Below, one piece after another: positions 1 to 64,000 of a stretch of DNA of 64,000 nt. Source of the stretch: Zhongshania sp. (GTDB lineage Bacteria > Pseudomonadota > Gammaproteobacteria > Pseudomonadales > Spongiibacteraceae); the NCBI GenBank assembly GCA_018066965.1, contig JAGPVP010000026.1, positions 1 to 64,000 of the forward strand, read 5' to 3'. The position numbers were made by a program, and so were the translations under genes. The notes beneath the pieces were generated by a model. It made no database searches and had not been told where the DNA came from. It saw only the letters and a list, made by a program, of their open reading frames with translations. Numbering within the stretch: position 1 is the stretch's first letter; every line of letters starts with the position of its first letter.

Positions 1-383
1 TTGGTATGGCGTGGGTGGCAGTGAGTTGCCCTAGTAAATTCGAGCGTTGAGTTTGTTCTTCACTTACCGCCGTAAAGCCTAGGGGTATAGGTTTACAGTT
101 TGATTGCGCTTATGTAGAAGTTTTAAGACGAAATGATGACATGGCGAAATGGCCAAGCTGGTGACGCCGCAACGCCTGCGTTGGGCTAGTTTGTACCTAA
201 AGGTATTTTTAGAGGGTATTAATCAACATTTGGAGGTAGATAGCTCATTCTTTAAATTGCTTGCGGCGACGTGGTTGGTATTGAAAGGGTGCTGCTCACG
301 ATGAAAGTTTCGTTCGGCAGTCCTAGCCGTGCTAGTGGCGGGCCTTCAATAAATCTAAACTACATTTATTCTCACTTTACCTT
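1..383. other. Left-edge intergenic stretch, no gene seen
   Basis: No reading frame here has a credible start, ribosome site and protein-like composition. I also looked for a cobalamin or other metabolite aptamer, because a TonB operon follows, and did not recognise one. The stretch may hold the 3' flank of a gene lying outside the window. Confidence 0.5.
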
Positions 384-411
384 TGATAATCATTCTCATT
401 AATAGTATTCT
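383..411 (+). promoter_or_regulatory. Fur box overlapping a sigma70 promoter for the tonB operon
   Basis: A 7-1-7 inverted repeat TGATAAT-C-ATTCTCA at 384-398 differs by one base from the Fur core TGATAAT-N-ATTATCA. It lies on the promoter TTGATA (383-388), 17-bp spacer, TATTCT (406-411). Fur-Fe(II) bound here would block RNA polymerase, so the operon should be expressed under iron limitation. The predicted transcript begins near 418, leaving a leader of about 235 nt before tonB. Confidence 0.7.
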
Positions 412-540
412 TGCTGCGCTGCTTTATTGCTGGCGGTTTGCTGTGCTCGCAGGACGGGCTTTCCCCGGTAAGTACGCAGCGCATCGCAAGGGCATGAGTG
501 GCCTCGGTTTTAAATTAATAGTATGGAAATTAAGCAATAA

Positions 541-657
541 ATGAACGCTGCGGTAACGCATATTGATGCGGAGAGCTGTTATTCAGGTATGGCGCCATTA
601 GGGTTTGTCGGTGTTGATAACTGCCGCCTGAAAAACAGTCGCGAGAATTACCGATGA
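541..657 (+). CDS. Possible 38-codon leader ORF coupled to tonB
   Basis: An ATG at 541 opens a 38-codon frame whose TGA (655-657) overlaps the tonB ATG (654-656) as ATGA, the arrangement usual for translational coupling. A GGAA about 12 bases upstream is a weak ribosome site. The encoded peptide (starting MNAAVTHIDAES) has no motif I recognise. tonB has no good Shine-Dalgarno of its own, so ribosomes ending this frame could help start tonB. It may equally be a chance frame in the long leader. Confidence 0.25.
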   Translation: MNAAVTHIDAESCYSGMAPLGFVGVDNCRLKNSRENYR

Positions 658-1364
658 GCAGGGCTGTGAGGCCCAGAAGCGAATCATGGTGGGGGCTATT
701 GTTAGTTCTCTCCCTACACTGCGGTGCGATAGCTGCCGTTGTTTTCATGCCATCGCCAGACCATAAACAGCTAGTTATGCCCAGTATTCAGGGCGTGTTG
801 ATTCCTGCGCCACCAGCTGAGGCCGTGCAAATACCGAGTGCGAGAAAAACTCCGCCACCGGAAAAAACACCGGAGCCGCCTAAGCCGCAGCCCAAGCCAA
901 AACCCAAGCCTAAGCCGCTGCCAAAGCCCAAAAACAAGTTGCCGCCACCGCCTAAGGCGCCGCCATCAGAAAAGGCAATTAGCAGAAAAGAAGTGGCCGA
1001 AGAACAGCCAGCGCCACCACCTCCGGCGCCGAAATCAGCACGCGTTGCGGAAGAAGACAATAAGGCACTGGGCGCGCCGATAACGCCGCCGCGTCACGAT
1101 GCCAACCCACTAAATAATCCGGCGCCCGCTTACCCTAGTATTTCTAGGCGTTTGCAAGAGGAGGGGATTGTGGTGCTGGAGCTGCTTATTTTGCCAAACG
1201 GCACGGTGGGTGAAGTGCGAATTAAGACATCTAGCGGGTTTGATCGCTTAGATCAAACCGCCATGAAGGCGGTAAAGCGCTGGCGTTACTTGCCCGCTAA
1301 ACGCGGCGACGAGGCCATTCCTTATTGGTATTTACAGCCACTGGAATTTTCGCTGAATCAGTAG
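654..1364 (+). CDS. tonB: TonB energy-transducing protein
   Basis: The 236-residue protein has the classic TonB plan: a short cytoplasmic start, one membrane segment at about residues 12-31, a Pro/Lys-rich periplasmic spacer at about 50-130 with repeated KP and PP pairs, and a C-terminal TonB domain (about 160-236) containing YPSISRR, LPNGTVGEV and AVKRWRY. TonB carries proton-motive energy from ExbB/ExbD to outer-membrane receptors that import siderophores, haem and other ligands. It is first in a Fur-box-controlled operon with exbB and exbD. The chosen ATG overlaps the stop of a short upstream frame. The Pro-rich spacer gives long antisense frames on the other strand that are not genes. Confidence 0.93.
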   Translation: MSRAVRPRSESWWGLLLVLSLHCGAIAAVVFMPSPDHKQLVMPSIQGVLIPAPPAEAVQIPSARKTPPPEKTPEPPKPQPKPKPKPKPLPKPKNKLPPPPKAPPSEKAISRKEVAEEQPAPPPPAPKSARVAEEDNKALGAPITPPRHDANPLNNPAPAYPSISRRLQEEGIVVLELLILPNGTVGEVRIKTSSGFDRLDQTAMKAVKRWRYLPAKRGDEAIPYWYLQPLEFSLNQ

Positions 1365-1442
1365 CCGCGGGCGAGATAGTTTAAACAGACATTTTTAAGC
1401 GTTCGCTTTACGGACGAAAATAGTAATTTGAGGATGCAGTTT

Positions 1443-2177
1443 ATGGAAAACCCCTATGGCGTAGAAGCACTCTGGACGCAGGGCGACACGGTTATCAAAG
1501 TTGTGGCAATGATGTTGCTGGCCATGTCGATTGCCTCTTGGTATGTGATTGTGGTCCGTTCATGGCGCTTATATCGGCTGCGCAAACCGGTGCGGGCTTT
1601 GGTCGATTTTTGGCACGCCCAAAGCTTTGCCGAGGGACTGCACATGCTAGGTAGCCAGCATGACAATCCATTTAGAAATCTTGCGGAAGAAGGCCAATCG
1701 GGTCTAGATCACCATGTAAATCACAAGGCTGATTTGCACGGCCATTTACCATTAGGTGATTGGCTAACGGCGTGTTTGAAGGGCTCCATCGATGAAAGCT
1801 CTGAAGGCCTACAGCGCGGTTTGGCGATATTAGCTTCAGTCGGCTCGACGGCGCCGTTTGTGGGTTTGTTCGGCACCGTATGGGGTATTTATCACGCCTT
1901 GGTCAATATTGGTGTTTCAGGCCAAGCCGGTATCGATAAAGTGGCCGGCCCCGTCGGCGAAGCATTAATCATGACGGCTTTTGGTTTGGCTGTCGCGATT
2001 CCTGCGGTACTGGCTTACAACACGCTGGCGCGGGGCAATAAAGCCATTATTAGCAAGCTGCATCGCTTTGCGCACCAGTTGCACGCTTACCTAATTACCG
2101 GCGCGGCACCAGCTAATCGCGGCACTGATACCGTCAGCAGTTTGAGCAAGGCGCAGCACAAGCGCGAGGTAGTCTGA
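1443..2177 (+). CDS. exbB: ExbB/TolQ-family proton channel subunit
   Basis: A MotA/TolQ/ExbB-family inner-membrane protein of 244 residues with three membrane segments: one near the N-terminus (about 18-40) and two in the C-terminal half, including the conserved stretches GSTAPFVGLFGTVWGIY and GPVGEALIMTAFGLAVA. With ExbD it forms the proton-driven motor that powers TonB. TTG (1428) and ATG (1434) are possible in the same frame, but ATG 1443 has GAGGA at a 9-base spacing and gives the usual N-terminus. exbD follows one base after the stop. Confidence 0.93.
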   Translation: MENPYGVEALWTQGDTVIKVVAMMLLAMSIASWYVIVVRSWRLYRLRKPVRALVDFWHAQSFAEGLHMLGSQHDNPFRNLAEEGQSGLDHHVNHKADLHGHLPLGDWLTACLKGSIDESSEGLQRGLAILASVGSTAPFVGLFGTVWGIYHALVNIGVSGQAGIDKVAGPVGEALIMTAFGLAVAIPAVLAYNTLARGNKAIISKLHRFAHQLHAYLITGAAPANRGTDTVSSLSKAQHKREVV

Positions 2178-2178
2178 C

Positions 2179-2595
2179 ATGGCATTTGGTGGCGGTTTAG
2201 ACGATGACAGCAGCGAGGTAATGAGTGAAATCAATATGACGCCGCTGGTTGACGTGATGTTGGTACTGCTGATTATTTTTATTATTACTGTGCCGGTGAT
2301 CACCAACTCGGTAAAGGTCGATTTACCCCGTGCAGACAATACCCCTAACGAGATCAAACCCGACGCCGTTACCTTGTCGATTACTGCCGAAGGCTTAATT
2401 CATTGGGACAAAACTGAAATGACGATGGAAGCCCTCGAACAGCGTTTGTTAGTAGCGGCGGCAACCCCAGTACAACCCGAAGTGCATATTCGCGGCGACC
2501 GCACTGCGAGTTACGAGCATGTATTAAAAGTGATGGCAGCAGTACAGCGCGCGGGAATTTTAAAACTCGGTTTTGTGACTGAGCCAGAGAGCTAG
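2179..2595 (+). CDS. exbD: ExbD/TolR-family biopolymer transport protein
   Basis: A 138-residue ExbD: a short cytoplasmic N-terminus, one membrane segment (about 22-42) starting with NMTPLVDVMLVLL, and a periplasmic domain ending with the HIRGD and VMAAVQRAGI segments typical of ExbD/TolR. Asp25 in the membrane segment matches the essential proton-path Asp of the family. It completes the TonB motor with the two genes before it. ExbD rather than TolR is chosen because tonB is in the operon and no tol-pal genes are near. Confidence 0.93.
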   Translation: MAFGGGLDDDSSEVMSEINMTPLVDVMLVLLIIFIITVPVITNSVKVDLPRADNTPNEIKPDAVTLSITAEGLIHWDKTEMTMEALEQRLLVAAATPVQPEVHIRGDRTASYEHVLKVMAAVQRAGILKLGFVTEPES

Positions 2596-2644
2596 CAATT
2601 ATGATTTGTTATTACATAGCTTGCTCGGACTGGATGCATGATTT

Positions 2645-3265
2645 ATGGCGTTAAAGATTTTTCCTCGCCATTGGCATCTCGGTTCTTTACGCCAATGGCA
2701 TTGGATCAGCTCGGCGGTGTGTCTGGTGGGAATGCTGTTGTTTGCGGCAACCGGAATTACCTTGAATCACGCGGCGATTATTCCGGCGGAACCGGTCGTT
2801 ACCGCCATAGAAACGGTACTGCCACAGGATTTGCTAGACGCGGTAGTTGTACCCGATAGCGAAAAGGCGCCGCTAAGTAATGCGCTGCGGGACTGGTTAA
2901 GTAAGGACTTGGGTATTTATATTGCTGGCTCGGTGCGGGCTGAGTGGAGTGATGAAGAAGTGTATGTCGCCCTGCCCAGACCAGGCGGCGATGCATGGTT
3001 AAGTTTAGACCTAGACAGCGGTGATATTTTGTATGAGCGCACCACCAGAGGTTGGATCGCCTACTTAAATGATCTTCATAAAGGCCGCGATACTGGCGCT
3101 GTATGGAGTTGGTTTATAGATGTGTTTGCCGTCGCCTGCGTGGTCTTTTGCGTGTCGGGATTATTGTTGTTGCAGCGTCATGCCGGCAGTCGGCCAACCA
3201 CGTGGCCGATGGTGGGCTTGGGATTTGTAATACCGGTTATTTTAATTATTTTATTTGTACATTAG
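2645..3265 (+). CDS. PepSY-type inner-membrane protein
   Basis: The 206-residue protein has an N-terminal membrane segment (about 18-40), a periplasmic PepSY-like middle (about 50-150, with WLSLDLDSGDILYERT) and two C-terminal membrane segments. Histidines at the membrane edges (HLGSLRQWHW, TLNH, LNDLH, LQRH) resemble the haem-ligand histidines proposed for PepSY-TM proteins. Proteins of this kind often sit beside TonB systems, and some are implicated in reducing ferric siderophores in the periplasm. Here it lies between the TonB motor and two periplasmic proteins plus a diflavin reductase, which fits an electron-transfer role. That role is inferred from context. Confidence 0.75.
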   Translation: MALKIFPRHWHLGSLRQWHWISSAVCLVGMLLFAATGITLNHAAIIPAEPVVTAIETVLPQDLLDAVVVPDSEKAPLSNALRDWLSKDLGIYIAGSVRAEWSDEEVYVALPRPGGDAWLSLDLDSGDILYERTTRGWIAYLNDLHKGRDTGAVWSWFIDVFAVACVVFCVSGLLLLQRHAGSRPTTWPMVGLGFVIPVILIILFVH

Positions 3266-3337
3266 AAAAGGTTTCTAGAGGCGAGTTTAGTAAAGCAATT
3301 CGTCAAAGATAGGCGTCAGCAGAGGAAGGGAGTTTTG

Positions 3338-3847
3338 ATGATTAAGAAAATGACAGCGATGACCTTGCTGGGTTTCGCGTTTGTTAGCACCGTGCAGGCA
3401 AGTGATTTGACGCTTTCTGTTGAGTTACCGCAGATTGATGTTGCGGAATATCACCGCCCCTACGTTGCCATGTGGTTGCAAAATGACGACAGCGGCGACG
3501 TTGCCAATATAGAAGTGTGGTATCAAATTAAGAAAAGCGATGAGAAGGGCGAGCAGTGGCTGAAAGACATGCGTCAGTGGTGGCGACGCACGGGTCGCAG
3601 CTTGGAAATGCCGGTGGATGGCATAAGCGGCGCCACGCAGAAGCCCGGTGTACACGAAGTAGATACGGCGCAAGTGGCTAAGAATTTAGCCGCCGGTAAT
3701 TACACCTTATATGTTGAAGCAGCTCGTGAAGTCGGCGGCCGTGAATTATTAAAAATCCCATTCCTGTGGCCGGCAAAGTCCGCCCAAACATTGGAAGTTA
3801 AAGGTAAGACCGAGCTGGGTAATATCGTATTACAGCTTGCGCCCTAA
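3338..3847 (+). CDS. DUF2271 periplasmic protein
   Basis: A small exported protein (169 residues) with a cleavable signal ending at about VQA-SD and a DUF2271 body that includes RPYVAMWLQN, VWYQIKK and WLKDMRQWWR, then DGISGATQKPG. The SGATQKPG stretch is reminiscent of FMN-attachment surroundings in flavin-linked periplasmic proteins, but the family has no established function that I know. A TTG at 3335 is in frame, but ATG 3338 with GGAAGGGA upstream is the better start. DUF2271 genes commonly sit next to PepSY and DUF4198 genes, as here. Confidence 0.8.
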   Translation: MIKKMTAMTLLGFAFVSTVQASDLTLSVELPQIDVAEYHRPYVAMWLQNDDSGDVANIEVWYQIKKSDEKGEQWLKDMRQWWRRTGRSLEMPVDGISGATQKPGVHEVDTAQVAKNLAAGNYTLYVEAAREVGGRELLKIPFLWPAKSAQTLEVKGKTELGNIVLQLAP

Positions 3848-3918
3848 GGGCGTGTGCGCTCGCTTGAGATTAACGCGTGCCCTCGCTAAATAGACTGGAA
3901 AAATACTGGAGAAATAAA

Positions 3919-4743
3919 ATGATGAAATCGAAATTGCCATTAATTGCTTTGTTGGCTATGTCTCTTCCGATGGTGGCGAATGCTCACCGCGCTTGGGTAT
4001 TACCCGCTGCAACCGTGCTGTCAGGTGAGAATGCGTGGGTTACGTTTGACGCCGCCGTGTCTAACGATATTTTTTATACCGATCACGCGCCAATGCGTCT
4101 TGAGGGCATGAAGGCGATTGGCCCAGACGGCAAAGAAGTGACTTTGCAAAACCCACACACGGGCAAATACCGCAGCAGCTTCGATTTAGAGCTGACGAAA
4201 GAGGGTACATACAAAGTGTTTAGCGCGAGCGGTGGTTTGCGCGCCCGCTGGGAAACCGACGATGGCAAACGTGGTTTTTGGCCTGGCCGCGGTGAAACGC
4301 CAGCGCCGAGTGAATTTAAAAAAGCCGTTCCTAAAAATGCCAAAAATCTTCAAGTAAGCCAATCGTCACGCCGTATGGAAACCTTTGTTACCGCGGGTCA
4401 GCCAAACAACACGGTATTTGCATTGCAAAACGAAGGCTTGGAAATGCAGCCTATTACCCATCCCAACGATTTATTCTCAGGTGAAAAAGCCGAGTTTCGC
4501 TTTTTAATGGATGGCAAACCTGCGATTGGTGTTGAGGCGACGTTTATTCCTGATGGCTCACGTTACCGCAACAGCCCCAACGAAATTAAAGTACTTAGCG
4601 ACAGCAAAGGTGTTGTGACTATTGAATGGCCATCGGCAGGACGTTATTGGTTGGAGGCTGAGTACCAAGACGATAAAGCCACTGCGCCAGCAACCTCGCG
4701 CCAAGGTAGCTATTCAGCGACCTTAGAAGTGTTGCCACAGTAA
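3919..4743 (+). CDS. DUF4198 periplasmic protein
   Basis: An exported protein of 274 residues with a signal peptide ending at about ANA-HR, followed by a DUF4198 domain that starts HRAWVLPAATVLSG. The mature N-terminal His is typical, since several members of this family begin with a His that could bind metal. The C-terminal half has an Ig-like carbohydrate-binding-type pattern. I chose ATG 3919 (with GGAG before it) over an upstream GTG because it puts the signal peptide at the start. The family is often found near TonB or metal uptake genes. A metal-binding or nickel/iron delivery role is a guess from context. Confidence 0.8.
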   Translation: MMKSKLPLIALLAMSLPMVANAHRAWVLPAATVLSGENAWVTFDAAVSNDIFYTDHAPMRLEGMKAIGPDGKEVTLQNPHTGKYRSSFDLELTKEGTYKVFSASGGLRARWETDDGKRGFWPGRGETPAPSEFKKAVPKNAKNLQVSQSSRRMETFVTAGQPNNTVFALQNEGLEMQPITHPNDLFSGEKAEFRFLMDGKPAIGVEATFIPDGSRYRNSPNEIKVLSDSKGVVTIEWPSAGRYWLEAEYQDDKATAPATSRQGSYSATLEVLPQ

Positions 4744-4775
4744 GCGGCTTGGTAAGTACAAGGCGGTAATTTGTT

Positions 4776-6353
4776 ATGGCGCTGTGGGAACGGTCGCTGC
4801 TAGTTATTGCAGTGTCGAGCTTGTATGCACTGCTGTGCGTGTTGTGCGCATGGCAGTTTCGGCGTCGTAATAGCCATGTTTTACCGCTTCTTGATGGGGG
4901 TGGTAATTCTGCCGCGTCGTCAGTGTTGGTGGCGTATGCGAGTCAGAGCGGTGTGGCATTGGCTTTGGCACAACATAGCGCGAGCGCCTTGCAAGCTGTG
5001 GGGCCGGTGCGAGTATTGCCTTTAGATCGAGTGACCGACGATGTTTTGGCAGCCACTGAGCATGCGTTTTTTGTTGCCAGTACCTACGGTGAAGGTGAGC
5101 CGCCAGATAACGGCAATCGCTTTGCCAGAAAATATTTGAATAGTCATTCTGAACAATTCACACATCTTAAATATGCGGTGCTGGCCTTGGGCGACAGCGC
5201 CTACCAACATTTCTGCGCCTTTGGTCATCAGTTGCACCATGGCTTGTCTGGCCACGGCGCGGTGGCCGCATTCGCACCGTTAGAGCTAGATGGTAATAAT
5301 GTCAGCGCCCGCGCAGATACTATGCAGCGCTGGTATCAACAGCTTCAGCAGTTTGGCGCTGACTTGCCTTCTGAGTTAGATCCCGCCGTTCAGTCTGAAT
5401 ATCGGCCGTGGCGCTTAGTATCTCGACAAGTGTTGAATGTCGGTAGTGTCGGCGAGCCGTTGGTCCATGTAAAACTCACTGCACCTCAAGGTGGCAGCAG
5501 TGACTTAAGTGCCGATAGCGTTCATTGGCAGGCTGGAGACATTGCCGAAGTTATTCCCCGCAATAGTATTAAATGCTGTGAAAAATTTATCGATAAGTAT
5601 CGGTTAAATGGTAATACGGAGCTGCTGATTCAGGGCGAGCCACGGACATTAATCGATGAGCTTAGCCGTCGCGATTTAACGGCAAATACACTGGCTGGCC
5701 CCAAGGGCGATGATCACAATGCGATTAGCGAATGGCTGATCCAGTTGCCCTTATTAAGTAAACGCGATTATTCAATCGCCTCTATTGAGCAAGACGGTAG
5801 TTTAGATTTATTGGTGAGAGTGCAGTGCGCGAACGGAATGCCAGGTGTCGCCTCAAACTATTTGGGCACCCAGTTACATATCGCCGACACCCTTTTGCTG
5901 CGGCTGCGCAGCAACCCCATGTTTCATGCCCCCGCGCCGACGACGCCATTGATTCTAATTGGCAATGGCTCCGGTTTCGCTGGTCTGCGGGCCCATCTGC
6001 AAGCGCGTAAACTTAGCGGCAGCCGAGACAATTGGCTGATGTTTGGCGAGCGCAGCCCAACCGCAGATCGTATTTTTAGGGATGAAATTTCTGCGTTACA
6101 AAATAGCGGTTATTTACCGCGTATCGATTTAACCTTTTCACGTTGTGCCAATCAGCCAGCCTATGTGCAGGACGCCATTCTTGTGAATGCCGAACCACTA
6201 AAAGCTTGGGTGGCGACGGGGGCTGCGATCTACGTTTGTGGTAGTCGCGAAGGTATGGCAGAAGGTGTTGATCGCCAGTTGCGCTACGTTTTAGGTGATG
6301 ACTGCGTTGACGCCTTAAGTGATGCCGGCTTGTATCGTCGAGATGTCTACTAG
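4776..6353 (+). CDS. Membrane-anchored diflavin (flavodoxin-FNR) reductase
   Basis: The 525-residue protein has one N-terminal membrane segment (about 8-27), a flavodoxin domain (about 50-185; FMN loop AYASQSG, STYGEGEPPDN, LALGDSAY), an FAD domain (about 205-395; RDYSIAS) and an NADPH domain (about 395-525; LIGNGSGFAGLRAHL, YVCGSREGMAEGV). The order matches CysJ and other CPR-type reductases. It would move electrons from NADPH through FAD and FMN to a partner. No sulfite reductase is adjacent. Following PepSY, DUF2271 and DUF4198 in a Fur-controlled operon, it probably reduces an iron-related partner in or across the inner membrane. The anchor suggests a membrane acceptor such as the PepSY protein. 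Confidence 0.85.
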   Translation: MALWERSLLVIAVSSLYALLCVLCAWQFRRRNSHVLPLLDGGGNSAASSVLVAYASQSGVALALAQHSASALQAVGPVRVLPLDRVTDDVLAATEHAFFVASTYGEGEPPDNGNRFARKYLNSHSEQFTHLKYAVLALGDSAYQHFCAFGHQLHHGLSGHGAVAAFAPLELDGNNVSARADTMQRWYQQLQQFGADLPSELDPAVQSEYRPWRLVSRQVLNVGSVGEPLVHVKLTAPQGGSSDLSADSVHWQAGDIAEVIPRNSIKCCEKFIDKYRLNGNTELLIQGEPRTLIDELSRRDLTANTLAGPKGDDHNAISEWLIQLPLLSKRDYSIASIEQDGSLDLLVRVQCANGMPGVASNYLGTQLHIADTLLLRLRSNPMFHAPAPTTPLILIGNGSGFAGLRAHLQARKLSGSRDNWLMFGERSPTADRIFRDEISALQNSGYLPRIDLTFSRCANQPAYVQDAILVNAEPLKAWVATGAAIYVCGSREGMAEGVDRQLRYVLGDDCVDALSDAGLYRRDVY

Positions 6354-6524
6354 CCGAATATTTGGCTATAAACAAGTACCATGCTTTTTGAGAGTATAAT
6401 CATTTTTTTTGCTTTGTAAGCGAGGGATTTTCCCTTTAGCCGTGTTTAAACACTAATACTGATTTTCACTGCTGAGCGATGGAAGTTTATTTTGCGCTGC
6501 AGCGTCCGCAATGGTTTTTTATAA

Positions 6525-7835
6525 ATGAATAATTCCCCGCGTTTGAGCAGTTCCCAGAAGGCCGTAATCTGGGTGGTATTGTTGCTGATGTTTGTTGTTG
6601 GCATTTGGTATTTGCTGGGGCGTACGCCACCAGCAGCAGAACCGATGATGCGTCGCGGCTGGGGTGGGCAAACCTCGTCAGTGCGGGTGGTGCCTGTTGA
6701 AATGGGTGGTCTAGATGTGCAGGTGCGATCTATTGGCACGGTCACACCGCTCAATACCGTTATTGTTCGCAGCCGGGTCGGTGGTGTACTAAATAGAATT
6801 GCGTTTACCGAAGGTGCTGAGGTTGGCAAAGGTGATCTGCTAGCAGAGATAGATCCTGCACCATACCGAGCGCAACTTGAACAGGCTCAGGGCCAGCTTC
6901 AACAAAACCAAGCACAGCTTGCCAATGCCGAAGTAGATTTAAATTTGTATCAAGGTCTGTACGCCGAAGACTCTATTGCGCGCCAGCAGCTCGACAGTCA
7001 GGCGGCGCTAGTGCGTGAACTAAAAGGCGCCAATAAAAGTCAGCAAGCCCAAGTTGACGATGCGCGCTTGCAACTGTCATGGACACATATTGAAGCGCCT
7101 ATTGCGGGGCGCTTGGGTTTGCGTCGGGTAGATGCGGGCAATTTAATTGCCGCCAATGACAGCGACGGCTTAGTCACCATTACCCAAACTCAACCTATCG
7201 CCGTGTTATTCACGGTGTCGGAAGTAGAGGTGCCGGCACTGCTCAAAGCCTTTAATGGCGGTGAGCCACTGCGGGTCGAGGCCTTAAATCGTAATGAGCA
7301 AACGGTGATCGCCACCGGCAAGCTGGTCACCTTAGACAATCAGATAGATACCACGACCGGCACCTTGCGGGTAAAAGCTGAATTTGAAAATCTAGAAAAT
7401 GAATTATTTCCCAACCAATTTGTAAATGTACGCCTGCGCTTAAACAGCATTGATGACGTGCTAACCGTACCCGCCGATGCCGTTCAGCACGGCTCGCAGG
7501 GAAGCTATGTTTACGTGGTAGAAGACAGCAAGGCCTATATTCGTCCGGTAACAACGGGCATTGTCGATAGTGATCGGGTGGCAATTACCGATGGTTTACA
7601 GCCAGGTGACCGCGTGGTCTTAGAAGGTTTAGACCGCCTGCGCGATGGCCGTGAGGTTATTGTCGAAGGCGACGCGCCGGTGGTAAAAGCAGAGCGACCA
7701 AAAACTGACGCTCAGGGGCAACGAGCTGCAGGTATGCGAGAAGGTGGCTCACGTGAAGGTGGTTCGCGAGAAGGTGGTTCGCGAGAAGGTGCGCCAATGC
7801 GTGATGGCGCGTCAGCAACGCCACGCAATAATTAG
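6525..7835 (+). CDS. mdtA: MdtA-type RND periplasmic adaptor (HlyD family)
   Basis: A 436-residue membrane-fusion protein. It has an N-terminal membrane segment (about 11-33), a split biotinyl-lipoyl-like domain ([38 protein letters not shown]), an alpha-hairpin coiled coil (about 110-180, Gln/Ala/Leu-rich), and beta-barrel and membrane-proximal domains up to about 390. It links inner-membrane RND pumps to an outer-membrane channel. The C-terminal tail is unusual: four near-repeats of REGGS encoded by 15-bp DNA repeats. Nine bases separate it from the first pump gene. Confidence 0.92.
7740..7784 (+). repeat. 15-bp tandem repeats encoding a Gly/Ser/Arg tail
   Basis: Three adjacent 15-bp units (7740-7754, 7755-7769, 7770-7784) encode EGGSR; the last two are identical, and the first differs at three bases. 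A partial fourth unit follows. Such in-frame repeats can change number by slippage and so vary the adaptor's C-terminal tail without breaking the frame. Confidence 0.8.
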
Positions 7836-7843
7836 GCGCGACG

Positions 7844-10800
7844 ATGAATAGCATTTCACGCCCATTTATTTTAAGGCCAGTCGCCACCTCGCTACTGATG
7901 CTCGCGCTGTTGGCGGCGGGAATATTGGCATGGCGCCTATTGCCAGTGTCGGCCTTGCCGCAGGTGGAATACCCGATTATTCAGGTGTTCACCTTTCATC
8001 CCGGCGCAGGCCCAGATGTCACTGCGCGGACAATTACCGCCCCGCTGGAAAGACGACTGGGGCAAATCCCCGGCCTTAAGCAAATGGCGTCTACCAGCTC
8101 TGGCGGCGCGTCGGTAATTACTCTGCAGTTCGCACTGGAAGTCGATTTAGGTGTGGCTGAACAAGAAGTACAGGCAGCGTTAAATGCCGCAGATAGTTTA
8201 TTGCCCAATGACTTACCAACGCCGCCAATCTACCGCAAAGTGAATCCGGCCGATGCGCCGATAATGACCTTGGCAATAAGCTCAAAAAGTTTAGCCCTGC
8301 CAGAAGTTCACGATCTTGTGGACACTCGCATGGCGCAAAAGCTGGCGCAGTTGCAGGGCGTGGGCTTGGTGAGTTTGGCGGGCGGACAGCGTCCGGCGCT
8401 GCGTATACAGGTTAATCCCACTGCAGTTGCTGCTTATGGGTTGAGCTTGAATGAAATCCGCTCGGTCATTGCGGCCACTAATGTCAATCAACCCAAGGGC
8501 AGTTTCGACGGCCCAAATCGCACCACATTGCTCGATGCTAACGACCAGATTCGCTCGGTTAAAGATTATGAAAAGCTCATCATCGCCTATCAAGATGGCG
8601 CGCCATTGCGTTTGGGCGACGTAGCTAAAATTAGTGACGGCGCAGAAGATCGCTTTCTAGCCGCGTGGGCAAATAGCGAATCTGCGGTATTGTTGAATAT
8701 TCAGAAGCAACCCGGTGCCAATGTTATTGACGTGGCCGATCGCGTGCGCGCGCTGTTGCCGCAATTGTCCGCCACGATGCCAACCGCCGTGGATGTCACG
8801 GTGCTAACCGACCGCACCAATAGTATTCGCGCCTCGGTCAAAGACGTGCAAAAAGAATTATTATTTGCGATCGGCTTGGTGGTATTAGTGACCTTCGCGT
8901 TTTTACGCAGTGTGCCAGCTACCATTATTCCCAGTATTGCCGTGCCTTTGTCATTGGTCGGCACCTTCGCCTTTATGTATTTGGCGGAGTTTTCAATTAA
9001 TAATTTAAGTCTGATGGCCTTAACTATCGCTACCGGTTTTGTGGTCGATGACGCCATTGTGATGTTGGAAAATATTGCCCGTCACCGCGAGAACGGCGAC
9101 ACGCCATTAGCCGCTGCGTTAAAGGGCGCCAAGGAAATAGGTTTCACCTTAATATCGCTAACGCTGTCATTAATTGCGGTGCTAATTCCGCTGCTATTTA
9201 TGGCCGATGTGGTCGGTCGTATGTTTCATGAATTTGCGGTTACTTTGGCGGTTTCCATCGGTATTTCCTTGGTGGTTTCTCTGACACTGACGCCGATGAT
9301 GTGCGCGCGGATGTTGCGTGAGCCACTGCAAACTGAAAATCAAAAGCAGGGCGCAATGGATAAGTTTATTGCGCGTTACGGCGATATGTTGGACTGGGTT
9401 TTGGCTCGTCAGCCTGCGGCAATGCTCGTCATGTTGGCGACTATTGCACTCACCGTTTTGCTGTACTTTGCGGTAGATAAAGACTTTTTCCCGATACAAG
9501 ACAGTGGTGTGATTCAGGTCGTTACCGAGGCCCCGCAAAACTCATCGTTCGCGGCCATGTCACGTCGTCAACAAGCCTTGGCTGCGGCCTTACTTGAAGA
9601 CCCTGGCGTGTCTAGCTTATCGTCATTTATCGGTGTTGATGGCAGTAATGCCACCTTGAATAGCGGCCGCATGTTTGTCAATTTACCGGCCCATCACTTA
9701 CGTAGCGAATCGATTTTTGATGTGATGGCGCGCCTGCGTGAACGTGCGGAAGACGTGCCGGGGATCGATGCGTGGTTTCAGCCGGTGCAGGAACTTAGCA
9801 TTGAAGATCAAATTAGTCGCACTCAGTATCGCTTTACCTTAACCGCCGCGAGCACCGCTGAGCTTACCGAGTGGGTGCCTAAATTGATTTCGGCACTACA
9901 GCAGCGGCCTGAACTGGTTGATATTGCCAGTGACTTACAGCAGCAGGGTGAACAAGCGTATATCAACATCGACCGCGACGCGGCAGCGCGGCTTGGCGTT
10001 AGTGTGTCGTCAATTGCTGATACGCTGCAAAATGCCTACGGCCAGCGCCAAATTGCGACCTTGTTTACGCAGTCGAATCAATACCGCGTGGTGCTAGAAG
10101 TCGATCCGGTGCAGAGCAGTGGTTTGGCTGCTTTAAAAAGTTTATATGTGCCGACTGCCTCTGGCGTGCCGGCACCGTTGAGTAGCGTGGCAACAGTCGA
10201 GCAGCGGCCAGCCGCCTTAGTCATAAATCATCAGAGCCAATTTCCAGCGGCGACGCTGTCATTTAATTTGGCGAAGGGTTCGTCCTTGGGTGAGGCCGTG
10301 GATGCCATTGAGTCAGCGCAGCTAGAGATTGGCTTGCCGCTGGGTATTGAAAGCCGCTTCCAAGGTGCAGCGGAAGCGTTTCGGGCGTCGCTCTCTAATA
10401 CGCTGTGGTTGGTGCTGGCAGCGGTAGCGACCATGTATGTGGTCTTGGGTGTGCTATACGAAAGCACGATTCACCCCATCACTATTTTGTCTACCTTGCC
10501 GTCGGCTACTGTCGGGGCATTATTAGCCTTGTTAATTACCGGCCGATCATTAGATATGATCGCCGTTATCGGCGTGGTATTACTGATAGGTTTGGTGAAG
10601 AAAAACGGCATTATGATGGTCGACTTTGCCTTGGATGCGCAGCGCAATCATGGCATGAGTCCGCGCGAGGCGATTCATCGCGCCGCCTTACTTAGATTTC
10701 GCCCTATATTAATGACCACACTTGCCGCCTTGTTTGGTGCCTTGCCGCTGATGCTCGCTGGCGGTTCGGGTGCAGAATTACGCCAGCCTTTGGGCTTGGT

Positions 10801-10951
10801 CATGGTTGGCGGTTTGTTGGTGAGTCAGGTATTAACCTTGTTCACCACCCCAGTGGTGTACTTGTTTTTTGATCGTTTTAGTGGCGCGGAATATACCGAT
10901 TCAGATCTTAGATTGAACGACGACATTGATTCGCCGAGCGCAAAAGAATGA
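7844..10951 (+). CDS. mdtB: MdtB-type RND efflux pump subunit
   Basis: A full-length (1035 residues) AcrB/MdtB-type hydrophobe/amphiphile efflux pump with 12 membrane segments in two halves and two large periplasmic loops. The N-terminus [16 protein letters not shown] and motifs such as [16 protein letters not shown] and [16 protein letters not shown] carry the intramembrane Asp/Lys residues of the proton relay. It probably forms a mixed trimer with the following RND protein, as MdtB and MdtC do, to export drugs, bile-salt-like compounds or metal chelators. Its stop overlaps the next gene's start. Confidence 0.92.
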
Positions 10952-13900
10952 ACCTGTCTCGGCCATTTATTTATCGTCCGGTCGCCACAGGCTTACTGTC
11001 TTTGGCACTGGTGCTGGTCGGTTTATTAGCCTGGCGATTACTGCCAGTGGCGCCTCTGCCGCAGGTGGATTTTCCGGTGATTAGTGTAACGGCGAGTTTG
11101 CCCGGTGCCAGCCCTGAAAGTATGGCAAGTACCGTCGCCACACCGCTGGAGCGGGCCTTGGGCAGTATTAGTGGCATTACCTCAATTTCGTCGTCGAGTA
11201 ACCAAGGTTCTACCCAAGTGGTGTTGACCTTTGATCTTGATCGCAATTTAGACGAAGCCGCCCGCGATGTGCAGGCAGCGATCAATGTGGTGCGCGGTGA
11301 ATTACCGGCGGGTATGCCGGGTAATCCAGAGTTTCGTAAAATAGATCCGTCGCAGGCGCCGATTATGGGTTTGGCGCTCAGCTCGCCAAACCTGTCGCCC
11401 AGTGAATTATACGACGCGGCCTCGACCATTCTTTCTCAGCGTTTAGCGCAAATTGTCGGCGTGGGTGAGGTTGGCGTTAGCGGTGCATCATTGCCCGCCG
11501 TGCGAGTACAACTCGACCCCGGCGCCTTATTGCATCGCGGCATTGCCCTAGACGAAGTACGCAATGCAATAAGCCAAGCGAATGCCTTGCGGCCCTTGGG
11601 CGTGATTGAAGACAGCAGTCATCGCTGGCGGGTGAGTACCAATGATCCGCTGCGTAAAGCCAGCGAGTATCGTGAACTCGTCATCCGTCATAACGACGGT
11701 GCAGTGGTGCGTTTGGGCGATGTGGCTGAGGTGTCTGAGTCGGTAGAAAACCGGTATAGCAGTGGTTTTCATAACGATAGACCCGCCGTTATTCTTATGG
11801 TTAGCCGCCAGAGCGGTGCCAATATTGTTGAAACCATTGACACTATTTATAAAGAATTACCGCGCTTGCGCGCCTTAATGCCCGCCGATAGCGAACTGTC
11901 TGTCATCATGGATCGGTCACCGGTTATTCGCGCTACGCTCAGCGAAGCGCAGCTGAGTTTGCTGATATCGGTGGTGTTGGTGATGTTGGTAGTGTGGCTG
12001 TTTTTGGGCAGTTTTCGAACTGCGCTAATTCCGTCCATTGCGATTCCGGTATCGCTGATTGGCGCTTTTGTCGCCATGTATTTTTATGGCTTTTCACTCA
12101 ATAATTTATCGCTCATGGCCTTGGTTGTGGCCTGCGGATTGGTAGTCGATGACGCGATTGTGGTGCTTGAAAATATTGAGCGCCATATCGAAGCGGGCTT
12201 GTCGCCCTTGCAAGCCTCCTTGGTTGGCGCTAAAGAAGTGGGCTTTACTTTGTTGGCGATGAATTTAGCGTTGGTCGTGGTGTTTGTATCGATTTTATTT
12301 ATGGGCGGGATTGTAGAGCGCTTGTTCCGCGAGTTCTCTATTACCCTCGCCGCCGCCATGATTATTTCCTTGCTAGTGTCGCTGACGCTTACACCGAGTT
12401 TGTGCGCGCGTTGGCTGCGGCCGCGTTATCAAGCAGATAACGACACCTCGGCTGGTGCAGCGAAATTTGAAAATCGTATGTCGGCTTACAGCCAAGAAAT
12501 GTTTGAGTCACTTAAAAATGGCTATGCCCGCAGTTTAGATTGGGCGCTGCGCCACGGCATTGTGGTGATGTTAGTGCTGGTCGGAGTTATCGCCTGCAAT
12601 GTGTATTTGTATATTGCCTTGCCGAAAACGACCTTGCCCCAGCAAGACACAGGACAAGTGCGCGGCTTTGTTCGCGGCGACGACGGTTTCTCGTTTCAAT
12701 TAATGCAGCCCAAAATTGAAGCCTTTCGCCAATATATTCTTACCGACCCCGCTGTGGCCGATGTGACGGGCACCAGCGGTGGTACCGGTGGTTTAACTAA
12801 TGCCCAGCTCACCCTAAATTTAAAGCCGCTGTCTGAGCGCGGTGTGTCTGCACAGGCGGTGGTGGACCGTTTGCGGGCGAATGCGCCCAAGGTGCCGGGC
12901 GCAATGTTGCACATGATGGTCGATCAAGATATTCGTCTTGGTTCGCCATTTAGTCGTAGCGAATACGAATTGTTACTGCGGTCTGACTCCTTAGAAGCCT
13001 TGGATGAATGGAGTCGCAAGGCGGCGCAGGCCATGCAAGATTTGCCGGAACTAGTCGATGTAGATTCGGTGGGCAATGAAGATGCGCGACAGGTTACTTT
13101 GAATATCGACCGTGAGTTGGCCAAACAGTATGGCGTTGATATGAGCACCGTGGCGTCGATGCTGAACAATGCCTTTTCGCAGCGCCAGGTTGCCACCTTA
13201 TACGATGATATGAACCAGTATAGGGTGGTTATGGAGCTAGCGCCGGGCTATACCTCGCAACCGGCTGTGCTCAGTCAGTTGAATGTATTAACTAGCGGTG
13301 GCGCCAGAGTGCCGCTGTCTACTTTCGCAACGTGGGATTACGGCATGGGCGAGGACCGCATTCGCCACGAAGGTCAATTTGCCTCTGAGGGAATTGGCTA
13401 TGGCCTAGCACCCGGCGTGACCGAAATTGAAGCAGAGGACGCGATTGCCGGTGCGCTAGACAGTATTATGCTACCTACATCAGTGCATGTAGCCCCAGAC
13501 AGCGGTGGCCCCGATTTTGGTGCAGATTTGAGCCAACCGTGGCTGATTCTATGGGTGCTGCTCGCGGTGTATTTGGTATTGGGCGTGCTATATGAAAGTA
13601 CTTTGCATCCACTTACTATTTTATCAACCTTACCGTCTGCGGGTATCGGCGCTTTACTGGCCTTAAAAACTAGTCAAACCCAGCTGAGTTTAATTGCCTT
13701 GCTTGGCCTGTTTTTGTTGATTGGCATTGTAATGAAAAATGCCATTTTAATGATCGACTTTGCTCTTCAAGCCCAGCGTCGAGATGGCCTAGATCCAGAG
13801 CAGGCTATTCGCGAAGCCGCACGGTTGCGTTTGCGCGCCATATTAATGACCAATCTCGCAGGTCTGTTAGGGGCGGTGCCGTTGGCGATTGGCTTTGGCG

Positions 13901-14082
13901 AAGGCGCTGAACTACGTCGCCCACTGGGTATTACCATTATCGGTGGTTTGGCGGTGAGTCAGTTTTTAACCCTGTATACCACCCCCATTATTTATCTTTA
14001 TTTAGAGCGCTTGCGTCAATTTGTACTGCGGGATAAATCCTCCGCTAAAAAGCACGCTGCGCCTGCTGTCGAAAAAAAGTGA
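10948..14082 (+). CDS. mdtC: MdtC-type RND efflux pump subunit
   Basis: A second complete RND pump protein (1044 residues), related to but distinct from the one before it, with the same 12-segment plan. Proton-relay region: [18 protein letters not shown]; second half: [18 protein letters not shown]. Its ATG overlaps the previous stop (ATGA), so the two are translationally coupled. Two adjacent, diverged RND genes behind one adaptor is the MdtABC arrangement, in which the active pump is a heterotrimer. It ends just before the channel gene. Confidence 0.92.
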
Positions 14083-14083
14083 A

Positions 14084-15550
14084 ATGACATTTATGAAATT
14101 ATCCAACACAAAACATTTGCCAGCACTATTACTGCTACTTAGTTTGGCAGCGTGTACCGTGGGGCCAGATTATCAGCAGCCAGAATCCTTGGTGCCGGCA
14201 GAATTTAAATACGACTCGGGCTGGCAAACTATTGCACCGCAGAGCTGGGCTGCGCAGGGTGATTGGTGGACAGCTTTTAACGATCCACAGTTAAGCCTGC
14301 TTATTAATCAGGCTAACAAGGCGAATCAAACATTGGCGCAGGCCGAGGCGCGCTACCGCGCCGCGCAAGGGCAATGGCGATTGGCACGTGGGGATTACAG
14401 CCCTCAATTAGATGCGTCACTGAGTGGCAACCGCAGCGGTGGTGATAATCTCAGTGTGACCGAAAGTTATACCGCACGCTTAAGCGCGAGCTGGGCGCCA
14501 GATTTGTGGGGTCGCGTTCGTCGCAGTGTAGAAGCCAGTAAAGCCGGTATGCAAAGCAGCGCCGCGAACTTAGTGGCTGCGCGTTTGAATATTCAGCTCG
14601 CGGTGGCGCAAAGTTATATTCGTCTGCGCGCCCTAGATTTGCAGCGGACAATTCTTGAGCAAACCATGGAGGCCTACGAGCGTTCAACAACGCTCACAAG
14701 CAATCAATATAAGGCGGGTATTGTTCCGCGCTCAGATGTGATTCAGGCAGAAACCCAGCGCCAGTCATTAAAAACTGATCTTATCGATTTAAAAAATCAG
14801 CGCGCCATTGAAGAAAACAGCATTGCGGTACTGCTTGGTAAAGCGCCGGTGAATTACTCACTAGCGCCCGTACAAGTATTACCTGAGCTGCCGGCACTGC
14901 CTGCGTCGCTGCCATCAACACTTATTTCTAGACGCCCTGATGTCGTGTCTGCTGAGCGCCAACTGGCCGCCGCCAGCGCCCAAATCGGTGTGGCGCAAGC
15001 GGCATGGCTGCCAAGCTTTAGTATCAGCGCAGGTTACGGTGCAAGTGCTGGACGATTTAGCGATTTATTCGATGCGCCGCAAGCCATATGGTCCGTAGGG
15101 CCATCACTGGTACAAACCTTATTTGATGGCGGTGCCCGTCGTGCAAGCAAAGATATCGCGCTTGCCCAATACGACGAACAACTCGGCGCATACCGACAAA
15201 CCGTATTAGACGGCTTAGCAGAAGTGGAAAATGCACTAGCGACAATCAGTTTGCTAAAAGAAAAAGCTGAACAGCAGGATATATTATTAAAACTGGCGGA
15301 AGAAAATGAACGCATCGTCAACAACCGCTATAAATCAGGTTTGGTGAGTTTTCTAGAAGTGGCTACCGCGCAAAATCAAACCCTTAATGCACGACGTACC
15401 AGATTGAACACTGCTGCAGATCGTCTGCAAGCGTCATTGCAATTAGCGGCCGTGATTGGCGGCGGCTGGGATCTGAATGATCCGGTGGTGCAGTCGGTGA
15501 GTTATGAGTCTGAGCGTAATAACGAGCTTGGGGGAGCGGTGGCGGAATAG
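14084..15550 (+). CDS. NodT/OprM-family outer-membrane efflux lipoprotein
   Basis: A TolC-like channel protein of 488 residues. The start at 14084 (or 14093) puts a lipoprotein signal first, with the lipobox LAAC followed by TVGPDYQQP, the typical NodT/OprM mature start. Two outer-membrane efflux repeats follow, with long Ala/Gln-rich helices. A frame from 14021 overlaps mdtC and lacks a plausible N-terminus. It completes the tripartite pump, giving the operon its own outer-membrane exit duct. Confidence 0.92.
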   Translation: MTFMKLSNTKHLPALLLLLSLAACTVGPDYQQPESLVPAEFKYDSGWQTIAPQSWAAQGDWWTAFNDPQLSLLINQANKANQTLAQAEARYRAAQGQWRLARGDYSPQLDASLSGNRSGGDNLSVTESYTARLSASWAPDLWGRVRRSVEASKAGMQSSAANLVAARLNIQLAVAQSYIRLRALDLQRTILEQTMEAYERSTTLTSNQYKAGIVPRSDVIQAETQRQSLKTDLIDLKNQRAIEENSIAVLLGKAPVNYSLAPVQVLPELPALPASLPSTLISRRPDVVSAERQLAAASAQIGVAQAAWLPSFSISAGYGASAGRFSDLFDAPQAIWSVGPSLVQTLFDGGARRASKDIALAQYDEQLGAYRQTVLDGLAEVENALATISLLKEKAEQQDILLKLAEENERIVNNRYKSGLVSFLEVATAQNQTLNARRTRLNTAADRLQASLQLAAVIGGGWDLNDPVVQSVSYESERNNELGGAVAE

Positions 15551-15611
15551 TCCTTAAGTCATCAATTTATTGGACGGGTGTATTCTCAAACTTTGCGAGG
15601 ACTTGACCTGA

Positions 15612-15890
15612 ATGTCTATGAGCAAAGTGAAAGTTACACCCAAATTTAATTCCGAAGCCAAAGAGCGCGCTTTTTGGGGAAGCCATGATTCCTGTGACTA
15701 TATTGACTGGAGAAATACTCAAGCGGTCACGATGCCTAATTTGAAACGGTCAACGAAAACTATTTCGCTGCGTTTACCAGGGGGGTTGCGGGGCAGCATC
15801 GAGATAGAGGCTAACAAACGCGATATGCCTTATCAGTCCCTTATCAAGTCTTGGCTAGTTGATTATGTAAAGCAAAGTCGCAATCCCTGA
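15612..15890 (+). CDS. CopG-family antitoxin, apparently orphan
   Basis: The 92-residue protein matches the CopG/BrnA-type antitoxin family: an N-terminal KFNSEAKERAFWGSHDSCDYIDW segment (quoted in parts: FNSEAKERAFW, HDSCDYIDW), then a ribbon-helix-helix part with STKTISLRLP and ANKRDMPYQSLIKSWL. Such antitoxins bind a BrnT-like ribonuclease toxin, usually encoded just upstream, and repress their own operon. The 61 bases between the channel gene and this start cannot hold a toxin, and the next gene downstream is unrelated and convergent, so the antitoxin looks solitary. ATG at 15612 or 15618 is possible. Confidence 0.8.
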   Translation: MSMSKVKVTPKFNSEAKERAFWGSHDSCDYIDWRNTQAVTMPNLKRSTKTISLRLPGGLRGSIEIEANKRDMPYQSLIKSWLVDYVKQSRNP

Positions 15891-15901
15891 TTTTGACAGG
15901 A

Positions 15902-16726
15902 CTAAGTGTCAGTCTTACTCCCTAAATGCTCACGTAAAAACTCCATACCTCGCCGTTCCGCACCACTAGCCAACGCATAGGTGAGGATGTGTCCTAAAAA
16001 ATTGACGGTATAAGTTTCAACTTGAATGTTATGTTTCTCTAGTGCGGTCTTCATTAACGCCATTTGCTCCGGTTCGACGAGCTTGTCAAATTGACCGTGG
16101 TATAAAAATACCGGTGGTGAATTTTTAGTGACGTGGTTGACGGGGGAAGCGTCTACCCATTCTGCCTTAGCTTTCGCCATAGGCTCGCCAATTAGCTTTA
16201 GTACCAATGGCGAGTTGGGCCAGCGAGTAAGATCAGCGGGGGTGCCACCGGCGACGATGCTGCGCAACTGCGGCGCATCTTGTCTGTCTAATCCTGCCAT
16301 CAGTATTAAATGAGCACCCGCAGAGTAACCCCAGCCACTGATATTATTGCTATCGATCTCGTAATCGTCTGCGTGTTGGTAAAGCCACGCTAAGGCATCT
16401 GACACGTCATTTACTTGTGCGGGGTGTCGGCTCTCTGGTGCGAGTCGGTAGGTAATGTTGAAGACCACAAAGCCCGCGCCGGCGAGTTTGGCGCTAATGC
16501 CTTCCATTTTGCCGCTGCGGTTAGTCCAGCCACCGCCGTGTACGACAAGAACGGCGGGTTTCGGGCCGGCAATGCTAGGAATATACATATCGCCAGCTAA
16601 TGATTGGCCATCAATTTTTTTATAGACCACATTTTCAATTTTTCGGTAGTCGGCAGATTTATTAAAGGCCAGCGTAGAGCAGCCGAGAATAAATAGTATG
16701 GCTGTAAAGATAAGAAAAATTTTCAT
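15902..16726 (-). CDS. Alpha/beta hydrolase lipoprotein (esterase-like)
   Basis: A 274-residue protein with a lipoprotein signal (lipobox ILGC, Cys16) and an alpha/beta-hydrolase body of the hormone-sensitive-lipase/BD-FAE type: oxyanion motif HGGGW, nucleophile elbow GYSAG, Asp in YHGQFDKLV and His in FLGHILTY. It is predicted to be a membrane-anchored periplasmic esterase or lipase. The natural substrate cannot be read from the sequence. It is transcribed away from the antitoxin (convergent) and sits downstream of the MerR gene on the same strand, 66 bases apart, so the two may share a transcript. Confidence 0.85.
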   Translation of the reverse strand: MKIFLIFTAILFILGCSTLAFNKSADYRKIENVVYKKIDGQSLAGDMYIPSIAGPKPAVLVVHGGGWTNRSGKMEGISAKLAGAGFVVFNITYRLAPESRHPAQVNDVSDALAWLYQHADDYEIDSNNISGWGYSAGAHLILMAGLDRQDAPQLRSIVAGGTPADLTRWPNSPLVLKLIGEPMAKAKAEWVDASPVNHVTKNSPPVFLYHGQFDKLVEPEQMALMKTALEKHNIQVETYTVNFLGHILTYALASGAERRGMEFLREHLGSKTDT

Positions 16727-16792
16727 AGGTTATCGTCAAAACATAGCTTGAGGTGGCACACGTATGTGCGTGAATTATCCAGTTTACGGATA

Positions 16793-17242
16793 TTAGCCGC
16801 GAGTAGATTTTGTGGCGGTTTTACCGCGCTTCTTGGTGGGCCGAATTCGGGTTTTGCCTGCGGCGCGGAGTAAGCGTAGAAACGTTGGGCATTCAAAATG
16901 ATTTGGCGCTTTGCATGCCGCCGCATGGCGCAGGCCGTCGCGGATGGCGCTCAACTCAGCGATTTTGTTATCTAGCTCATTCGCTTTCTCTAGCAGTTGG
17001 CCGCGATCAATTTCTGGCCCGCGCGGGGTAAACATCCCGCGTATATTATCTAAGGAGAAGCCAGCTTTTCTGCCTAGCGAGATCAATGCCAATTCCTCTA
17101 GGACCTTGGGCTTGAAAATCCGCCGGAGGCCATTACGGCCGATTGATTGGATTAGTCCAATTTCTTCGTAATACCGGAGGGTAGATGGGGGTAGCCCCGA
17201 TGCTTTTGCCACTTCGCCAATGTCCACGGCTTTCCTCTTCAT
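16793..17242 (-). CDS. MerR-family transcriptional regulator
   Basis: A 149-residue MerR-type activator: a winged-helix N-terminus (IGEVAKASGLPPSTLRYYEEIGLI, in parts VAKASGLPPSTLRYYE), a second HTH region around LISLGRKAGFSLDNI, and a long dimer helix (about 80-115). The C-terminal part has two Cys in AACKAPNHFECPTF, a possible effector or metal site, followed by a basic tail rich in Lys/Arg/Thr. It is divergent from the thiopurine methyltransferase gene, whose promoter has the long spacer that MerR proteins act on. The inducer is unknown. Confidence 0.87.
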   Translation of the reverse strand: MKRKAVDIGEVAKASGLPPSTLRYYEEIGLIQSIGRNGLRRIFKPKVLEELALISLGRKAGFSLDNIRGMFTPRGPEIDRGQLLEKANELDNKIAELSAIRDGLRHAAACKAPNHFECPTFLRLLRAAGKTRIRPTKKRGKTATKSTRG

Positions 17243-17248
17243 TTGGTC

Positions 17249-17279
17249 TTGACTTAAAGTTGACTTGAGCTTGTATGCT
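17249..17279 (+). promoter_or_regulatory. MerR-type 19-bp-spacer promoter for the methyltransferase gene
   Basis: TTGACT (17249-17254) and TATGCT (17274-17279) are separated by 19 bases, the long spacing that MerR activators correct by twisting DNA. Inside lies an imperfect inverted repeat CTTAA-N7-TTGAG (17253-17269), also readable as a direct repeat of TTGACTT. It lies 7 bases upstream of the divergent MerR start, so binding would also autoregulate the regulator. Confidence 0.6.
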
Positions 17280-17348
17280 ATCTTCCATGCTTGTTATTCA
17301 CAAGCAGGGCTGTCGACGGGTGTTGTTAGTTTTGAGAGGAGGTCGTAT

Positions 17349-17987
17349 ATGGATGCTGAATTTTGGCAAAGCAGATGGGATGCTAGAGAGATTGGTTTCC
17401 ACCAAGAACAGGGTAATCCCTTATTAAAAGCGCATTTCAGCCAACTTGCCTTGTCGGCGGGTGATCGTGTGTTTATTCCGCTATGTGGTAAGACCAAGGA
17501 CATTGCGTGGCTGTTGGCAAATAATTATCGGGTTGTTGGTGCAGAGCTAAGTGAAATAGCGATAAAAGAGCTGTTTGCTGAGTTGGGGGTGACTGCGCAG
17601 GTCAAGCCAGTGGGTAAATTACTTCATTACTCTGCCACTAATATTGATATATACCTTGGCGATATTTTTGAGCTGAGCGCGGAGGTGCTTCAGTCGGTTG
17701 ACGCTATATATGACCGCGCTGCGTTGGTGGCCCTGCCATTTGTCATGCGATGTAAATATACCCAGCACCTTAATGATATTTCACAACTTGCACCGCAATT
17801 GGTGATTTGCTTTGAGTATGATCAGAGTGTGCATGATGGCCCACCTTTTTCTGTAACTGAAAAAGAGTTGCGTGAGCATTATGGGTCAAACTACATGATA
17901 TCGCTTGTGGGGCGAGTTGTTTTAGATGGTGGTTTGAAAGGGCGCGTCGCTGCCGATGAAGCGGTGTGGGTACTTAATGCTAAATGA
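17349..17987 (+). CDS. tpm: Thiopurine S-methyltransferase family protein
   Basis: A 212-residue TPMT-family S-adenosylmethionine methyltransferase. It starts MDAEFWQSRWDAREIGFHQ, with the SAM-binding motifs VFIPLCGKTKDIAWL and VVGAELSE, then YDRAALVALP, all characteristic. Bacterial members methylate thiopurines and selenium or tellurium oxyanions, which gives tellurite or selenite tolerance in some species. ATG 17349 with GAGAGGAGG upstream is preferred to the frame opening at 17265, which lies inside the promoter. Divergence from a MerR gene supports metalloid- or xenobiotic-induced expression (inference). Confidence 0.92.
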   Translation: MDAEFWQSRWDAREIGFHQEQGNPLLKAHFSQLALSAGDRVFIPLCGKTKDIAWLLANNYRVVGAELSEIAIKELFAELGVTAQVKPVGKLLHYSATNIDIYLGDIFELSAEVLQSVDAIYDRAALVALPFVMRCKYTQHLNDISQLAPQLVICFEYDQSVHDGPPFSVTEKELREHYGSNYMISLVGRVVLDGGLKGRVAADEAVWVLNAK

Positions 17988-17997
17988 CGGTTGACAG

Positions 17998-18030
17998 ATA
18001 AATCGCGCCTAGAAATTAGGCGCGATTTAT
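17998..18030. terminator. Stem-loop between convergent genes
   Basis: A perfect 14-bp inverted repeat (ATAAATCGCGCCTA, 17998-18011, and its complement 18017-18030) with a 5-base loop lies between the convergent methyltransferase and cytochrome-fusion genes. T-rich sequence follows on the plus strand. It could act as a terminator in both directions. Confidence 0.65.
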
Positions 18031-18043
18031 TATGTATTTAGCT

Positions 18044-21000
18044 TTAAGGTAAGAAATCCCCAATTGGTAACAAATCACCTAGAGGTAAACACTGTCCTCC
18101 AATAAGTGGAATTTCGTCGGGCGCACACAAACCGCCAGTGCCGCTGCCCGCACTAGTATTACAAGCATCAGCGTTATCGTAGCTACCGTCAACGACCTGA
18201 TTAATCCATTGCGTCACTAGATCAAACGCGGCGCCGTGTACCGTGCTCCGTGCAATCGGGGGCATACGTGCGGCGAGGGTCGTCGCTTCAGGCCCAAGAC
18301 GATAAGGCAGAATAGATTCCGCTGCATTGCCAGGAACGATGTCATACTCGCGACCACCGCGACCTTCGGTTCCGCTCGCTGTTGGCCCCTTACAAATACC
18401 AAAGGTATCATTTACAGATCGGAATACATCAAGATAAAAACCCGTATTCTGAGCCAAGCCGCGAGGGTTGTGGCAATGCGCACAATTCACTTCTAGATAT
18501 GAACGCACACGCGCTTCAATATCTTGATCACTTCCTGCGGTAAATCCGGAGTCGCCAGGTACGTTAAAGATAGGGTTACGTTCAACCGCTGTCAGGTACG
18601 AGGTAGAGCTGTCGAGCGTAAGGTTACTTGGGCAGTTTTTCATGAGTCCATTTTGGCACCAGTAAAGCAGCTGGTTTTTACCATTCACAGGGTGTGAATC
18701 CATGCCTGTCGCTAGTGGCGATTCGCTCGCATAGGGGCGGTTTAAATTACGTGCTTTTGGCCCTATTGGCGCTGTACCGGTTTCGGCATCGTCATTGGCA
18801 TGACAGCTTTGGCACTGGTTTGCATTCGGAAGCGTATAGCCATTAGTAGAGCCGACATAATGCTCGCCGCTGTTTACATCATGGTAATCCCAACTGGCAC
18901 TAATAACCGCACCTTGCTGTTTCAAGCGTGCGATCTTCTGACCGCTTTCATCGAACCACTGGTACTCCAAGCCCTCCCAGTAAAACTGGCCGCCGCTGGT
19001 TTGACGTTTAATAATCAAACGCGTTTCAGCCGCACTTTCGGTTTGATTTGGTTCATTTGTGAATGAGAACGTCTTCGCTAGAATTGTTCCCACTGGGAAT
19101 AAAATAGCTGCATTGGAATTGTCATTGCCGTCGCGATAAATTGCCTGCTGACCTTCTGGAATATAGGCCACCCGATACTTGGTGGAGTAGTCAGAAAACA
19201 GTTTGGTATTTAAGACAAATGGGACGCCCTGACCATTGGGTAAACTAGTTGGATCTTCTGGATCGCTGAATAAATGATATTGATCTAATCGTGGGCAGTT
19301 TACACGATAGGCATCAGCGTTGATTTTTCCCGCAGCGACATTGATTTCGCAAAGCTGGTCGATCAGTGCCTGTGAAGGTGCAGGGTCAATGTTTCCCGAC
19401 GGAACAAACTCTGGCATTACAATCGCTGGGAGCGGTGCCATATTGCTGCCATAGGTTTCGTCACAGAGGTGCGGAGTAATATCTGTATCCACAGGGAAAT
19501 TTGGAAGACTAGTAAGAATGTCTATTATGTCTTCTGGGCCTGACGGTGGTAGATATAACAAGGCCTCTAGACCTTCAGTGCCGTGGAAATTAGCGAAGGT
19601 AGCGCTATCGCTGTCAAAATTGTTGCTGGGATCGATACAGGAATACCACCACAGCGGCTTCTTGCGTTCGCCAGCCTCGTTAAACTTGTAGGCATTATAA
19701 CGGCAAGAAGGATTAGGGTACTGGTTACCTGAAATGGGTTTGCCTTCGGCATCTGCAGGGATAGGATCGCCATTGCTGTCAGTTGGGTAGGGGCAGTTGG
19801 CGTCGTACTCGTCTTCATAGCCATCCCATGCGATGTGCGCACCACGGTATTCGCCAGCGCCAACCAACATTTTTAGACCTATTAACATAGGGAAAGCTGA
19901 CGTGACCTGCTCGCCGCCAGTATCAATAATGGCAGCGAAATCTGGGCTGGGTAGATCGTTACCGTTGTTTTTAAAGGTGTTATTCCAAATGTGAACACCT
20001 TCACTGTATAAATCCATACGGCGATCACCTGGCACACCAAATAATTTGTAACTGGTGTGCACAATACCGGCGGTGCCGTTGTTTTCGAAGGTATTCTCAA
20101 ACACATCGATTTTGTCGTAACCCATGGTCAACATACCGGTACCGCGAGGTACGTTAGATACGATGCTACCGGGTTCGGCAAAGTTGTAAGTGTTATTATT
20201 ACGAGACACATTGCGGTACATGCGTGTGCGGCTGCCGTAGCGCGTTAGCCCGTCTAAGTCATAAACCAAGAAGCCGCCGGTGTTACATTCCGACAGGTTA
20301 TCGACGTACTCACCGCCGCGAACGTTTTCTATTTCAAAACCAAATACGTTAAATGCTGAGCGACTGTTACGAATAATGGCGTTATCGGTTTGACCTACAT
20401 AGATACCAGCGTCGGAAGCACCTACTGACTCAGAGTACTCAACCAAGATATTCTTTGAATTTACTGGGTAAACGCCGTAACGACCAGACAACTTGCTCAC
20501 AGTGTAATCTGGTGAACTTGTGTCCGTTTCTAGTGGATTGGGATTATCTGGGTTGTGACGCGCTGGGTCTGTACACGCAACATGCAGCTTAGTTTTATAG
20601 TTGGCTGCAGTTACCGTATCTTCATTCGGTAAATTACGGCCACTAGACCAAAATGCGCGAACGCGACGCAGGGTACCGTGGTCAACGCCTTGCAATTTAA
20701 AGGCATCACCTGGCGAATCAAGAACTGTCAAATCTTCGACCGTTATCCCGCGCACCGTGGTGGCCAAAAAGCCTTCCTGAGAACCGCTATTTTTAAAGGA
20801 AAGTATGGTCTTATCCATACCCTGACCTTTTACCAAAATATCTTCTGTGCCAGAAATCTGGATACCAGACGTTAACTCAAAATAGCCTTCGGCGAACTCA
20901 ATGACGTCTTTTGGTTTAACCTCAATCATCGCCAGTAACATTTCGGTAGAGGCGTTAGGGCCTGGTTCAATAAAAAATGTTCTACCCTGCGCGACGTCCC

Positions 21001-21121
21001 CAGTATCTGGATTACTCTCGCTAGATGTAGACTTGCTGCTTGAACCACCGCCGCAAGCCACAAGTCCAAGTATTAGTGCTATTAGAGTAACTCTGAGTAA
21101 CTCTCTATTTAGTTTCTGCAT
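18044..21121 (-). CDS. Parallel beta-helix / diheme cytochrome fusion lipoprotein
   Basis: A 1025-residue lipoprotein (lipobox LVAC, Cys23, then a Gly/Ser linker). Residues of about 55-420 form a right-handed parallel beta-helix with repeated NTF, ENN and IRNS turns (TIGR03805-like). Residues of about 590-1000 match the partner family TIGR03806/SO2930, with two c-type haem sites: CQSCH near residue 770 and CAHCH near 879. In most bacteria these are two neighbouring genes; here they are one. It should be exported and anchored to a membrane, with haem attached in the periplasm. The function of the pair is not established; electron transfer coupled to a surface polymer or substrate is conceivable. 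An AraC regulator is divergent. Confidence 0.85.
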   Translation of the reverse strand: MQKLNRELLRVTLIALILGLVACGGGSSSKSTSSESNPDTGDVAQGRTFFIEPGPNASTEMLLAMIEVKPKDVIEFAEGYFELTSGIQISGTEDILVKGQGMDKTILSFKNSGSQEGFLATTVRGITVEDLTVLDSPGDAFKLQGVDHGTLRRVRAFWSSGRNLPNEDTVTAANYKTKLHVACTDPARHNPDNPNPLETDTSSPDYTVSKLSGRYGVYPVNSKNILVEYSESVGASDAGIYVGQTDNAIIRNSRSAFNVFGFEIENVRGGEYVDNLSECNTGGFLVYDLDGLTRYGSRTRMYRNVSRNNNTYNFAEPGSIVSNVPRGTGMLTMGYDKIDVFENTFENNGTAGIVHTSYKLFGVPGDRRMDLYSEGVHIWNNTFKNNGNDLPSPDFAAIIDTGGEQVTSAFPMLIGLKMLVGAGEYRGAHIAWDGYEDEYDANCPYPTDSNGDPIPADAEGKPISGNQYPNPSCRYNAYKFNEAGERKKPLWWYSCIDPSNNFDSDSATFANFHGTEGLEALLYLPPSGPEDIIDILTSLPNFPVDTDITPHLCDETYGSNMAPLPAIVMPEFVPSGNIDPAPSQALIDQLCEINVAAGKINADAYRVNCPRLDQYHLFSDPEDPTSLPNGQGVPFVLNTKLFSDYSTKYRVAYIPEGQQAIYRDGNDNSNAAILFPVGTILAKTFSFTNEPNQTESAAETRLIIKRQTSGGQFYWEGLEYQWFDESGQKIARLKQQGAVISASWDYHDVNSGEHYVGSTNGYTLPNANQCQSCHANDDAETGTAPIGPKARNLNRPYASESPLATGMDSHPVNGKNQLLYWCQNGLMKNCPSNLTLDSSTSYLTAVERNPIFNVPGDSGFTAGSDQDIEARVRSYLEVNCAHCHNPRGLAQNTGFYLDVFRSVNDTFGICKGPTASGTEGRGGREYDIVPGNAAESILPYRLGPEATTLAARMPPIARSTVHGAAFDLVTQWINQVVDGSYDNADACNTSAGSGTGGLCAPDEIPLIGGQCLPLGDLLPIGDFLP

Positions 21122-21264
21122 TTAATCTAACCCGTAATGATTGTCTAAACAGAGTAGGCGCTAGCATTATTATCCGCCACTCGGTTCTGGTATTCCCCAA
21201 ACTCCTATGCTAGCAAGTATAAATTTGCGTACAATGCAAATTCGTGCCGACAATAGGTTGATTC

Positions 21265-22281
21265 GTGTCAAAAAATTCACCGACCATAACGACCAATCTG
21301 CAATGGGCGCAAATGATTGCCCTAGTCATAGCAGAAGGCTGTGCAGTTGATCACGAACGTTTATTTACCGAAGCTAAGCTCAGTATCAATGCTTGGCAAT
21401 CGCTGTCCCGTGTCGATCAAGATGACATTACCGCCCTGTGGAGAGCCGCAGATCGTCTGGGCGCTCCTCCTGAGATCGGTCTTGGTGTTCTAAAGCACTT
21501 CCACTTTCGTACGCTTGGCCCGCTCGCATTTAAAATGATGGTGGCGACCACTTTTCGGCAATCCATCATCGAGGCGCTCCACCAAATATCCTTGGTTAGC
21601 GAAGCGTGGCGATACACGCTAACCGAACAAGGTAATCTAGGTGTTATGACCTTTAATCTTACCAACCCAAGAATGGAAATTACCCACCATTCCTATGACG
21701 CCTTTATTAGCGCTTGTGCTCGTACTATGCAGGATTGTTTTCCAGGTGAAAATTATCGTTTCGCAGAGATCTGGTTTGCCCATCCGGACTTTGGATTGCG
21801 AAGTAAATACGAGCAACTATTAGGTTGTCCCTGTAAATTTAATACGAGTAGCTATGCGATTTGCTTAGAATCGCGGGTACTCGACTTGCCATTAGCCTCA
21901 GCTGACCCCTTATTGTACGAGTCGCTAGATTCGAGATTAAAACATCAAGCCCTCAATCTTAAAAACCTGAGTGGCAGCATCGAAACTGCAATTTTGTCAT
22001 TGATTGATCGGGGTTTAATCCCTAATCGTAAAACCGTTGCGGACCACCTCGGCTTTGGTGAGCGTACCTTGCTTCGTCGATTGCAGGACGAAGATATAAC
22101 CTACAAAGAAATTCAGGAGCAAGTCTTCGAAAAACTTGCACTACACTGGCTAAAACGCAGCGAATCTATGAATTATATCGCTGAGAAACTGGGCTACTCC
22201 GACGCCGCCTCCTTTAGAAAAATGCTTAAGCGCCGAACTGGCCTCAGCATTCGTGAGATTAGGACATCTTTCCTCAATTAA
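21265..22281 (+). CDS. AraC-family transcriptional regulator (OruR/ArgR-like)
   Basis: A 338-residue protein with the 'arabinose-binding-like' N-terminal domain seen in OruR/ArgR-type regulators (includes FGLRSKYEQLLGCPCKFN near the middle) and a C-terminal AraC HTH pair: TVADHLGFGERTLLRRL and YIAEKLGYSDAASFRKML with RRTGLSIREIR. The start is GTG at 21265; no ATG is better placed. It is divergent from the beta-helix cytochrome gene across 143 bases and ends 76 bases from the convergent P450 gene. Either neighbour could be its target. The effector is unknown. Confidence 0.88.
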   Translation: MSKNSPTITTNLQWAQMIALVIAEGCAVDHERLFTEAKLSINAWQSLSRVDQDDITALWRAADRLGAPPEIGLGVLKHFHFRTLGPLAFKMMVATTFRQSIIEALHQISLVSEAWRYTLTEQGNLGVMTFNLTNPRMEITHHSYDAFISACARTMQDCFPGENYRFAEIWFAHPDFGLRSKYEQLLGCPCKFNTSSYAICLESRVLDLPLASADPLLYESLDSRLKHQALNLKNLSGSIETAILSLIDRGLIPNRKTVADHLGFGERTLLRRLQDEDITYKEIQEQVFEKLALHWLKRSESMNYIAEKLGYSDAASFRKMLKRRTGLSIREIRTSFLN

Positions 22282-22357
22282 CTGGATAATAACGACAGCG
22301 CTACTGCTCGCTGCCGTACAGATTCACCTTAGTATCGTAATACCTCAATGTTTTTTC

Positions 22358-23596
22358 CTACAAGTTGGTGTTCAATATCAAACGCTTAAACACCACCGCA
22401 TTGTGGTCCTCTAAATCGCGCTCGGGTTCTTCGGCGAGTGATATGTTTGGAAAGCGTTTAAACATTTCCCCCATCGTTAAATACAGTTGGCGCTTAGCCA
22501 ATGCCGCACCGATGCAGAAGCGCGGGCCGTAGCCAAATAGTACATCGGGTTCAAATTTACGTCTTACGTCTAGTTTTTCTGGATTGCTGAAGTGGGCAGG
22601 GTCATGGTCTTTTAGGTGCGGCATCATCAGCACCATTTGACCTTTCTTCACGTCTTGACCCAGTAGCTGCATATCGCTTGGTGCATAGCGCGCAAAGCCC
22701 ATTTTAGAGTTGCCTGACCAGCGCATAATTTCACTGAATGCATTAGAGAAGGCATCGGCAGATTCTAGTGCGTAAGGTACTTGGTCAGGACTTTTTAACA
22801 GGGCGTACACCGACCATTGCTGGGCTATTAATGTGGTGTCTGCGCCTGCGCCAATCAAGGCGAGGATGAGGGTGATGATGTCCCATTCGTTAAATTTTTC
22901 ATTTGCCGCTTCAATTTTTAGCAAGGCGCTGAGAAAATCACCTTCCTGAGGGTTTTCGCGGCGCTCGGCAATCACTACTTGCAGTATATCGATGGCTTTG
23001 TTGCTGTCTTCTTGGGCGCGAAGTCGGCGTTCGTCCGATATGGTCGGGTTCCATGTTTCGGTAAAGGTTTGGGTAACACGCTTCATTTCCGGCCAGTATT
23101 TTTCTGGTACGCCAACCATTGCTGTTATCGAAATAAAGGGGATGTGCTGGGCAACCTCGGTGATGTAATCAAAGGACTCTGGCGTGCCTATGTCGTCAAA
23201 AAGGCGCTTAACGTGTGGCTCTATTTGGCGCTGAATGTTCTCGACCACATTGCGTGAAAACGCCGGTGAGGTGATACGACGAACCAAGCGGTGATGATCG
23301 GGATCCGCTAGCAGGCTGTGACCGACCAAGGCCTTTTCAAACTTATTCCAGTTTTCCTCGGTGGGGCGCGGTGGCGCAAACTCCCAGTCGTAGAAGTCAG
23401 AGGAGAGGTATTCGCGCTTCCAGCAATCCATGATGTCCGGCATTTGGGTCATGATCCACGCCTGCCATGGTGCATACCACACCAAGGGCCCGCGCGCGGC
23501 CATGGCTAGGCACTGCGGCGCCGGGTTGTCAGCGTATGACTGTGAGTTGGGGTCGAATAAGGATTCGATGGGTGCAAGGGTGGCACTTTCTGACAT
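22358..23596 (-). CDS. Cytochrome P450
   Basis: A 412-residue soluble bacterial P450. It has the haem loop FGYGPRFCIG with thiolate Cys361, the I-helix oxygen-activation motif GAGADTT, and the K-helix ExxR (EIMR). Class I bacterial P450s take electrons from a ferredoxin and its reductase, neither of which is encoded in this window. The substrate cannot be deduced; neighbours (SDR, Rieske oxygenase, TetR) suggest hydroxylation of a steroid, terpenoid or alkyl compound. It is divergent from the SDR gene over 145 bases holding a palindromic operator candidate. Confidence 0.93.
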   Translation of the reverse strand: MSESATLAPIESLFDPNSQSYADNPAPQCLAMAARGPLVWYAPWQAWIMTQMPDIMDCWKREYLSSDFYDWEFAPPRPTEENWNKFEKALVGHSLLADPDHHRLVRRITSPAFSRNVVENIQRQIEPHVKRLFDDIGTPESFDYITEVAQHIPFISITAMVGVPEKYWPEMKRVTQTFTETWNPTISDERRLRAQEDSNKAIDILQVVIAERRENPQEGDFLSALLKIEAANEKFNEWDIITLILALIGAGADTTLIAQQWSVYALLKSPDQVPYALESADAFSNAFSEIMRWSGNSKMGFARYAPSDMQLLGQDVKKGQMVLMMPHLKDHDPAHFSNPEKLDVRRKFEPDVLFGYGPRFCIGAALAKRQLYLTMGEMFKRFPNISLAEEPERDLEDHNAVVFKRLILNTNL

Positions 23597-23663
23597 GGTA
23601 GATCCTCTCTGGTGACGCGCTGGGCGTTGCAGATTGTTATTGTTGCCGATAATTTATCGCTGC

Positions 23664-23692
23664 TTGCAAAAAAATATACTCCAGTGTAATTT
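23664..23692 (+). promoter_or_regulatory. Promoter with palindromic operator in the spacer (SDR gene)
   Basis: TTGCAA (23664-23669), 17-bp spacer, TAATTT (23687-23692) forms a plausible promoter for the SDR gene. The 14-bp near-palindrome TATACT-CC-AGTGTA (23675-23688; one mismatch) sits in the spacer, where a repressor would exclude polymerase. The TetR gene two positions downstream is the nearest candidate binder. Confidence 0.45.
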
Positions 23693-23741
23693 TATTCTCA
23701 AGTTACTTAATAATTAAAATTGGCATCTGGAGATTCAAGGT

Positions 23742-24620
23742 ATGAAAGACTTTACAAATAAAGTGGCCGTTATTACCGGTGGCGCTAGTGGCGTCGGGCG
23801 AGCGATAGCACATTTACTGGCCAAAGAAGGTGCCAAGGTGGTCGTGGCTGATATCGAGGCAACGGCGCTAGATCGCACGGTAAAAGAGCTAGAGGCACTG
23901 GGCTGTGAATGTATGGGGCAGCGCGCGGATGTGACCGACGCTAACTCGATGAATGCCTTGGTAGATGCCGTGATGGCTCGCTTTGGCGCTATGCACCTCG
24001 TGTTTGCCAATGCCGGGGTTGGCACTGGTGAAGCAGGCAATATGTGGGACTACGAGCTAAATGACTGGGAGTGGGGCTTTCGGGTAAACACCTGGGGCTT
24101 AATTCATTCCATTAACGCATTTTTACCGAAATTGGTCGCCCAGAATGAGGAGGCACATTTTGTGGTGACGGGCTCCGGTAATGGCGCGTTTCTCATGCTA
24201 CCCAATACCCCAATCTACACCGCTAGCAAGGCGGCGGTGCAAGCGATAACCGAGAATCTGCATTATCAGCTGCAAGCTACCCAGTCGCCGGTTAAGGTCA
24301 ATGCCTTATTCCCAGGTCCGCATGTTGTTAACACCGGTATCTTCAACTCTGAGCGCAATCGCCCAGAGTCTTTGCCGGGTAATCCCGACAAGCCAGATTC
24401 AGGGATTCATTCAGTTGAAGATATGAAAGCAATTATGGCCCAGTACGATATGCAGTTGCAGACCACCGAGCCAGAAGAGGTCGCGGCCTTTGCGATACAA
24501 GGTATTCGTGACGAGAGCTTTTGGATATCGCCAATGTCAGACAAGGCGCGCGCAGGCTTTGTGGCAAGGGTAGATAGCATCTTAAATAGAACAACCCCAA
24601 CGGTGCCAGACGTTTTGTAG
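23742..24620 (+). CDS. Short-chain dehydrogenase/reductase
   Basis: A 292-residue classical-type SDR: Rossmann motif TGGASGVGR near the N-terminus, NAGVG, and active-site YTASK preceded by the serine-region GSGNG. It oxidises or reduces an alcohol/ketone with NAD(P)(H). The C-terminus is longer than in minimal SDRs (about 250). It is divergent from the P450 and followed by a TetR gene, so a P450-produced alcohol is a reasonable substrate (inference). RBS: GGAG about 14 bases upstream plus AAGG nearer the ATG. Confidence 0.9.
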   Translation: MKDFTNKVAVITGGASGVGRAIAHLLAKEGAKVVVADIEATALDRTVKELEALGCECMGQRADVTDANSMNALVDAVMARFGAMHLVFANAGVGTGEAGNMWDYELNDWEWGFRVNTWGLIHSINAFLPKLVAQNEEAHFVVTGSGNGAFLMLPNTPIYTASKAAVQAITENLHYQLQATQSPVKVNALFPGPHVVNTGIFNSERNRPESLPGNPDKPDSGIHSVEDMKAIMAQYDMQLQTTEPEEVAAFAIQGIRDESFWISPMSDKARAGFVARVDSILNRTTPTVPDVL

Positions 24621-24649
24621 TGACGGGGATATTGTGATCTAGCAAGGTG

Positions 24650-24674
24650 GGAGCTGTCGTCGGGTGACAGCTCC
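24650..24674. other. Hairpin between SDR and TetR genes
   Basis: A 9-bp perfect stem GGAGCTGTC/GACAGCTCC with a 7-base loop, but no run of T afterwards. It may be a weak attenuator or mRNA-end structure; it is not a convincing intrinsic terminator. Confidence 0.4.
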
Positions 24675-24731
24675 AGCGTGGTTCTCTGCTGATGCTTACG
24701 TTACTATCCCATCCTTCAATAGGGTTTAGAG

Positions 24732-25343
24732 GTGAATATTTTGCCAGTTGTACAGCTAGGGCGTAGAGAGCGAAAAAAGAAGGCCGTTCGTGAAAATATT
24801 AGCGAGCAAACCCTACTCCTCATCAGTCGATACGGCGTGGATGGCATTACCATAGACGCCATTTGTGATTGCGTTGATATCGCTAAAAAAACCTTTTACA
24901 ACTACTACGGCTCAAAGCACGACCTGTTAGTCGATATTTGTCAGTCGGAACTGCTGCAACGCACCGACGACCTGATCACCGAAGCCATAGAGCAAAGCGA
25001 TGATCTGGCTACGCAGCTTGAGTTTGTCCTCGGCGTACTCGCCACACGAAATAGCACCGCCAGCAAATTAGAGCGCGAGCTCATTGGCTACTTAGTGGGG
25101 TCTTTGTCTACCAATATGAGTCAAGGCGCTAGCCAGCTGCAGTTTATGAGCAACTGCTACCAGCGTTTGTTTAGCCACAGTAAGGCGCAATTGAAAGAAG
25201 GGCTTAGCCCGCAGTTTTGTGCCGAAATGACCGTGGGTATGACTAACATCATTACACTGAATTGGTTGCATGATGATAACTACGACACCTTGGCGCGGTT
25301 TCAGTCGCTGCAAGGGTATTTGAAAAGTAGCATGTTGAAGTAA
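24732..25343 (+). CDS. TetR/AcrR-family regulator
   Basis: A 203-residue TetR-family protein. The HTH lies at about residues 20-65 (GRRERKKKAVRENI, then GVDGITIDAICDCVDIAKKTFYNYY in parts), with an alpha-helical ligand domain after it. The start is GTG at 24732, with AGAGG directly before. It follows the SDR gene by 111 bases and probably represses the P450/SDR genes and perhaps itself. The ligand is unknown. Confidence 0.88.
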   Translation: MNILPVVQLGRRERKKKAVRENISEQTLLLISRYGVDGITIDAICDCVDIAKKTFYNYYGSKHDLLVDICQSELLQRTDDLITEAIEQSDDLATQLEFVLGVLATRNSTASKLERELIGYLVGSLSTNMSQGASQLQFMSNCYQRLFSHSKAQLKEGLSPQFCAEMTVGMTNIITLNWLHDDNYDTLARFQSLQGYLKSSMLK

Positions 25344-25451
25344 TTCTTCTCTCTGTGTTTGGGGCGCTCAGGAAGGGTGGCTGCACGCGATGGCATTGCG
25401 TAACTGCGAGTCTATTTTTTACCGTCAGCGTTGAGGGTGTATCACCAATTC

Positions 25452-26393
25452 TTATCGTATGCGCATAAGCTGGGTAATTGCCTTTAAGCGATTGATGACG
25501 AGTGATAATAAAATCAGAAGGCAGCCGATTAGCTGGCTGCTGTTCATACTTTCACTAAACCATACCATTGCTATCAGTGTCGTCCACAGTGGTTCTAAAA
25601 CCATGATAACTACGCCGTGGCTATTTGCTGTCAGGCTTTGTGCATAGGTCTGAACCAAGAAGCGTAGGGCGGTACCGATAGTCGCAGATAGAACAATCCA
25701 GCCGACTAGTTCAGCTTGAATGTTTGTGAACGTGGGTTGCCAAGGCTCAAGTATTGCTGAGGCTATTCCAGTTATGACACCTGTCGTTGCTAGCACTATT
25801 GTCGTTAAGGCTAGCACTGGAATCTTGCTTGCTTTGCTGCCCTCACCATTTTCACGCACGAACGATTGAATATTGGTGACTCGCGCATTCATATTGAAAT
25901 ACAGCGCGAAAAAAGCCGCTGATGCCAGTAGCAAAATATGTGACATCTCTACTTTTAGCGCGTGGTCCATTGGTTCGCTAAGTGAAAGAAAGCCAAGGCC
26001 GATAAGTGCTACCGGCAACGCGAACCACGTACTGGGAGGGATTGCTTCCTTAAACAACACGCGCCCAATGATCGGGACCATAACGACGCCGAGACTAGCT
26101 AAAAACGCCGCTTCCCCTACATGACTTGCTTTGGCCAGCCCTGTAACCCAAAAGCACATGGCGAAGCCAAATACTAATCCAACTCGCACAGAATGCAGCC
26201 ACGCACAGCCGGCAAGTTTTCCCAGTGTTTTGTAAGACACACAGCTAAGAAGTAAACCCGCCAGAAAAAAACGAATAGACATAAAAAGCAGAGGTGGCAT
26301 CTGCAATACAGCCTCTTTTGAGAACATCCAACTGATTGACGCTAATAGAGTCACAAGCACCAATAGCAGATCGGATTTATACGCGTTGTTCAA
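25452..26393 (-). CDS. EamA/DMT-family membrane transporter
   Basis: A 313-residue protein with about ten membrane segments arranged as two EamA repeats (first half LLVLVTLLASISWMFSKEA; second begins ILLLASAAFFALYF), typical of drug/metabolite transporters such as RhaT/YdcZ-like exporters. Substrates are usually amino acids, nucleosides or metabolites and cannot be predicted here. It stands alone: the upstream TetR gene is convergent and the downstream Rieske gene divergent. Confidence 0.88.
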   Translation of the reverse strand: MNNAYKSDLLLVLVTLLASISWMFSKEAVLQMPPLLFMSIRFFLAGLLLSCVSYKTLGKLAGCAWLHSVRVGLVFGFAMCFWVTGLAKASHVGEAAFLASLGVVMVPIIGRVLFKEAIPPSTWFALPVALIGLGFLSLSEPMDHALKVEMSHILLLASAAFFALYFNMNARVTNIQSFVRENGEGSKASKIPVLALTTIVLATTGVITGIASAILEPWQPTFTNIQAELVGWIVLSATIGTALRFLVQTYAQSLTANSHGVVIMVLEPLWTTLIAMVWFSESMNSSQLIGCLLILLSLVINRLKAITQLMRIR

Positions 26394-26758
26394 AAAGCTC
26401 GGCCTGATTAAATTTAACGATTAGTATAATGGCTCTCTAGACACTTAGCATTCACATCAACTTATTGATGATTAAGACTAAATAAAATCACCGCTCCATC
26501 AACAAGCCGCAAACAGCGTATTTATCTGGTGGTAAGGGCGGTAGTGATTCGACGTGGCTCACGTCTCTTTCGTCTGAAATGCCACATTCGGGATCTATCC
26601 CTTCTGCCTAAATATGCAACTCATGAACCGGGTGAATGAATATTAATGTGCATATTTGTAATCTCCGCTTGACCTTAAAATGTAAACCATATACTTTTTT
26701 TACACTATAGTTACCTTTTTTGGCGTTGCTACTCGGCATGCCAGTGTGGGAGAAAAGT
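26394..26758. promoter_or_regulatory. Divergent intergenic region with inverted repeat upstream of the Rieske gene
   Basis: No gene here. Near the right end TTGACC (26669-26674) and TATACT (26690-26695) could be a promoter with a short 15-bp spacer. It is overlapped by the inverted repeat TGTAAA-N12-TTTACA (26681-26704), the spacing of a dimeric regulator site. The rest shows nothing I recognise. Confidence 0.4.
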
Positions 26759-27733
26759 ATGAGTACGCGTTATGACAAGCCAATTCCGTTTGGGTGGTTT
26801 GCAATTGAATACACAAAGGAATTAAACCCCAGTGATGTGAAGCCCCTGCGGTATTTTGGGCGCGACTTGGTCTTGTTTCGCACCGAATCGGGCGAGGCTG
26901 CTTTACTTGACGCGCATTGCCCGCATTTGGGGGCGCATCTGGGTCATGGCGGCGTAGTGAAAGGGGAGAGCATTAGTTGTCCATTTCACGCTTGGGAGTA
27001 TAACGGCGACGGCTTTTGTACCAAGGTGCCATACGCGAAGAATATGCCGCCCAAAATTGACGGTAAACAAGCTTTGCGCCGTTACCCAGTAGTAGAGAGT
27101 AATCAAATGATTTGGGCTTGGTATCATCCACAGGATGCTGAGCCACTATGGGAGGTGGAGCCACACCCAGAGTTGCATTCGCAGGAGTGGACAGAGATGG
27201 ATGTCTACGATTGGAGAATCAATTCAATTATTCAGGAAACCGGCGAGAATGCGGTAGATATCGCGCATTTTGTGACGGTTCACGCATCGCCAGAAATGCC
27301 GGTGGGCGAAGTCACAATTAAGGGATTTCAGCGCAGTACGGTCATGGATAGCTTGACCGAGGCCATTGATGAATTCGGCAATATTGACCGCAGCGGTGAA
27401 AACTTCGATATGGGTCGTTTGGTGACCTCGTCGTATGGGCCAGGGCAAACCTACCAAAAATTTTCGCGACTTTTTGAAATTGTGATGATGGGTACTGTAA
27501 CGCCTATTGATGAGCAGAGTTTGCATATGCGTTTTAGCTTTAGCATGCCAAAGCAGCAGTCAGATGAGCACAAATTGTACGCCAATGCCTTCCGTGACGA
27601 GATTGTGCACCAAGTCCAGCAGGATATTCCGATCTGGGAAAACAAGGTGTATTTAGACGAGCCGACCCTCTGTGATGGCGATGGCCCAATTGCAAAATAC
27701 CGCAAATGGTTTCAACAGTTTTACGCCGCGTAA
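26759..27733 (+). CDS. Rieske non-haem iron oxygenase, KshA-like
   Basis: A 324-residue oxygenase subunit. The Rieske [2Fe-2S] site is Cys54, His56, Cys74 and His77 (CPHLG and CPFHAW). The mononuclear iron site follows with Asp167, His170 and His175 (NAVDIAHFVTVH). This resembles KshA, the oxygenase of 3-ketosteroid 9alpha-hydroxylase, and other single-component-oxygenase Rieske enzymes that need a separate reductase; none is nearby. ATG 26759 with GGGAGA before it is preferred to the upstream frame opening at 26720. Followed by an ADC-family gene 60 bases on, likely in one operon. Confidence 0.9.
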   Translation: MSTRYDKPIPFGWFAIEYTKELNPSDVKPLRYFGRDLVLFRTESGEAALLDAHCPHLGAHLGHGGVVKGESISCPFHAWEYNGDGFCTKVPYAKNMPPKIDGKQALRRYPVVESNQMIWAWYHPQDAEPLWEVEPHPELHSQEWTEMDVYDWRINSIIQETGENAVDIAHFVTVHASPEMPVGEVTIKGFQRSTVMDSLTEAIDEFGNIDRSGENFDMGRLVTSSYGPGQTYQKFSRLFEIVMMGTVTPIDEQSLHMRFSFSMPKQQSDEHKLYANAFRDEIVHQVQQDIPIWENKVYLDEPTLCDGDGPIAKYRKWFQQFYAA

Positions 27734-27793
27734 TAGCAGCTTTCAACCGCCAATAAAACCGAACTAAATTTTAATAATAACGAGGAAAATACC

Positions 27794-28564
27794 ATGACTC
27801 ACCCCACTGCACCCATAGGCAAGCCGGGCGATATTTTAAACTGGCCGATGTTGAAAATAAGCTACCTCACCGACCCTGCTTGTATTGCCGCGCTATTGCC
27901 ACCGGGTATCAGCCCCGGCAAAACCCCAAAGGTCACGTTGACTATTTACAATTTTCCAGTATTAAATGAGCCAGAATATGGCTGCGTGGTAAACATCGAT
28001 GCTAATTACAGCGGTATAGAAGGTGAGTACACGCTGGGCATCGCTATTGACCAAGAAGCGGCGATATACGGCAGTCATGAGCGCTGGGGACAGCCTAAGT
28101 TTTATGGCGAAACCAAGTATTTCCGTTTGATGGATTATATTAGCGCGAGCGTTACGCACCGTGGTTATACCTTCCTTGAATACAGCGGCCAAGTCGCTGG
28201 CCCCGGTGAAATCCCTCCTGAATTTGAAACCAATGAATGGTGGATTAAATGTTTGCGCGGTGTCGATATGGCTTCGACTGACTATGATTTTCCACCCCAT
28301 GTTGTGCGGGTATACAGTAAATACGGCACCGCCTATGTTGAAAAATTACGCGGCAAACTGACCCTTAGCGACAGTCCTTGGGATCCTGTCGCGAGTAAGT
28401 TGCCAGTGCGCAGCGAGCCTGCAGCGCATTTGTGGACCCCGATATTCCTAGATCGCAAGATTACGCTAGAAGGGCCTTTAGATCCTGAAGGCTTTCAGCC
28501 GTTTGCGGATACCATCGGTGGTTCTCGTTGGCCGGGAGAGTTTGGCGCGCCTAAGAAGGGCTAG
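27794..28564 (+). CDS. Acetoacetate decarboxylase-family protein
   Basis: The 256-residue protein has the ADC-superfamily fold signatures: an N-terminal IGKPG, a central beta-cone with EGEYTLGIAIDQEAAIYGSHERWGQPK (in parts) and the Lys in WGQPKFYGE (Lys102). That Lys aligns with the Schiff-base Lys of acetoacetate decarboxylase, but the second Lys of the PKK pair, which tunes its pKa, is Phe here. Many relatives are not true decarboxylases but aldolase-dehydratase-like. Placed in an operon with a Rieske oxygenase, it probably acts on a ring- or side-chain product. Function uncertain. Confidence 0.82.
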   Translation: MTHPTAPIGKPGDILNWPMLKISYLTDPACIAALLPPGISPGKTPKVTLTIYNFPVLNEPEYGCVVNIDANYSGIEGEYTLGIAIDQEAAIYGSHERWGQPKFYGETKYFRLMDYISASVTHRGYTFLEYSGQVAGPGEIPPEFETNEWWIKCLRGVDMASTDYDFPPHVVRVYSKYGTAYVEKLRGKLTLSDSPWDPVASKLPVRSEPAAHLWTPIFLDRKITLEGPLDPEGFQPFADTIGGSRWPGEFGAPKKG

Positions 28565-28620
28565 TCGTGCTTGTGTGGCGGGCACTCATGACGCCACTTA
28601 TCGCATGGCTGGCGGGATTG

Positions 28621-28648
28621 CCTCGGTATTGCTTTATACCGAGGTTTT
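28621..28648 (+). terminator. Intrinsic terminator of the Rieske/ADC operon
   Basis: A 9-bp perfect stem CCTCGGTAT/ATACCGAGG with a 6-base loop, followed by TTTT and A/T-rich sequence. It lies just after the ADC-family gene and overlaps the 3' end of the convergent TetR gene. Confidence 0.75.
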
Positions 28649-29251
28649 AATAATAAAAGCGGGTATAACAAAGTCCTTAATATATTGCCGAATTTGCTCG
28701 GCCGAGCACTCGGCTTCAATCGCCATACGTGAAAAATTATGCTGCATGATGATGATCCAGTTAATGATGTCGGAGTCATCGATTTTAAGAATATGCGCGT
28801 CATCCGCACTTAATTTTTTCAGTAGGGGCTTCCAAGTCTCGGATATCGCATCTTTTATTGGCGATTCTTCACCGTTCAATATGGTTTTAAACACGTGAGA
28901 GGTTTCCACTAGTACTCGCACGCTTTCGTCTTTAAATGCCTGTTCTGCGCTCGACAGAAAATACACTTCTAAGGCTTGCTCCATACTTGTACAGCCACTA
29001 ATTTTTGCCTTGATTTTGGCGTTAAATTGCTCGGCGCGGTAGGCTAAAAAGCTACTGATTAGGTTGTTTCGGTTGCTATATTTACGGTAAATAGTGATTC
29101 GGCTTAAGCCTGCTTGTTCCGCAATATTCTCCATGGTGGTTTTTTCTAAACCATAAATCTTGATGCAACTAGTAACAGCCTCCATAAGCACTTGACGCTT
29201 TTTTTCGGCAGTTTTCGCTGTTATTTGTGTATTTTTCGTGGAAGTTAGCAT
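28634..29251 (-). CDS. TetR/AcrR-family regulator next to TonB-dependent receptor
   Basis: A TetR-family protein of about 205 residues. HTH (counted from the chosen start): TTMENIAEQAGLSRITIYRKYSNRNNL in parts (IAEQAGLSRITIYRKY), then a helical effector domain. The frame is open to 29341, but that start is TTG without a ribosome site and lies on an operator-like sequence; ATG 29251 gives the usual TetR N-terminus. It is divergent from the receptor gene. Two matching 16-bp motifs in the shared region suggest it represses the receptor and itself. Confidence 0.85.
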   Translation of the reverse strand: MLTSTKNTQITAKTAEKKRQVLMEAVTSCIKIYGLEKTTMENIAEQAGLSRITIYRKYSNRNNLISSFLAYRAEQFNAKIKAKISGCTSMEQALEVYFLSSAEQAFKDESVRVLVETSHVFKTILNGEESPIKDAISETWKPLLKKLSADDAHILKIDDSDIINWIIIMQHNFSRMAIEAECSAEQIRQYIKDFVIPAFIIKTSV

Positions 29252-29322
29252 GTTTTGGCTTTGTTGGAATTCCTGTTTAGAGGCGATGAGTCTTGCACGG
29301 GGATGGCAGCAAAGTCGAAATA

Positions 29323-29338
29323 TTAATCGATTTGTTAA
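29323..29338. promoter_or_regulatory. Operator candidate 1 (TetR)
   Basis: The 16-bp motif TTAATCGATTTGTTAA, with TTA/TAA ends and a CGAT core, recurs 121 bases away with 14 of 16 bases identical. It lies 72 bases upstream of the chosen TetR start, consistent with autoregulation. Confidence 0.55.
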
Positions 29339-29443
29339 CAAGATAGCAATTTGATACCGCCGCTTAGGGGCGGTGGCAGGGTTGCTATTTGCGGGCTAGC
29401 TTGTAAGCGAGTCGGAGAGTGTGAACCCGCAATCAAAATTAAT

Positions 29444-29459
29444 TTAATCGATTAGCTAA
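29444..29459. promoter_or_regulatory. Operator candidate 2 (TetR)
   Basis: TTAATCGATTAGCTAA, the second copy of the motif at 29323. It ends three bases before the -35 box of the receptor promoter, where a bound repressor would interfere with polymerase. Confidence 0.55.
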
Positions 29460-29462
29460 ATC

Positions 29463-29491
29463 TTGACACACTAAATGATACGTATTATAAA
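29463..29491 (+). promoter_or_regulatory. Strong sigma70 promoter of the TonB-dependent receptor gene
   Basis: TTGACA (29463-29468, exact consensus), 17-bp spacer, TATAAA (29486-29491). Predicted start near 29498, giving a leader of about 60 bases. An operator candidate abuts its upstream edge. Confidence 0.7.
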
Positions 29492-29560
29492 TATTTGTAA
29501 CAAAGCGATGACAGAGATCTCGCTGACAATAATTATTAACAAATGGAAGGTGCGCAATAA

Positions 29561-31948
29561 ATGGCCAGTTTAGTGAGTCCGACAGGACGCGTGGCAAATC
29601 TGCAAGAAAGGCCCTCAATGTTTGGGCGCTTACGTTTAGCTCGGGCGATCTCACTGGTATCCCTCAGTACTGTCGTCCTTGCGGGTTCACCTGCTTGGGC
29701 GCAGAAAGAGGCGGGTACTGAGACTCGCGCTAAGAACCGACTAATTGAAGAAGTAGTTGTTATGGCGCAGAAACGCGCCGAAGACGCGCAGGATGTTCCA
29801 ATTTCGCTTTCTGCGTTTTCGGAGCAGAAGCTAGATGCAATGGGTATCGACGATCCTAAAGATTTAGCTCAGTTCACACCGGGGATGTATTACGGTCAGA
29901 CGGTAAACTTCGCGGTAATTTATATTCGTGGTGTGGGTAGTGATGCCTTCCTGCCAGATTCCGACCCCAGCGTTGCTACTTACATTGACGGTATTTACTA
30001 CCCGTTTGCTAACGGTCAGTCGCAGGCATTTGGTGCGGTTGAACGGGTAGAGGTGTTAAAAGGGCCGCAGGGTACCTTGTTTGGTCGGAATTCTACCGGT
30101 GGTGCCATTAATATTATCACCAAGTCACCGGGTGTGGAGCCTGAGGCCTCGGTCTTGGCGAGCAAAGAGAGCTTTGACAGTACCAATCTTCGCTTGCATG
30201 GAAGCACCCCAATCACTGACTGGTTAGCCGCGAGCGTGTCATATACCAAGGCAGAAGCAGACAATTACTACAAGGGTACGCGTGGTGATGGTAATGGTGG
30301 CAGAGAGTCATTCCCTAAAGAGGAAAGTGAAGGCTACCGGATGAAAATTCGTTTCTCGCCGACCGAGAACATGGACTTAAACCTCGCTTATATTAAATTC
30401 GATCAATACGGTGTTAGCTCGACAGCTATGCCAAATGTGGCGCCAAGCGTGCTTGCGCAAACCTTGGGTATCGAAGCGCAAACCCGAGAATATTATGTTG
30501 ATGTCGACGTACCAAGTTACTTCTCTTTAGACAACGATGTGTACTACGGACAGTTTGAATGGCGCACCGATTGGTTCGACATGAAAATTCTGGCCAGCAA
30601 ACAAGATATCGCAACCGACAACGTCTATGACTTTGACGGCTCCGATACTCCTTTTATCACCTTTGATGCTAAGGGCCAGTTTGCAGACGTAAAAACCCAA
30701 GAGATTCAGTTCTTGTCGAACGAAAATGGACCGGAGTGGATAGAGTGGATTGTCGGTGCCTTCCATTTAGAGCAAGAGTCAGGGTTTCCACTTAACCGTT
30801 TGTCGGTGCTGGGCTTGGATCTAAGTGATGGTGCTTTATTGGGGATTCCGGTACCGCAAGGTCTAGTTGATGTGGTTAGTGGCTTAACCAGCGGTTTGGG
30901 GATTTCTGTGCCAGATGGTGTGTCACTTGGTTTGGTGTCGTTGTTGGGGACTAAGTCAACGGCGTATTTTGCGCAATCTACGTTGCACTTCACTGATGAT
31001 TTATACCTGACCTTGGGTGGTCGTTATCAAGAAGAGACCCGTGGCGTTATTGAATCTAGTGTTGGTCTTGTCGGCTTAGATGGCAGTAATAGCAGCCTGC
31101 TGCAATTCAGCCGTCCAGTATCAGACACCAATAATTTCTCACCTAAGGTTTCGGTGGGGTATAACTTTAGCGATGACATCTTGGCCTACGCAACATATAC
31201 ACAAGGTTATAAGAGTGGCACCTTCAATACTGTCAACGTATACGATGAGCCAGAATACGTTCGTCCAGAAACAGTAACCACCAAAGAGATAGGTCTTAAA
31301 TCCCAATTCTTTGATCAAGGTTTAACAATGAACTTTGCGATTTTTGAAAATGAAATCGAAGATTTACAAGTTCAGTTTATTTCCTTATTGAGCGGTGGTG
31401 CAGTATCACTTGAGAATGCGGGTGGCGCGAGAATTCGCGGTATTGATTTCGATTCGCAATGGGTGCCAATGCCAAATATGAATCCAGGACTTGTGCTTGC
31501 ATTAACTGGGTCGTACCTTGATTCTGAGTACACCTCGTATGTGAACGGTAGTGGTTATAACGAAGGCGACGGTTTCTACAATAACCGCCAGGGCGACTTT
31601 ACGGGGAACCGTGTAACACGTACGCCTAAATTCAGCGGAAGTTTTGGTCTAAACCAAGTTATTGAAGTGTCGGATATCGGTGAGCTGGAGTTTTCTACCA
31701 GCGTTTACTACAACCAAGGGTTCTATTACCTAGCCCAAAATTCGCCTGTATCGTGGGAAGATGAATATTATGTGGTAGATGCAGCATTAGGATTTTTGCA
31801 TTACGACACGAATATTCGGGTAACTGCCTTTGGTAAAAACTTAAGCGATGATCGTTATACCTACTCACAATTTCATACTGATGCAGGACGTTCAGATTAT
31901 TTAGCGCCGCCAAGAACATTCGGTGTGAAAGTGAACTGGGAATATTGA
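29561..31948 (+). CDS. TonB-dependent outer-membrane receptor
   Basis: A 795-residue receptor: signal peptide ending at about AWA-QK, TonB box region IEEVVVMAQKR, plug domain (about 75-190; GPQGTLFGRNSTGGAINI) and a 22-strand barrel ending in the aromatic VNWEY. It imports a ligand using TonB/ExbBD energy. The subfamily resembles large 'xenobiotic' receptors of degraders, not classic siderophore receptors. An external loop at residues of about 413-466 is unusually rich in Leu, Gly, Val and Pro and includes LLGIPVP, similar to the neighbouring small exported protein. GGAAGG precedes the ATG. Control by the divergent TetR points to a non-iron ligand. Confidence 0.93.
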   Translation: MASLVSPTGRVANLQERPSMFGRLRLARAISLVSLSTVVLAGSPAWAQKEAGTETRAKNRLIEEVVVMAQKRAEDAQDVPISLSAFSEQKLDAMGIDDPKDLAQFTPGMYYGQTVNFAVIYIRGVGSDAFLPDSDPSVATYIDGIYYPFANGQSQAFGAVERVEVLKGPQGTLFGRNSTGGAINIITKSPGVEPEASVLASKESFDSTNLRLHGSTPITDWLAASVSYTKAEADNYYKGTRGDGNGGRESFPKEESEGYRMKIRFSPTENMDLNLAYIKFDQYGVSSTAMPNVAPSVLAQTLGIEAQTREYYVDVDVPSYFSLDNDVYYGQFEWRTDWFDMKILASKQDIATDNVYDFDGSDTPFITFDAKGQFADVKTQEIQFLSNENGPEWIEWIVGAFHLEQESGFPLNRLSVLGLDLSDGALLGIPVPQGLVDVVSGLTSGLGISVPDGVSLGLVSLLGTKSTAYFAQSTLHFTDDLYLTLGGRYQEETRGVIESSVGLVGLDGSNSSLLQFSRPVSDTNNFSPKVSVGYNFSDDILAYATYTQGYKSGTFNTVNVYDEPEYVRPETVTTKEIGLKSQFFDQGLTMNFAIFENEIEDLQVQFISLLSGGAVSLENAGGARIRGIDFDSQWVPMPNMNPGLVLALTGSYLDSEYTSYVNGSGYNEGDGFYNNRQGDFTGNRVTRTPKFSGSFGLNQVIEVSDIGELEFSTSVYYNQGFYYLAQNSPVSWEDEYYVVDAALGFLHYDTNIRVTAFGKNLSDDRYTYSQFHTDAGRSDYLAPPRTFGVKVNWEY

Positions 31949-31974
31949 TTTAGGAAATTAATTGAAGAATTTTT

Positions 31975-31999
31975 GCGCCCTTCGGGGCGCTTTTTTTTT
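31975..31999 (+). terminator. Intrinsic terminator of the receptor gene
   Basis: Stem GCGCCC/GGGCGC (31975-31980, 31985-31990) with a TTCG tetraloop and nine T (31991-31999): a textbook Rho-independent terminator. Confidence 0.93.
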
Positions 32000-32070
32000 G
32001 CCGAAATTAACAGTAGTGAGATTGGGTAGGTATTGTTTTATGTGCCGTCGTTGGGGTATGAAATTTACTC

Positions 32071-32100
32071 AAAAAAAACCCTGCTAAAGCAGGGCAAAAA
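32071..32100. terminator. Bidirectional terminator
   Basis: Stem CCCTGC/GCAGGG (32079-32084, 32089-32094), with eight A on the left and five A on the right. On the minus strand it ends the small exported protein gene with a T run. Confidence 0.85.
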
Positions 32101-32121
32101 TACATAAATAAAAATTTAGTT

Positions 32122-32463
32122 TTACAATCCTGGAAGCGTGCCTAGAGCGCCTAGAGGATTGCCGTCGAGGGTGAGTAAGGCGCCAATCTCATCAATTGGG
32201 TTACCTAGCAGAATGCCGGTAAGTGTACTGGCCTGCGGTGCTAAGCCTACTACCACGGGGGTGAGGGGGCTGCTGAATAATAATGTGGTAACAACCGGCA
32301 GCCCTTCGCCAACGCCTACCGCAGTTAAAGAGGTAACAAGACTGGCTGGAGCGACGTCACCAATAGCGGGTATAGGTAAACCTAAAAACTGTGCATTTGA
32401 CAGCGACGAACTAAGGGCGAGAACAGCGGCTGCCATAAGTGGTTTTGTAGATATTTTTTTCAT
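32122..32463 (-). CDS. Small exported Leu/Gly/Pro-rich protein of unknown function
   Basis: A 113-residue protein with a clear signal peptide (MKKIS start; cleavage SNA-QF at about 24/25). The mature part of about 89 residues has no Lys, Arg, His or Cys, two Phe as the only aromatic residues, and five acidic residues; it is dominated by Leu, Gly, Val, Pro, Thr and Ala with motifs LGLPIP, GNPIDEIG and GNPLGALG. I do not recognise the family. ATG 32463 has GGAG 7 bases upstream; a longer frame to 32496 is less likely. It faces the TonB-dependent receptor tail to tail, and the receptor has a loop of similar composition. Confidence 0.7.
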   Translation of the reverse strand: MKKISTKPLMAAAVLALSSSLSNAQFLGLPIPAIGDVAPASLVTSLTAVGVGEGLPVVTTLLFSSPLTPVVVGLAPQASTLTGILLGNPIDEIGALLTLDGNPLGALGTLPGL

Positions 32464-32496
32464 CGTGAACTCCATTTTTGTTACGCTAATTATCAT

Positions 32497-32821
32497 CGTT
32501 ATAAATTTAATCTAACATGATTAGGTTGTAAAATTAAACTTTTATTTTTTGTGTACAAGTTCCGTTTTAATTGAGGTTTTACTCAGCTTCACATGATGAA
32601 TAGCGATCGCTTACAGCATTGTCAGGCGATCTGACTTCGCCCCATAGTGGTGCGGGCAGTGTTCCGTGTTGGTGCGATATTGGCGGTTGATATTTTAGAC
32701 GAGTTCTTGGTAATTCACTTAAAGGCCCATAGAATAGGTATTCAGCGGGCTTGGCATGAAACCTGTATTAGTGCTAATGTCCGCACTCTTGGTGACATTG
32801 GACGAATTACAATTTGAAAAT
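32497..32821. other. Intergenic region before the guanidine riboswitch
   Basis: No convincing gene. It holds the promoters of the divergent small-protein gene and the guanidine operon. TTGGCA (32751-32756) with TAATGT (32775-32780, 18-bp spacer) is one possible operon promoter. A sigma54-type match is weak and lacks the -12 GC. Confidence 0.35.
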
Positions 32822-32944
32822 GGAAAGCTAGGGTTCCGATCTCAATATTCTTGAGGTGACTGGTCCGAGAGCTTTCGACCTTCGGCGCATTTAGCAACTA
32901 TGCTAAATCACAAGGTTACACGGCGGGACAAAAGCCCGGGAGAC
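32821..32944 (+). ncRNA. Guanidine-I (ykkC) riboswitch
   Basis: The sequence carries the conserved ykkC-class guanidine-I elements in order: GGAAAGCTAGGGTTCCG (32822-32838), CTGGTCCGAGAG (32860-32871), a variable hairpin arm (32886-32909), then ACGGCGGGACAAAAGCCCGGGAGA in parts (ACGGCGGGACAAAA, GCCCGGGAGA, ending near 32944). It senses free guanidine and turns on downstream genes. A GGCGA/TCGCC hairpin (32949-32961) follows with no T run, and AGGAG comes right after it, so control is more likely at translation start than by termination. The downstream genes are exactly a guanidine import and breakdown set. Confidence 0.95.
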
Positions 32945-33005
32945 GATCGGCGATATTCGCCAGGAGTGCTCTATGAATCCGTGTAAGACCGCTGGAGGTT
33001 TACCC

Positions 33006-34049
33006 ATGAAGCGATTTGCCGCTTTACTTCTTACCCTGACGTTCTCGTCATTCTCTGCTGCCGCTACCGACAGCTTTAAAATTTGCTGGTCTATTTACGT
33101 GGGTTGGATGCCTTGGGGCTACGGCGCCGAGCAAAAAATCGTAGACAAGTGGGCTAAAAAATATGACCTTGACATTGAGGTTGTACAGATCAACGACTAC
33201 ATCGAATCCATCAACCAATACACCACCGGCGAATTTGCCGCCTGTGCCATGACCAATATGGACGCATTGACTATTCCCGCCGCTGGCGGTGTCGATAGCA
33301 CCGCGTTGATCGTTGGTGACTTTTCAAACGGCAATGATGGTGTGGTGCTCAAAGGCTCCAAAAAACTGCAAGACATAAAGGGCCAGCGGGTTAACTTGGT
33401 TGAGTTGAGTGTTTCGCATTACCTTCTTGCGCGTGGTTTAGAAAGCGTGGGTATGAGTGAGTCTGATGTGACTGTGGTGAATACCTCTGACGCCGATATG
33501 GTTGCAGTATTCCCAACAGCTGGCGTCACATCGGTAACGACATGGAATCCTCTGTTAAGCGAAATTTTAACGATGCCTGATGCGAATATGGTATTCGACT
33601 CCTCAAAAATCCCCGGCGAAATTATCGACTTATTAGTGATCAATACCGACGTACTGAAAGCCAACCCTAATTTGGGTAAAGCGCTAACTGGCGCATGGTA
33701 TGAAATTATGGCGACCATGAGCGATGCCGGTAAAACAGGTGTGGCGGCGCGTACTGAAATGGGCACGGCGTCTGGCACCGATCTAGCTGGTTACGAAGCA
33801 CAATTGGCAAGCACAAAAATGTTTTACAGCGCTGAGAGCGCGGTGGAATTTACCAACAGCGCCGCGTTGAAAACGACGATGAAGAATGTGGCTGAATTCT
33901 CCTTCGAACATGGCTTGCTAGGTGAAGGCGCACCGGATGCTGGCTTTATTGGCATAGAAACACCCGCTGGTGTGTTTGGTAATAGCAGTAATATTAAACT
34001 CCGCTTTGATCCTAGTTATATGCAAATGGCTGCCGACGGAAAACTGTAA
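33006..34049 (+). CDS. ABC transporter substrate-binding protein (guanidine uptake)
   Basis: A 347-residue periplasmic binding protein of the NitT/TauT type (SsuA/ThiY-like): signal peptide ending at about AAA-TD, then FKICWSIYVGWMPWGYGAEQKIV (in parts) and the ligand-lobe motif typical of the class. The riboswitch and operon mates argue that it binds guanidine, although homologues are usually labelled taurine, nitrate or urea carriers. Two in-frame starts each have a ribosome site: ATG 32973 (AGGAG, 6-base spacing) and ATG 33006 (GGAGG, 7-base spacing). The second gives a normal signal peptide and is chosen. Confidence 0.88.
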   Translation: MKRFAALLLTLTFSSFSAAATDSFKICWSIYVGWMPWGYGAEQKIVDKWAKKYDLDIEVVQINDYIESINQYTTGEFAACAMTNMDALTIPAAGGVDSTALIVGDFSNGNDGVVLKGSKKLQDIKGQRVNLVELSVSHYLLARGLESVGMSESDVTVVNTSDADMVAVFPTAGVTSVTTWNPLLSEILTMPDANMVFDSSKIPGEIIDLLVINTDVLKANPNLGKALTGAWYEIMATMSDAGKTGVAARTEMGTASGTDLAGYEAQLASTKMFYSAESAVEFTNSAALKTTMKNVAEFSFEHGLLGEGAPDAGFIGIETPAGVFGNSSNIKLRFDPSYMQMAADGKL

Positions 34050-34147
34050 GTAAGTGGCGCTATGCTAGGCCCAAACAATTACCTAGCGTAGCGCCCGATA
34101 GTAAGAGCGGTAAAAGCAGTAGCAAATAGCAGTAAAACAAGGTCTCT

Positions 34148-34972
34148 ATGAAACGACTTATTAATTTCACACCCGCGCGTATATGGCGAATCGGTCTGGC
34201 CTTGCTGCCATTCGCGATTATTATTCTGATTTATATTTCTGCGTCAGACGCTCGGCTTGCAGAAAATCCTCAGGATAAATTACTGCCTAGCTTTACTCAG
34301 ATGGGCGACGCTATTCAGCGTCTTGCCTTTGAGCCCAGCAAACGCAGCGGTGACTATTTGTTTTGGCAAGATACCATGAGCAGTCTCCGTCGCTTGGGCT
34401 TGGGTATGGTAATTGCTGCGTCTTTGGGAATGTTTTTTGGCCTAATGACAGGGGCTTTACCGGTATTAAATGCCAGCTTTGCGCCGCTGCTTACCGTGGT
34501 GTCGTTGGTGCCACCAATGGCCTTGCTACCGGTACTTTTTATTGTGTTTGGCTTGGGTGAGGTGTCGAAAGTCGCCTTGATTGCCATTGGTGTGACACCC
34601 TTTATTGCCAGAGATATTCAAAAGCGGACCTTAGAGATTCCCCGTGAACAATTAGTTAAGGCGCAGACCTTGGGTGCTAATAGCGGCCAGATTATTCTCC
34701 GTGTATTAATACCCCAGTTAATGCCGCGACTGATTGACGCGGTGCGTCTGTCATTGGGCTCGGCGTGGTTGTTCTTGATTGCTGCTGAGGCAATTGCGTC
34801 CACAGATGGCTTGGGTTACCGCGTATTCTTGGTGCGCCGTTATCTTTCTATGGATGTGATTTTGCCCTACGTGGCATGGATAACTGTGCTGGCGTTTACC
34901 ATCGATTATTGCCTAGCTCGTTTGAGCCGCTTTGCCTTTCCTTGGCATGCGCAGCAGGAGGGCAAGTCATGA
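34148..34972 (+). CDS. ABC transporter permease (guanidine uptake)
   Basis: A 274-residue inner-membrane permease with about six membrane segments and the EAA loop typical of binding-protein-dependent transporters (QTLGANSGQIILRVLIPQLMPR in parts: LGANSGQIILRVLIPQ). It is the NitT/TauT-family partner of the preceding binding protein. Its TGA overlaps the ATPase start (ATGA at 34969), so the two are co-translated. Confidence 0.9.
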   Translation: MKRLINFTPARIWRIGLALLPFAIIILIYISASDARLAENPQDKLLPSFTQMGDAIQRLAFEPSKRSGDYLFWQDTMSSLRRLGLGMVIAASLGMFFGLMTGALPVLNASFAPLLTVVSLVPPMALLPVLFIVFGLGEVSKVALIAIGVTPFIARDIQKRTLEIPREQLVKAQTLGANSGQIILRVLIPQLMPRLIDAVRLSLGSAWLFLIAAEAIASTDGLGYRVFLVRRYLSMDVILPYVAWITVLAFTIDYCLARLSRFAFPWHAQQEGKS

Positions 34973-35745
34973 TTGAAATTAAAAATATATGGAAGCGCTT
35001 TGGCGACAACGTCATTTTAGAAAACATTTCCGCCACCGTAAAAGAAGGTGAATTTATCACCTTGGTGGGTGCCTCTGGCTGCGGCAAAAGTACGTTTCTG
35101 AAAATGCTCTTAGGTACCGACTCGGCATCGCAGGGCAGCATATTGCTAGACGGCAAGCCGATTCCCTCTGAGCCAGATGCCGAGCGCGGTGTGGTTTTTC
35201 AGCAGTATTCGGTGTTTCCCCATTTAAGCGTACTAGAAAACGTGGTGATTGCTCGCGAGTTTGAAAAAACAAAGCTCGGATTTTTGTGGGGCGGTGCAAA
35301 GAAAGCTGCGCGTGCAGAGGCGGCGGAGCTATTAGATATTGTTGGCTTGAGTCATATGCGGAATCGCTATCCCGATGAGCTGTCAGGCGGCATGCGCCAG
35401 CGCTTAGCCATCGCTCAGGCATTAATTTTAAAGCCGCGAATTCTATTATTAGATGAACCCTTTGGAGCCTTGGACCCCGGTATTCGTGCCGACATGCATG
35501 AGCTGGTCTTAGATCTTTGGCGCAAACACAAACTCACTATATTTATGGTTACCCATGACTTGAAAGAGGGTTTCCATTTGGGAACACGCTTGTGGGTCTT
35601 CGACAAGCGGCGGGTGGATGCCCATGCCCCAAATGCCTATGGCGCAGGTATTACTTATGACTTGCCGGTAGGTGTGTGCGAGCAAGAAATACTGGATGAA
35701 ATTGACGAAAGTCTGAGTGTTAAACATCAGACGGAGCATGTATAA
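34969..35745 (+). CDS. ABC transporter ATP-binding protein (guanidine uptake)
   Basis: A 258-residue ATPase: Walker A GASGCGKST, Q-loop VVFQQYSVF, signature LSGGMRQRL, Walker B ILLLDEP, and switch His in VTHDL. It powers the transporter formed with the two preceding genes. The frame is open further upstream (34876), but ATG 34969, coupled to the permease stop, gives the usual MIEIKNIWKRF start. The next gene begins after two bases. Confidence 0.93.
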   Translation: MIEIKNIWKRFGDNVILENISATVKEGEFITLVGASGCGKSTFLKMLLGTDSASQGSILLDGKPIPSEPDAERGVVFQQYSVFPHLSVLENVVIAREFEKTKLGFLWGGAKKAARAEAAELLDIVGLSHMRNRYPDELSGGMRQRLAIAQALILKPRILLLDEPFGALDPGIRADMHELVLDLWRKHKLTIFMVTHDLKEGFHLGTRLWVFDKRRVDAHAPNAYGAGITYDLPVGVCEQEILDEIDESLSVKHQTEHV

Positions 35746-35747
35746 AA

Positions 35748-36458
35748 ATGCAAAATTATCAAACTGAAATACCCGCAGGCGGCCACTGGTCAATCGAGCT
35801 GCGGCGTGGCACCCAAATAACATTGCGCGACCTAGATGGCAACGGTAATGCCGGCATGCTGTTCTATAACCCGCGTAACTTATTAGAGCGCTACAACGCG
35901 CCAGACACGCTCAAGTGTCAGCACACCTTTAAGCTCACGAAAGGCCATTGCTTGTACTCCGACATGGGGCGCATTTTTGCCTCGGTTATTGCCGACGACA
36001 GCGGTTGGCACGACACCGTGTGCGGCAATATCCATGCAAGCCAGGTCGCAGATCACTGGGGTGCGCGTGACTACCAGAATGATCGTAATGACTGGCACCA
36101 AAATGGTTGCGATGCCTTTTTAACTGAATTGGCAAAGTACGGCCTAGGCGCGGCAGACATGGCCGCCAACATTAATTGGTTTAGCAAAGTAACGACCGAT
36201 GCCGACGGGAATATGACGCTGGCGTCCAATGCCAGTGCGGCAGGTAATAGCGTTAGCCTGCGTTTAGAAATGGATACCTTGGTCTTAATTCACGCCTGCC
36301 CTCATCCCCTGCGAAAGGCTGAAGACTACCCGCGCCATCGCATTGGTGTTGAGCTGAGTGTGGCGGCGCCAATGACAGACGACGATGTGTGCTTGAATCA
36401 CTGCGACGAGAATCGTCGCGGTTTTAAAAATAACGCGCTGTACTACTTAGGCTGCTGA
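35748..36458 (+). CDS. DUF1989 'urea carboxylase-associated' protein, carboxyguanidine deiminase subunit
   Basis: The 236-residue member of the two DUF1989 proteins that accompany this carboxylase (the longer 'urea carboxylase-associated protein'). It contains [24 protein letters not shown] and a C-terminal HACPHPLRK segment with Cys/His typical of the family. In Pseudomonas syringae the equivalent pair (CgdA/CgdB) forms a heteromeric carboxyguanidine deiminase that makes allophanate from carboxyguanidine. Which of CgdA or CgdB this is I cannot tell from sequence alone. It starts two bases after the ATPase stop. Confidence 0.88.
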
Positions 36459-36472
36459 GGGAGAGCTGCATT

Positions 36473-37114
36473 ATGATTAAAGAAAGTAATTTGCCATTAG
36501 ATACTGCGGTGTTTCGTGAAGTGGTTTGGGCGGGGGATTACTACCTTGGTAAAGTCACTGCAGGGCAAACATTCCGGATTCTTGATTTAGAAGGTAATCA
36601 AGCCGCCGATACTTTGTTCTACTGTGTTGACGACCCGAGCGAGCGCTACAGCGCCACCGACACCATTCGTGAGCAGCACAATGTGTATTTGACTGCCGGC
36701 TCGGTACTTCGCAGTAATCAGAATCGCGCCATGTTAGAGATTGTCGCAGACACCTGCGGTCGCCATGACACCTTGGGTGGTGCTTGCGCGACCGAGAGTA
36801 ATACCGTGCGCTACGATTTAGAAAAACGTTGCATGCATGCCTGTCGTGATAGCTGGATGTTAGCAATAGCCGAAAAGCCTGAATACGGCCTAAGTAAGCG
36901 CGATATTACCCACAATATTAATTTCTTTATGAATGTGCCGGTCACCGAAGATGGCGGCCTAAGTTTTGCTGACGGTATTTCTGCTGCAGGAAAATATGTG
37001 GAATTAAAGGCCTTGGTAGATGTGTATGTTTTAATCTCCAACTGCCCGCAATTAAACAACCCCTGCAATGCCTACAACCCAACGCCAATTGAATACCTCG
37101 TTTGGAATGCTTAA
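36473..37114 (+). CDS. DUF1989 protein, second carboxyguanidine deiminase subunit
   Basis: The 213-residue shorter DUF1989 paralogue. Conserved features: [21 protein letters not shown], the Cys-rich centre [14 protein letters not shown] and the C-terminal [10 protein letters not shown], whose Cys residues probably hold a metal or act in catalysis. It pairs with the preceding protein to hydrolyse carboxyguanidine to allophanate and ammonium. GGGAG precedes the ATG region. It is followed by a 100-base gap before the carboxylase gene. Confidence 0.88.
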
Positions 37115-37214
37115 GCACCACGTCAGACGCCCGACATCCGACGTCTGACTTGTTATAAACCATCTTCAGTGGACGGCCACTGTCGTATGACATAACGGGA
37201 CGGCCCGTTACCGG

Positions 37215-40200
37215 ATGACTATGTTCCAGAAAGTATTGATTGCCAATCGCGGCGCCATCGCCACGCGGATTATTCGCACCCTTAAACAGTTTAATATTAC
37301 CGCCGTCTCTGTCTACGCCGAAGCCGACGCTCGCAGCTTACATGTGCGCAATGCTGACGAAGCTTATAGCTTAGGCGACGGCGGTGCTGCGGATACCTAT
37401 CTTAATATTGAGAAAATTCTCGATATTGCCAAGCACTGCGGTGCAGAGGCAATCCACCCCGGCTACGGTTTTCTCAGTGAAAATGCGGATTTTGTCCGGC
37501 AGTGCGAAGCAGACGGTATTGCCTTTATCGGGCCTACCGCGCAGAACATGCTGGACTTTGGTTTAAAGCATAAAGCCCGTGAAATTGCTGAATCTGTTGG
37601 TGTGCCACTGCCGCCGGGAACAGGTCTGTTAAGTGACTTAGAAAGCGCCGTGGGCCATGCGACAACTATTGGTTATCCGGTGATGCTAAAGAGCACCGCC
37701 GGCGGTGGTGGTATTGGTATGCAGGTCTGTCACAACGAAGATGATCTGCGCAGCGGTTTTGATAAAGTTAAAAAATTAGGTGGCAATAATTTTTCAAACG
37801 ACGGCGTATTTTTAGAGAAATTTATCGCCCGCGCTCGGCATATTGAGGTGCAGGTGTTTGGCGATGGCTACGGCCAAGTGGTTGCAATCGGTGAACGTGA
37901 TTGCTCTGCTCAGCGTCGTAATCAAAAGGTAGTGGAGGAGTGCCCCGCACCAAACCTACCCGATTCGGTTCGCCACTTACTGTATACCCAGTCTGAGGAT
38001 TTATTAGCGGCGGTGAATTATCGCAACGCCGGTACTGTTGAATTTATATACGACCAAGACAGTCGCGAGTTTTACTTTTTGGAGGTGAATACCCGCCTGC
38101 AAGTTGAGCACGGTGTAACCGAGGCGGTGTGGGGTGTAGATCTTGTTGCATGGATGTTAATGCTTGCCAGCGGCGATTTACCCGAGTTGTCAGAGCTACG
38201 CAAAAAGCTAGTTCCCAAGGGACATGCGGTGCAGGTGCGGGTGTATGCTGAAGATCCTTACCGGCAGTTTCAACCTTGCGCGGGTTTGCTCAGCAAAGTG
38301 TCATTTCCGCAGGCCGAGGGTTTGCGCATAGATCACTGGTTAGACAGCGGCATTGAAGTATCGCCGTATTTTGACCCCATGTTGGCGAAGGTGATTTTCC
38401 ATGCGCCAGAGCGTACAGCGGCGCTTAAAGGCGTGGCGGCAGCACTGGAAGAAACCGAGCTATATGGCATTGTGAGTAACCGCGATTATTTGCGCGCCTT
38501 GCTCAATGACCCGCTATTAAAAGAAGGCTTGATCACCACTCGCTACCTTAATGATTTTACCTGGGAGCCGCGCCGCATAGATGTGTTGCAGGCAGGCACC
38601 CAAACTACGATACAAGACTATCCCGGCCGAAGCGGCTATTGGGATGTGGGTGTGCCGCCCTCAGGCCCTTTCGATAATTACTCTTTCCGCTTGGTGAATC
38701 GCCTGCTGGGTAATGATGATGACGCGGCGGGTTTGGAAATAACGCTACAAGGCCCGAGCCTGCAATTCAGTGAGGCGACCGATGTGGTGATCGGCGGCGC
38801 AGAGATACCGGCAACACTGCTGGGTGGCTCCGCTGGGCAAGACGGTAAAACGCTCTCGCCTTGGCAGGTCATTCATATTGAAGCGGGTCAGACCTTGCAG
38901 CTCGGTCGAATCAGTGCCGGCGCCAGAGCGTATTTGGCGGTGGCGGGTGGCGTTCAATGTCCGGAATATTTAGGTTCGCGCTCGACCTTCACGCTGGGTC
39001 AATTTGGCGGTCATAGTGGTCGTGCTTTGCGGGTCGGCGATGTCTTGGGGCTCAACGACGCCGTTGCCGCGCCGCAAAATCTACCTGATCAGCTAAAGCC
39101 AGAAATTGGTCACGAGTGGAATCTGCGGGTGATTTACGGTCCGCATGGCGCGCCAGACTTTTTCACCGATCTAGACATCGAGGTGTTTTTTGCCGCTAGC
39201 TGGGAAGTACATTACAACTCCAGCCGTACCGGTGTGCGTTTAATCGGCCCCAAGCCGACATGGGCGCGTGACAGCGGTGGCGAAGCCGGAATGCATCCAT
39301 CAAACATCCATGACAATGCCTACGCTTTTGGTACGGTGGATTTTACCGGCGACATGCCGGTGATTCTTGGCCCCGACGGGCCATCTTTGGGCGGCTTTGT
39401 TTGCCCAGCAACTGTAATTACCGCCGACCTTTGGAAGTTGGGGCAGTTACGTGCCGGAGATAAGCTGCGCTTTGTGGCGGTGACGGTGGGTGATGCGGTA
39501 GAAGCGGAACGCGCACAGCGGGCGAGTATTCAAAATCTGACAGTAGACGTGCCTGCAGTGGCGGTCTTAAGTGAATTGCCATCACCGATTGTTCAGCGCC
39601 TGAGCGCCGGCGAGGTGGGCGATGACGTGGTATATCGCGTTGCGGGTGATCATTTTTTATTAGTGGAGTACGGCCCGCAGGAATTGGATATTCGCCTGCG
39701 TTTTAGAGCCCACGCCTTAATGCAGTATTTGCAGCAAAACCAGGTGGTCGGTGTGCGTGAAATGACGCCGGGTATTCGCTCTTTGCAATTGCATTATGAT
39801 TCTCAAACTATATCGTTGGCAGATTTACTTGCGGTATTAGCAGAGGCGGAGAAGCATCTGTCTACCCAGCTGGAGCAGCTGAATGTGCCGTCGCGCACGG
39901 TGTATTTACCGCTAAGTTGGGACGACGAAGCCTGTCGCCAAGCCATTTTAAAATACCAGCAATCGGTGCGGGAAAATGCGCCTTGGTGTCCAAGTAATCT
40001 TGAATTTATTCGTCGTATCAACGGTCTTGAAAGTATCGAAGATGTGAAAGACATTGTGTTCGATGCCTCCTATTTGGTGATGGGCTTGGGCGATGTGTAT
40101 TTGGGCGCGCCGGTGGCTACACCGGTTGATCCGCGTCATCGCTTGGTGACCACAAAATACAATCCGGCGCGAACGTGGACGGCGGAAAACTCGGTGGGCA

Positions 40201-40835
40201 TTGGCGGTTCCTATCTCTGTGTGTATGGCATGGAAGGGCCGGGCGGCTATCAATTTATTGGTAGAACCCTGCAAATGTGGAACCGCTACCGCCGCACTAA
40301 GGAGTTTACCGAGCCGTATTTGCTGCGCTTCTTTGATCAGATTCGTTTCTACGAAGTCAGTCAGGACGAGCTACTGCAAATTCGTGATGATTTTCCCTTG
40401 GGTAAATACTCCTTGCGAATTGAAGAGGGCGAATTTTCGCTGGCGGATTACCAGCAAATGCTGGCTGATAATTCTTCAGAAATTGCTACTCACACGGAGA
40501 AGCGCGAGCAAGCCTTCGCCGAAGAACTGGCGCGCTGGCATGCCGATGGCCAGTTCCATTATGAAGCCCCCGAGATTGATGACGCCGCCGATGTGGTGAG
40601 CTTGCAAGAGGGTGAGATTCCCGTGGATAGCTCGGTGGCAGGGAGCGTGTGGCAATTGCTCGTTAAAGAGGGTGATGTGGTAGAGGTCGGACAGCCGCTG
40701 CTCTTGTTGGAGTCCATGAAAATGGAAATTGCTGTTTTTGCGCCACAAGCGGGACGGGTTAAAAAACAATTATTACGTGAGGGCGCACGGGTAAGTGCTG
40801 GCCAGTCGGTGCTTATTCTGGAGGACTTAGTATGA
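37215..40835 (+). CDS. Guanidine carboxylase (urea carboxylase family), biotin-dependent
   Basis: A 1206-residue single-chain biotin carboxylase plus carboxyltransferase. The biotin carboxylase domain covers about residues 1-450 (IANRGAIATRI; Gly-rich ATP loop GGGGIGMQV; EVNTRLQVEHGVTE), then a KipA/AHS2 domain (about 455-760; QTTIQDYPGRSGYWD), a KipI/AHS1 domain (about 775-1000) and a biotinyl domain with ESMKMEI (biotin Lys1169). It carboxylates guanidine to carboxyguanidine with ATP and bicarbonate. Homologues are often named urea carboxylase; the guanidine-I riboswitch and the DUF1989 pair favour guanidine. No good ribosome site is seen before ATG 37215. Confidence 0.9.
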   Translation: MTMFQKVLIANRGAIATRIIRTLKQFNITAVSVYAEADARSLHVRNADEAYSLGDGGAADTYLNIEKILDIAKHCGAEAIHPGYGFLSENADFVRQCEADGIAFIGPTAQNMLDFGLKHKAREIAESVGVPLPPGTGLLSDLESAVGHATTIGYPVMLKSTAGGGGIGMQVCHNEDDLRSGFDKVKKLGGNNFSNDGVFLEKFIARARHIEVQVFGDGYGQVVAIGERDCSAQRRNQKVVEECPAPNLPDSVRHLLYTQSEDLLAAVNYRNAGTVEFIYDQDSREFYFLEVNTRLQVEHGVTEAVWGVDLVAWMLMLASGDLPELSELRKKLVPKGHAVQVRVYAEDPYRQFQPCAGLLSKVSFPQAEGLRIDHWLDSGIEVSPYFDPMLAKVIFHAPERTAALKGVAAALEETELYGIVSNRDYLRALLNDPLLKEGLITTRYLNDFTWEPRRIDVLQAGTQTTIQDYPGRSGYWDVGVPPSGPFDNYSFRLVNRLLGNDDDAAGLEITLQGPSLQFSEATDVVIGGAEIPATLLGGSAGQDGKTLSPWQVIHIEAGQTLQLGRISAGARAYLAVAGGVQCPEYLGSRSTFTLGQFGGHSGRALRVGDVLGLNDAVAAPQNLPDQLKPEIGHEWNLRVIYGPHGAPDFFTDLDIEVFFAASWEVHYNSSRTGVRLIGPKPTWARDSGGEAGMHPSNIHDNAYAFGTVDFTGDMPVILGPDGPSLGGFVCPATVITADLWKLGQLRAGDKLRFVAVTVGDAVEAERAQRASIQNLTVDVPAVAVLSELPSPIVQRLSAGEVGDDVVYRVAGDHFLLVEYGPQELDIRLRFRAHALMQYLQQNQVVGVREMTPGIRSLQLHYDSQTISLADLLAVLAEAEKHLSTQLEQLNVPSRTVYLPLSWDDEACRQAILKYQQSVRENAPWCPSNLEFIRRINGLESIEDVKDIVFDASYLVMGLGDVYLGAPVATPVDPRHRLVTTKYNPARTWTAENSVGIGGSYLCVYGMEGPGGYQFIGRTLQMWNRYRRTKEFTEPYLLRFFDQIRFYEVSQDELLQIRDDFPLGKYSLRIEEGEFSLADYQQMLADNSSEIATHTEKREQAFAEELARWHADGQFHYEAPEIDDAADVVSLQEGEIPVDSSVAGSVWQLLVKEGDVVEVGQPLLLLESMKMEIAVFAPQAGRVKKQLLREGARVSAGQSVLILEDLV

Positions 40836-42631
40836 ACCTTTCATTGACTGAATTGCGTGGGGCTTACGCCGAGAATAAAGTGACGCCGCGCGAAGTGATG
40901 GCGATTGTTGCTGAGCGTTGTGAACAATATCGAGGCCATAATATTTGGATTCATCAACTTACGGCGGCGGAGTTAGAGCCCTATTTACAGCGCTTGGAAT
41001 CTAGCTCGGCCGATGCCTTGCCCCTATACGGTATTCCGTTCGCCATAAAAGATAATATTGATTTGGCTGGCGTAGCAACAACGGCGGCCTGCGAAGCCTT
41101 TACTTATACGCCAGAGTGTTCTGCCTTTGTGGTGCAGCGTTTAATTGATGCGGGCGCCATTCCGGTTGGTAAAACCAATCTTGATCAATTTGCGACGGGC
41201 TTGGTTGGCACGCGCTCACCGTGGGGAGCGTGTAAAAGCAGTTTTGACCCCAGCATGATTAGCGGCGGTTCCAGTGCGGGCTCGGCAGTGTCGGTGGCAT
41301 TGGGTCTGGCGAGCTTTTCACTGGGTACTGATACCGCAGGTTCTGGCCGCGTACCGGCCTGCTTTAATAATTTAGTCGGCGTGAAACCGAGCATCGGACT
41401 GCTGTCTGCCGGCGGCATGCTACCGGCTTGTCGATCCTTGGATTGCATCACTATCTTTGCCCTGCAATGCGACGACGCTAACGCGATCTTGACCATCGCC
41501 GAGGGCGAAGATGCAAGCGATGCCTATAGCCGCAGCAATCCGTTTGCGAACAGCGCGCGGCACTATGGTCAGTGGCAGGGGCCATTGCGAATGGGTGTAT
41601 TGCCTGTAGAGCAATTATCTTTCTTTGGTCATGAGGACTATGCGCAGTGCTATCAAGATTCCTTAGCCGCGATTTCAACTAGTGGTGTTGAGTTAGTGGA
41701 GGTGGACTTTGCGCCCTTCATTGAAGCTGCACGTTTATTGTATGAAGGTCCGTGGGTGGCTGAGCGATACATCGCAACGTCGCCGCTTATTCAAAAGCGG
41801 CCAGAGGCATTACTGGATGTTACCCGTACTATCATTTCGGCGGGCGACAAAGGTTCTGCTGTCGATGCTTTTACAGCGCAGTATCGATTAAAAGCGCTAC
41901 GCAAAGCGGCAGCAGAAGTATTGGGAAGTGTTGATTGTTTGCTAAGCCCTACAGCGGGCCGACCGTACGCCATAGACGAAGTGAATAACGATCCGATTAC
42001 CTTGAATAGTAATTTGGGCTACTACACCAACTATATGAACCTATTCGATTTGGCTGGGGTGGCGGTGCCAACGGGGTTTACAGAAAGCGGTTTTCCTTTT
42101 GGCCTAACCTTGGTTGGCGAAGCCTTCACTGATCGACGTTTGCTGTCGGTGGCGAATTACCTACAGCAACTTTTTCAATTACCACTGGGCAAGGATCAAT
42201 CTGCTTATCAAGCATTGAGCACCGCGCCGATTAAAAATCAGCAGCGTATTGCTGTTGCGGTGTGCGGTGCGCACTTGCAGGGGCAACCCTTGAACTGGCA
42301 GCTCACAGAGCGCGGCGGCTATTTGCTGTCTAAAACCCAATCCTCAGCAGATTATAAACTCTACGCCCTAGCGGGTGGCCCGCCGTTTAGACCGGGTATG
42401 GTCATTGCGCCAGAGGGGGAAGGTTGCGCTATAGAACTTGAGGTGTGGTCGGTGCCTGCAAGTGAATTCGGTAGCTTTGTTGCCGGTATCCCCGCGCCCT
42501 TAGGGATTGGTAAAGTCAATCTGCAAGATGGCAGTCAGGTCAGTGGGTTTATCTGCGAAGCATCGGGCTTGGCCTGTGCTGAAGACATTAGTCATTTTGG
42601 CGGGTGGCGGGGGTACCTTGGCAATAAATAA
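40832..42631 (+). CDS. atzF: Allophanate hydrolase
   Basis: A 599-residue amidase-signature enzyme. The catalytic Lys is in IPFAIKDNI, the Ser-rich loop is GGSSAGSA, and the cis-Ser is in TDTAGSGR. The extra C-terminal domain (about 470-599) is the one that removes the second CO2 in allophanate hydrolases, so the enzyme converts allophanate to two CO2 and two ammonium. It starts inside the carboxylase stop (ATGA, 40832). It is the last gene of the guanidine operon. Confidence 0.93.
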   Translation: MNLSLTELRGAYAENKVTPREVMAIVAERCEQYRGHNIWIHQLTAAELEPYLQRLESSSADALPLYGIPFAIKDNIDLAGVATTAACEAFTYTPECSAFVVQRLIDAGAIPVGKTNLDQFATGLVGTRSPWGACKSSFDPSMISGGSSAGSAVSVALGLASFSLGTDTAGSGRVPACFNNLVGVKPSIGLLSAGGMLPACRSLDCITIFALQCDDANAILTIAEGEDASDAYSRSNPFANSARHYGQWQGPLRMGVLPVEQLSFFGHEDYAQCYQDSLAAISTSGVELVEVDFAPFIEAARLLYEGPWVAERYIATSPLIQKRPEALLDVTRTIISAGDKGSAVDAFTAQYRLKALRKAAAEVLGSVDCLLSPTAGRPYAIDEVNNDPITLNSNLGYYTNYMNLFDLAGVAVPTGFTESGFPFGLTLVGEAFTDRRLLSVANYLQQLFQLPLGKDQSAYQALSTAPIKNQQRIAVAVCGAHLQGQPLNWQLTERGGYLLSKTQSSADYKLYALAGGPPFRPGMVIAPEGEGCAIELEVWSVPASEFGSFVAGIPAPLGIGKVNLQDGSQVSGFICEASGLACAEDISHFGGWRGYLGNK

Positions 42632-42845
42632 TTATTGTAGGCCGTATTAAGCGGCGGGAGAGAGCGTCCGTACTGTTAATACGGTCTGTATTAATGACTA
42701 GTAAATTAATGCTGTTAAGCCTCACTTCATGCCGCAAATATGTCGTACTCTAGGTTACAGTTCGCTTATGCAGATTAAAATGGTGTAGTATTTCGTGCCT
42801 ATATTAATTATCTAAAGCACGCTAATAACACGATGGGAAAATTAT

Positions 42846-43880
42846 ATGGATGGCTTGGCTTCGAAATTTGCATATGTGAATGGCACTCGGCTGCATTACT
42901 TTGAACAGGGTACGGGGCCACTAGTATTGCTGGTTCATGGATTTCCTGAAATTAGTTATTCATGGCGGCACCAGTTGCCGGCATTGGCGAAGGCAGGTTA
43001 TCGAGTTGTAGCCTATGACCAGCGTGGATATGGCCTGTCGTCTAAATATGCAAATCCCGATGCGTATCGCATTCACCAATTGGTGGATGACGCTGTTGGT
43101 TTGGTGCAAGCACTTGGTGAAGAGTCGGCGATAATCGTTGGCCACGATTGGGGGGCTGCTGTTGCATGGAGCGCAGCTTGGCTTAGACCCGATATCTTTC
43201 CTGCGGTCGCTTCGCTGTCTGTGCCATTCGGCGGTAGAGGTATTATCCCGTTGCCGGGAAGCCCCTTTGGGGAGTTAGAGCCAGATCCTCTACACGAAGC
43301 CCTTGCTGGTCCCGGACAAGATTTCTATCAAACTCATTTTGGCAAGCTTGACGGCGCGATAACTGAAATGGAAGCTGATGTTCGGGGGTGGTTGCGCGGT
43401 GCGGTGCTGAGCTTGTCCGGTGATGGGCTAGGTCCGACGGGGATGGATTTTGCGGCCATGGACCCTCTGGATCTTATTCGTGGCAGCGCGCTATGTATTG
43501 CACATGGGGCGCAGATGAAAGATCGTTTTTTTGACGTCCCGTCGTTACCAAGTTGGTTTGATGAGAAGGACTTAGATGCCTATACCAATGCCTTTGTGAG
43601 CAGCGGTTTTGCGGGACCGTTGATGTATTACAAAAACTTGAATGCGAGCTGGGATGATTTAGCGTCTATGGGCGATAGCCCACTGCAGGTGCCAGCCACC
43701 CTGATTCTAGGTGATTTAGATATTTGTTATGGTTGGGGGCAAGAAGCCATAGCTCGCGCGTCTGAAAGGATTCCTAATTACCGTGGCACTCATGTTCTTG
43801 CAGGTTGTGGCCATTGGACTCAGCAGGAGCGTCCAGAGGATGTGAATCGATTATTGATCGAATTTTTTCATTCGCTGTAA
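42846..43880 (+). CDS. Epoxide hydrolase-type alpha/beta hydrolase
   Basis: A 344-residue alpha/beta hydrolase. Oxyanion HGFPEISYSW, nucleophile Asp in GHDWGAAVAW, and catalytic His in GCGHWTQQERPEDVN. The Asp nucleophile and GHW-Q-E-P-VN ending match soluble epoxide hydrolases, which open epoxides to diols through an ester intermediate. The cap region is a typical insertion. It stands alone, 214 bases after the guanidine operon. The natural substrate could be an epoxide made by the P450 or another oxygenase (inference). Confidence 0.88.
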   Translation: MDGLASKFAYVNGTRLHYFEQGTGPLVLLVHGFPEISYSWRHQLPALAKAGYRVVAYDQRGYGLSSKYANPDAYRIHQLVDDAVGLVQALGEESAIIVGHDWGAAVAWSAAWLRPDIFPAVASLSVPFGGRGIIPLPGSPFGELEPDPLHEALAGPGQDFYQTHFGKLDGAITEMEADVRGWLRGAVLSLSGDGLGPTGMDFAAMDPLDLIRGSALCIAHGAQMKDRFFDVPSLPSWFDEKDLDAYTNAFVSSGFAGPLMYYKNLNASWDDLASMGDSPLQVPATLILGDLDICYGWGQEAIARASERIPNYRGTHVLAGCGHWTQQERPEDVNRLLIEFFHSL

Positions 43881-43961
43881 AAATCGAACAGCTTCTTTTC
43901 AGTAAAGCATGCCGAGTATTAAATAGCCCTTAGTGCTCGGCATGTAGTTCGACGTAGTGGA

Positions 43962-44363
43962 TCAATCTTCTTTCTGATCAAGCGGCCAATGGCCATTTTC
44001 CTTAAGTACGCTGCGTAGAGTAAGTAGGGCATTATTCATAGCCGGGAAGCCTGCATAAACGCCAATTTGGAAAATAGCTTCAGCGAGTTCTTTTGGCGTG
44101 CAGCCTACGTTCAATGCTGCGTGAATATGCAATTTTAGCTCATCCTGCTTACCCATTGCACTGAGTGCGGCAATGGCCACTAACTGACGTGTGCTGCGGG
44201 GGAGTACGTTTCTCGCGTACATGTCACCTACCACAAAGCGGGACATTTCCTTGGCCAGTTCCTTGTCAAAACTCAGCCACAATTCATAGGGCTTTTCGTC
44301 GTTGTAGCCGCCGAAAAGTGCCGCAGCAGTGTCTTTTATTTTTTGGTTTTTTTCTTCAGGCAT
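43962..44363 (-). CDS. Carboxymuconolactone decarboxylase-family protein
   Basis: A 133-residue helical protein of the CMD/AhpD-like superfamily (PcaC-type), with AIAALSAMGKQDELKLHIHAALNVGCTPKEL (in parts: LKLHIHAALNVGCTPKELAE) and IYVAGF-like GVYAGFPAMNNAL. It lacks the AhpD-type CxxC, so a peroxidase role is unlikely. Family members include 4-carboxymuconolactone decarboxylase, but many are of unknown activity. Transcribed opposite to the hydrolase before it and the katG after it. Confidence 0.85.
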   Translation of the reverse strand: MPEEKNQKIKDTAAALFGGYNDEKPYELWLSFDKELAKEMSRFVVGDMYARNVLPRSTRQLVAIAALSAMGKQDELKLHIHAALNVGCTPKELAEAIFQIGVYAGFPAMNNALLTLRSVLKENGHWPLDQKED

Positions 44364-44488
44364 GGCGCCGTTCCTTTTATATCTACTTTCTGATGATCCA
44401 ATATTAACCGCAGAGCATAGTAATTACGGTACTTGCTGCAGGCTTAGACCTTGGGGCTGGCTTAGTGCCGCATTGCTTGTGCCCATGA

Positions 44489-46810
<2,322 letters not shown>

Positions 46811-46827
46811 AATACAAAGTTGATGAT

Positions 46828-46853
46828 AGCCCCAGCATGCTGGGGCTTTTTTT
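46828..46853 (+). terminator. Intrinsic terminator of katG
   Basis: The 20-bp perfect palindrome AGCCCCAGCA/TGCTGGGGCT (46828-46847) is followed by a T run through 46853. It may also serve the convergent SDR gene. Confidence 0.9.
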
Positions 46854-46878
46854 GGAATTGTTTAAAGGAGTAACGAGC

Positions 46879-47793
46879 TTATTGATTTTGTAAAAATATT
46901 TGTGCTTTTAATAAAAACTTCTCAGATTGTTTGAACCCAGTATCTAATGTTGTTTGTTGCGACGTGTCGCAGATCTGCTCCCAGTGCTCGACGACCGCTT
47001 CCGGCGTTTGCTTGTCAGGTGCAAGGTAGATACCTTCGGTTTCAAAAATTGCGCTACTGGCATATCCGCCAGCACCGGCGCATAAAATGTGTCTGCTTGG
47101 CGCGTCGTCATGGCAAAGAACTAATGCGCCAGCGGTAACGGCTTCAGGAACCAGCATGGCTAGTACCTCCGCTGGCATAAGATCTTCGGTCATACGCGTT
47201 GCGGCGGTAGGCGCCAGCGCATTTACACGGACATTATTTTTTGCTCCCTCAATCCCCAAGGTGTTCATTAGACCGACTACAGCCATTTTGGCCGCACCAT
47301 AATTGCTCTGGCCAAAATTTCCGTATAAACCGCTGGAGGAGGTGGTCATTACAATGCGGCCATATTGTTGTTCTTTCATAATGTCCCACACCGATTTACT
47401 GCAATTTACTGAGCCCATGAGATGAACATCCATGACGAGATTAAAGTCGTCTAAGGACATTTTAGAGAATGTTTTATCGCGGAGTATGCCGGCATTGTTT
47501 ATTAGAATATCGACTCTGCCCCATTTTTGAATGGTTTTCTGCACCATGTCTTCGACTTCGTTAAAGATAGCGACGTCGGCACCGTGAGAAATTGCTTCGC
47601 CGCCCATGGCCTCAATTTCGGCGACAACAGCTTGCGCCGCTGCTGAGGAGGCACCGCTACCATCTCGGTTGCCGCCTAGGTCATTGATGACGACTTTTGC
47701 GCCGCGAGCGGCTAGGGCCAGTGCGTGGCTACGTCCTAGGCCATTTCCTGCGCCAGTGATAATGGCAACTTTCCCATCAAAACGAATGCTCAT
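46879..47793 (-). CDS. Short-chain dehydrogenase (HSD17B4/MFE-2-like)
   Basis: A 304-residue SDR of the MFE-2 type: TGAGNGLGRSHALALA, the long NDLGGNRDGSG insert after strand 2, NNAGILRDKTF and YGAAK. These signs match hydroxyacyl-CoA dehydrogenase domains of peroxisomal MFE-2 and bacterial relatives used in steroid side-chain or fatty-acid beta-oxidation. ATG 47793 with GAGGAAAG before it is preferred to TTG 47796. A beta-oxidation or steroid role is an inference from family similarity. Confidence 0.9.
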   Translation of the reverse strand: MSIRFDGKVAIITGAGNGLGRSHALALAARGAKVVINDLGGNRDGSGASSAAAQAVVAEIEAMGGEAISHGADVAIFNEVEDMVQKTIQKWGRVDILINNAGILRDKTFSKMSLDDFNLVMDVHLMGSVNCSKSVWDIMKEQQYGRIVMTTSSSGLYGNFGQSNYGAAKMAVVGLMNTLGIEGAKNNVRVNALAPTAATRMTEDLMPAEVLAMLVPEAVTAGALVLCHDDAPSRHILCAGAGGYASSAIFETEGIYLAPDKQTPEAVVEHWEQICDTSQQTTLDTGFKQSEKFLLKAQIFLQNQ

Positions 47794-47933
47794 CAAACTT
47801 TCCTCAATAATGTTATTTTAAGACTGGACCTATTCTAGGCTGTGATGACGTATAAATCGAGATACGTATTTTATGCTGGGATTCCGGTATTGTTAATCTA
47901 TAGATTATTTTTGGAAACACAGGAGTAATACGA

Positions 47934-48131
47934 ATGAATGTCTTAGAGTCTATTTCCGAAAGCTGTCCCTACTGTGGCGAATCGATTGAATTACTCGTGG
48001 ATGCTTCAGCAGGCGATGATGAATATGTAGAGGATTGTGAGGTTTGCTGTCGCCCTATGACTGTCGCGCTCTCTTTCAATGAAGAGCAGGGTGTGAGTAT
48101 TCGAATTTACGCTGAGAACGACGCATTTTAA
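47934..48131 (+). CDS. CPXCG-motif cysteine-rich protein
   Basis: A 65-residue protein of the 'CPXCG' family (pfam14255): SCPYCGESIELLVD and a second pair DCEVCCRPMTV, followed by an acidic region and the strand VSIRIYAEND. The paired Cys probably bind zinc. It is a small conserved gammaproteobacterial protein of unknown function, often transcribed alone. GGAG lies before the ATG. Confidence 0.9.
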   Translation: MNVLESISESCPYCGESIELLVDASAGDDEYVEDCEVCCRPMTVALSFNEEQGVSIRIYAENDAF

Positions 48132-48292
48132 GTTTAGCAGATACTCGCAACGCTACTTCTTGTCGTTCAGCACATTTCCCGCTTTAGCGTGTAGTCACGC
48201 CTTTGTCATAGATATTCAGTTAAATAAAAATTGCGGTGCCGCTTGGGTTTGACTTTTAGGTGGTGTATCTGGTGATTAGCTCAGGTCTATAA

Positions 48293-49093
48293 ATGTCTGC
48301 TTTATCTATTGCTGTTATTTCTTTAGAACCTCAGTCACCTTCGGTGCTTAACTTATTATCTTCACTAGCTGATTTAGGGTTCGGCGCGACGATTTTTCCC
48401 GCTGTAGATGGTCGCAGTGCGATGCCAGAATTACTCGCTGATGAGTCGCTTGATCAGCGTATGGCGGTAATACGCCGATGCGCTGAAGTGTCTACTGCGG
48501 AGATTGCCTGCTTTTTGTCCCACGCTCGCGCCATCCGACAAGCTTATGAGCGTGGCGCACAGCATCTGTTAATCTTAGAAGATGATGTTGAAATACTGAC
48601 TGGTTTTTCTGAGGTTCTACATGCGGTTGTCGCCTTGCCGAGCGACGCTGAAATGGTTCGGCTTATGGGGTTGAAGCGGCGACGCCGCAAAGTCATTGCA
48701 AGATTGGCGTCGGGCTGGCAATTGGTGCGGCCCATGCGCGGCTGGTGTGGAACCCAGGGCTACGTGATAAACCGCGGAGGCATGGCTAAATTTATACAGC
48801 ATGGACAAGTGATTAGTATGGCTATTGATAGTTTCTACGACTGTTTTTGGGAAACGGGTATACGTGCTTACGGTGTTGAACCGCATGTGCTGGTAGAGCG
48901 CGAGCATGAGTCGAGTATTAAAAAGCAATGGGGAAATATGGCGCCAAGCACAATGACGCTAGCTCGCTGGCGGGCGTTTAAATTATATCGTGGGTTGTTG
49001 ATGCGCTATTACCGTTTAGCGAATTATTCTGATTTTTATCCGAATGCCTTGCCCGATCCTAGTATTAAGTTTGCTCGCTCTAATCCAGATTAA
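48293..49093 (+). CDS. Family 25 glycosyltransferase (LPS-type)
   Basis: A 266-residue GT25-family transferase: N-terminal strand SIAVISLEP, FPAVDGR, the acceptor helix EIACFLSHARAIRQAYERG, LILEDDVEIL with the metal-binding Asp residues, and GTQGYVINRGGMAKF. GT25 enzymes add sugars to lipopolysaccharide or lipooligosaccharide cores. No other LPS genes are nearby. The convergent sulfotransferase gene ends eight bases away, suggesting both could modify surface polysaccharide (inference). Confidence 0.88.
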   Translation: MSALSIAVISLEPQSPSVLNLLSSLADLGFGATIFPAVDGRSAMPELLADESLDQRMAVIRRCAEVSTAEIACFLSHARAIRQAYERGAQHLLILEDDVEILTGFSEVLHAVVALPSDAEMVRLMGLKRRRRKVIARLASGWQLVRPMRGWCGTQGYVINRGGMAKFIQHGQVISMAIDSFYDCFWETGIRAYGVEPHVLVEREHESSIKKQWGNMAPSTMTLARWRAFKLYRGLLMRYYRLANYSDFYPNALPDPSIKFARSNPD

Positions 49094-49101
49094 TGACTGA
49101 G

Positions 49102-50661
49102 TTACTCCACTTCGCCGTGGTCACGCAGGCGAAGATACATGGGCTGAAGTTGTTGCTCAAACTTCCTCCATTGGTCTATGCGGCTGGTGTTGATGGGTGA
49201 GCGGACCTGTGTTGCTGAGGTGGTTCTAACTGGCCTTGGGTTGTTATAGAAATGTAGGCAATTCTCTTCCCACGGTAAATTGAGAAAGTTAAGTAAGGCC
49301 TTTACAGTGGTTTCGTAATCACTAATCAGTGTTTCGTATTCTAGGAAGAATACTTTGTTGGGTAACACGGTCTGCCAGTAGCGGTAAAGTTCAGCTGCTG
49401 CGTGGTAGGTGTCGGCTAATTCTTCTTGGTCGTAGGTAAAGCGCAGGCCATCGGCAAAATACTGGCGGTAGCATCCCCACAAATTATCCATTGGCTTGCG
49501 CCGGCAGAAGATGATTTTAGCCTCGGGTCTGGCAAGATGAATCAGCCCTAGCGCTTTGTAATTTTGTAAATTTTTGTCTGTAAAAAATTTCGTGACGTGC
49601 AAATCGCTAGTCAGTGATTGGTAGTTGTCGCCGATGGCTTTCCAGTCGCTTGGGTTTAAGTCATTGGCCCAGAGCGGAAAGGGCTTGTCGATGCGCTTTT
49701 GTCGCAATACTGTCGATGCGGCGCGCTGTAGGGCGACTAATTCGTCACCGGCGGTGACCATGGAGTGTGTCGAAATAATTTGCTCTACCAAGGTGGTGCC
49801 GCTGCGTGGTAAACCGCAGATAAAGATTGGGTGGGCATTTTTAGCATCGCTTGGCAGCGGTGTTTGATTTAAAAGCGCTGGTGTAAAGTGGTTTGGAATA
49901 TCACGGGTTTGTTGTATTTCGTCTGTGTGATTGTATTCAAGCAAGCTACGCTTCAGTGTGGCGCCTTTTTCGATATGTGAAAATTGTTTTTGGATATCGC
50001 CGTGAAATTCATAGCCACGGGCGAGAGCGTAGTGAATCCGCGCTTTATTGTGCGCGGAGACTGCGGGGTTACCCAGCACCGCCTCCATTCTTTCGAGTTC
50101 CTCTGTGCCGATGTCATGCAGTAAATCTGATCTATTCCAATAGGCGTAACCGTCGAGTGGTGAGAGTCGTACACAGCGATCAAAGCTGTCTAGCGCCTCT
50201 GGCATCTTACCAATTTCTTTTAATATCACGCCGCGTTGATTAAGCGCACTGATATTTGCTGGCGCTAAGCGCAGGAGCTTATCTACGGTTTGTAGTGCAT
50301 TGTCGTGCTGCCCTAATAATCTCAGGGCGCTGGTTTGAAAAAGGAGAGCGGTGATATCGCGGGGTTTACTATTTAAATGCTGAGAAGTGGCGGCTAGAAG
50401 TCCGCTGTAGTCACCGGCTTCGACCAGGCCCTTAAATAATAAATGCCAAGCGCGTGTGAGCTGAGAAATCTGCGCCAGTAATTGCCGACATAAAACAATA
50501 ACCACCGGCCATTTTCCGTCTTTACCTAATTGGGCAGCGAAGTTTAGCGCTTGGCTCGCGGGCATTTTATTACTGCCAGATCGGCCGGGGAGACTAATCG
50601 TGACGTCTTTGCGCTCGTGCTTGTCGACTGAGGATTTACTCGGTCCTTTTTTACTCGCCAT
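49102..50661 (-). CDS. TPR-domain sulfotransferase
   Basis: A 519-residue protein. The N-terminal half (about 30-250) has TPR repeats (for example SALNQRGVILKEIGKMPEALDSFDRC in parts: LNQRGVILKEIGKMPEAL); the C-terminal half is a PAPS-dependent sulfotransferase with the 5'-phosphosulfate loop FICGLPRSGTTLVEQ and the 3'-phosphate site near IIFCRRKPMDNLWGCY. It would move sulfate from PAPS to a protein or carbohydrate acceptor. A Lys/Ser-rich start and no signal peptide suggest a cytoplasmic location. Confidence 0.9.
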   Translation of the reverse strand: MASKKGPSKSSVDKHERKDVTISLPGRSGSNKMPASQALNFAAQLGKDGKWPVVIVLCRQLLAQISQLTRAWHLLFKGLVEAGDYSGLLAATSQHLNSKPRDITALLFQTSALRLLGQHDNALQTVDKLLRLAPANISALNQRGVILKEIGKMPEALDSFDRCVRLSPLDGYAYWNRSDLLHDIGTEELERMEAVLGNPAVSAHNKARIHYALARGYEFHGDIQKQFSHIEKGATLKRSLLEYNHTDEIQQTRDIPNHFTPALLNQTPLPSDAKNAHPIFICGLPRSGTTLVEQIISTHSMVTAGDELVALQRAASTVLRQKRIDKPFPLWANDLNPSDWKAIGDNYQSLTSDLHVTKFFTDKNLQNYKALGLIHLARPEAKIIFCRRKPMDNLWGCYRQYFADGLRFTYDQEELADTYHAAAELYRYWQTVLPNKVFFLEYETLISDYETTVKALLNFLNLPWEENCLHFYNNPRPVRTTSATQVRSPINTSRIDQWRKFEQQLQPMYLRLRDHGEVE

Positions 50662-50984
50662 TGGTAACCAAATTGATGTGTGAATGAATGCGGGGCTGAT
50701 TTGTTTAGCCTACTACTTTTACCGCTTAAGGAGCGCTTGCCAGCAGATTTATTGGGTATTGTAGCGCTTGACTATGGTTGACGATACTGAGTGTTGGGTA
50801 TTTAAAAATCATGAGGGAGTGTTACTGATTAGACGGGATTTACCTTATAAATAATCAATAAAAACAGGGCGTTATTGATCGAGAGTGGCTCGTCTAAACG
50901 GAGGATGGTGTGACTAGGGGGCATGTGTGAGAATTTTTCACCATGCAGAACCCCTATGAAAAGCGTGTGTGAAGGAGAATAACA
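50662..50984. other. Divergent intergenic region, no clear sites
   Basis: The stretch contains the promoters of the sulfotransferase (leftward) and the Rieske operon (rightward). A TTGACG (50778-50783) with a TATTTA 15 bases later is a weak promoter candidate. I see no gene and no strong inverted repeat. GAAGGAG precedes the Rieske ATG at 50985. Confidence 0.35.
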
Positions 50985-52049
50985 ATGAGTCAGGTAGCGC
51001 AAGTGCCGCGCCAGCCGCACATTATTGAGGCAGCGGAATTACCCGACCGCTATGCTCGCGGTTGGTACTGTCTCGGTCTGGCGAGCGAATATACCAGCAC
51101 ACCCGTCAAACTCAATTATTTCGGTACTCGCTTGGTTGCTTATCGCGGCGAAGACAACGAGATACATGTTTTGGATGGCTACTGCCCGCATATGGGCGCG
51201 GACTTGAGCGAGGGTTGTGTAGAGGGTAACTCTATTCGCTGTCCTTTCCATGCTTGGCGTTGGGGCGCGGATGGCGTGTGCGATGACATACCGTATGCCA
51301 AACGTATTCCCGCTAAAGCGGTGATCCGTTCCTACCCCACCTTAGAAGAAAATCACTTACTGTTTATGTGGTTTGATCCTGAAGGTAATCCGCCGATTGA
51401 AGACCAGCGTCCACCGCGCATTGATGATGTGTTCAGCGACGAGTGGACCATCTGGCAGATGGATTTGATGACGATTCAAACCAATGCCCGCGAGCTGATC
51501 GACAATATGGCCGACGTTGCGCATTTTGGTCCTATTCATGGCGCGCCAATAAAAGAATTCAAGAATATAGTCTATAAACATACTTATCGGCAGGAGTTGG
51601 TTGGTGGTTCTGAGTTGCTTGCTGAAGATGGCGAGCTGAGTTCAGAAGCAACCTATTACGGCCCCGCTTATATGAATACGTTTATGACCGGGCAGGTTGA
51701 AGGCATGGATGTGGCGTCACGTCTATTAGTGACCCATGTACCCATTGATCAAGGCAGTTTTGATTTACGTTTTGGTGTGGCAGTGAAGAAAATTGCAGGT
51801 ATGACTGACGAGCAAAACGATGAAATGGCGCGTCAATACACTGAACAAAATCGCACCGCGTTCTTTCAAGACGTGCATATTTGGCACACCAAAACACGGG
51901 TAGATAATCCTGTGCTGTGTGACGGCGATGGTCCGATTAATCGTTTGCGTCAGTGGTATAACCAGTTCTACTTAGACCTAGCAGACGTGCCGGAAATCTA
52001 TAATGAAAAGCGTGAATACGTGGTGGATTACGCCATCCGCAATAGTTGA
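50985..52049 (+). CDS. Rieske non-haem iron oxygenase, KshA-like
   Basis: A 354-residue oxygenase. Rieske ligands Cys67, His69, Cys86, His89 (CPHMG, CPFHAW); mononuclear iron site Asp177, His180, His185 (NMADVAHFGPIH), followed by EFKNIV, similar to the FKNVFEG region of KshA 3-ketosteroid 9alpha-hydroxylases. It requires a separate reductase, not encoded nearby. It leads an apparent operon with an extradiol dioxygenase and an HsaA-like monooxygenase, so it probably hydroxylates a ring compound ahead of ring opening. It is distinct from the Rieske protein at 26.8 kb. Confidence 0.9.
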   Translation: MSQVAQVPRQPHIIEAAELPDRYARGWYCLGLASEYTSTPVKLNYFGTRLVAYRGEDNEIHVLDGYCPHMGADLSEGCVEGNSIRCPFHAWRWGADGVCDDIPYAKRIPAKAVIRSYPTLEENHLLFMWFDPEGNPPIEDQRPPRIDDVFSDEWTIWQMDLMTIQTNARELIDNMADVAHFGPIHGAPIKEFKNIVYKHTYRQELVGGSELLAEDGELSSEATYYGPAYMNTFMTGQVEGMDVASRLLVTHVPIDQGSFDLRFGVAVKKIAGMTDEQNDEMARQYTEQNRTAFFQDVHIWHTKTRVDNPVLCDGDGPINRLRQWYNQFYLDLADVPEIYNEKREYVVDYAIRNS

Positions 52050-52076
52050 TCGTAGATAAAATAATAGGACGTGGTA

Positions 52077-52988
52077 ATGGATGTTCGCAGTTTAGCTTAC
52101 GTAGTTATTGAATCGACCGAGCCACAGCAGTGGCTGGACTACGGCACCAATATTTTGGGCCTCATGATTGCGCCGACCATGCCAAATGACGGCAATGTCT
52201 ATCTGAAAATGGATACTCGACCCTACCGTTTTGCAGTTGTTAAGTCAGATCAAAATCGGCTGGCATATTGTGGCTGGGAGCTAGCAGACGAGGCGGGCTT
52301 TACTGCTGCAAAAGCAGAATTACAGGCAGCGGGTGTTGCCTTTGAAGAGGCATCTGCGGCTGATGCAAAAGCACGTCGCGTTCGCGGCCTGATTCGCTTG
52401 CAAGATCCCTCTGACAATGGCTTGGAATTGTTTTGGGGCGGCGAACTGGATTACGCCAAATTTATATCGCCAAAAGGTATTTCGGGTTTTGAAACCGGTT
52501 TTAACGGCGATATGGGCTTTGGTCATGCAGTGTTGCCCGCGGCTAAGTTAGTGGAGACCCATAATTTTTATAAAGATGTGCTCGGCTTTGGTGATAGCGA
52601 TTACATGCATTTTCAATTTTCGCCAGACCCTGATGATCCGGGGCAGGGCTTGAATTTTATGCACGTAAACAATCCACGTCACCACAGCTTGGCGCTCTAT
52701 GAAGATCAAGCTAATCCCGTTGGCTGTGTGCATTTGATGTTGGAAGTTACCGAGGTAGATGAGGTCGGTTACTGCCTTGATCGCGTTGAGGCGGCGGGTA
52801 TTCCAATTGTCTCTACCTTGGGGCGCCATACCAACGACAATATGCTGTCGTTTTATATGGCAACCCCGACGGGCTTTGCGATGGAGTTTGGCACCGATGG
52901 TCTGCAAATGGACTGGGAGGGCTTTACCCCCACGGTCACTAGCCTGCCAAGTTTATGGGGTCACAAATTTAATATGCCAGACGCGTAA
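52077..52988 (+). CDS. VOC-family extradiol ring-cleavage dioxygenase
   Basis: A 303-residue two-domain type I extradiol dioxygenase (BphC/HsaC-like). The C-terminal domain holds the Fe(II) ligands: His in GFGHAVLP, His in PRHHSLALY and Glu in FAMEFGTDG. It opens a catechol-type ring next to the hydroxyls (meta cleavage). Start: ATG 52077 with AGGA at good spacing; a GTG at 52071 is in frame but less likely. Between a Rieske oxygenase and an HsaA-like monooxygenase, it fits the meta-cleavage step of an aromatic or seco-steroid pathway. Confidence 0.9.
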   Translation: MDVRSLAYVVIESTEPQQWLDYGTNILGLMIAPTMPNDGNVYLKMDTRPYRFAVVKSDQNRLAYCGWELADEAGFTAAKAELQAAGVAFEEASAADAKARRVRGLIRLQDPSDNGLELFWGGELDYAKFISPKGISGFETGFNGDMGFGHAVLPAAKLVETHNFYKDVLGFGDSDYMHFQFSPDPDDPGQGLNFMHVNNPRHHSLALYEDQANPVGCVHLMLEVTEVDEVGYCLDRVEAAGIPIVSTLGRHTNDNMLSFYMATPTGFAMEFGTDGLQMDWEGFTPTVTSLPSLWGHKFNMPDA

Positions 52989-53098
52989 CGTGTGTTTGGT
53001 TTTGTTGCGGCTAACGCCTACATAGATTTACGTCGTGGTTGGGCTATTTATAATTTGATTGTCGCCTAGCCAACAAGAATGAATATAGGAGAAGTGCG

Positions 53099-54283
53099 AT
53101 GAGCGTAGCGCAAGCTAACAACGATACTAAAGCTTTGTCAGTTGCCGATATGATGGCGGCCATAAAAGACATGCAGCCACGCTTGCGCGAGCGGGCAGCA
53201 GAAACCAAAGCGCTGCGTAAAGTACCGCAAGCCTCTATTGATGAATTACAAGATATTGGTTTTTTCCTGGCCCTACAGCCTAAGCGTTATGGCGGCCTAG
53301 AACTGACACCACAGGATTTTTTCCGCATGCAAATTGCATTGGCGGAAGCGTGTATGTCAACGGCGTGGGCGAGTGGGATTGTTGCCGTTCACGCTTTCCA
53401 GATTGCGCTTATGGATGATCGCGCCCAGCAGGCGATTTGGGGCGACAATATTCACACTCGTGTGTCGTCTTCCTACGCGCCAATGGGTAAGGTGACGGTT
53501 GTTGATGGCGGCTTCAAACTTAGCGGTCGCTGGGGCTGGTCTAGCGGTAGCGATCACTGCACATGGGCTTTACTTGGCGCAATCATTCCCGGTGATGGCT
53601 ACCGAACCTTTTTGGTGCCCAAGGGCGATTACGAAATCATAGATACTTGGCAGTCTATGGGCTTGCAGGGCACCGGTAGTAATGACATCGCGGTAAATGA
53701 TGTGTTTGTGCCAGATTATATGACGCATAAACAAACCGATGGTTTTGCCTGTACTAACCCAGGTCAGGCGGTTAACACCGCACCATTATATCAACTGCCA
53801 TGGGCGCAGACTTTTATTCGTGTGGTGTGTACTCCGGCGATTGGCGCGTGTAAGGCAGCGGTCGAGCTGTATAAGCATGCGGTGCTGAATAAGGCCAGTG
53901 GCGACCCGACGAAACTTGCCGGTGATACCCAAGTGCAAGAACGCATTGCGAATGCCTTAAATGGCATAGATGAAATGGAAGCGCTGCTGTTCCGTAATTT
54001 CGACGTCATGATGGCGCTGGTAGAAGCTGGTGAAGCGGTTCCTGTAGAAGATCGCGTGCGCTATCGCTATCACGCGTCGTTGGTGATCACCAAAAGTATT
54101 GAAATTATTGACTCATTGTTTGAAGTGGCAGGTGGGCAGTCGGTGTTCTTGGGTAGTGAAATTCAACAGCGCTTTCTTGATATTCATACCGCAAGGGCGC
54201 ATGTGGCAAACAATCCGACTAGCTTTGCTCGCAACCTCGGTGGTGTAGGCTTGGGTATGGATAATGGCGATTTCTTTGTCTGA
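53099..54283 (+). CDS. HsaA-like flavin-dependent monooxygenase (acyl-CoA dehydrogenase fold)
   Basis: A 394-residue group D flavin monooxygenase with the acyl-CoA dehydrogenase fold and a type-2 C-terminal domain. It includes YGGLELTPQDFF, STAWASGIVAVHAF, LSGRWGWSSGSDHCTWALLGA (in parts) and QSVFLGSEIQQRFLDIHTARAH. Relatives HsaA and HpaB-type enzymes ortho-hydroxylate phenols using FADH2 from a reductase partner; no such reductase is nearby. It would create the catechol that the preceding extradiol enzyme opens. RBS GGAG precedes the ATG. Terminated by a hairpin 20 bases downstream. Confidence 0.88.
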   Translation: MSVAQANNDTKALSVADMMAAIKDMQPRLRERAAETKALRKVPQASIDELQDIGFFLALQPKRYGGLELTPQDFFRMQIALAEACMSTAWASGIVAVHAFQIALMDDRAQQAIWGDNIHTRVSSSYAPMGKVTVVDGGFKLSGRWGWSSGSDHCTWALLGAIIPGDGYRTFLVPKGDYEIIDTWQSMGLQGTGSNDIAVNDVFVPDYMTHKQTDGFACTNPGQAVNTAPLYQLPWAQTFIRVVCTPAIGACKAAVELYKHAVLNKASGDPTKLAGDTQVQERIANALNGIDEMEALLFRNFDVMMALVEAGEAVPVEDRVRYRYHASLVITKSIEIIDSLFEVAGGQSVFLGSEIQQRFLDIHTARAHVANNPTSFARNLGGVGLGMDNGDFFV

Positions 54284-54303
54284 TTAAATAGATTGTCGCT
54301 TTA

Positions 54304-54328
54304 AAACCCGGTTTCGCCGGGTTTTTTT
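54304..54328 (+). terminator. Intrinsic terminator of the ring-cleavage operon
   Basis: Stem AAACCCGG/CCGGGTTT (54304-54311, 54317-54324), loop TTTCG, then a T run to 54328. Confidence 0.92.
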
Positions 54329-54466
54329 ATGCTCAAAATTTGAGCTAAATTCTCGTCTTCAAAGCCTAGTGTCATAAAATCTACCCATAAGCTTAGTCGC
54401 TGTCTGCGAATCAGAGGTGTAACATAGGGTTTTAACTCACTATTTATTTTAAGGATAGCGGTATTC

Positions 54467-55888
54467 ATGCGTCGAACTAAGATTGTGGCCACGGTCGGGC
54501 CCGCTTGTGACTCTCGGGAAATTCTTGCTGAGATGATTAGCGCCGGGGTGAATGTATTTCGATTGAATTTTTCTCATGGTACGGCGGAAGAGCACGCTGA
54601 TCGCGCCGCGACGATTCGTGAATTGGCCGCCGAAGCTGGGGCCTATGTTGGTCTGCTGGGTGACTTGCAGGGGCCGAAGATTCGCCTGCGCAAGCTTGCG
54701 GTCGATCCCATTGAGCTTAAAAAAGGCACAGAGCTAATTTTGGACACTGAGCTCGCAGATGGCGAGGGTGATGCCGCACATATTGGTGTTGATTATGAGC
54801 CTTTGGCACGTTCGGTTAGTGCGGGCGACGTGTTGCTACTAGACGATGGCCGTTTGCGCTTGAGTGTAGATCGTGTCGAAGGTGAGAAAGTATTTTGCCG
54901 CTCGGAAAGCGTGGGTAAATTGCAGTCTCGTAAAGGCATTAATCGCTTGGGTGGTGGTTTATCTGCGCCAGCCTTAACCGACAAAGACATGGAAGACATT
55001 AAATTAGCAGCGAGAATTGGGCTTGATTTTATCGCGGTGTCCTTTCCTAGTAGCGCGGCAGATATAGAAGATGCGCGGGTAAAATTGGAAAGCGCAGGTT
55101 GCTTCGCTCACATCATCGGCAAAATTGAACGCGCCGAAGCGGTTGCCAACGATGAGCACCTCGATGATTTGATTCGCGCCTGCGATGGTGTGATGGTGGC
55201 GCGGGGCGATTTGGGCGTCGAAATTGGCGATGCGAGCTTAATCGGTCTGCAGAAACATATTATTAAACGTGCGCGGGTATTAAACCGTCCGGTTATTACT
55301 GCAACACAAATGATGGAATCCATGGTGAGCAGCCCAGTTCCTACCCGTGCAGAAGTCTTTGATGTTGCGAATGCGGTTTTAGATGGCACCGACGCAGTAA
55401 TGCTATCGGCAGAAACCGCCTCCGGCCTGTACCCCGTAGAAACCGTCAAAGCCATGGCCCGCAACTGCGAAGGAGCGGAACAGTACCCGTCGGCGCGCAA
55501 GTCTAGCTATCGCCTAGAGCGCAAGTTTGACACCGTTGAAGAAACACTGGCCATGAGTGCGGTGTACGCGGCAAATCATCAAGTCGGCGTCAAGGCGATT
55601 GTGTCGATGACCGAGACGGGTAAAACCGTATTACTTATGTCACGGCTGACTTCAGGTATTCCTATTTTTGCCTTTAGCCGCAAACCTGAGACCTGCAATC
55701 GAGTGAGCTTGTACCGTGGTGTTTATGCCATCGCTAGCCCTTCCGAAGGCATTGAAATCGCGGGCTGTGTAGAGGCAATTCGGCTGCGAGGCCATGTAGA
55801 AACGGATGACCTAATCCTAGGCACAACCGGTGATCAAGTCGGCGTGGATGGACACACCAATACTTTGAAAATAGTAAGAGTACATTGA
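54467..55888 (+). CDS. pyk: Pyruvate kinase
   Basis: A 473-residue pyruvate kinase: N-terminal TKIVATVGPAC, substrate loop FRLNFSHG, active-site IIGKIERAEAV with catalytic Lys, MVARGDLGVEIG, and the signature ITATQMMESM. It converts PEP and ADP to pyruvate and ATP. Length and C-terminal domain match the PykA-type allosteric enzyme. AAGGAT precedes the ATG. It stands alone, between two terminators. Confidence 0.97.
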   Translation: MRRTKIVATVGPACDSREILAEMISAGVNVFRLNFSHGTAEEHADRAATIRELAAEAGAYVGLLGDLQGPKIRLRKLAVDPIELKKGTELILDTELADGEGDAAHIGVDYEPLARSVSAGDVLLLDDGRLRLSVDRVEGEKVFCRSESVGKLQSRKGINRLGGGLSAPALTDKDMEDIKLAARIGLDFIAVSFPSSAADIEDARVKLESAGCFAHIIGKIERAEAVANDEHLDDLIRACDGVMVARGDLGVEIGDASLIGLQKHIIKRARVLNRPVITATQMMESMVSSPVPTRAEVFDVANAVLDGTDAVMLSAETASGLYPVETVKAMARNCEGAEQYPSARKSSYRLERKFDTVEETLAMSAVYAANHQVGVKAIVSMTETGKTVLLMSRLTSGIPIFAFSRKPETCNRVSLYRGVYAIASPSEGIEIAGCVEAIRLRGHVETDDLILGTTGDQVGVDGHTNTLKIVRVH

Positions 55889-55917
55889 TATTATAAGTTC
55901 GGTTTATTCGGTGTTAG

Positions 55918-55943
55918 AGGCTCCATTATATGGGGCCTTTTTT
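55918..55943 (+). terminator. Intrinsic terminator of pyk
   Basis: Stem AGGCTCC/GGGGCCT (one G-U pair; 55918-55924, 55932-55938), 7-base loop, then TTTTTT. Confidence 0.85.
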
Positions 55944-55993
55944 ATTACAATACTCATTGTTTTGTCGCGCTACTCGACCATAAGGTTAGAATT

Positions 55994-56440
55994 ATGAAAA
56001 GTGCCTATGTCATCGTCGGCATACTCTGTTTATTTTTGGGACTTTCGTATTATCTTGGATACACACCACTGGCCATTGGCGTCTTGTTTTTTTGCCTCAG
56101 CCTAGTGAGCTATTTTTATTATGCTAAGGACAAAAAGGCGGCTATTTCAGGTTCTTGGCGCGTGCCAGAAAATACCCTACATCTATTGTCGCTGTGTGGT
56201 GGCTGGCCTGGTGCTTTGTTGGCGCAGCAGCGATTACGGCATAAAACCAAGAAGCCTTCGTTTCGACTGATGTTTTGGTTTGCGGTGCTGGTCAATGTTG
56301 GCGGTTTAGCTTGGCTGCATACAATGGATGGCGAGCGGCTATTCAGGAGTGCACTGAATAGTGCTGGGGACTTGTGCCGTCAATACATAAGCTCCGAAGA
56401 ATTTTTGTCTGCGATATTGTTTGTCATTGAATTTCGATAA
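55994..56440 (+). CDS. DUF1294 membrane protein
   Basis: A 148-residue integral membrane protein with the DUF1294 core: YYAKDKKAAISGSWRVPENTLHLLSLCGGWPGAL (in parts: YAKDKKAA, WRVPENTLHLL, GGWPGALLAQQ) and RHKTKKPSF. Two or three membrane segments lie N-terminal and one follows the core. Many relatives carry an added cold-shock domain; this one does not. Function unknown. ATG 55994 has AAGG upstream. Confidence 0.88.
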   Translation: MKSAYVIVGILCLFLGLSYYLGYTPLAIGVLFFCLSLVSYFYYAKDKKAAISGSWRVPENTLHLLSLCGGWPGALLAQQRLRHKTKKPSFRLMFWFAVLVNVGGLAWLHTMDGERLFRSALNSAGDLCRQYISSEEFLSAILFVIEFR

Positions 56441-56493
56441 AAAAATAATTATTTATTGCTATGATTTTATACGTGATCGAAGGCGCTATGCTG

Positions 56494-56955
56494 TTAGCCT
56501 ACCAGCGCCATCGGTACTTCATGCCCCCACGCAGTATGTTCAATTTCTTGGTAGTTGCTGGCTTCTAACAAGGTATCTTTTAACATGGCCAGTAAGCTTA
56601 TCCAGGCTGCCTTTACATCACCGCTGAATTCGTCGCCGAGCGCCATTTCTAATGTTTCAAGCATGGCTTGAATAAAGAAATCGTAGTGACGTTCGGTTAC
56701 ACCTTGCTCGCTGTAACGCTGCCCCATGTTATGAGCGACGACTTTAAGTCCCTCCATATTTTGCAATGAGTGCACTGTGGTGCAAAGCGTGTTGATGAGC
56801 TTGCGATCTTTGGTGTCGCCAGCGCAGCTAAATAACGTTCGTAAATCTGGCGACAATTGAAATAGGCGTGCATAGAACACTTTGGCAAAGGGCTTGCCAA
56901 TAGATTTCACCGCATGTAGATGAGATTGCACGATAATAATTTGTTTAGGAGTCAT
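56494..56955 (-). CDS. Bacterial globin with Tyr in place of proximal His
   Basis: A 153-residue single-domain globin of the Vitreoscilla-haemoglobin type. It keeps B10 Tyr28 (VFYARLF), CD1 Phe42 (LRTLF), and the helix FG-G pattern EQGVTERHY then MALGDEFSGDVKAAW, which align without gaps to Vitreoscilla haemoglobin from the F8 residue onward. At F8, where haem-binding His85 sits in the VHb sequence (VKHCQAGV), this protein has Tyr81 (QRYSEQGV). A His lies six residues earlier (His75). It may bind haem differently or not at all. No reductase domain is fused. Confidence 0.82.
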   Translation of the reverse strand: MTPKQIIIVQSHLHAVKSIGKPFAKVFYARLFQLSPDLRTLFSCAGDTKDRKLINTLCTTVHSLQNMEGLKVVAHNMGQRYSEQGVTERHYDFFIQAMLETLEMALGDEFSGDVKAAWISLLAMLKDTLLEASNYQEIEHTAWGHEVPMALVG

Positions 56956-57158
56956 ATTGCGCCTCGCTATTTTTTTCGGCGGCTGGCGATGATAGATCGT
57001 CGCGTCGCGTGAATTTAAAGCTCCTTACTGATTGGACACGTTACACGTGCTGGCGTTACGTGATTATTCGAGATTACCGAGGTGTGTATACATAGTTAGC
57101 GTAGTGAATTGCGGTAATTCACTACCTCGATAGGGGTGTTTGCAGGAATTAAACGCGA

Positions 57159-57187
57159 AAACGCTATTCACGCGCTAAATAGCGTTT
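57159..57187 (-). terminator. Probable terminator of the SDR gene
   Basis: A 10-bp perfect stem (AAACGCTATT/AATAGCGTTT) with a 9-base loop lies 23 bases past the minus-strand SDR stop. The T run after it on that strand is short (TTTT then CGCG), so efficiency may be modest. Confidence 0.5.
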
Positions 57188-57209
57188 AAATAATGAGTTG
57201 GACGTAACG

Positions 57210-57983
57210 TTAATCTACGTTGGCGGCGCCTAAAAATGCGGGCTTTTCACCGCCGCCATGCAGGGTTAGGGTCGATCCGCTGACGTAGGACGCCAGATCA
57301 CTGGCTAGAAATAAGCAGGCGTCGCCGATGTCTTCGGGAATAGCCATTCGCCCCAAAGGGATCGTGTTGCCGATTGCTGCAATACCGGCTTCGTCGCCGT
57401 AGTGTAGATGGGCTTGCTCGGTGCGAATTAGGCCGGCGATGATAGTATTGCTCCGCACTTTGGGCGCCCATTCCACAGCGAGTGAACTTGTTAAGCTGAC
57501 TAAGCCGGCTTTTGCTGCGCCGTAAGCTGCGGTGCCTGGCGAGGGGCGGACAGCGCTGACCGAAGCGATATTGATAATGGCGCCGCCACTGTCTTGGTTT
57601 TGCATGACAGTATTGCATGATTGCGAGAAATTCAGTGGTGCCAGCAGATTTAGACGAATGATAGATTCTGAGAAACGCGGCGATACGGTTGCGGCATCAG
57701 CGGCGGGGGCGCCGCCGGCATTGTTTACCAATACGTCAATACGGCCATATTGACTAGCAACGGTATTGACTAAATTTTGAATAGCGTCGGCGTCGCGAAC
57801 ATCTATCGGGAAAAACACCGCCTCTTTACCGTCTGCGCTGGGCAATGTGTCGGGCTGGCTACGGCCGCAGATAATGACTGTCGCACCATGTTGGAGGAAG
57901 CGTTCGCTAATACCGCGTCCAACGCCTTTGCCTCCGCCAGTAACGATAACGACCTTAGCGCTGAAATCTAGTTTGTTCCGCAT
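57210..57983 (-). CDS. Short-chain dehydrogenase/reductase
   Basis: A 257-residue classical SDR: TGGGKGVGRG, NNAGG and YGAAK with Ser in ASVSA. It probably uses NAD(P) to convert a hydroxy or oxo group. ATG 57983 with GGAG 5 bases upstream is preferred over the longer frame to 58001. It stands alone, divergent from the F420 operon by about 500 bases. Confidence 0.9.
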   Translation of the reverse strand: MRNKLDFSAKVVIVTGGGKGVGRGISERFLQHGATVIICGRSQPDTLPSADGKEAVFFPIDVRDADAIQNLVNTVASQYGRIDVLVNNAGGAPAADAATVSPRFSESIIRLNLLAPLNFSQSCNTVMQNQDSGGAIINIASVSAVRPSPGTAAYGAAKAGLVSLTSSLAVEWAPKVRSNTIIAGLIRTEQAHLHYGDEAGIAAIGNTIPLGRMAIPEDIGDACLFLASDLASYVSGSTLTLHGGGEKPAFLGAANVD

Positions 57984-58489
57984 GTTAACTCCGCACTGCA
58001 TATTATTTGCTTGCTATTTATTTTCGCGGGGCAGTTCGTATTGCTACCTGACGCTAGCTAAGTTGGTTTTGCCAAGTTTACCGCATTTTTGTGTGCTCGG
58101 AATGGCGGTTGCGAATGCTTTGGTATTGATGATTTGTGAACGAAGCCCAGCGCACGTGGCTTGTAGCTTATTTTGTATAAGGGGTAGTCTGAAGGGACTA
58201 ATCTGAAATGCGTAATTGTGTTAGTGAGGGTGGCTGTTTAAATAAGAGAAGTTCACGCAAACACGTCAGGCGCGAGTCATAAATTGTAGCAATGCTAGAG
58301 GTTTTGAGCGGAACTACCAAAACGATAACATTTGTTGGGTGATAGACCGTTTTTGACAGTATTCGCGGTGGATTAAGACGTATACACTTAACTTTAGTCA
58401 CATTATATTTCGACGATCTTTACGCTTGAAGAATAGATTTAAAGCAGCTTGATCGACATGATGAATTGCATATAAAGAGAGATTTTTGA
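57984..58489. other. Intergenic region before the F420 operon
   Basis: The 506 bases between the SDR start and npdG hold no convincing gene; the frames within it lack ribosome sites. A/T-rich sequence around 58381-58440 is the likely promoter area, but I could not assign a good -35/-10 pair. AGAGAG precedes the npdG ATG. Confidence 0.4.
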
Positions 58490-59167
58490 ATGAAAGAAAG
58501 TAAAGCCGTAGTGGCAATTCTAGGTGGTACGGGTGGTTTAGGCACGGGATTGGCACGGCGCTGGGCCGAGGCGGGCTACCAGATTATTATTGGTTCACGC
58601 ACCCAAGAGAAAGCTGAAGCTGCAGCGCAAGAGCTGCGTGAACTCATGCAAGCGCGTGGCGTTGGTGATGTGGTGGTGGTGGCGATGGATAATGTATCTG
58701 CAGCTCAAGCGGCAGACATTGCTGCGTTAACGGTGCCTTTTGCCCACCATGCCGATACTTTGGCAAGCGTAAAAGACGCTTTGCAGGGCAAAATACTGAT
58801 CGACGTGACAGTGCCGTTGGTGCCGCCGAAAGTCGCACGCGTGCAATTGCCAGCGGAAGGATCTGCCGGCCAGATTGCTCAAAATATTTTGGGTGAGGGC
58901 GTTAGCGTCGTGTCTGCATTTCAAAATGTGGCGGCGGTGCATTTGCAAGATGGTCAAGGTATGGAGTGCGATGTACTGGTGTGTGGCGACAATAAAGAGG
59001 CTCGCGCCAAGGTTATAGAGTTAGTTGAGGCAGCGGGTTTGCGCGGCTTTCATGCTGGCAGTATCGCCAACGCGGCTGCGGTAGAGGCCATGACGTCGCT
59101 ACTTATTTTTATTAATAAACAATATAAATGCCATGCCGGAATTAAATTAACTGGGCTGGATGATTAA
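58490..59167 (+). CDS. npdG: NADPH-dependent F420 reductase
   Basis: A 225-residue F420H2:NADP+ oxidoreductase (Fno/NpdG family). The N-terminal Rossmann motif LGGTGGLGTGLARRWAEAG and the NADP-specific SRTQEKA after strand 2 are diagnostic, as is the C-terminal VEAMTSLLIFINKQYKCHAGIKLTG (in parts: SLLIFINKQYK). It moves hydride between NADPH and coenzyme F420, supplying reduced F420 to other enzymes. It heads the biosynthesis operon and overlaps the next gene by eight bases. Confidence 0.93.
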   Translation: MKESKAVVAILGGTGGLGTGLARRWAEAGYQIIIGSRTQEKAEAAAQELRELMQARGVGDVVVVAMDNVSAAQAADIAALTVPFAHHADTLASVKDALQGKILIDVTVPLVPPKVARVQLPAEGSAGQIAQNILGEGVSVVSAFQNVAAVHLQDGQGMECDVLVCGDNKEARAKVIELVEAAGLRGFHAGSIANAAAVEAMTSLLIFINKQYKCHAGIKLTGLDD

Positions 59168-59942
59168 TTCGATTATGGGCTCTTCACTTGTTCTTCATGC
59201 GGTATCGGGGATTCCTATGGTGGAGCCCGGTGATGATCTTGCTGAGTTGATAATAGTGGCTTTGGCAGCATCCGAGCAAAGTCTACAAGATGGCGACGTA
59301 TTGGTTTTGGCGCAAAAAATTGTGTCTAAAGCCGAGGGGCGCTACGCCTATTTAAATGACATAGAGCCTAGCGTTCAAGCTCGTGAATTGGCTGAGCAGT
59401 GTGATAAAGATCCGCGTCATATGCAGGTGCTGCTGAATGAATCCCGCGAGGTTATTCGTCAGCGTCCCGGCGTGGTGATCGTTGAACATGTGCTGGGTTA
59501 TGTACACGCCAATGCGGGGATAGATCGATCTAATATTAGTAGTGATGACGACAATCCGCGCCTGTTATTGCTGCCAGAGAGCCCAGATCGTAGTGCGGCG
59601 CAGTTGCGAGATGTGCTGCAAATGCGCTTAGGTGTGGCTGTGAATATTGTCATTAACGATAGCGCAGGTCGCGCGTGGCGCAATGGCACCCTAGGCTTCG
59701 CTATTGGCACCGCCGGTTTCGAGGCGCTAGAGAATCGGGTTGGTGAAAAAGATTTATATGGTCGGCCGCTTGAAATTACTGAAGTGGCCGTGGCCGACGA
59801 ATTAGCGGCAGCAGCCTCTTTTGTGATGGGGCAGGGCGATGAGGCATTGCCGCTAGTGCTTATTCGCGGCGCGAAATTACGACCATCAGCCAATGGCTCT
59901 GGAGCATTAATCCGTGATCGAGAAAAGGACATGTTTCGCTGA
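59160..59942 (+). CDS. cofE: F420-0:gamma-glutamyl ligase (CofE/FbiB N-domain)
   Basis: A 260-residue CofE: SGIPMVEPGDDLAELI, LAQKIVSKAEGR, NAGIDRSN and NDSAGRAWRNGTLGFAIG are family signatures. It adds glutamates to F420-0 with GTP. It lacks the C-terminal FMN reductase domain of actinobacterial FbiB (which totals about 450 residues), so any dehydro-F420 reduction needs another enzyme. ATG 59160 overlaps npdG; ATG 59175 is an alternative. Its stop overlaps the cofD ATG. Confidence 0.93.
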   Translation: MINSIMGSSLVLHAVSGIPMVEPGDDLAELIIVALAASEQSLQDGDVLVLAQKIVSKAEGRYAYLNDIEPSVQARELAEQCDKDPRHMQVLLNESREVIRQRPGVVIVEHVLGYVHANAGIDRSNISSDDDNPRLLLLPESPDRSAAQLRDVLQMRLGVAVNIVINDSAGRAWRNGTLGFAIGTAGFEALENRVGEKDLYGRPLEITEVAVADELAAAASFVMGQGDEALPLVLIRGAKLRPSANGSGALIRDREKDMFR

Positions 59943-60925
59943 TGACAGATGTAAATCTCGCCACAAAATTATCGTTTACAGGCAAGGTACTGGCCTTAAG
60001 TGGTGGTGTGGGCGGCGCTAAATTATGTCGGGGCTTAACGGCGACTTTGACGCCTGACCAGCTTACGATTGTTGCGAATACTGGTGACGACTTCGATTAC
60101 TGGGATTTGCGTATTTGCCCGGATCTCGATTCAGTGATGTATGCGCTGGCGGATTTAAATGACGAGGAACGCGGCTGGGGTTTACGTGATGAAACCTGGC
60201 GTACGCTGATAGCGATGCGCAGACTCGGCGGCGCCGAATGGTTTCAAATCGGTGACCAAGATTTAGCAACTCACATGTTGAGGACTCAGCTGCTGCGTGC
60301 AGGGCAGTCTTTGTCGGCGGTGACACAGCAAATCGCTGCAGGTCTGGGGATTACGCATTCACTGCTACCAATGTCTGAGCAAACAGTTGCTACCAAGGTG
60401 AATACCGATCAAGGTTGGTTAGATTTTCAGCAGTATTTTGTGCGTGATAAATGCCAACCTGAAGTGCGAGAACTGCATTTTGAGGGCGCAGACACTGCAC
60501 AATTAAATCCGCTGGTGAGTAGTTTATTGACGGACGAGGCCTTGGCTGCGATTGTAGTTTGCCCATCTAACCCCTTTGTGAGTATTGATCCGATATTAAG
60601 TTTGCCGGATTGTCGCGGCTTACTTAAAAAATCATCTGCGCCAGTCATTGCCGTATCGCCCATTATTGCTGGCCGAGCAGTAAAGGGCCCGGCAGCGAAA
60701 ATGATGCGTGAGCTTGATATGCCAGCAACAGCTTTGGCGGTGGCAGAGTATTACGGTGATTTACTGGATGGTTATGTATTAGATGAGGCTGACGCAGAGT
60801 ACGTAGATGACATCACTGCGCTAGGAATTCAAGTTTGTGTCGCGCCGACCTTGATGACAGACCTCAACAGTAAGATTGCACTTGCAGATGCGCTACTGAC
60901 ATTTGCGGCTAGCTTTAAAGCTTAA
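59942..60925 (+). CDS. cofD: 2-phospho-L-lactate (or phosphoenolpyruvyl/3PG) transferase CofD/FbiA
   Basis: A 327-residue CofD: the N-terminal LSGGVGGAKLCRGL, NTGDDFDYWDLRICPDLDSV (in parts: NTGDDFDYWDL) and WGLRDETWRTL are characteristic. It transfers the phosphorylated side chain from the nucleotide-activated precursor to Fo, giving F420-0 or its dehydro or 3PG form. The ATG overlaps the cofE stop (ATGA). A 74-base gap to cofC follows. Confidence 0.94.
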   Translation: MTDVNLATKLSFTGKVLALSGGVGGAKLCRGLTATLTPDQLTIVANTGDDFDYWDLRICPDLDSVMYALADLNDEERGWGLRDETWRTLIAMRRLGGAEWFQIGDQDLATHMLRTQLLRAGQSLSAVTQQIAAGLGITHSLLPMSEQTVATKVNTDQGWLDFQQYFVRDKCQPEVRELHFEGADTAQLNPLVSSLLTDEALAAIVVCPSNPFVSIDPILSLPDCRGLLKKSSAPVIAVSPIIAGRAVKGPAAKMMRELDMPATALAVAEYYGDLLDGYVLDEADAEYVDDITALGIQVCVAPTLMTDLNSKIALADALLTFAASFKA

Positions 60926-60999
60926 ATACTTTCGCTAAAGTAAGCTGCTGAACCATATTGATAATAATTAAATGTAAACGGATAGAAGCGTAAAACACT

Positions 61000-61743
61000 A
61001 TGTGGGCACTATTGCCGTTAAAAGATTTTGTACAGGCTAAGCAGCGTCTAGCGGGCAGTTTGACAGTGTCTGAGCGACGGGGTTTATTTCACGCGATGGT
61101 CGAGGATGTGCTGACAGTATTGGCGGCGCACCCCAGTTTTGAGCGCATCGTGGTGGTGTCAGATGATCCCGCTGCGCAGTTGTTGGCTGAGTATTACGGT
61201 ATAGATTGTTGGTCTGAGCGTGGCCTGGGGGTCAGCGGTTTGAATGATGTGGTCGCCGCTGCACTGCAAAAAATGGCTGAGCTTACCCACGCTCGGGTGA
61301 GCACTGCTACGGCGATGGTGGTACATGGCGATCTGCCTTTGCTGGGTGCGCAAGAACTAAACACGCTGATTGATCGGCACAAAACCTTAATGAAAACCCA
61401 TGGCTCGGCAGTAAGTATTGCCACCGATCGGCATGGGAGCGGCAGTAATATTTTAGTGTGTGACCCCGCCAGAGTGCCGGCCTTGTCTTACGGGCGAGAT
61501 AGTTGTGCTATTCACTTCGACGCCGCCTTGGCAATGCAATTACCAGCGCAGGTTATCTCCTTGCCGGGAATAGCGCAGGACATTGATACACGAGAAGACT
61601 TGCATCGTTTACTGGCTATACCGCCAAGCGCAGCAGCGGAGCGGACATTGGCGTATTTACATCAAGCCGGTATCGCGCAGCGATTAAGGCAATTGGACAG
61701 TGGCGCGGCAAATACGTCTACACAGGCTTGGAGTGCGGTATGA
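61000..61743 (+). CDS. cofC: 2-phospholactate-type guanylyltransferase CofC
   Basis: A 247-residue CofC/FbiD nucleotidyltransferase: LLPLKDFVQAKQRLAGSL near the start, VVVSDDP, and later VHGDLPLLGAQEL and DIDTREDLHRLL. It activates the phospho-three-carbon precursor (2-phospholactate, PEP or 3-phosphoglycerate, depending on the organism) for CofD. The specificity cannot be read with confidence. Its stop overlaps the fbiC start. Confidence 0.92.
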   Translation: MWALLPLKDFVQAKQRLAGSLTVSERRGLFHAMVEDVLTVLAAHPSFERIVVVSDDPAAQLLAEYYGIDCWSERGLGVSGLNDVVAAALQKMAELTHARVSTATAMVVHGDLPLLGAQELNTLIDRHKTLMKTHGSAVSIATDRHGSGSNILVCDPARVPALSYGRDSCAIHFDAALAMQLPAQVISLPGIAQDIDTREDLHRLLAIPPSAAAERTLAYLHQAGIAQRLRQLDSGAANTSTQAWSAV

Positions 61744-64000
61744 GGGATTTAGAATCCATGCTTTCTGATGTAAGTGAAAATGGCTTAGATGCTGAACAGG
61801 CTTTGTTATTGGCAGATATGACAGAGACTGAGTCGCTGATGACGGCAGCGGCGGCTTTACGTGATCGTGGTTTTTACAACGGCGTGAGTTATTCCCGTAA
61901 GGTGTTTATTCCGCTTACGCATTTGTGTAGAGACGTTTGTCATTACTGCACTTTTGCAAAAACGCCAAAAAAAATAGAGCAAGCGTATCTACCTGTTGAG
62001 CAAGTATTAGCGCAGGTAAAAGTCGCTGAGAGCATGGGCTGTAAAGAGGCGCTGTTTACGCTTGGTGAGAAACCTGAGTTGCGTTACAAGGCAGCACGCG
62101 AGGCGCTTGCCGAAATGGGTTTTGCCACTACCTTAGAATACCTTGCCGATGTTGCAGGACGGGTTTTGGCAGAAACCAATGTGCTCCCGCATATCAATGC
62201 GGGCTGTATGGACGAGGCAGAAATTGCCATGTTGCGTCCGGTTTCTGCATCCATGGGTATCATGCTTGAGTCTGCTTCGAGTCGCTTATGCGAAAAAGGT
62301 ATGCCGCACTATGGTTCGCCTGATAAAGATCCTGCGCTGCGTTTAGAGACCATTGCGCGGGCAGGTAGAGCGAAGGTGCCGTTTACCTCAGGCATCTTAA
62401 TTGGAATTGGCGAAACTCGTCGCGAGCGAGTGGAGTCCTTATTGGCCTTGCGTGATTTGCATGAGCGCTACGGCCATCTTCAAGAAATAATAATTCAAAA
62501 TTTCAGAGCCAAACCAAATACCAAAATGGCCACTGCTCCCGAGCCAGATCTGAATGAATTATTATGGACTATTGCCGTTGCACGCTTGATTTTTGGATCG
62601 CAGATGAGCATTCAGGCGCCGCCAAATTTGAGCCCCGGTGTGCTGCCGCAATTGGTGGCTGCTGGGCTAAATGACTGGGGCGGCGTATCGCCTTTAACCC
62701 CTGATTTTGTCAATCCCGAAGCACCGTGGCCACATTTAGAAACCCTCACCAAAGAAACAGCTGGGGCGGGAAAATATTTGCATGAACGGCTGACAATTTA
62801 CCCTAAATACGTGCGCGATTACACGCGCTGGTTAGATCCGGCTTTGCATACCAAAGTGTTGCATTACAGCGACGGCCAAGGCTTACCCAAAGAAGATAAT
62901 TGGGTAGCAGGGCAGGATATTGAGGCACCGAAAGCGGAGCTAGATTTACTGCGACCAGAGCCTGAACTATTAAAAGACTATGCGCCGGTATCGGTAGATA
63001 TCACGCGATTGTTAGAGCGGGCACTGCGTGCAAAAGCCTTAAACGAAAATGAGATAGTTCGCCTATTTAGCGCACGCGGTAGTGACTTTGCGGCGGTGTG
63101 TCACGCAGCTGATCAGCTGCGTCAACAGCAGTGCGGTGATAGGGTAAGTTATGTTGTTACGCGCAATATTAATTACACCAATGTCTGTTACTTCAAATGT
63201 CAGTTCTGCGCATTTTCAAAAGGCAAGCTAAGCGAAAATTTGCGCGGCCGTCCCTATGATTTATCAGGCGAAGAAATAGCGCGACGCGCTACCGAGGCGT
63301 GGCAGCGGGGTGCTAGCGAAGTGTGTATGCAAGGGGGAATACACCCGGAATACACCGGCCAAACCTACCTCGATATTGTGGCAACGCTGCGCGCGGCGAC
63401 GCCGGATATGCATATTCATGCCTTCTCGCCCCTAGAAGTGTGGCAGGGCGCAGAAACCTTGGATCTAGATTTAGAAAGCTATTTGCAGCAACTTAAAGAC
63501 GCGGGTTTACATACTCTGCCAGGCACCGCAGCGGAAGTGCTGGATGATGATGTGCGAGCAGTATTATGCCCAGATAAAATAAATACTGAGCAATGGTTAG
63601 CGGTAATGGCTGCCGCTCATAAGGTGGGGCTGCGTTCGACGGCAACCATTATGTATGGTCATGTTGATAATTATCAGTCTTGGGCGCGGCACTTACTTGC
63701 AGTGCGACAATTACAGGCAAAAACCGGCGGTTTTACTGAGTTTGTGCCGCTGCCATTTGTACCGCCAGAGGCGCCTATTTACTTAAAAGGCCGAGCTCGG
63801 CGCGGGCCTAGTTTCCGCGAGGCGGTGCTGATGCACGCAATCGCAAGGCTGGTTTTTAATGGCCTAATCGACAACATTCAAGCTTCTTGGGTGAAGATGG
63901 GTGAACAGGGCGTAGAGGCTTTACTTAACGCTGGTGTGAATGATCTTGGTGGCACCTTGATGAACGAAACTATCACCCGGGCCGCCGGTGCGGTGCATGG
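61740..64000 (+). CDS. fbiC: FbiC (fused CofG-CofH) Fo synthase, truncated by window end
   Basis: The start of a fused 7,8-didemethyl-8-hydroxy-5-deazariboflavin (Fo) synthase; 753 codons are visible without a stop. The CofG half has the radical-SAM cluster Cys63, Cys67, Cys70 (CRDVCHYC); the CofH half has Cys483, Cys487, Cys490 (CYFKCQFC) and near the window edge VNDLGGTLMNETITRAAGA. It makes the Fo chromophore from a tyrosine and a ribityl-pyrimidine. Actinobacteria usually have this fusion, whereas archaea have two separate proteins. ATG 61740 overlaps the cofC stop. Confidence 0.95.
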   Translation, partial: MRDLESMLSDVSENGLDAEQALLLADMTETESLMTAAAALRDRGFYNGVSYSRKVFIPLTHLCRDVCHYCTFAKTPKKIEQAYLPVEQVLAQVKVAESMGCKEALFTLGEKPELRYKAAREALAEMGFATTLEYLADVAGRVLAETNVLPHINAGCMDEAEIAMLRPVSASMGIMLESASSRLCEKGMPHYGSPDKDPALRLETIARAGRAKVPFTSGILIGIGETRRERVESLLALRDLHERYGHLQEIIIQNFRAKPNTKMATAPEPDLNELLWTIAVARLIFGSQMSIQAPPNLSPGVLPQLVAAGLNDWGGVSPLTPDFVNPEAPWPHLETLTKETAGAGKYLHERLTIYPKYVRDYTRWLDPALHTKVLHYSDGQGLPKEDNWVAGQDIEAPKAELDLLRPEPELLKDYAPVSVDITRLLERALRAKALNENEIVRLFSARGSDFAAVCHAADQLRQQQCGDRVSYVVTRNINYTNVCYFKCQFCAFSKGKLSENLRGRPYDLSGEEIARRATEAWQRGASEVCMQGGIHPEYTGQTYLDIVATLRAATPDMHIHAFSPLEVWQGAETLDLDLESYLQQLKDAGLHTLPGTAAEVLDDDVRAVLCPDKINTEQWLAVMAAAHKVGLRSTATIMYGHVDNYQSWARHLLAVRQLQAKTGGFTEFVPLPFVPPEAPIYLKGRARRGPSFREAVLMHAIARLVFNGLIDNIQASWVKMGEQGVEALLNAGVNDLGGTLMNETITRAAGAVH

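Follow-up and report, generated by a model that had tools for sequence, protein, structure and literature searches.

This locus raises the question of whether a marine gammaproteobacterium carries a working gene set for coenzyme F420, a cofactor known mostly from mycobacteria and methanogens, and where such genes would have come from. The host is a Zhongshania MAG (84% complete, 6% contaminated), the window analysed here comprises bases 1-64000 of its 91,867 bp contig C90, and no paper in the literature library searched names Zhongshania together with F420. The preliminary description placed an F420 biosynthesis operon, npdG-cofE-cofD-cofC-fbiC, at positions 58490 to 64000, and all five open reading frames do lie there, each scoring above its NCBIfam equivalog cut-off (Table 1). 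They encode an FO synthase with both CofG and CofH parts, equivalogs of CofC, CofD and CofE, and an Fno/NpdG equivalog. The window-cut FbiC scores 1105 bits against the bifunctional CofGH equivalog (cut-off 1018), and its two radical-SAM triads, C63/C67/C70 and C483/C487/C490 in the 823-aa numbering, are invariant in all 14 aligned FbiCs. The contig runs past position 64000 and fbiC is therefore cut by the window end alone; the full gene closes normally (L010, 3729-6212), giving 827 aa from a TTG or 823 aa from the ATG, and the frame beyond the window is intact, free of the premature stop that had been named as a possible objection. The gene order was described as tight and overlapping, which holds for npdG/cofE (8 bp), cofE/cofD (1 bp) and, provided that fbiC begins at its ATG, cofC/fbiC (4 bp, ATGA, 61740-61743), but cofD and cofC are separated by 74 bp (60926-60999). 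It is very probable that this is a complete and intact F420 operon of proteobacterial type with the role outlined below, passed down within the family instead of arriving by recent transfer, and able to be lost whole; this judgement does not extend to which C3 acid is used.

Table 1. Features of the F420 locus and its left flank in the window.
Feature	Position	Strand	Evidence or remark
pyk, pyruvate kinase	54467..55888	+	PF00224 + PF02887
single-domain globin	56494..56955	-	Pfam Globin
SDR oxidoreductase, divergent from npdG	57210..58001	-	NF005893/PRK07856
divergent intergenic region between SDR and npdG	58002..58489		
perfect inverted repeat TAGTC-N6-GACTA, candidate operator	58185..58200		7/11 aligned congeners (own included), the pattern having been picked only after the alignment had been inspected
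conserved block upstream of npdG, candidate promoter/regulator site	58345..58392	+	alignment of intergenic regions
npdG (fno), NADPH-dependent F420 reductase, 225 aa	58490..59167	+	TIGR01915 208 bits, cut-off 150
cofE, stand-alone F420-0:gamma-glutamyl ligase, 260 aa	59160..59942	+	TIGR01916 279 bits, cut-off 181
cofD, 2-phospho-L-lactate (or PEP-type) transferase, 327 aa	59942..60925	+	TIGR01819 302 bits, cut-off 257
cofC, guanylyltransferase, 247 aa, Gly165	61000..61743	+	TIGR03552 120.5 bits, cut-off 105
fbiC (cofG-cofH fusion, FO synthase), 823 aa from ATG 61740	61740..64000	+	window-cut; ends at contig base 64211

From established knowledge of these protein families, FbiC would form FO, CofC would activate a C3 phospho-acid with GTP, CofD would join the activated acid to FO and CofE would add the glutamate tail. 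NpdG would reduce F420 with NADPH, and the F420H2 would pass to luciferase-like (LLM) and DDN-type reductases encoded elsewhere in the genome. The gene content suggests that the host does make F420. There is demand for F420-dependent reductases in biocatalysis and pollutant breakdown, and in Zhongshania a compact operon and several likely user enzymes are available in cultured gammaproteobacteria.

The preliminary description located the F420-dependent enzymes outside the window and proposed a genome search for luciferase-like and DDN-type proteins. This search recovered ten of the former (PF00296) and two of the latter (PF04075), all elsewhere in the genome, with 0/10 and 0/2 on contig C90; six of the ten LLM proteins score above an F420-subfamily cut-off. 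In a comparison that ignores kinship, PF04075 proteins are present in 21/26 F420-positive genomes and in 0/12 F420-negative ones, and the median number of luciferase-like genes per genome is 9.5 versus 0.5. These proteins are the likely users of this F420, a reading against which three F420-positive genomes with almost no known user enzymes must be counted: G031 has none, G024 and G036 have one LLM each, and all three are without DDN. The genes beside three of the luciferase-like loci and one DDN-type gene encode isocitrate lyase, RraA, isocitrate dehydrogenase kinase/phosphatase, a P450-like protein, a transposase, fructose-bisphosphatase and others, and no common pathway was seen among them. 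According to PMC5790920, steroid degraders include Spongiibacteraceae, Halieaceae and a Colwellia isolate, and a link between F420 and steroid catabolism in these bacteria was an idea considered.

The supposed rarity of F420 in Gammaproteobacteria applies to the class, where 14 of 369 other genomes score above the CofD cut-off, but not to the family, where the genes are the norm (18/20 other genomes). They occur in 15/17 other congeners, in all three genomes from another genus of the family and in 7/17 other genomes of the order, and the set is ordinary for relatives of this Zhongshania. CofD, CofC and CofH go together, being above cut-off in 26, 26 and 25 of 38 genomes, respectively; the odd genome for CofH is G020, in which FbiC is broken off at a contig end. 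Two F420-negative congeners, the sisters G011 and G014, lack the operon and have an empty site at which pyk directly abuts the transporter gene, an absence counted as one event. All DDN-type genes, nearly all luciferase-like genes and the SDR are absent from them as well, and such close relatives without the whole F420 set represent a natural knock-out.

The nature of the C3 acid was approached through the last reductive step and through CofC. The FbiE/FbiB-C profile TIGR03553 has no match over its cut-off of 249.55, whether fused to CofE or free-standing as for a mycobacterial-type PEP route, in any of 38 genomes (26 F420-positive); the best match reaches 74.8 bits, and a BluB-type protein is the nearest counterpart of the top matches compared. 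Rhodococcus FbiB scores 312 bits as a control and the presumed FbiE of Thermomicrobium 163, which is below the cut-off, and a diverged FbiE might therefore score low. CofC has a 2-PL/PEP-type glycine, Gly165, in place of the serine diagnostic of 3-PG use (Ser162 in Mycetohabitans); glycine occupies this position in all 18 aligned gammaproteobacterial CofCs and in M. tuberculosis FbiD, with serine in Mycetohabitans only. The lack of an FbiE over the cut-off, combined with this glycine, points either to a 2-phospholactate precursor or to an unrecognised reductase. We tentatively prefer 2-phospho-L-lactate (2-PL), perhaps supplied by a side reaction of pyruvate kinase, over PEP with an unrecognised reductase. 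The scarcity of 2-PL counts against this route, as PMC8498797 and PMC7253369 describe it as not abundant in bacteria or most organisms. If 2-PL from pyruvate kinase is indeed used, F420 synthesis would also dispose of a damaged glycolytic metabolite. The missing reductase makes the C3 linker source testable in Gram-negatives with neither FbiE nor a 3-PG-type CofC.

A PEP route is possible but doubtful. CofC and CofD would here yield dehydro-F420-0 from PEP, a central metabolite to which Gly165 is as well suited as to 2-PL, and the product would be reduced by an enzyme missed by the FbiE profile; the candidates are the divergent SDR or an NfnB-like nitroreductase elsewhere in the genome. The SDR often accompanies the operon: it is linked to npdG across several families and missing along with the operon in G011 and G014. 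However, it is also missing from 4/26 F420-positive genomes and present in 3/12 F420-negative ones. We know of no biochemistry that ties an SDR to dehydro-F420 reduction. Nitroreductases number four in the host genome, one BluB-type on C109 (over the BluB cut-off), one PRK10828-like on C84 (below the cut-off) and two NfnB-like on C22 and C23. The NfnB-like distribution speaks against a role in this step: G009 has the C23-type (L183) and G015 the C22-type (L184), F420-negative G011 and G014 too have C22-type genes, and neither type seems to track F420, with part of the matches compared and the remainder judged by length and score. A nitroreductase was set aside as the dehydro-F420 reductase for this reason. 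The broader proposal that marine gammaproteobacteria have neither FbiE nor the 3-PG switch, and either take 2-PL from pyruvate kinase, encoded beside the F420 module in 11 of the 16 F420-positive congeners, or employ a new non-nitroreductase reductase such as the SDR, is on balance unlikely to hold as stated.

The failure to find a reductase would also agree with dehydro-F420 itself being the mature cofactor in this lineage, which is improbable given its lower stability as reported in PMC8764529 and PMC8498797. A 3PG-F420 as in Mycetohabitans, in which CofC takes 3-phospho-D-glycerate and a reductase is unneeded, would account for the absent FbiE, and of the two CofC relatives with solved structures the better is that 3-PG enzyme, 7p97; the glycine shared by the gammaproteobacterial CofCs, set against the Ser/Thr rule for 3-PG use from PMC8764529, makes this highly unlikely, and the route was rejected.

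Returning to the operon itself, comparable gammaproteobacterial loci are those of Zhongshania antarctica, Zhongshania sp. BJYM1, Neomelitea salexigens, Litorivivens lipolytica, Halioglobus/Halieaceae MAGs and BD1-7 clade SB11_3, which share the npdG-cofE-cofD-cofC-fbiC order, stand-alone CofE, fused FbiC and divergent SDR and show no essential difference, with varying protein identity. The Alphaproteobacteria and Acidobacteriota named (Kaistia granuli, Holophagales MAGs) have the five genes in identical order but lack this type of divergent SDR. In a count uncorrected for kinship and drawn from the best 80 of 581 matches, 17 named non-gamma loci include npdG and more than 1.3 kb upstream, and none has it. 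Plasmid 2 of Aromatoleum aromaticum EbN1 likewise carries npdG-cofE-cofD-cofC and a fused FbiC (60% identical) with no FbiE-like gene in the stretch, whereas its fbiC comes first and the plasmid is conjugative. The actinobacterial Fbi pathway shares the fused FbiC and homologous FbiA and FbiD, however its FbiB is a CofE fused to the FbiE reductase (L324, L332-L334), in contrast to the CofE alone, with no FbiE found, seen here. Thermomicrobium roseum has CofD and CofC as here, but a free-standing FbiE-like nitroreductase, not found here, adjoins its cofD-cofC. An apparent CofD-CofC fusion in L272 was not borne out on re-check. F420 genes of Colwellia psychrerythraea 34H were reportedly noted by Methe et al. 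in 2005. An NADPH-dependent F420 reductase is named for this strain in PMC4744452.

From the fused FbiC and stand-alone CofE, the preliminary description suspected mixed ancestry or transfer; this would mean an actinobacterial fbiC joined to an archaeal-like cofE. The fusion state is indeed that of Actinobacteria, and the solved CofE relatives found (three sequences) are of the archaeal kind, but the same layout recurs in 48 of 80 named loci, counted by hand from the best 80 of 581 matches and therefore leaning towards close relatives (of the others, 19 have fbiC without other genes in the stretch, eight have no npdG seen and five differ in set or order). The phylogenies that had been suggested as a check place FbiC, CofD, CofE and NpdG within one radiation of Proteobacteria and Acidobacteriota, and none is nested among Actinobacteria; in the trees of FbiC, CofD and CofE the actinobacterial rows fall beyond this radiation. 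These are quick trees that hold five or six rows from Actinobacteria, with none in that of NpdG; the FbiC tree holds 11 of 26 loci from the host and its relatives, with rows below 700 aa omitted and those above 950 aa trimmed to the last 830 residues, and the CofE tree includes a mis-cut Tsukamurella row on a very long branch. Only a slight chance is left to such a mixed origin. Reviews have proposed an old transfer of F420 genes into Proteobacteria as a whole, with which the trees may be compatible.

Misassembly, contamination or an operon in decay, for which the 6% contamination of the MAG might speak, is already contradicted by the same operon in other Zhongshania genomes, including the single-contig G010, by 97-99% identity of the operon genes in the nearest relative, G017, and by reading frames intact in all five genes.

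A sigma-70 promoter scan of the SDR-npdG intergenic region gave nothing above chance. The F420 locus is largely conserved within the genus. Among the 16 F420-positive congeners, the host included, pyk flanks the F420 module on the left in 11 and the globin is a neighbour in nine; the 4-6 kb fetched leftward showed no pyk in G007, G008, G009 and G017. G018 and G020, from the other genus of the family, also have the order pyk-SDR-npdG, and the right-hand neighbours, a PF03547 transporter gene and dapA, are the same in all 16 congeners.

The genes npdG, cofE, cofD, cofC and fbiC, which the preliminary description placed at 58490-64000, are all present at these coordinates, and each scores above its curated NCBIfam equivalog cut-off. 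The arrangement is as tight as described, but the overlap attributed to it fails between cofD and cofC, which are separated by a 74 bp gap. Translation of fbiC probably begins at ATG 61740, which overlaps the cofC stop, and the gene extends 211 bases beyond the window to a normal stop; the premature stop looked for past the window end is absent. The source genome totals 3.66 Mb over 127 contigs, with 84% completeness and 6% contamination; the operon lies on its contig C90 (91,867 bp), whose bases 1-64000 make up the window. Among the best 80 of 581 FbiC matches, the nearest are from Zhongshania sp. BJYM1 (89%) and Z. antarctica (87%), with which this FbiC also groups in the FbiC tree; NCBI taxonomy places Zhongshania in the Spongiibacteraceae. 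The operon is real, complete and conserved, and ordinary in kind; an F420 operon of the genus Zhongshania was not found in the literature searched.

CofD is above cut-off in 26 of the 38 genomes of the relatives search, comprising 16/18 of the genus, 3/3 of a second genus of the family and 7/17 from the rest of the order (own genome included). CofC and CofH exceed their cut-offs in 26 and 25 genomes, respectively; G020, of the second genus, falls short of CofH, which is cut at a contig end. An even draw across the class gave 15 CofD-positive genomes of 370 (own included), and a further genome, G117, holds two sub-threshold pieces, both at contig ends. Set against the counts for the two genera, this makes F420 uncommon across the class yet usual within the family, so the rarity initially ascribed to Gammaproteobacteria is correct for the class but not for the Spongiibacteraceae. 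F420 genes in Gammaproteobacteria were already known, those of Colwellia psychrerythraea 34H reportedly since that strain's genome paper. An F420 reductase is annotated in the same strain (PMC4744452), and the string "gammaproteobacteri" is absent from the main text of one review (PMC8498797). A record titled Klebsiella pneumoniae MAG (L261) also contains F420 genes, its FbiC pairing with that of an uncultured gammaproteobacterium; it is probably a mislabelled or mixed MAG.

The same gene order, with stand-alone CofE and fused FbiC, was counted by hand in 48 of the 80 named loci (the best 80 of 581), whose hosts belong chiefly to the Gamma- and Alphaproteobacteria, alongside a single betaproteobacterium and five Acidobacteriota. 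Trees were built for FbiC, CofD, CofE and NpdG, with CofC left out. In the FbiC tree (a quick LG+G4 tree of 98 rows, supported by SH-aLRT only), a single set of 59 rows (support 90) contains all 45 named gammaproteobacterial rows and 11 own or relative rows, plus a row from Azoarcus and two from proteobacteria of no stated class; five actinobacterial rows are separate from this set and are adjoined by one Sphingobium plasmid row. The CofD tree splits 85 proteobacterial and acidobacterial rows from actinobacterial, thermomicrobial and archaeal rows at a starred branch (99), leaving a Variovorax row and one from an alphaproteobacterium outside the set, and the CofE tree places the gammaproteobacterial rows within a 73-row set without Actinobacteria (support 91). 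These rows are not strictly one clade: the minimum number of gamma-label changes is 5 for CofD (1 forced by starred branches), 3 for CofE (1 forced) and 3 for NpdG (2 forced). These trees do not bear on an ancient transfer into the Proteobacteria at large, which reviews propose. The mixed ancestry proposed earlier, from an actinobacterial-style fused FbiC with stand-alone CofE, falls on the shared layout of the 48 loci and the separation of Actinobacteria in the FbiC, CofD and CofE trees; nothing in trees or gene order indicates a patchwork of archaeal and actinobacterial genes. In Seongchinamella unica and G036, and judging by a shared open frame also in G037, CofC is fused to the FbiC N-terminus in one CofC-CofG-CofH frame of 1000-1080 aa.

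In all 16 F420-positive congeners (own included), cofE-cofD has a PF03547 transporter gene and dapA downstream of it; a divergent SDR oxidoreductase gene is at the locus in 15, a second SDR gene downstream in 14 and the pyruvate kinase gene pyk on the left in 11. No pyk was found in the 4-6 kb fetched leftward in G007, G008, G009 and G017, and the G004 stretch is too short to judge. Within the second genus, pyk-SDR-npdG is common to G018 and G020, and G019 has a partial pyk-like piece at a contig end. The operon is split in G003 (L055) and G009 (L061), where cofE-cofD is kept at the ancestral locus and cofC-fbiC lies elsewhere in the genome. Two congeners, G011 and G014, lack a CofD match altogether and reach the cut-off for neither CofH nor CofC; their pyk directly adjoins the transporter gene (gaps of 95 and 34 bp). 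They are sisters by three neighbouring proteins from 20 genomes, some with partial data (bootstrap 96, SH-aLRT 100), and a single loss, with the second genus as outgroup, is the simplest account; that two such close relatives are devoid of the entire F420 system merits attention. In the nearest relative, G017 (L041), the globin, SDR and F420 genes are 97-99% identical to the window, and the 3.9 kb past the globin lacks the pyk carried by the window's left flank (54467-58001), which may reflect rearrangement or insertion on one side.

The divergent SDR gene adjoins npdG, pointing away, in 13 of the 16 F420-positive congeners and adjoins cofE in G003 and G009, whose locus lacks npdG; it is absent in G015. 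It occurs in 11/29 named gammaproteobacterial loci versus 0/17 others (loci with npdG and more than 1.3 kb upstream, among the best 80 of 581). By genome, it is found in 22/26 F420-positive versus 3/12 F420-negative relatives (Fisher p 0.0006, kinship ignored); in G037 it is on a different contig from cofD, and in G033 it lies 1.4 kb from npdG. These counts and separate placements make it an associated, not exclusive, partner of the operon. The association extends over Spongiibacteraceae and Halieaceae; steroid degradation is reported for isolates from each family and for a Colwellia (PMC5790920). The repeat TAGTC-N6-GACTA between SDR and npdG, a candidate operator, recurs in 7 of 11 aligned congeners (own included), identical save one spacer base; the window has a single copy where 0.01 would be expected, but the pattern was picked after being seen.

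Locations of features in the window, the source genome and its relatives
Feature	Location	Genome or region	Remark
SDR gene	57210-58001 (-)	window	divergent from the operon
pyk	54467-55888 (+)	window	pyruvate kinase gene
Perfect inverted repeat	58185-58200	SDR-npdG intergenic region	TAGTC-N6-GACTA
DDN-type proteins (two)	C36 and C23	own genome	PF04075
CofC-FbiC fusion	L247:5236-8472	Seongchinamella unica	families confirmed
CofC-FbiC fusion	L063:4492-7497	G036	families confirmed
CofC-FbiC fusion	L156/L123	G037	shared open frame only

The last enzyme of F420 synthesis remained unfound, which merits attention. No protein exceeded the curated FbiB-C cut-off (249.55) in the 38 genomes; the best score was 74.8 bits, and for eight top hits compared by DNA the nearest was the own BluB-type protein. 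As controls, Rhodococcus FbiB scored 312 bits and a Thermomicrobium nitroreductase, taken as FbiE from its place beside cofD-cofC and 38% identity to Rhodococcus FbiB-C, scored 163; since the latter is itself below the cut-off, the relevant gap is 163 versus 75. That most F420 producers have CofE without a reductase domain is already published (PMC7253369), to which the whole-genome search is an addition. The simplest answer is that the C3 precursor is 2-phospholactate (2-PL), a minor side product of pyruvate kinase (PMC6904873), which would be one possible source. The frequent pyk neighbour is a suggestive hint only, as pyk has the same right-hand neighbours in F420-less congeners and some F420-positive ones do not have it next to the operon. 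Mycetohabitans uses 3-phospho-D-glycerate (3-PG), marked by CofC Ser162, a switch supposed to arise in a background without 2-PL or reductase (PMC8764529). At this position Zhongshania CofC instead has Gly, a residue shared by M. tuberculosis FbiD and by all 18 CofCs aligned from the class (own included); the lineage seems to lack the reductase and, judged by this residue, has not switched to 3-PG. Thermomicrobium uses a free-standing FbiE (PMC8498797, PMC7253369). An FbiE-like gene is near fbiC in 2/80 named loci (best 80 of 581), both betaproteobacterial; these nitroreductases, in L316 (Cupriavidus numazuensis) and L318 (Alcaligenaceae MAG), suggest that the PEP route may operate in some proteobacteria.

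The prediction that F420-dependent enzymes lie outside the window was borne out, with no luciferase-like or PF04075 match on C90, and the genome search it called for found ten luciferase-like and two DDN-type proteins on other contigs. Six of the ten are above an F420-subfamily cut-off (three TIGR03559 and one each TIGR03617, TIGR03857 and TIGR03619), three are TIGR03619-like but under cut-off (by 0.1 bit in one case), and the last falls in the MsnO8 group, whose name does not mark it as an F420 family. Across the 38 genomes, PF04075 is present in 21/26 F420-positive versus 0/12 F420-negative genomes, and luciferase-like genes (E up to 1e-10) have medians of 9.5 and 0.5, with at most 1 in negatives. 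Against a simple picture of users stand the F420-positive genomes without PF04075 (G001, G015, G024, G031 and G036), of which G031 has no luciferase-like gene and G024 and G036 a single one each. On contig C6 (L013:25-5958), the gene for an Rv3520c-type luciferase-like protein has rraA on one side and the isocitrate dehydrogenase kinase/phosphatase gene on the other, and isocitrate lyase is encoded nearby.
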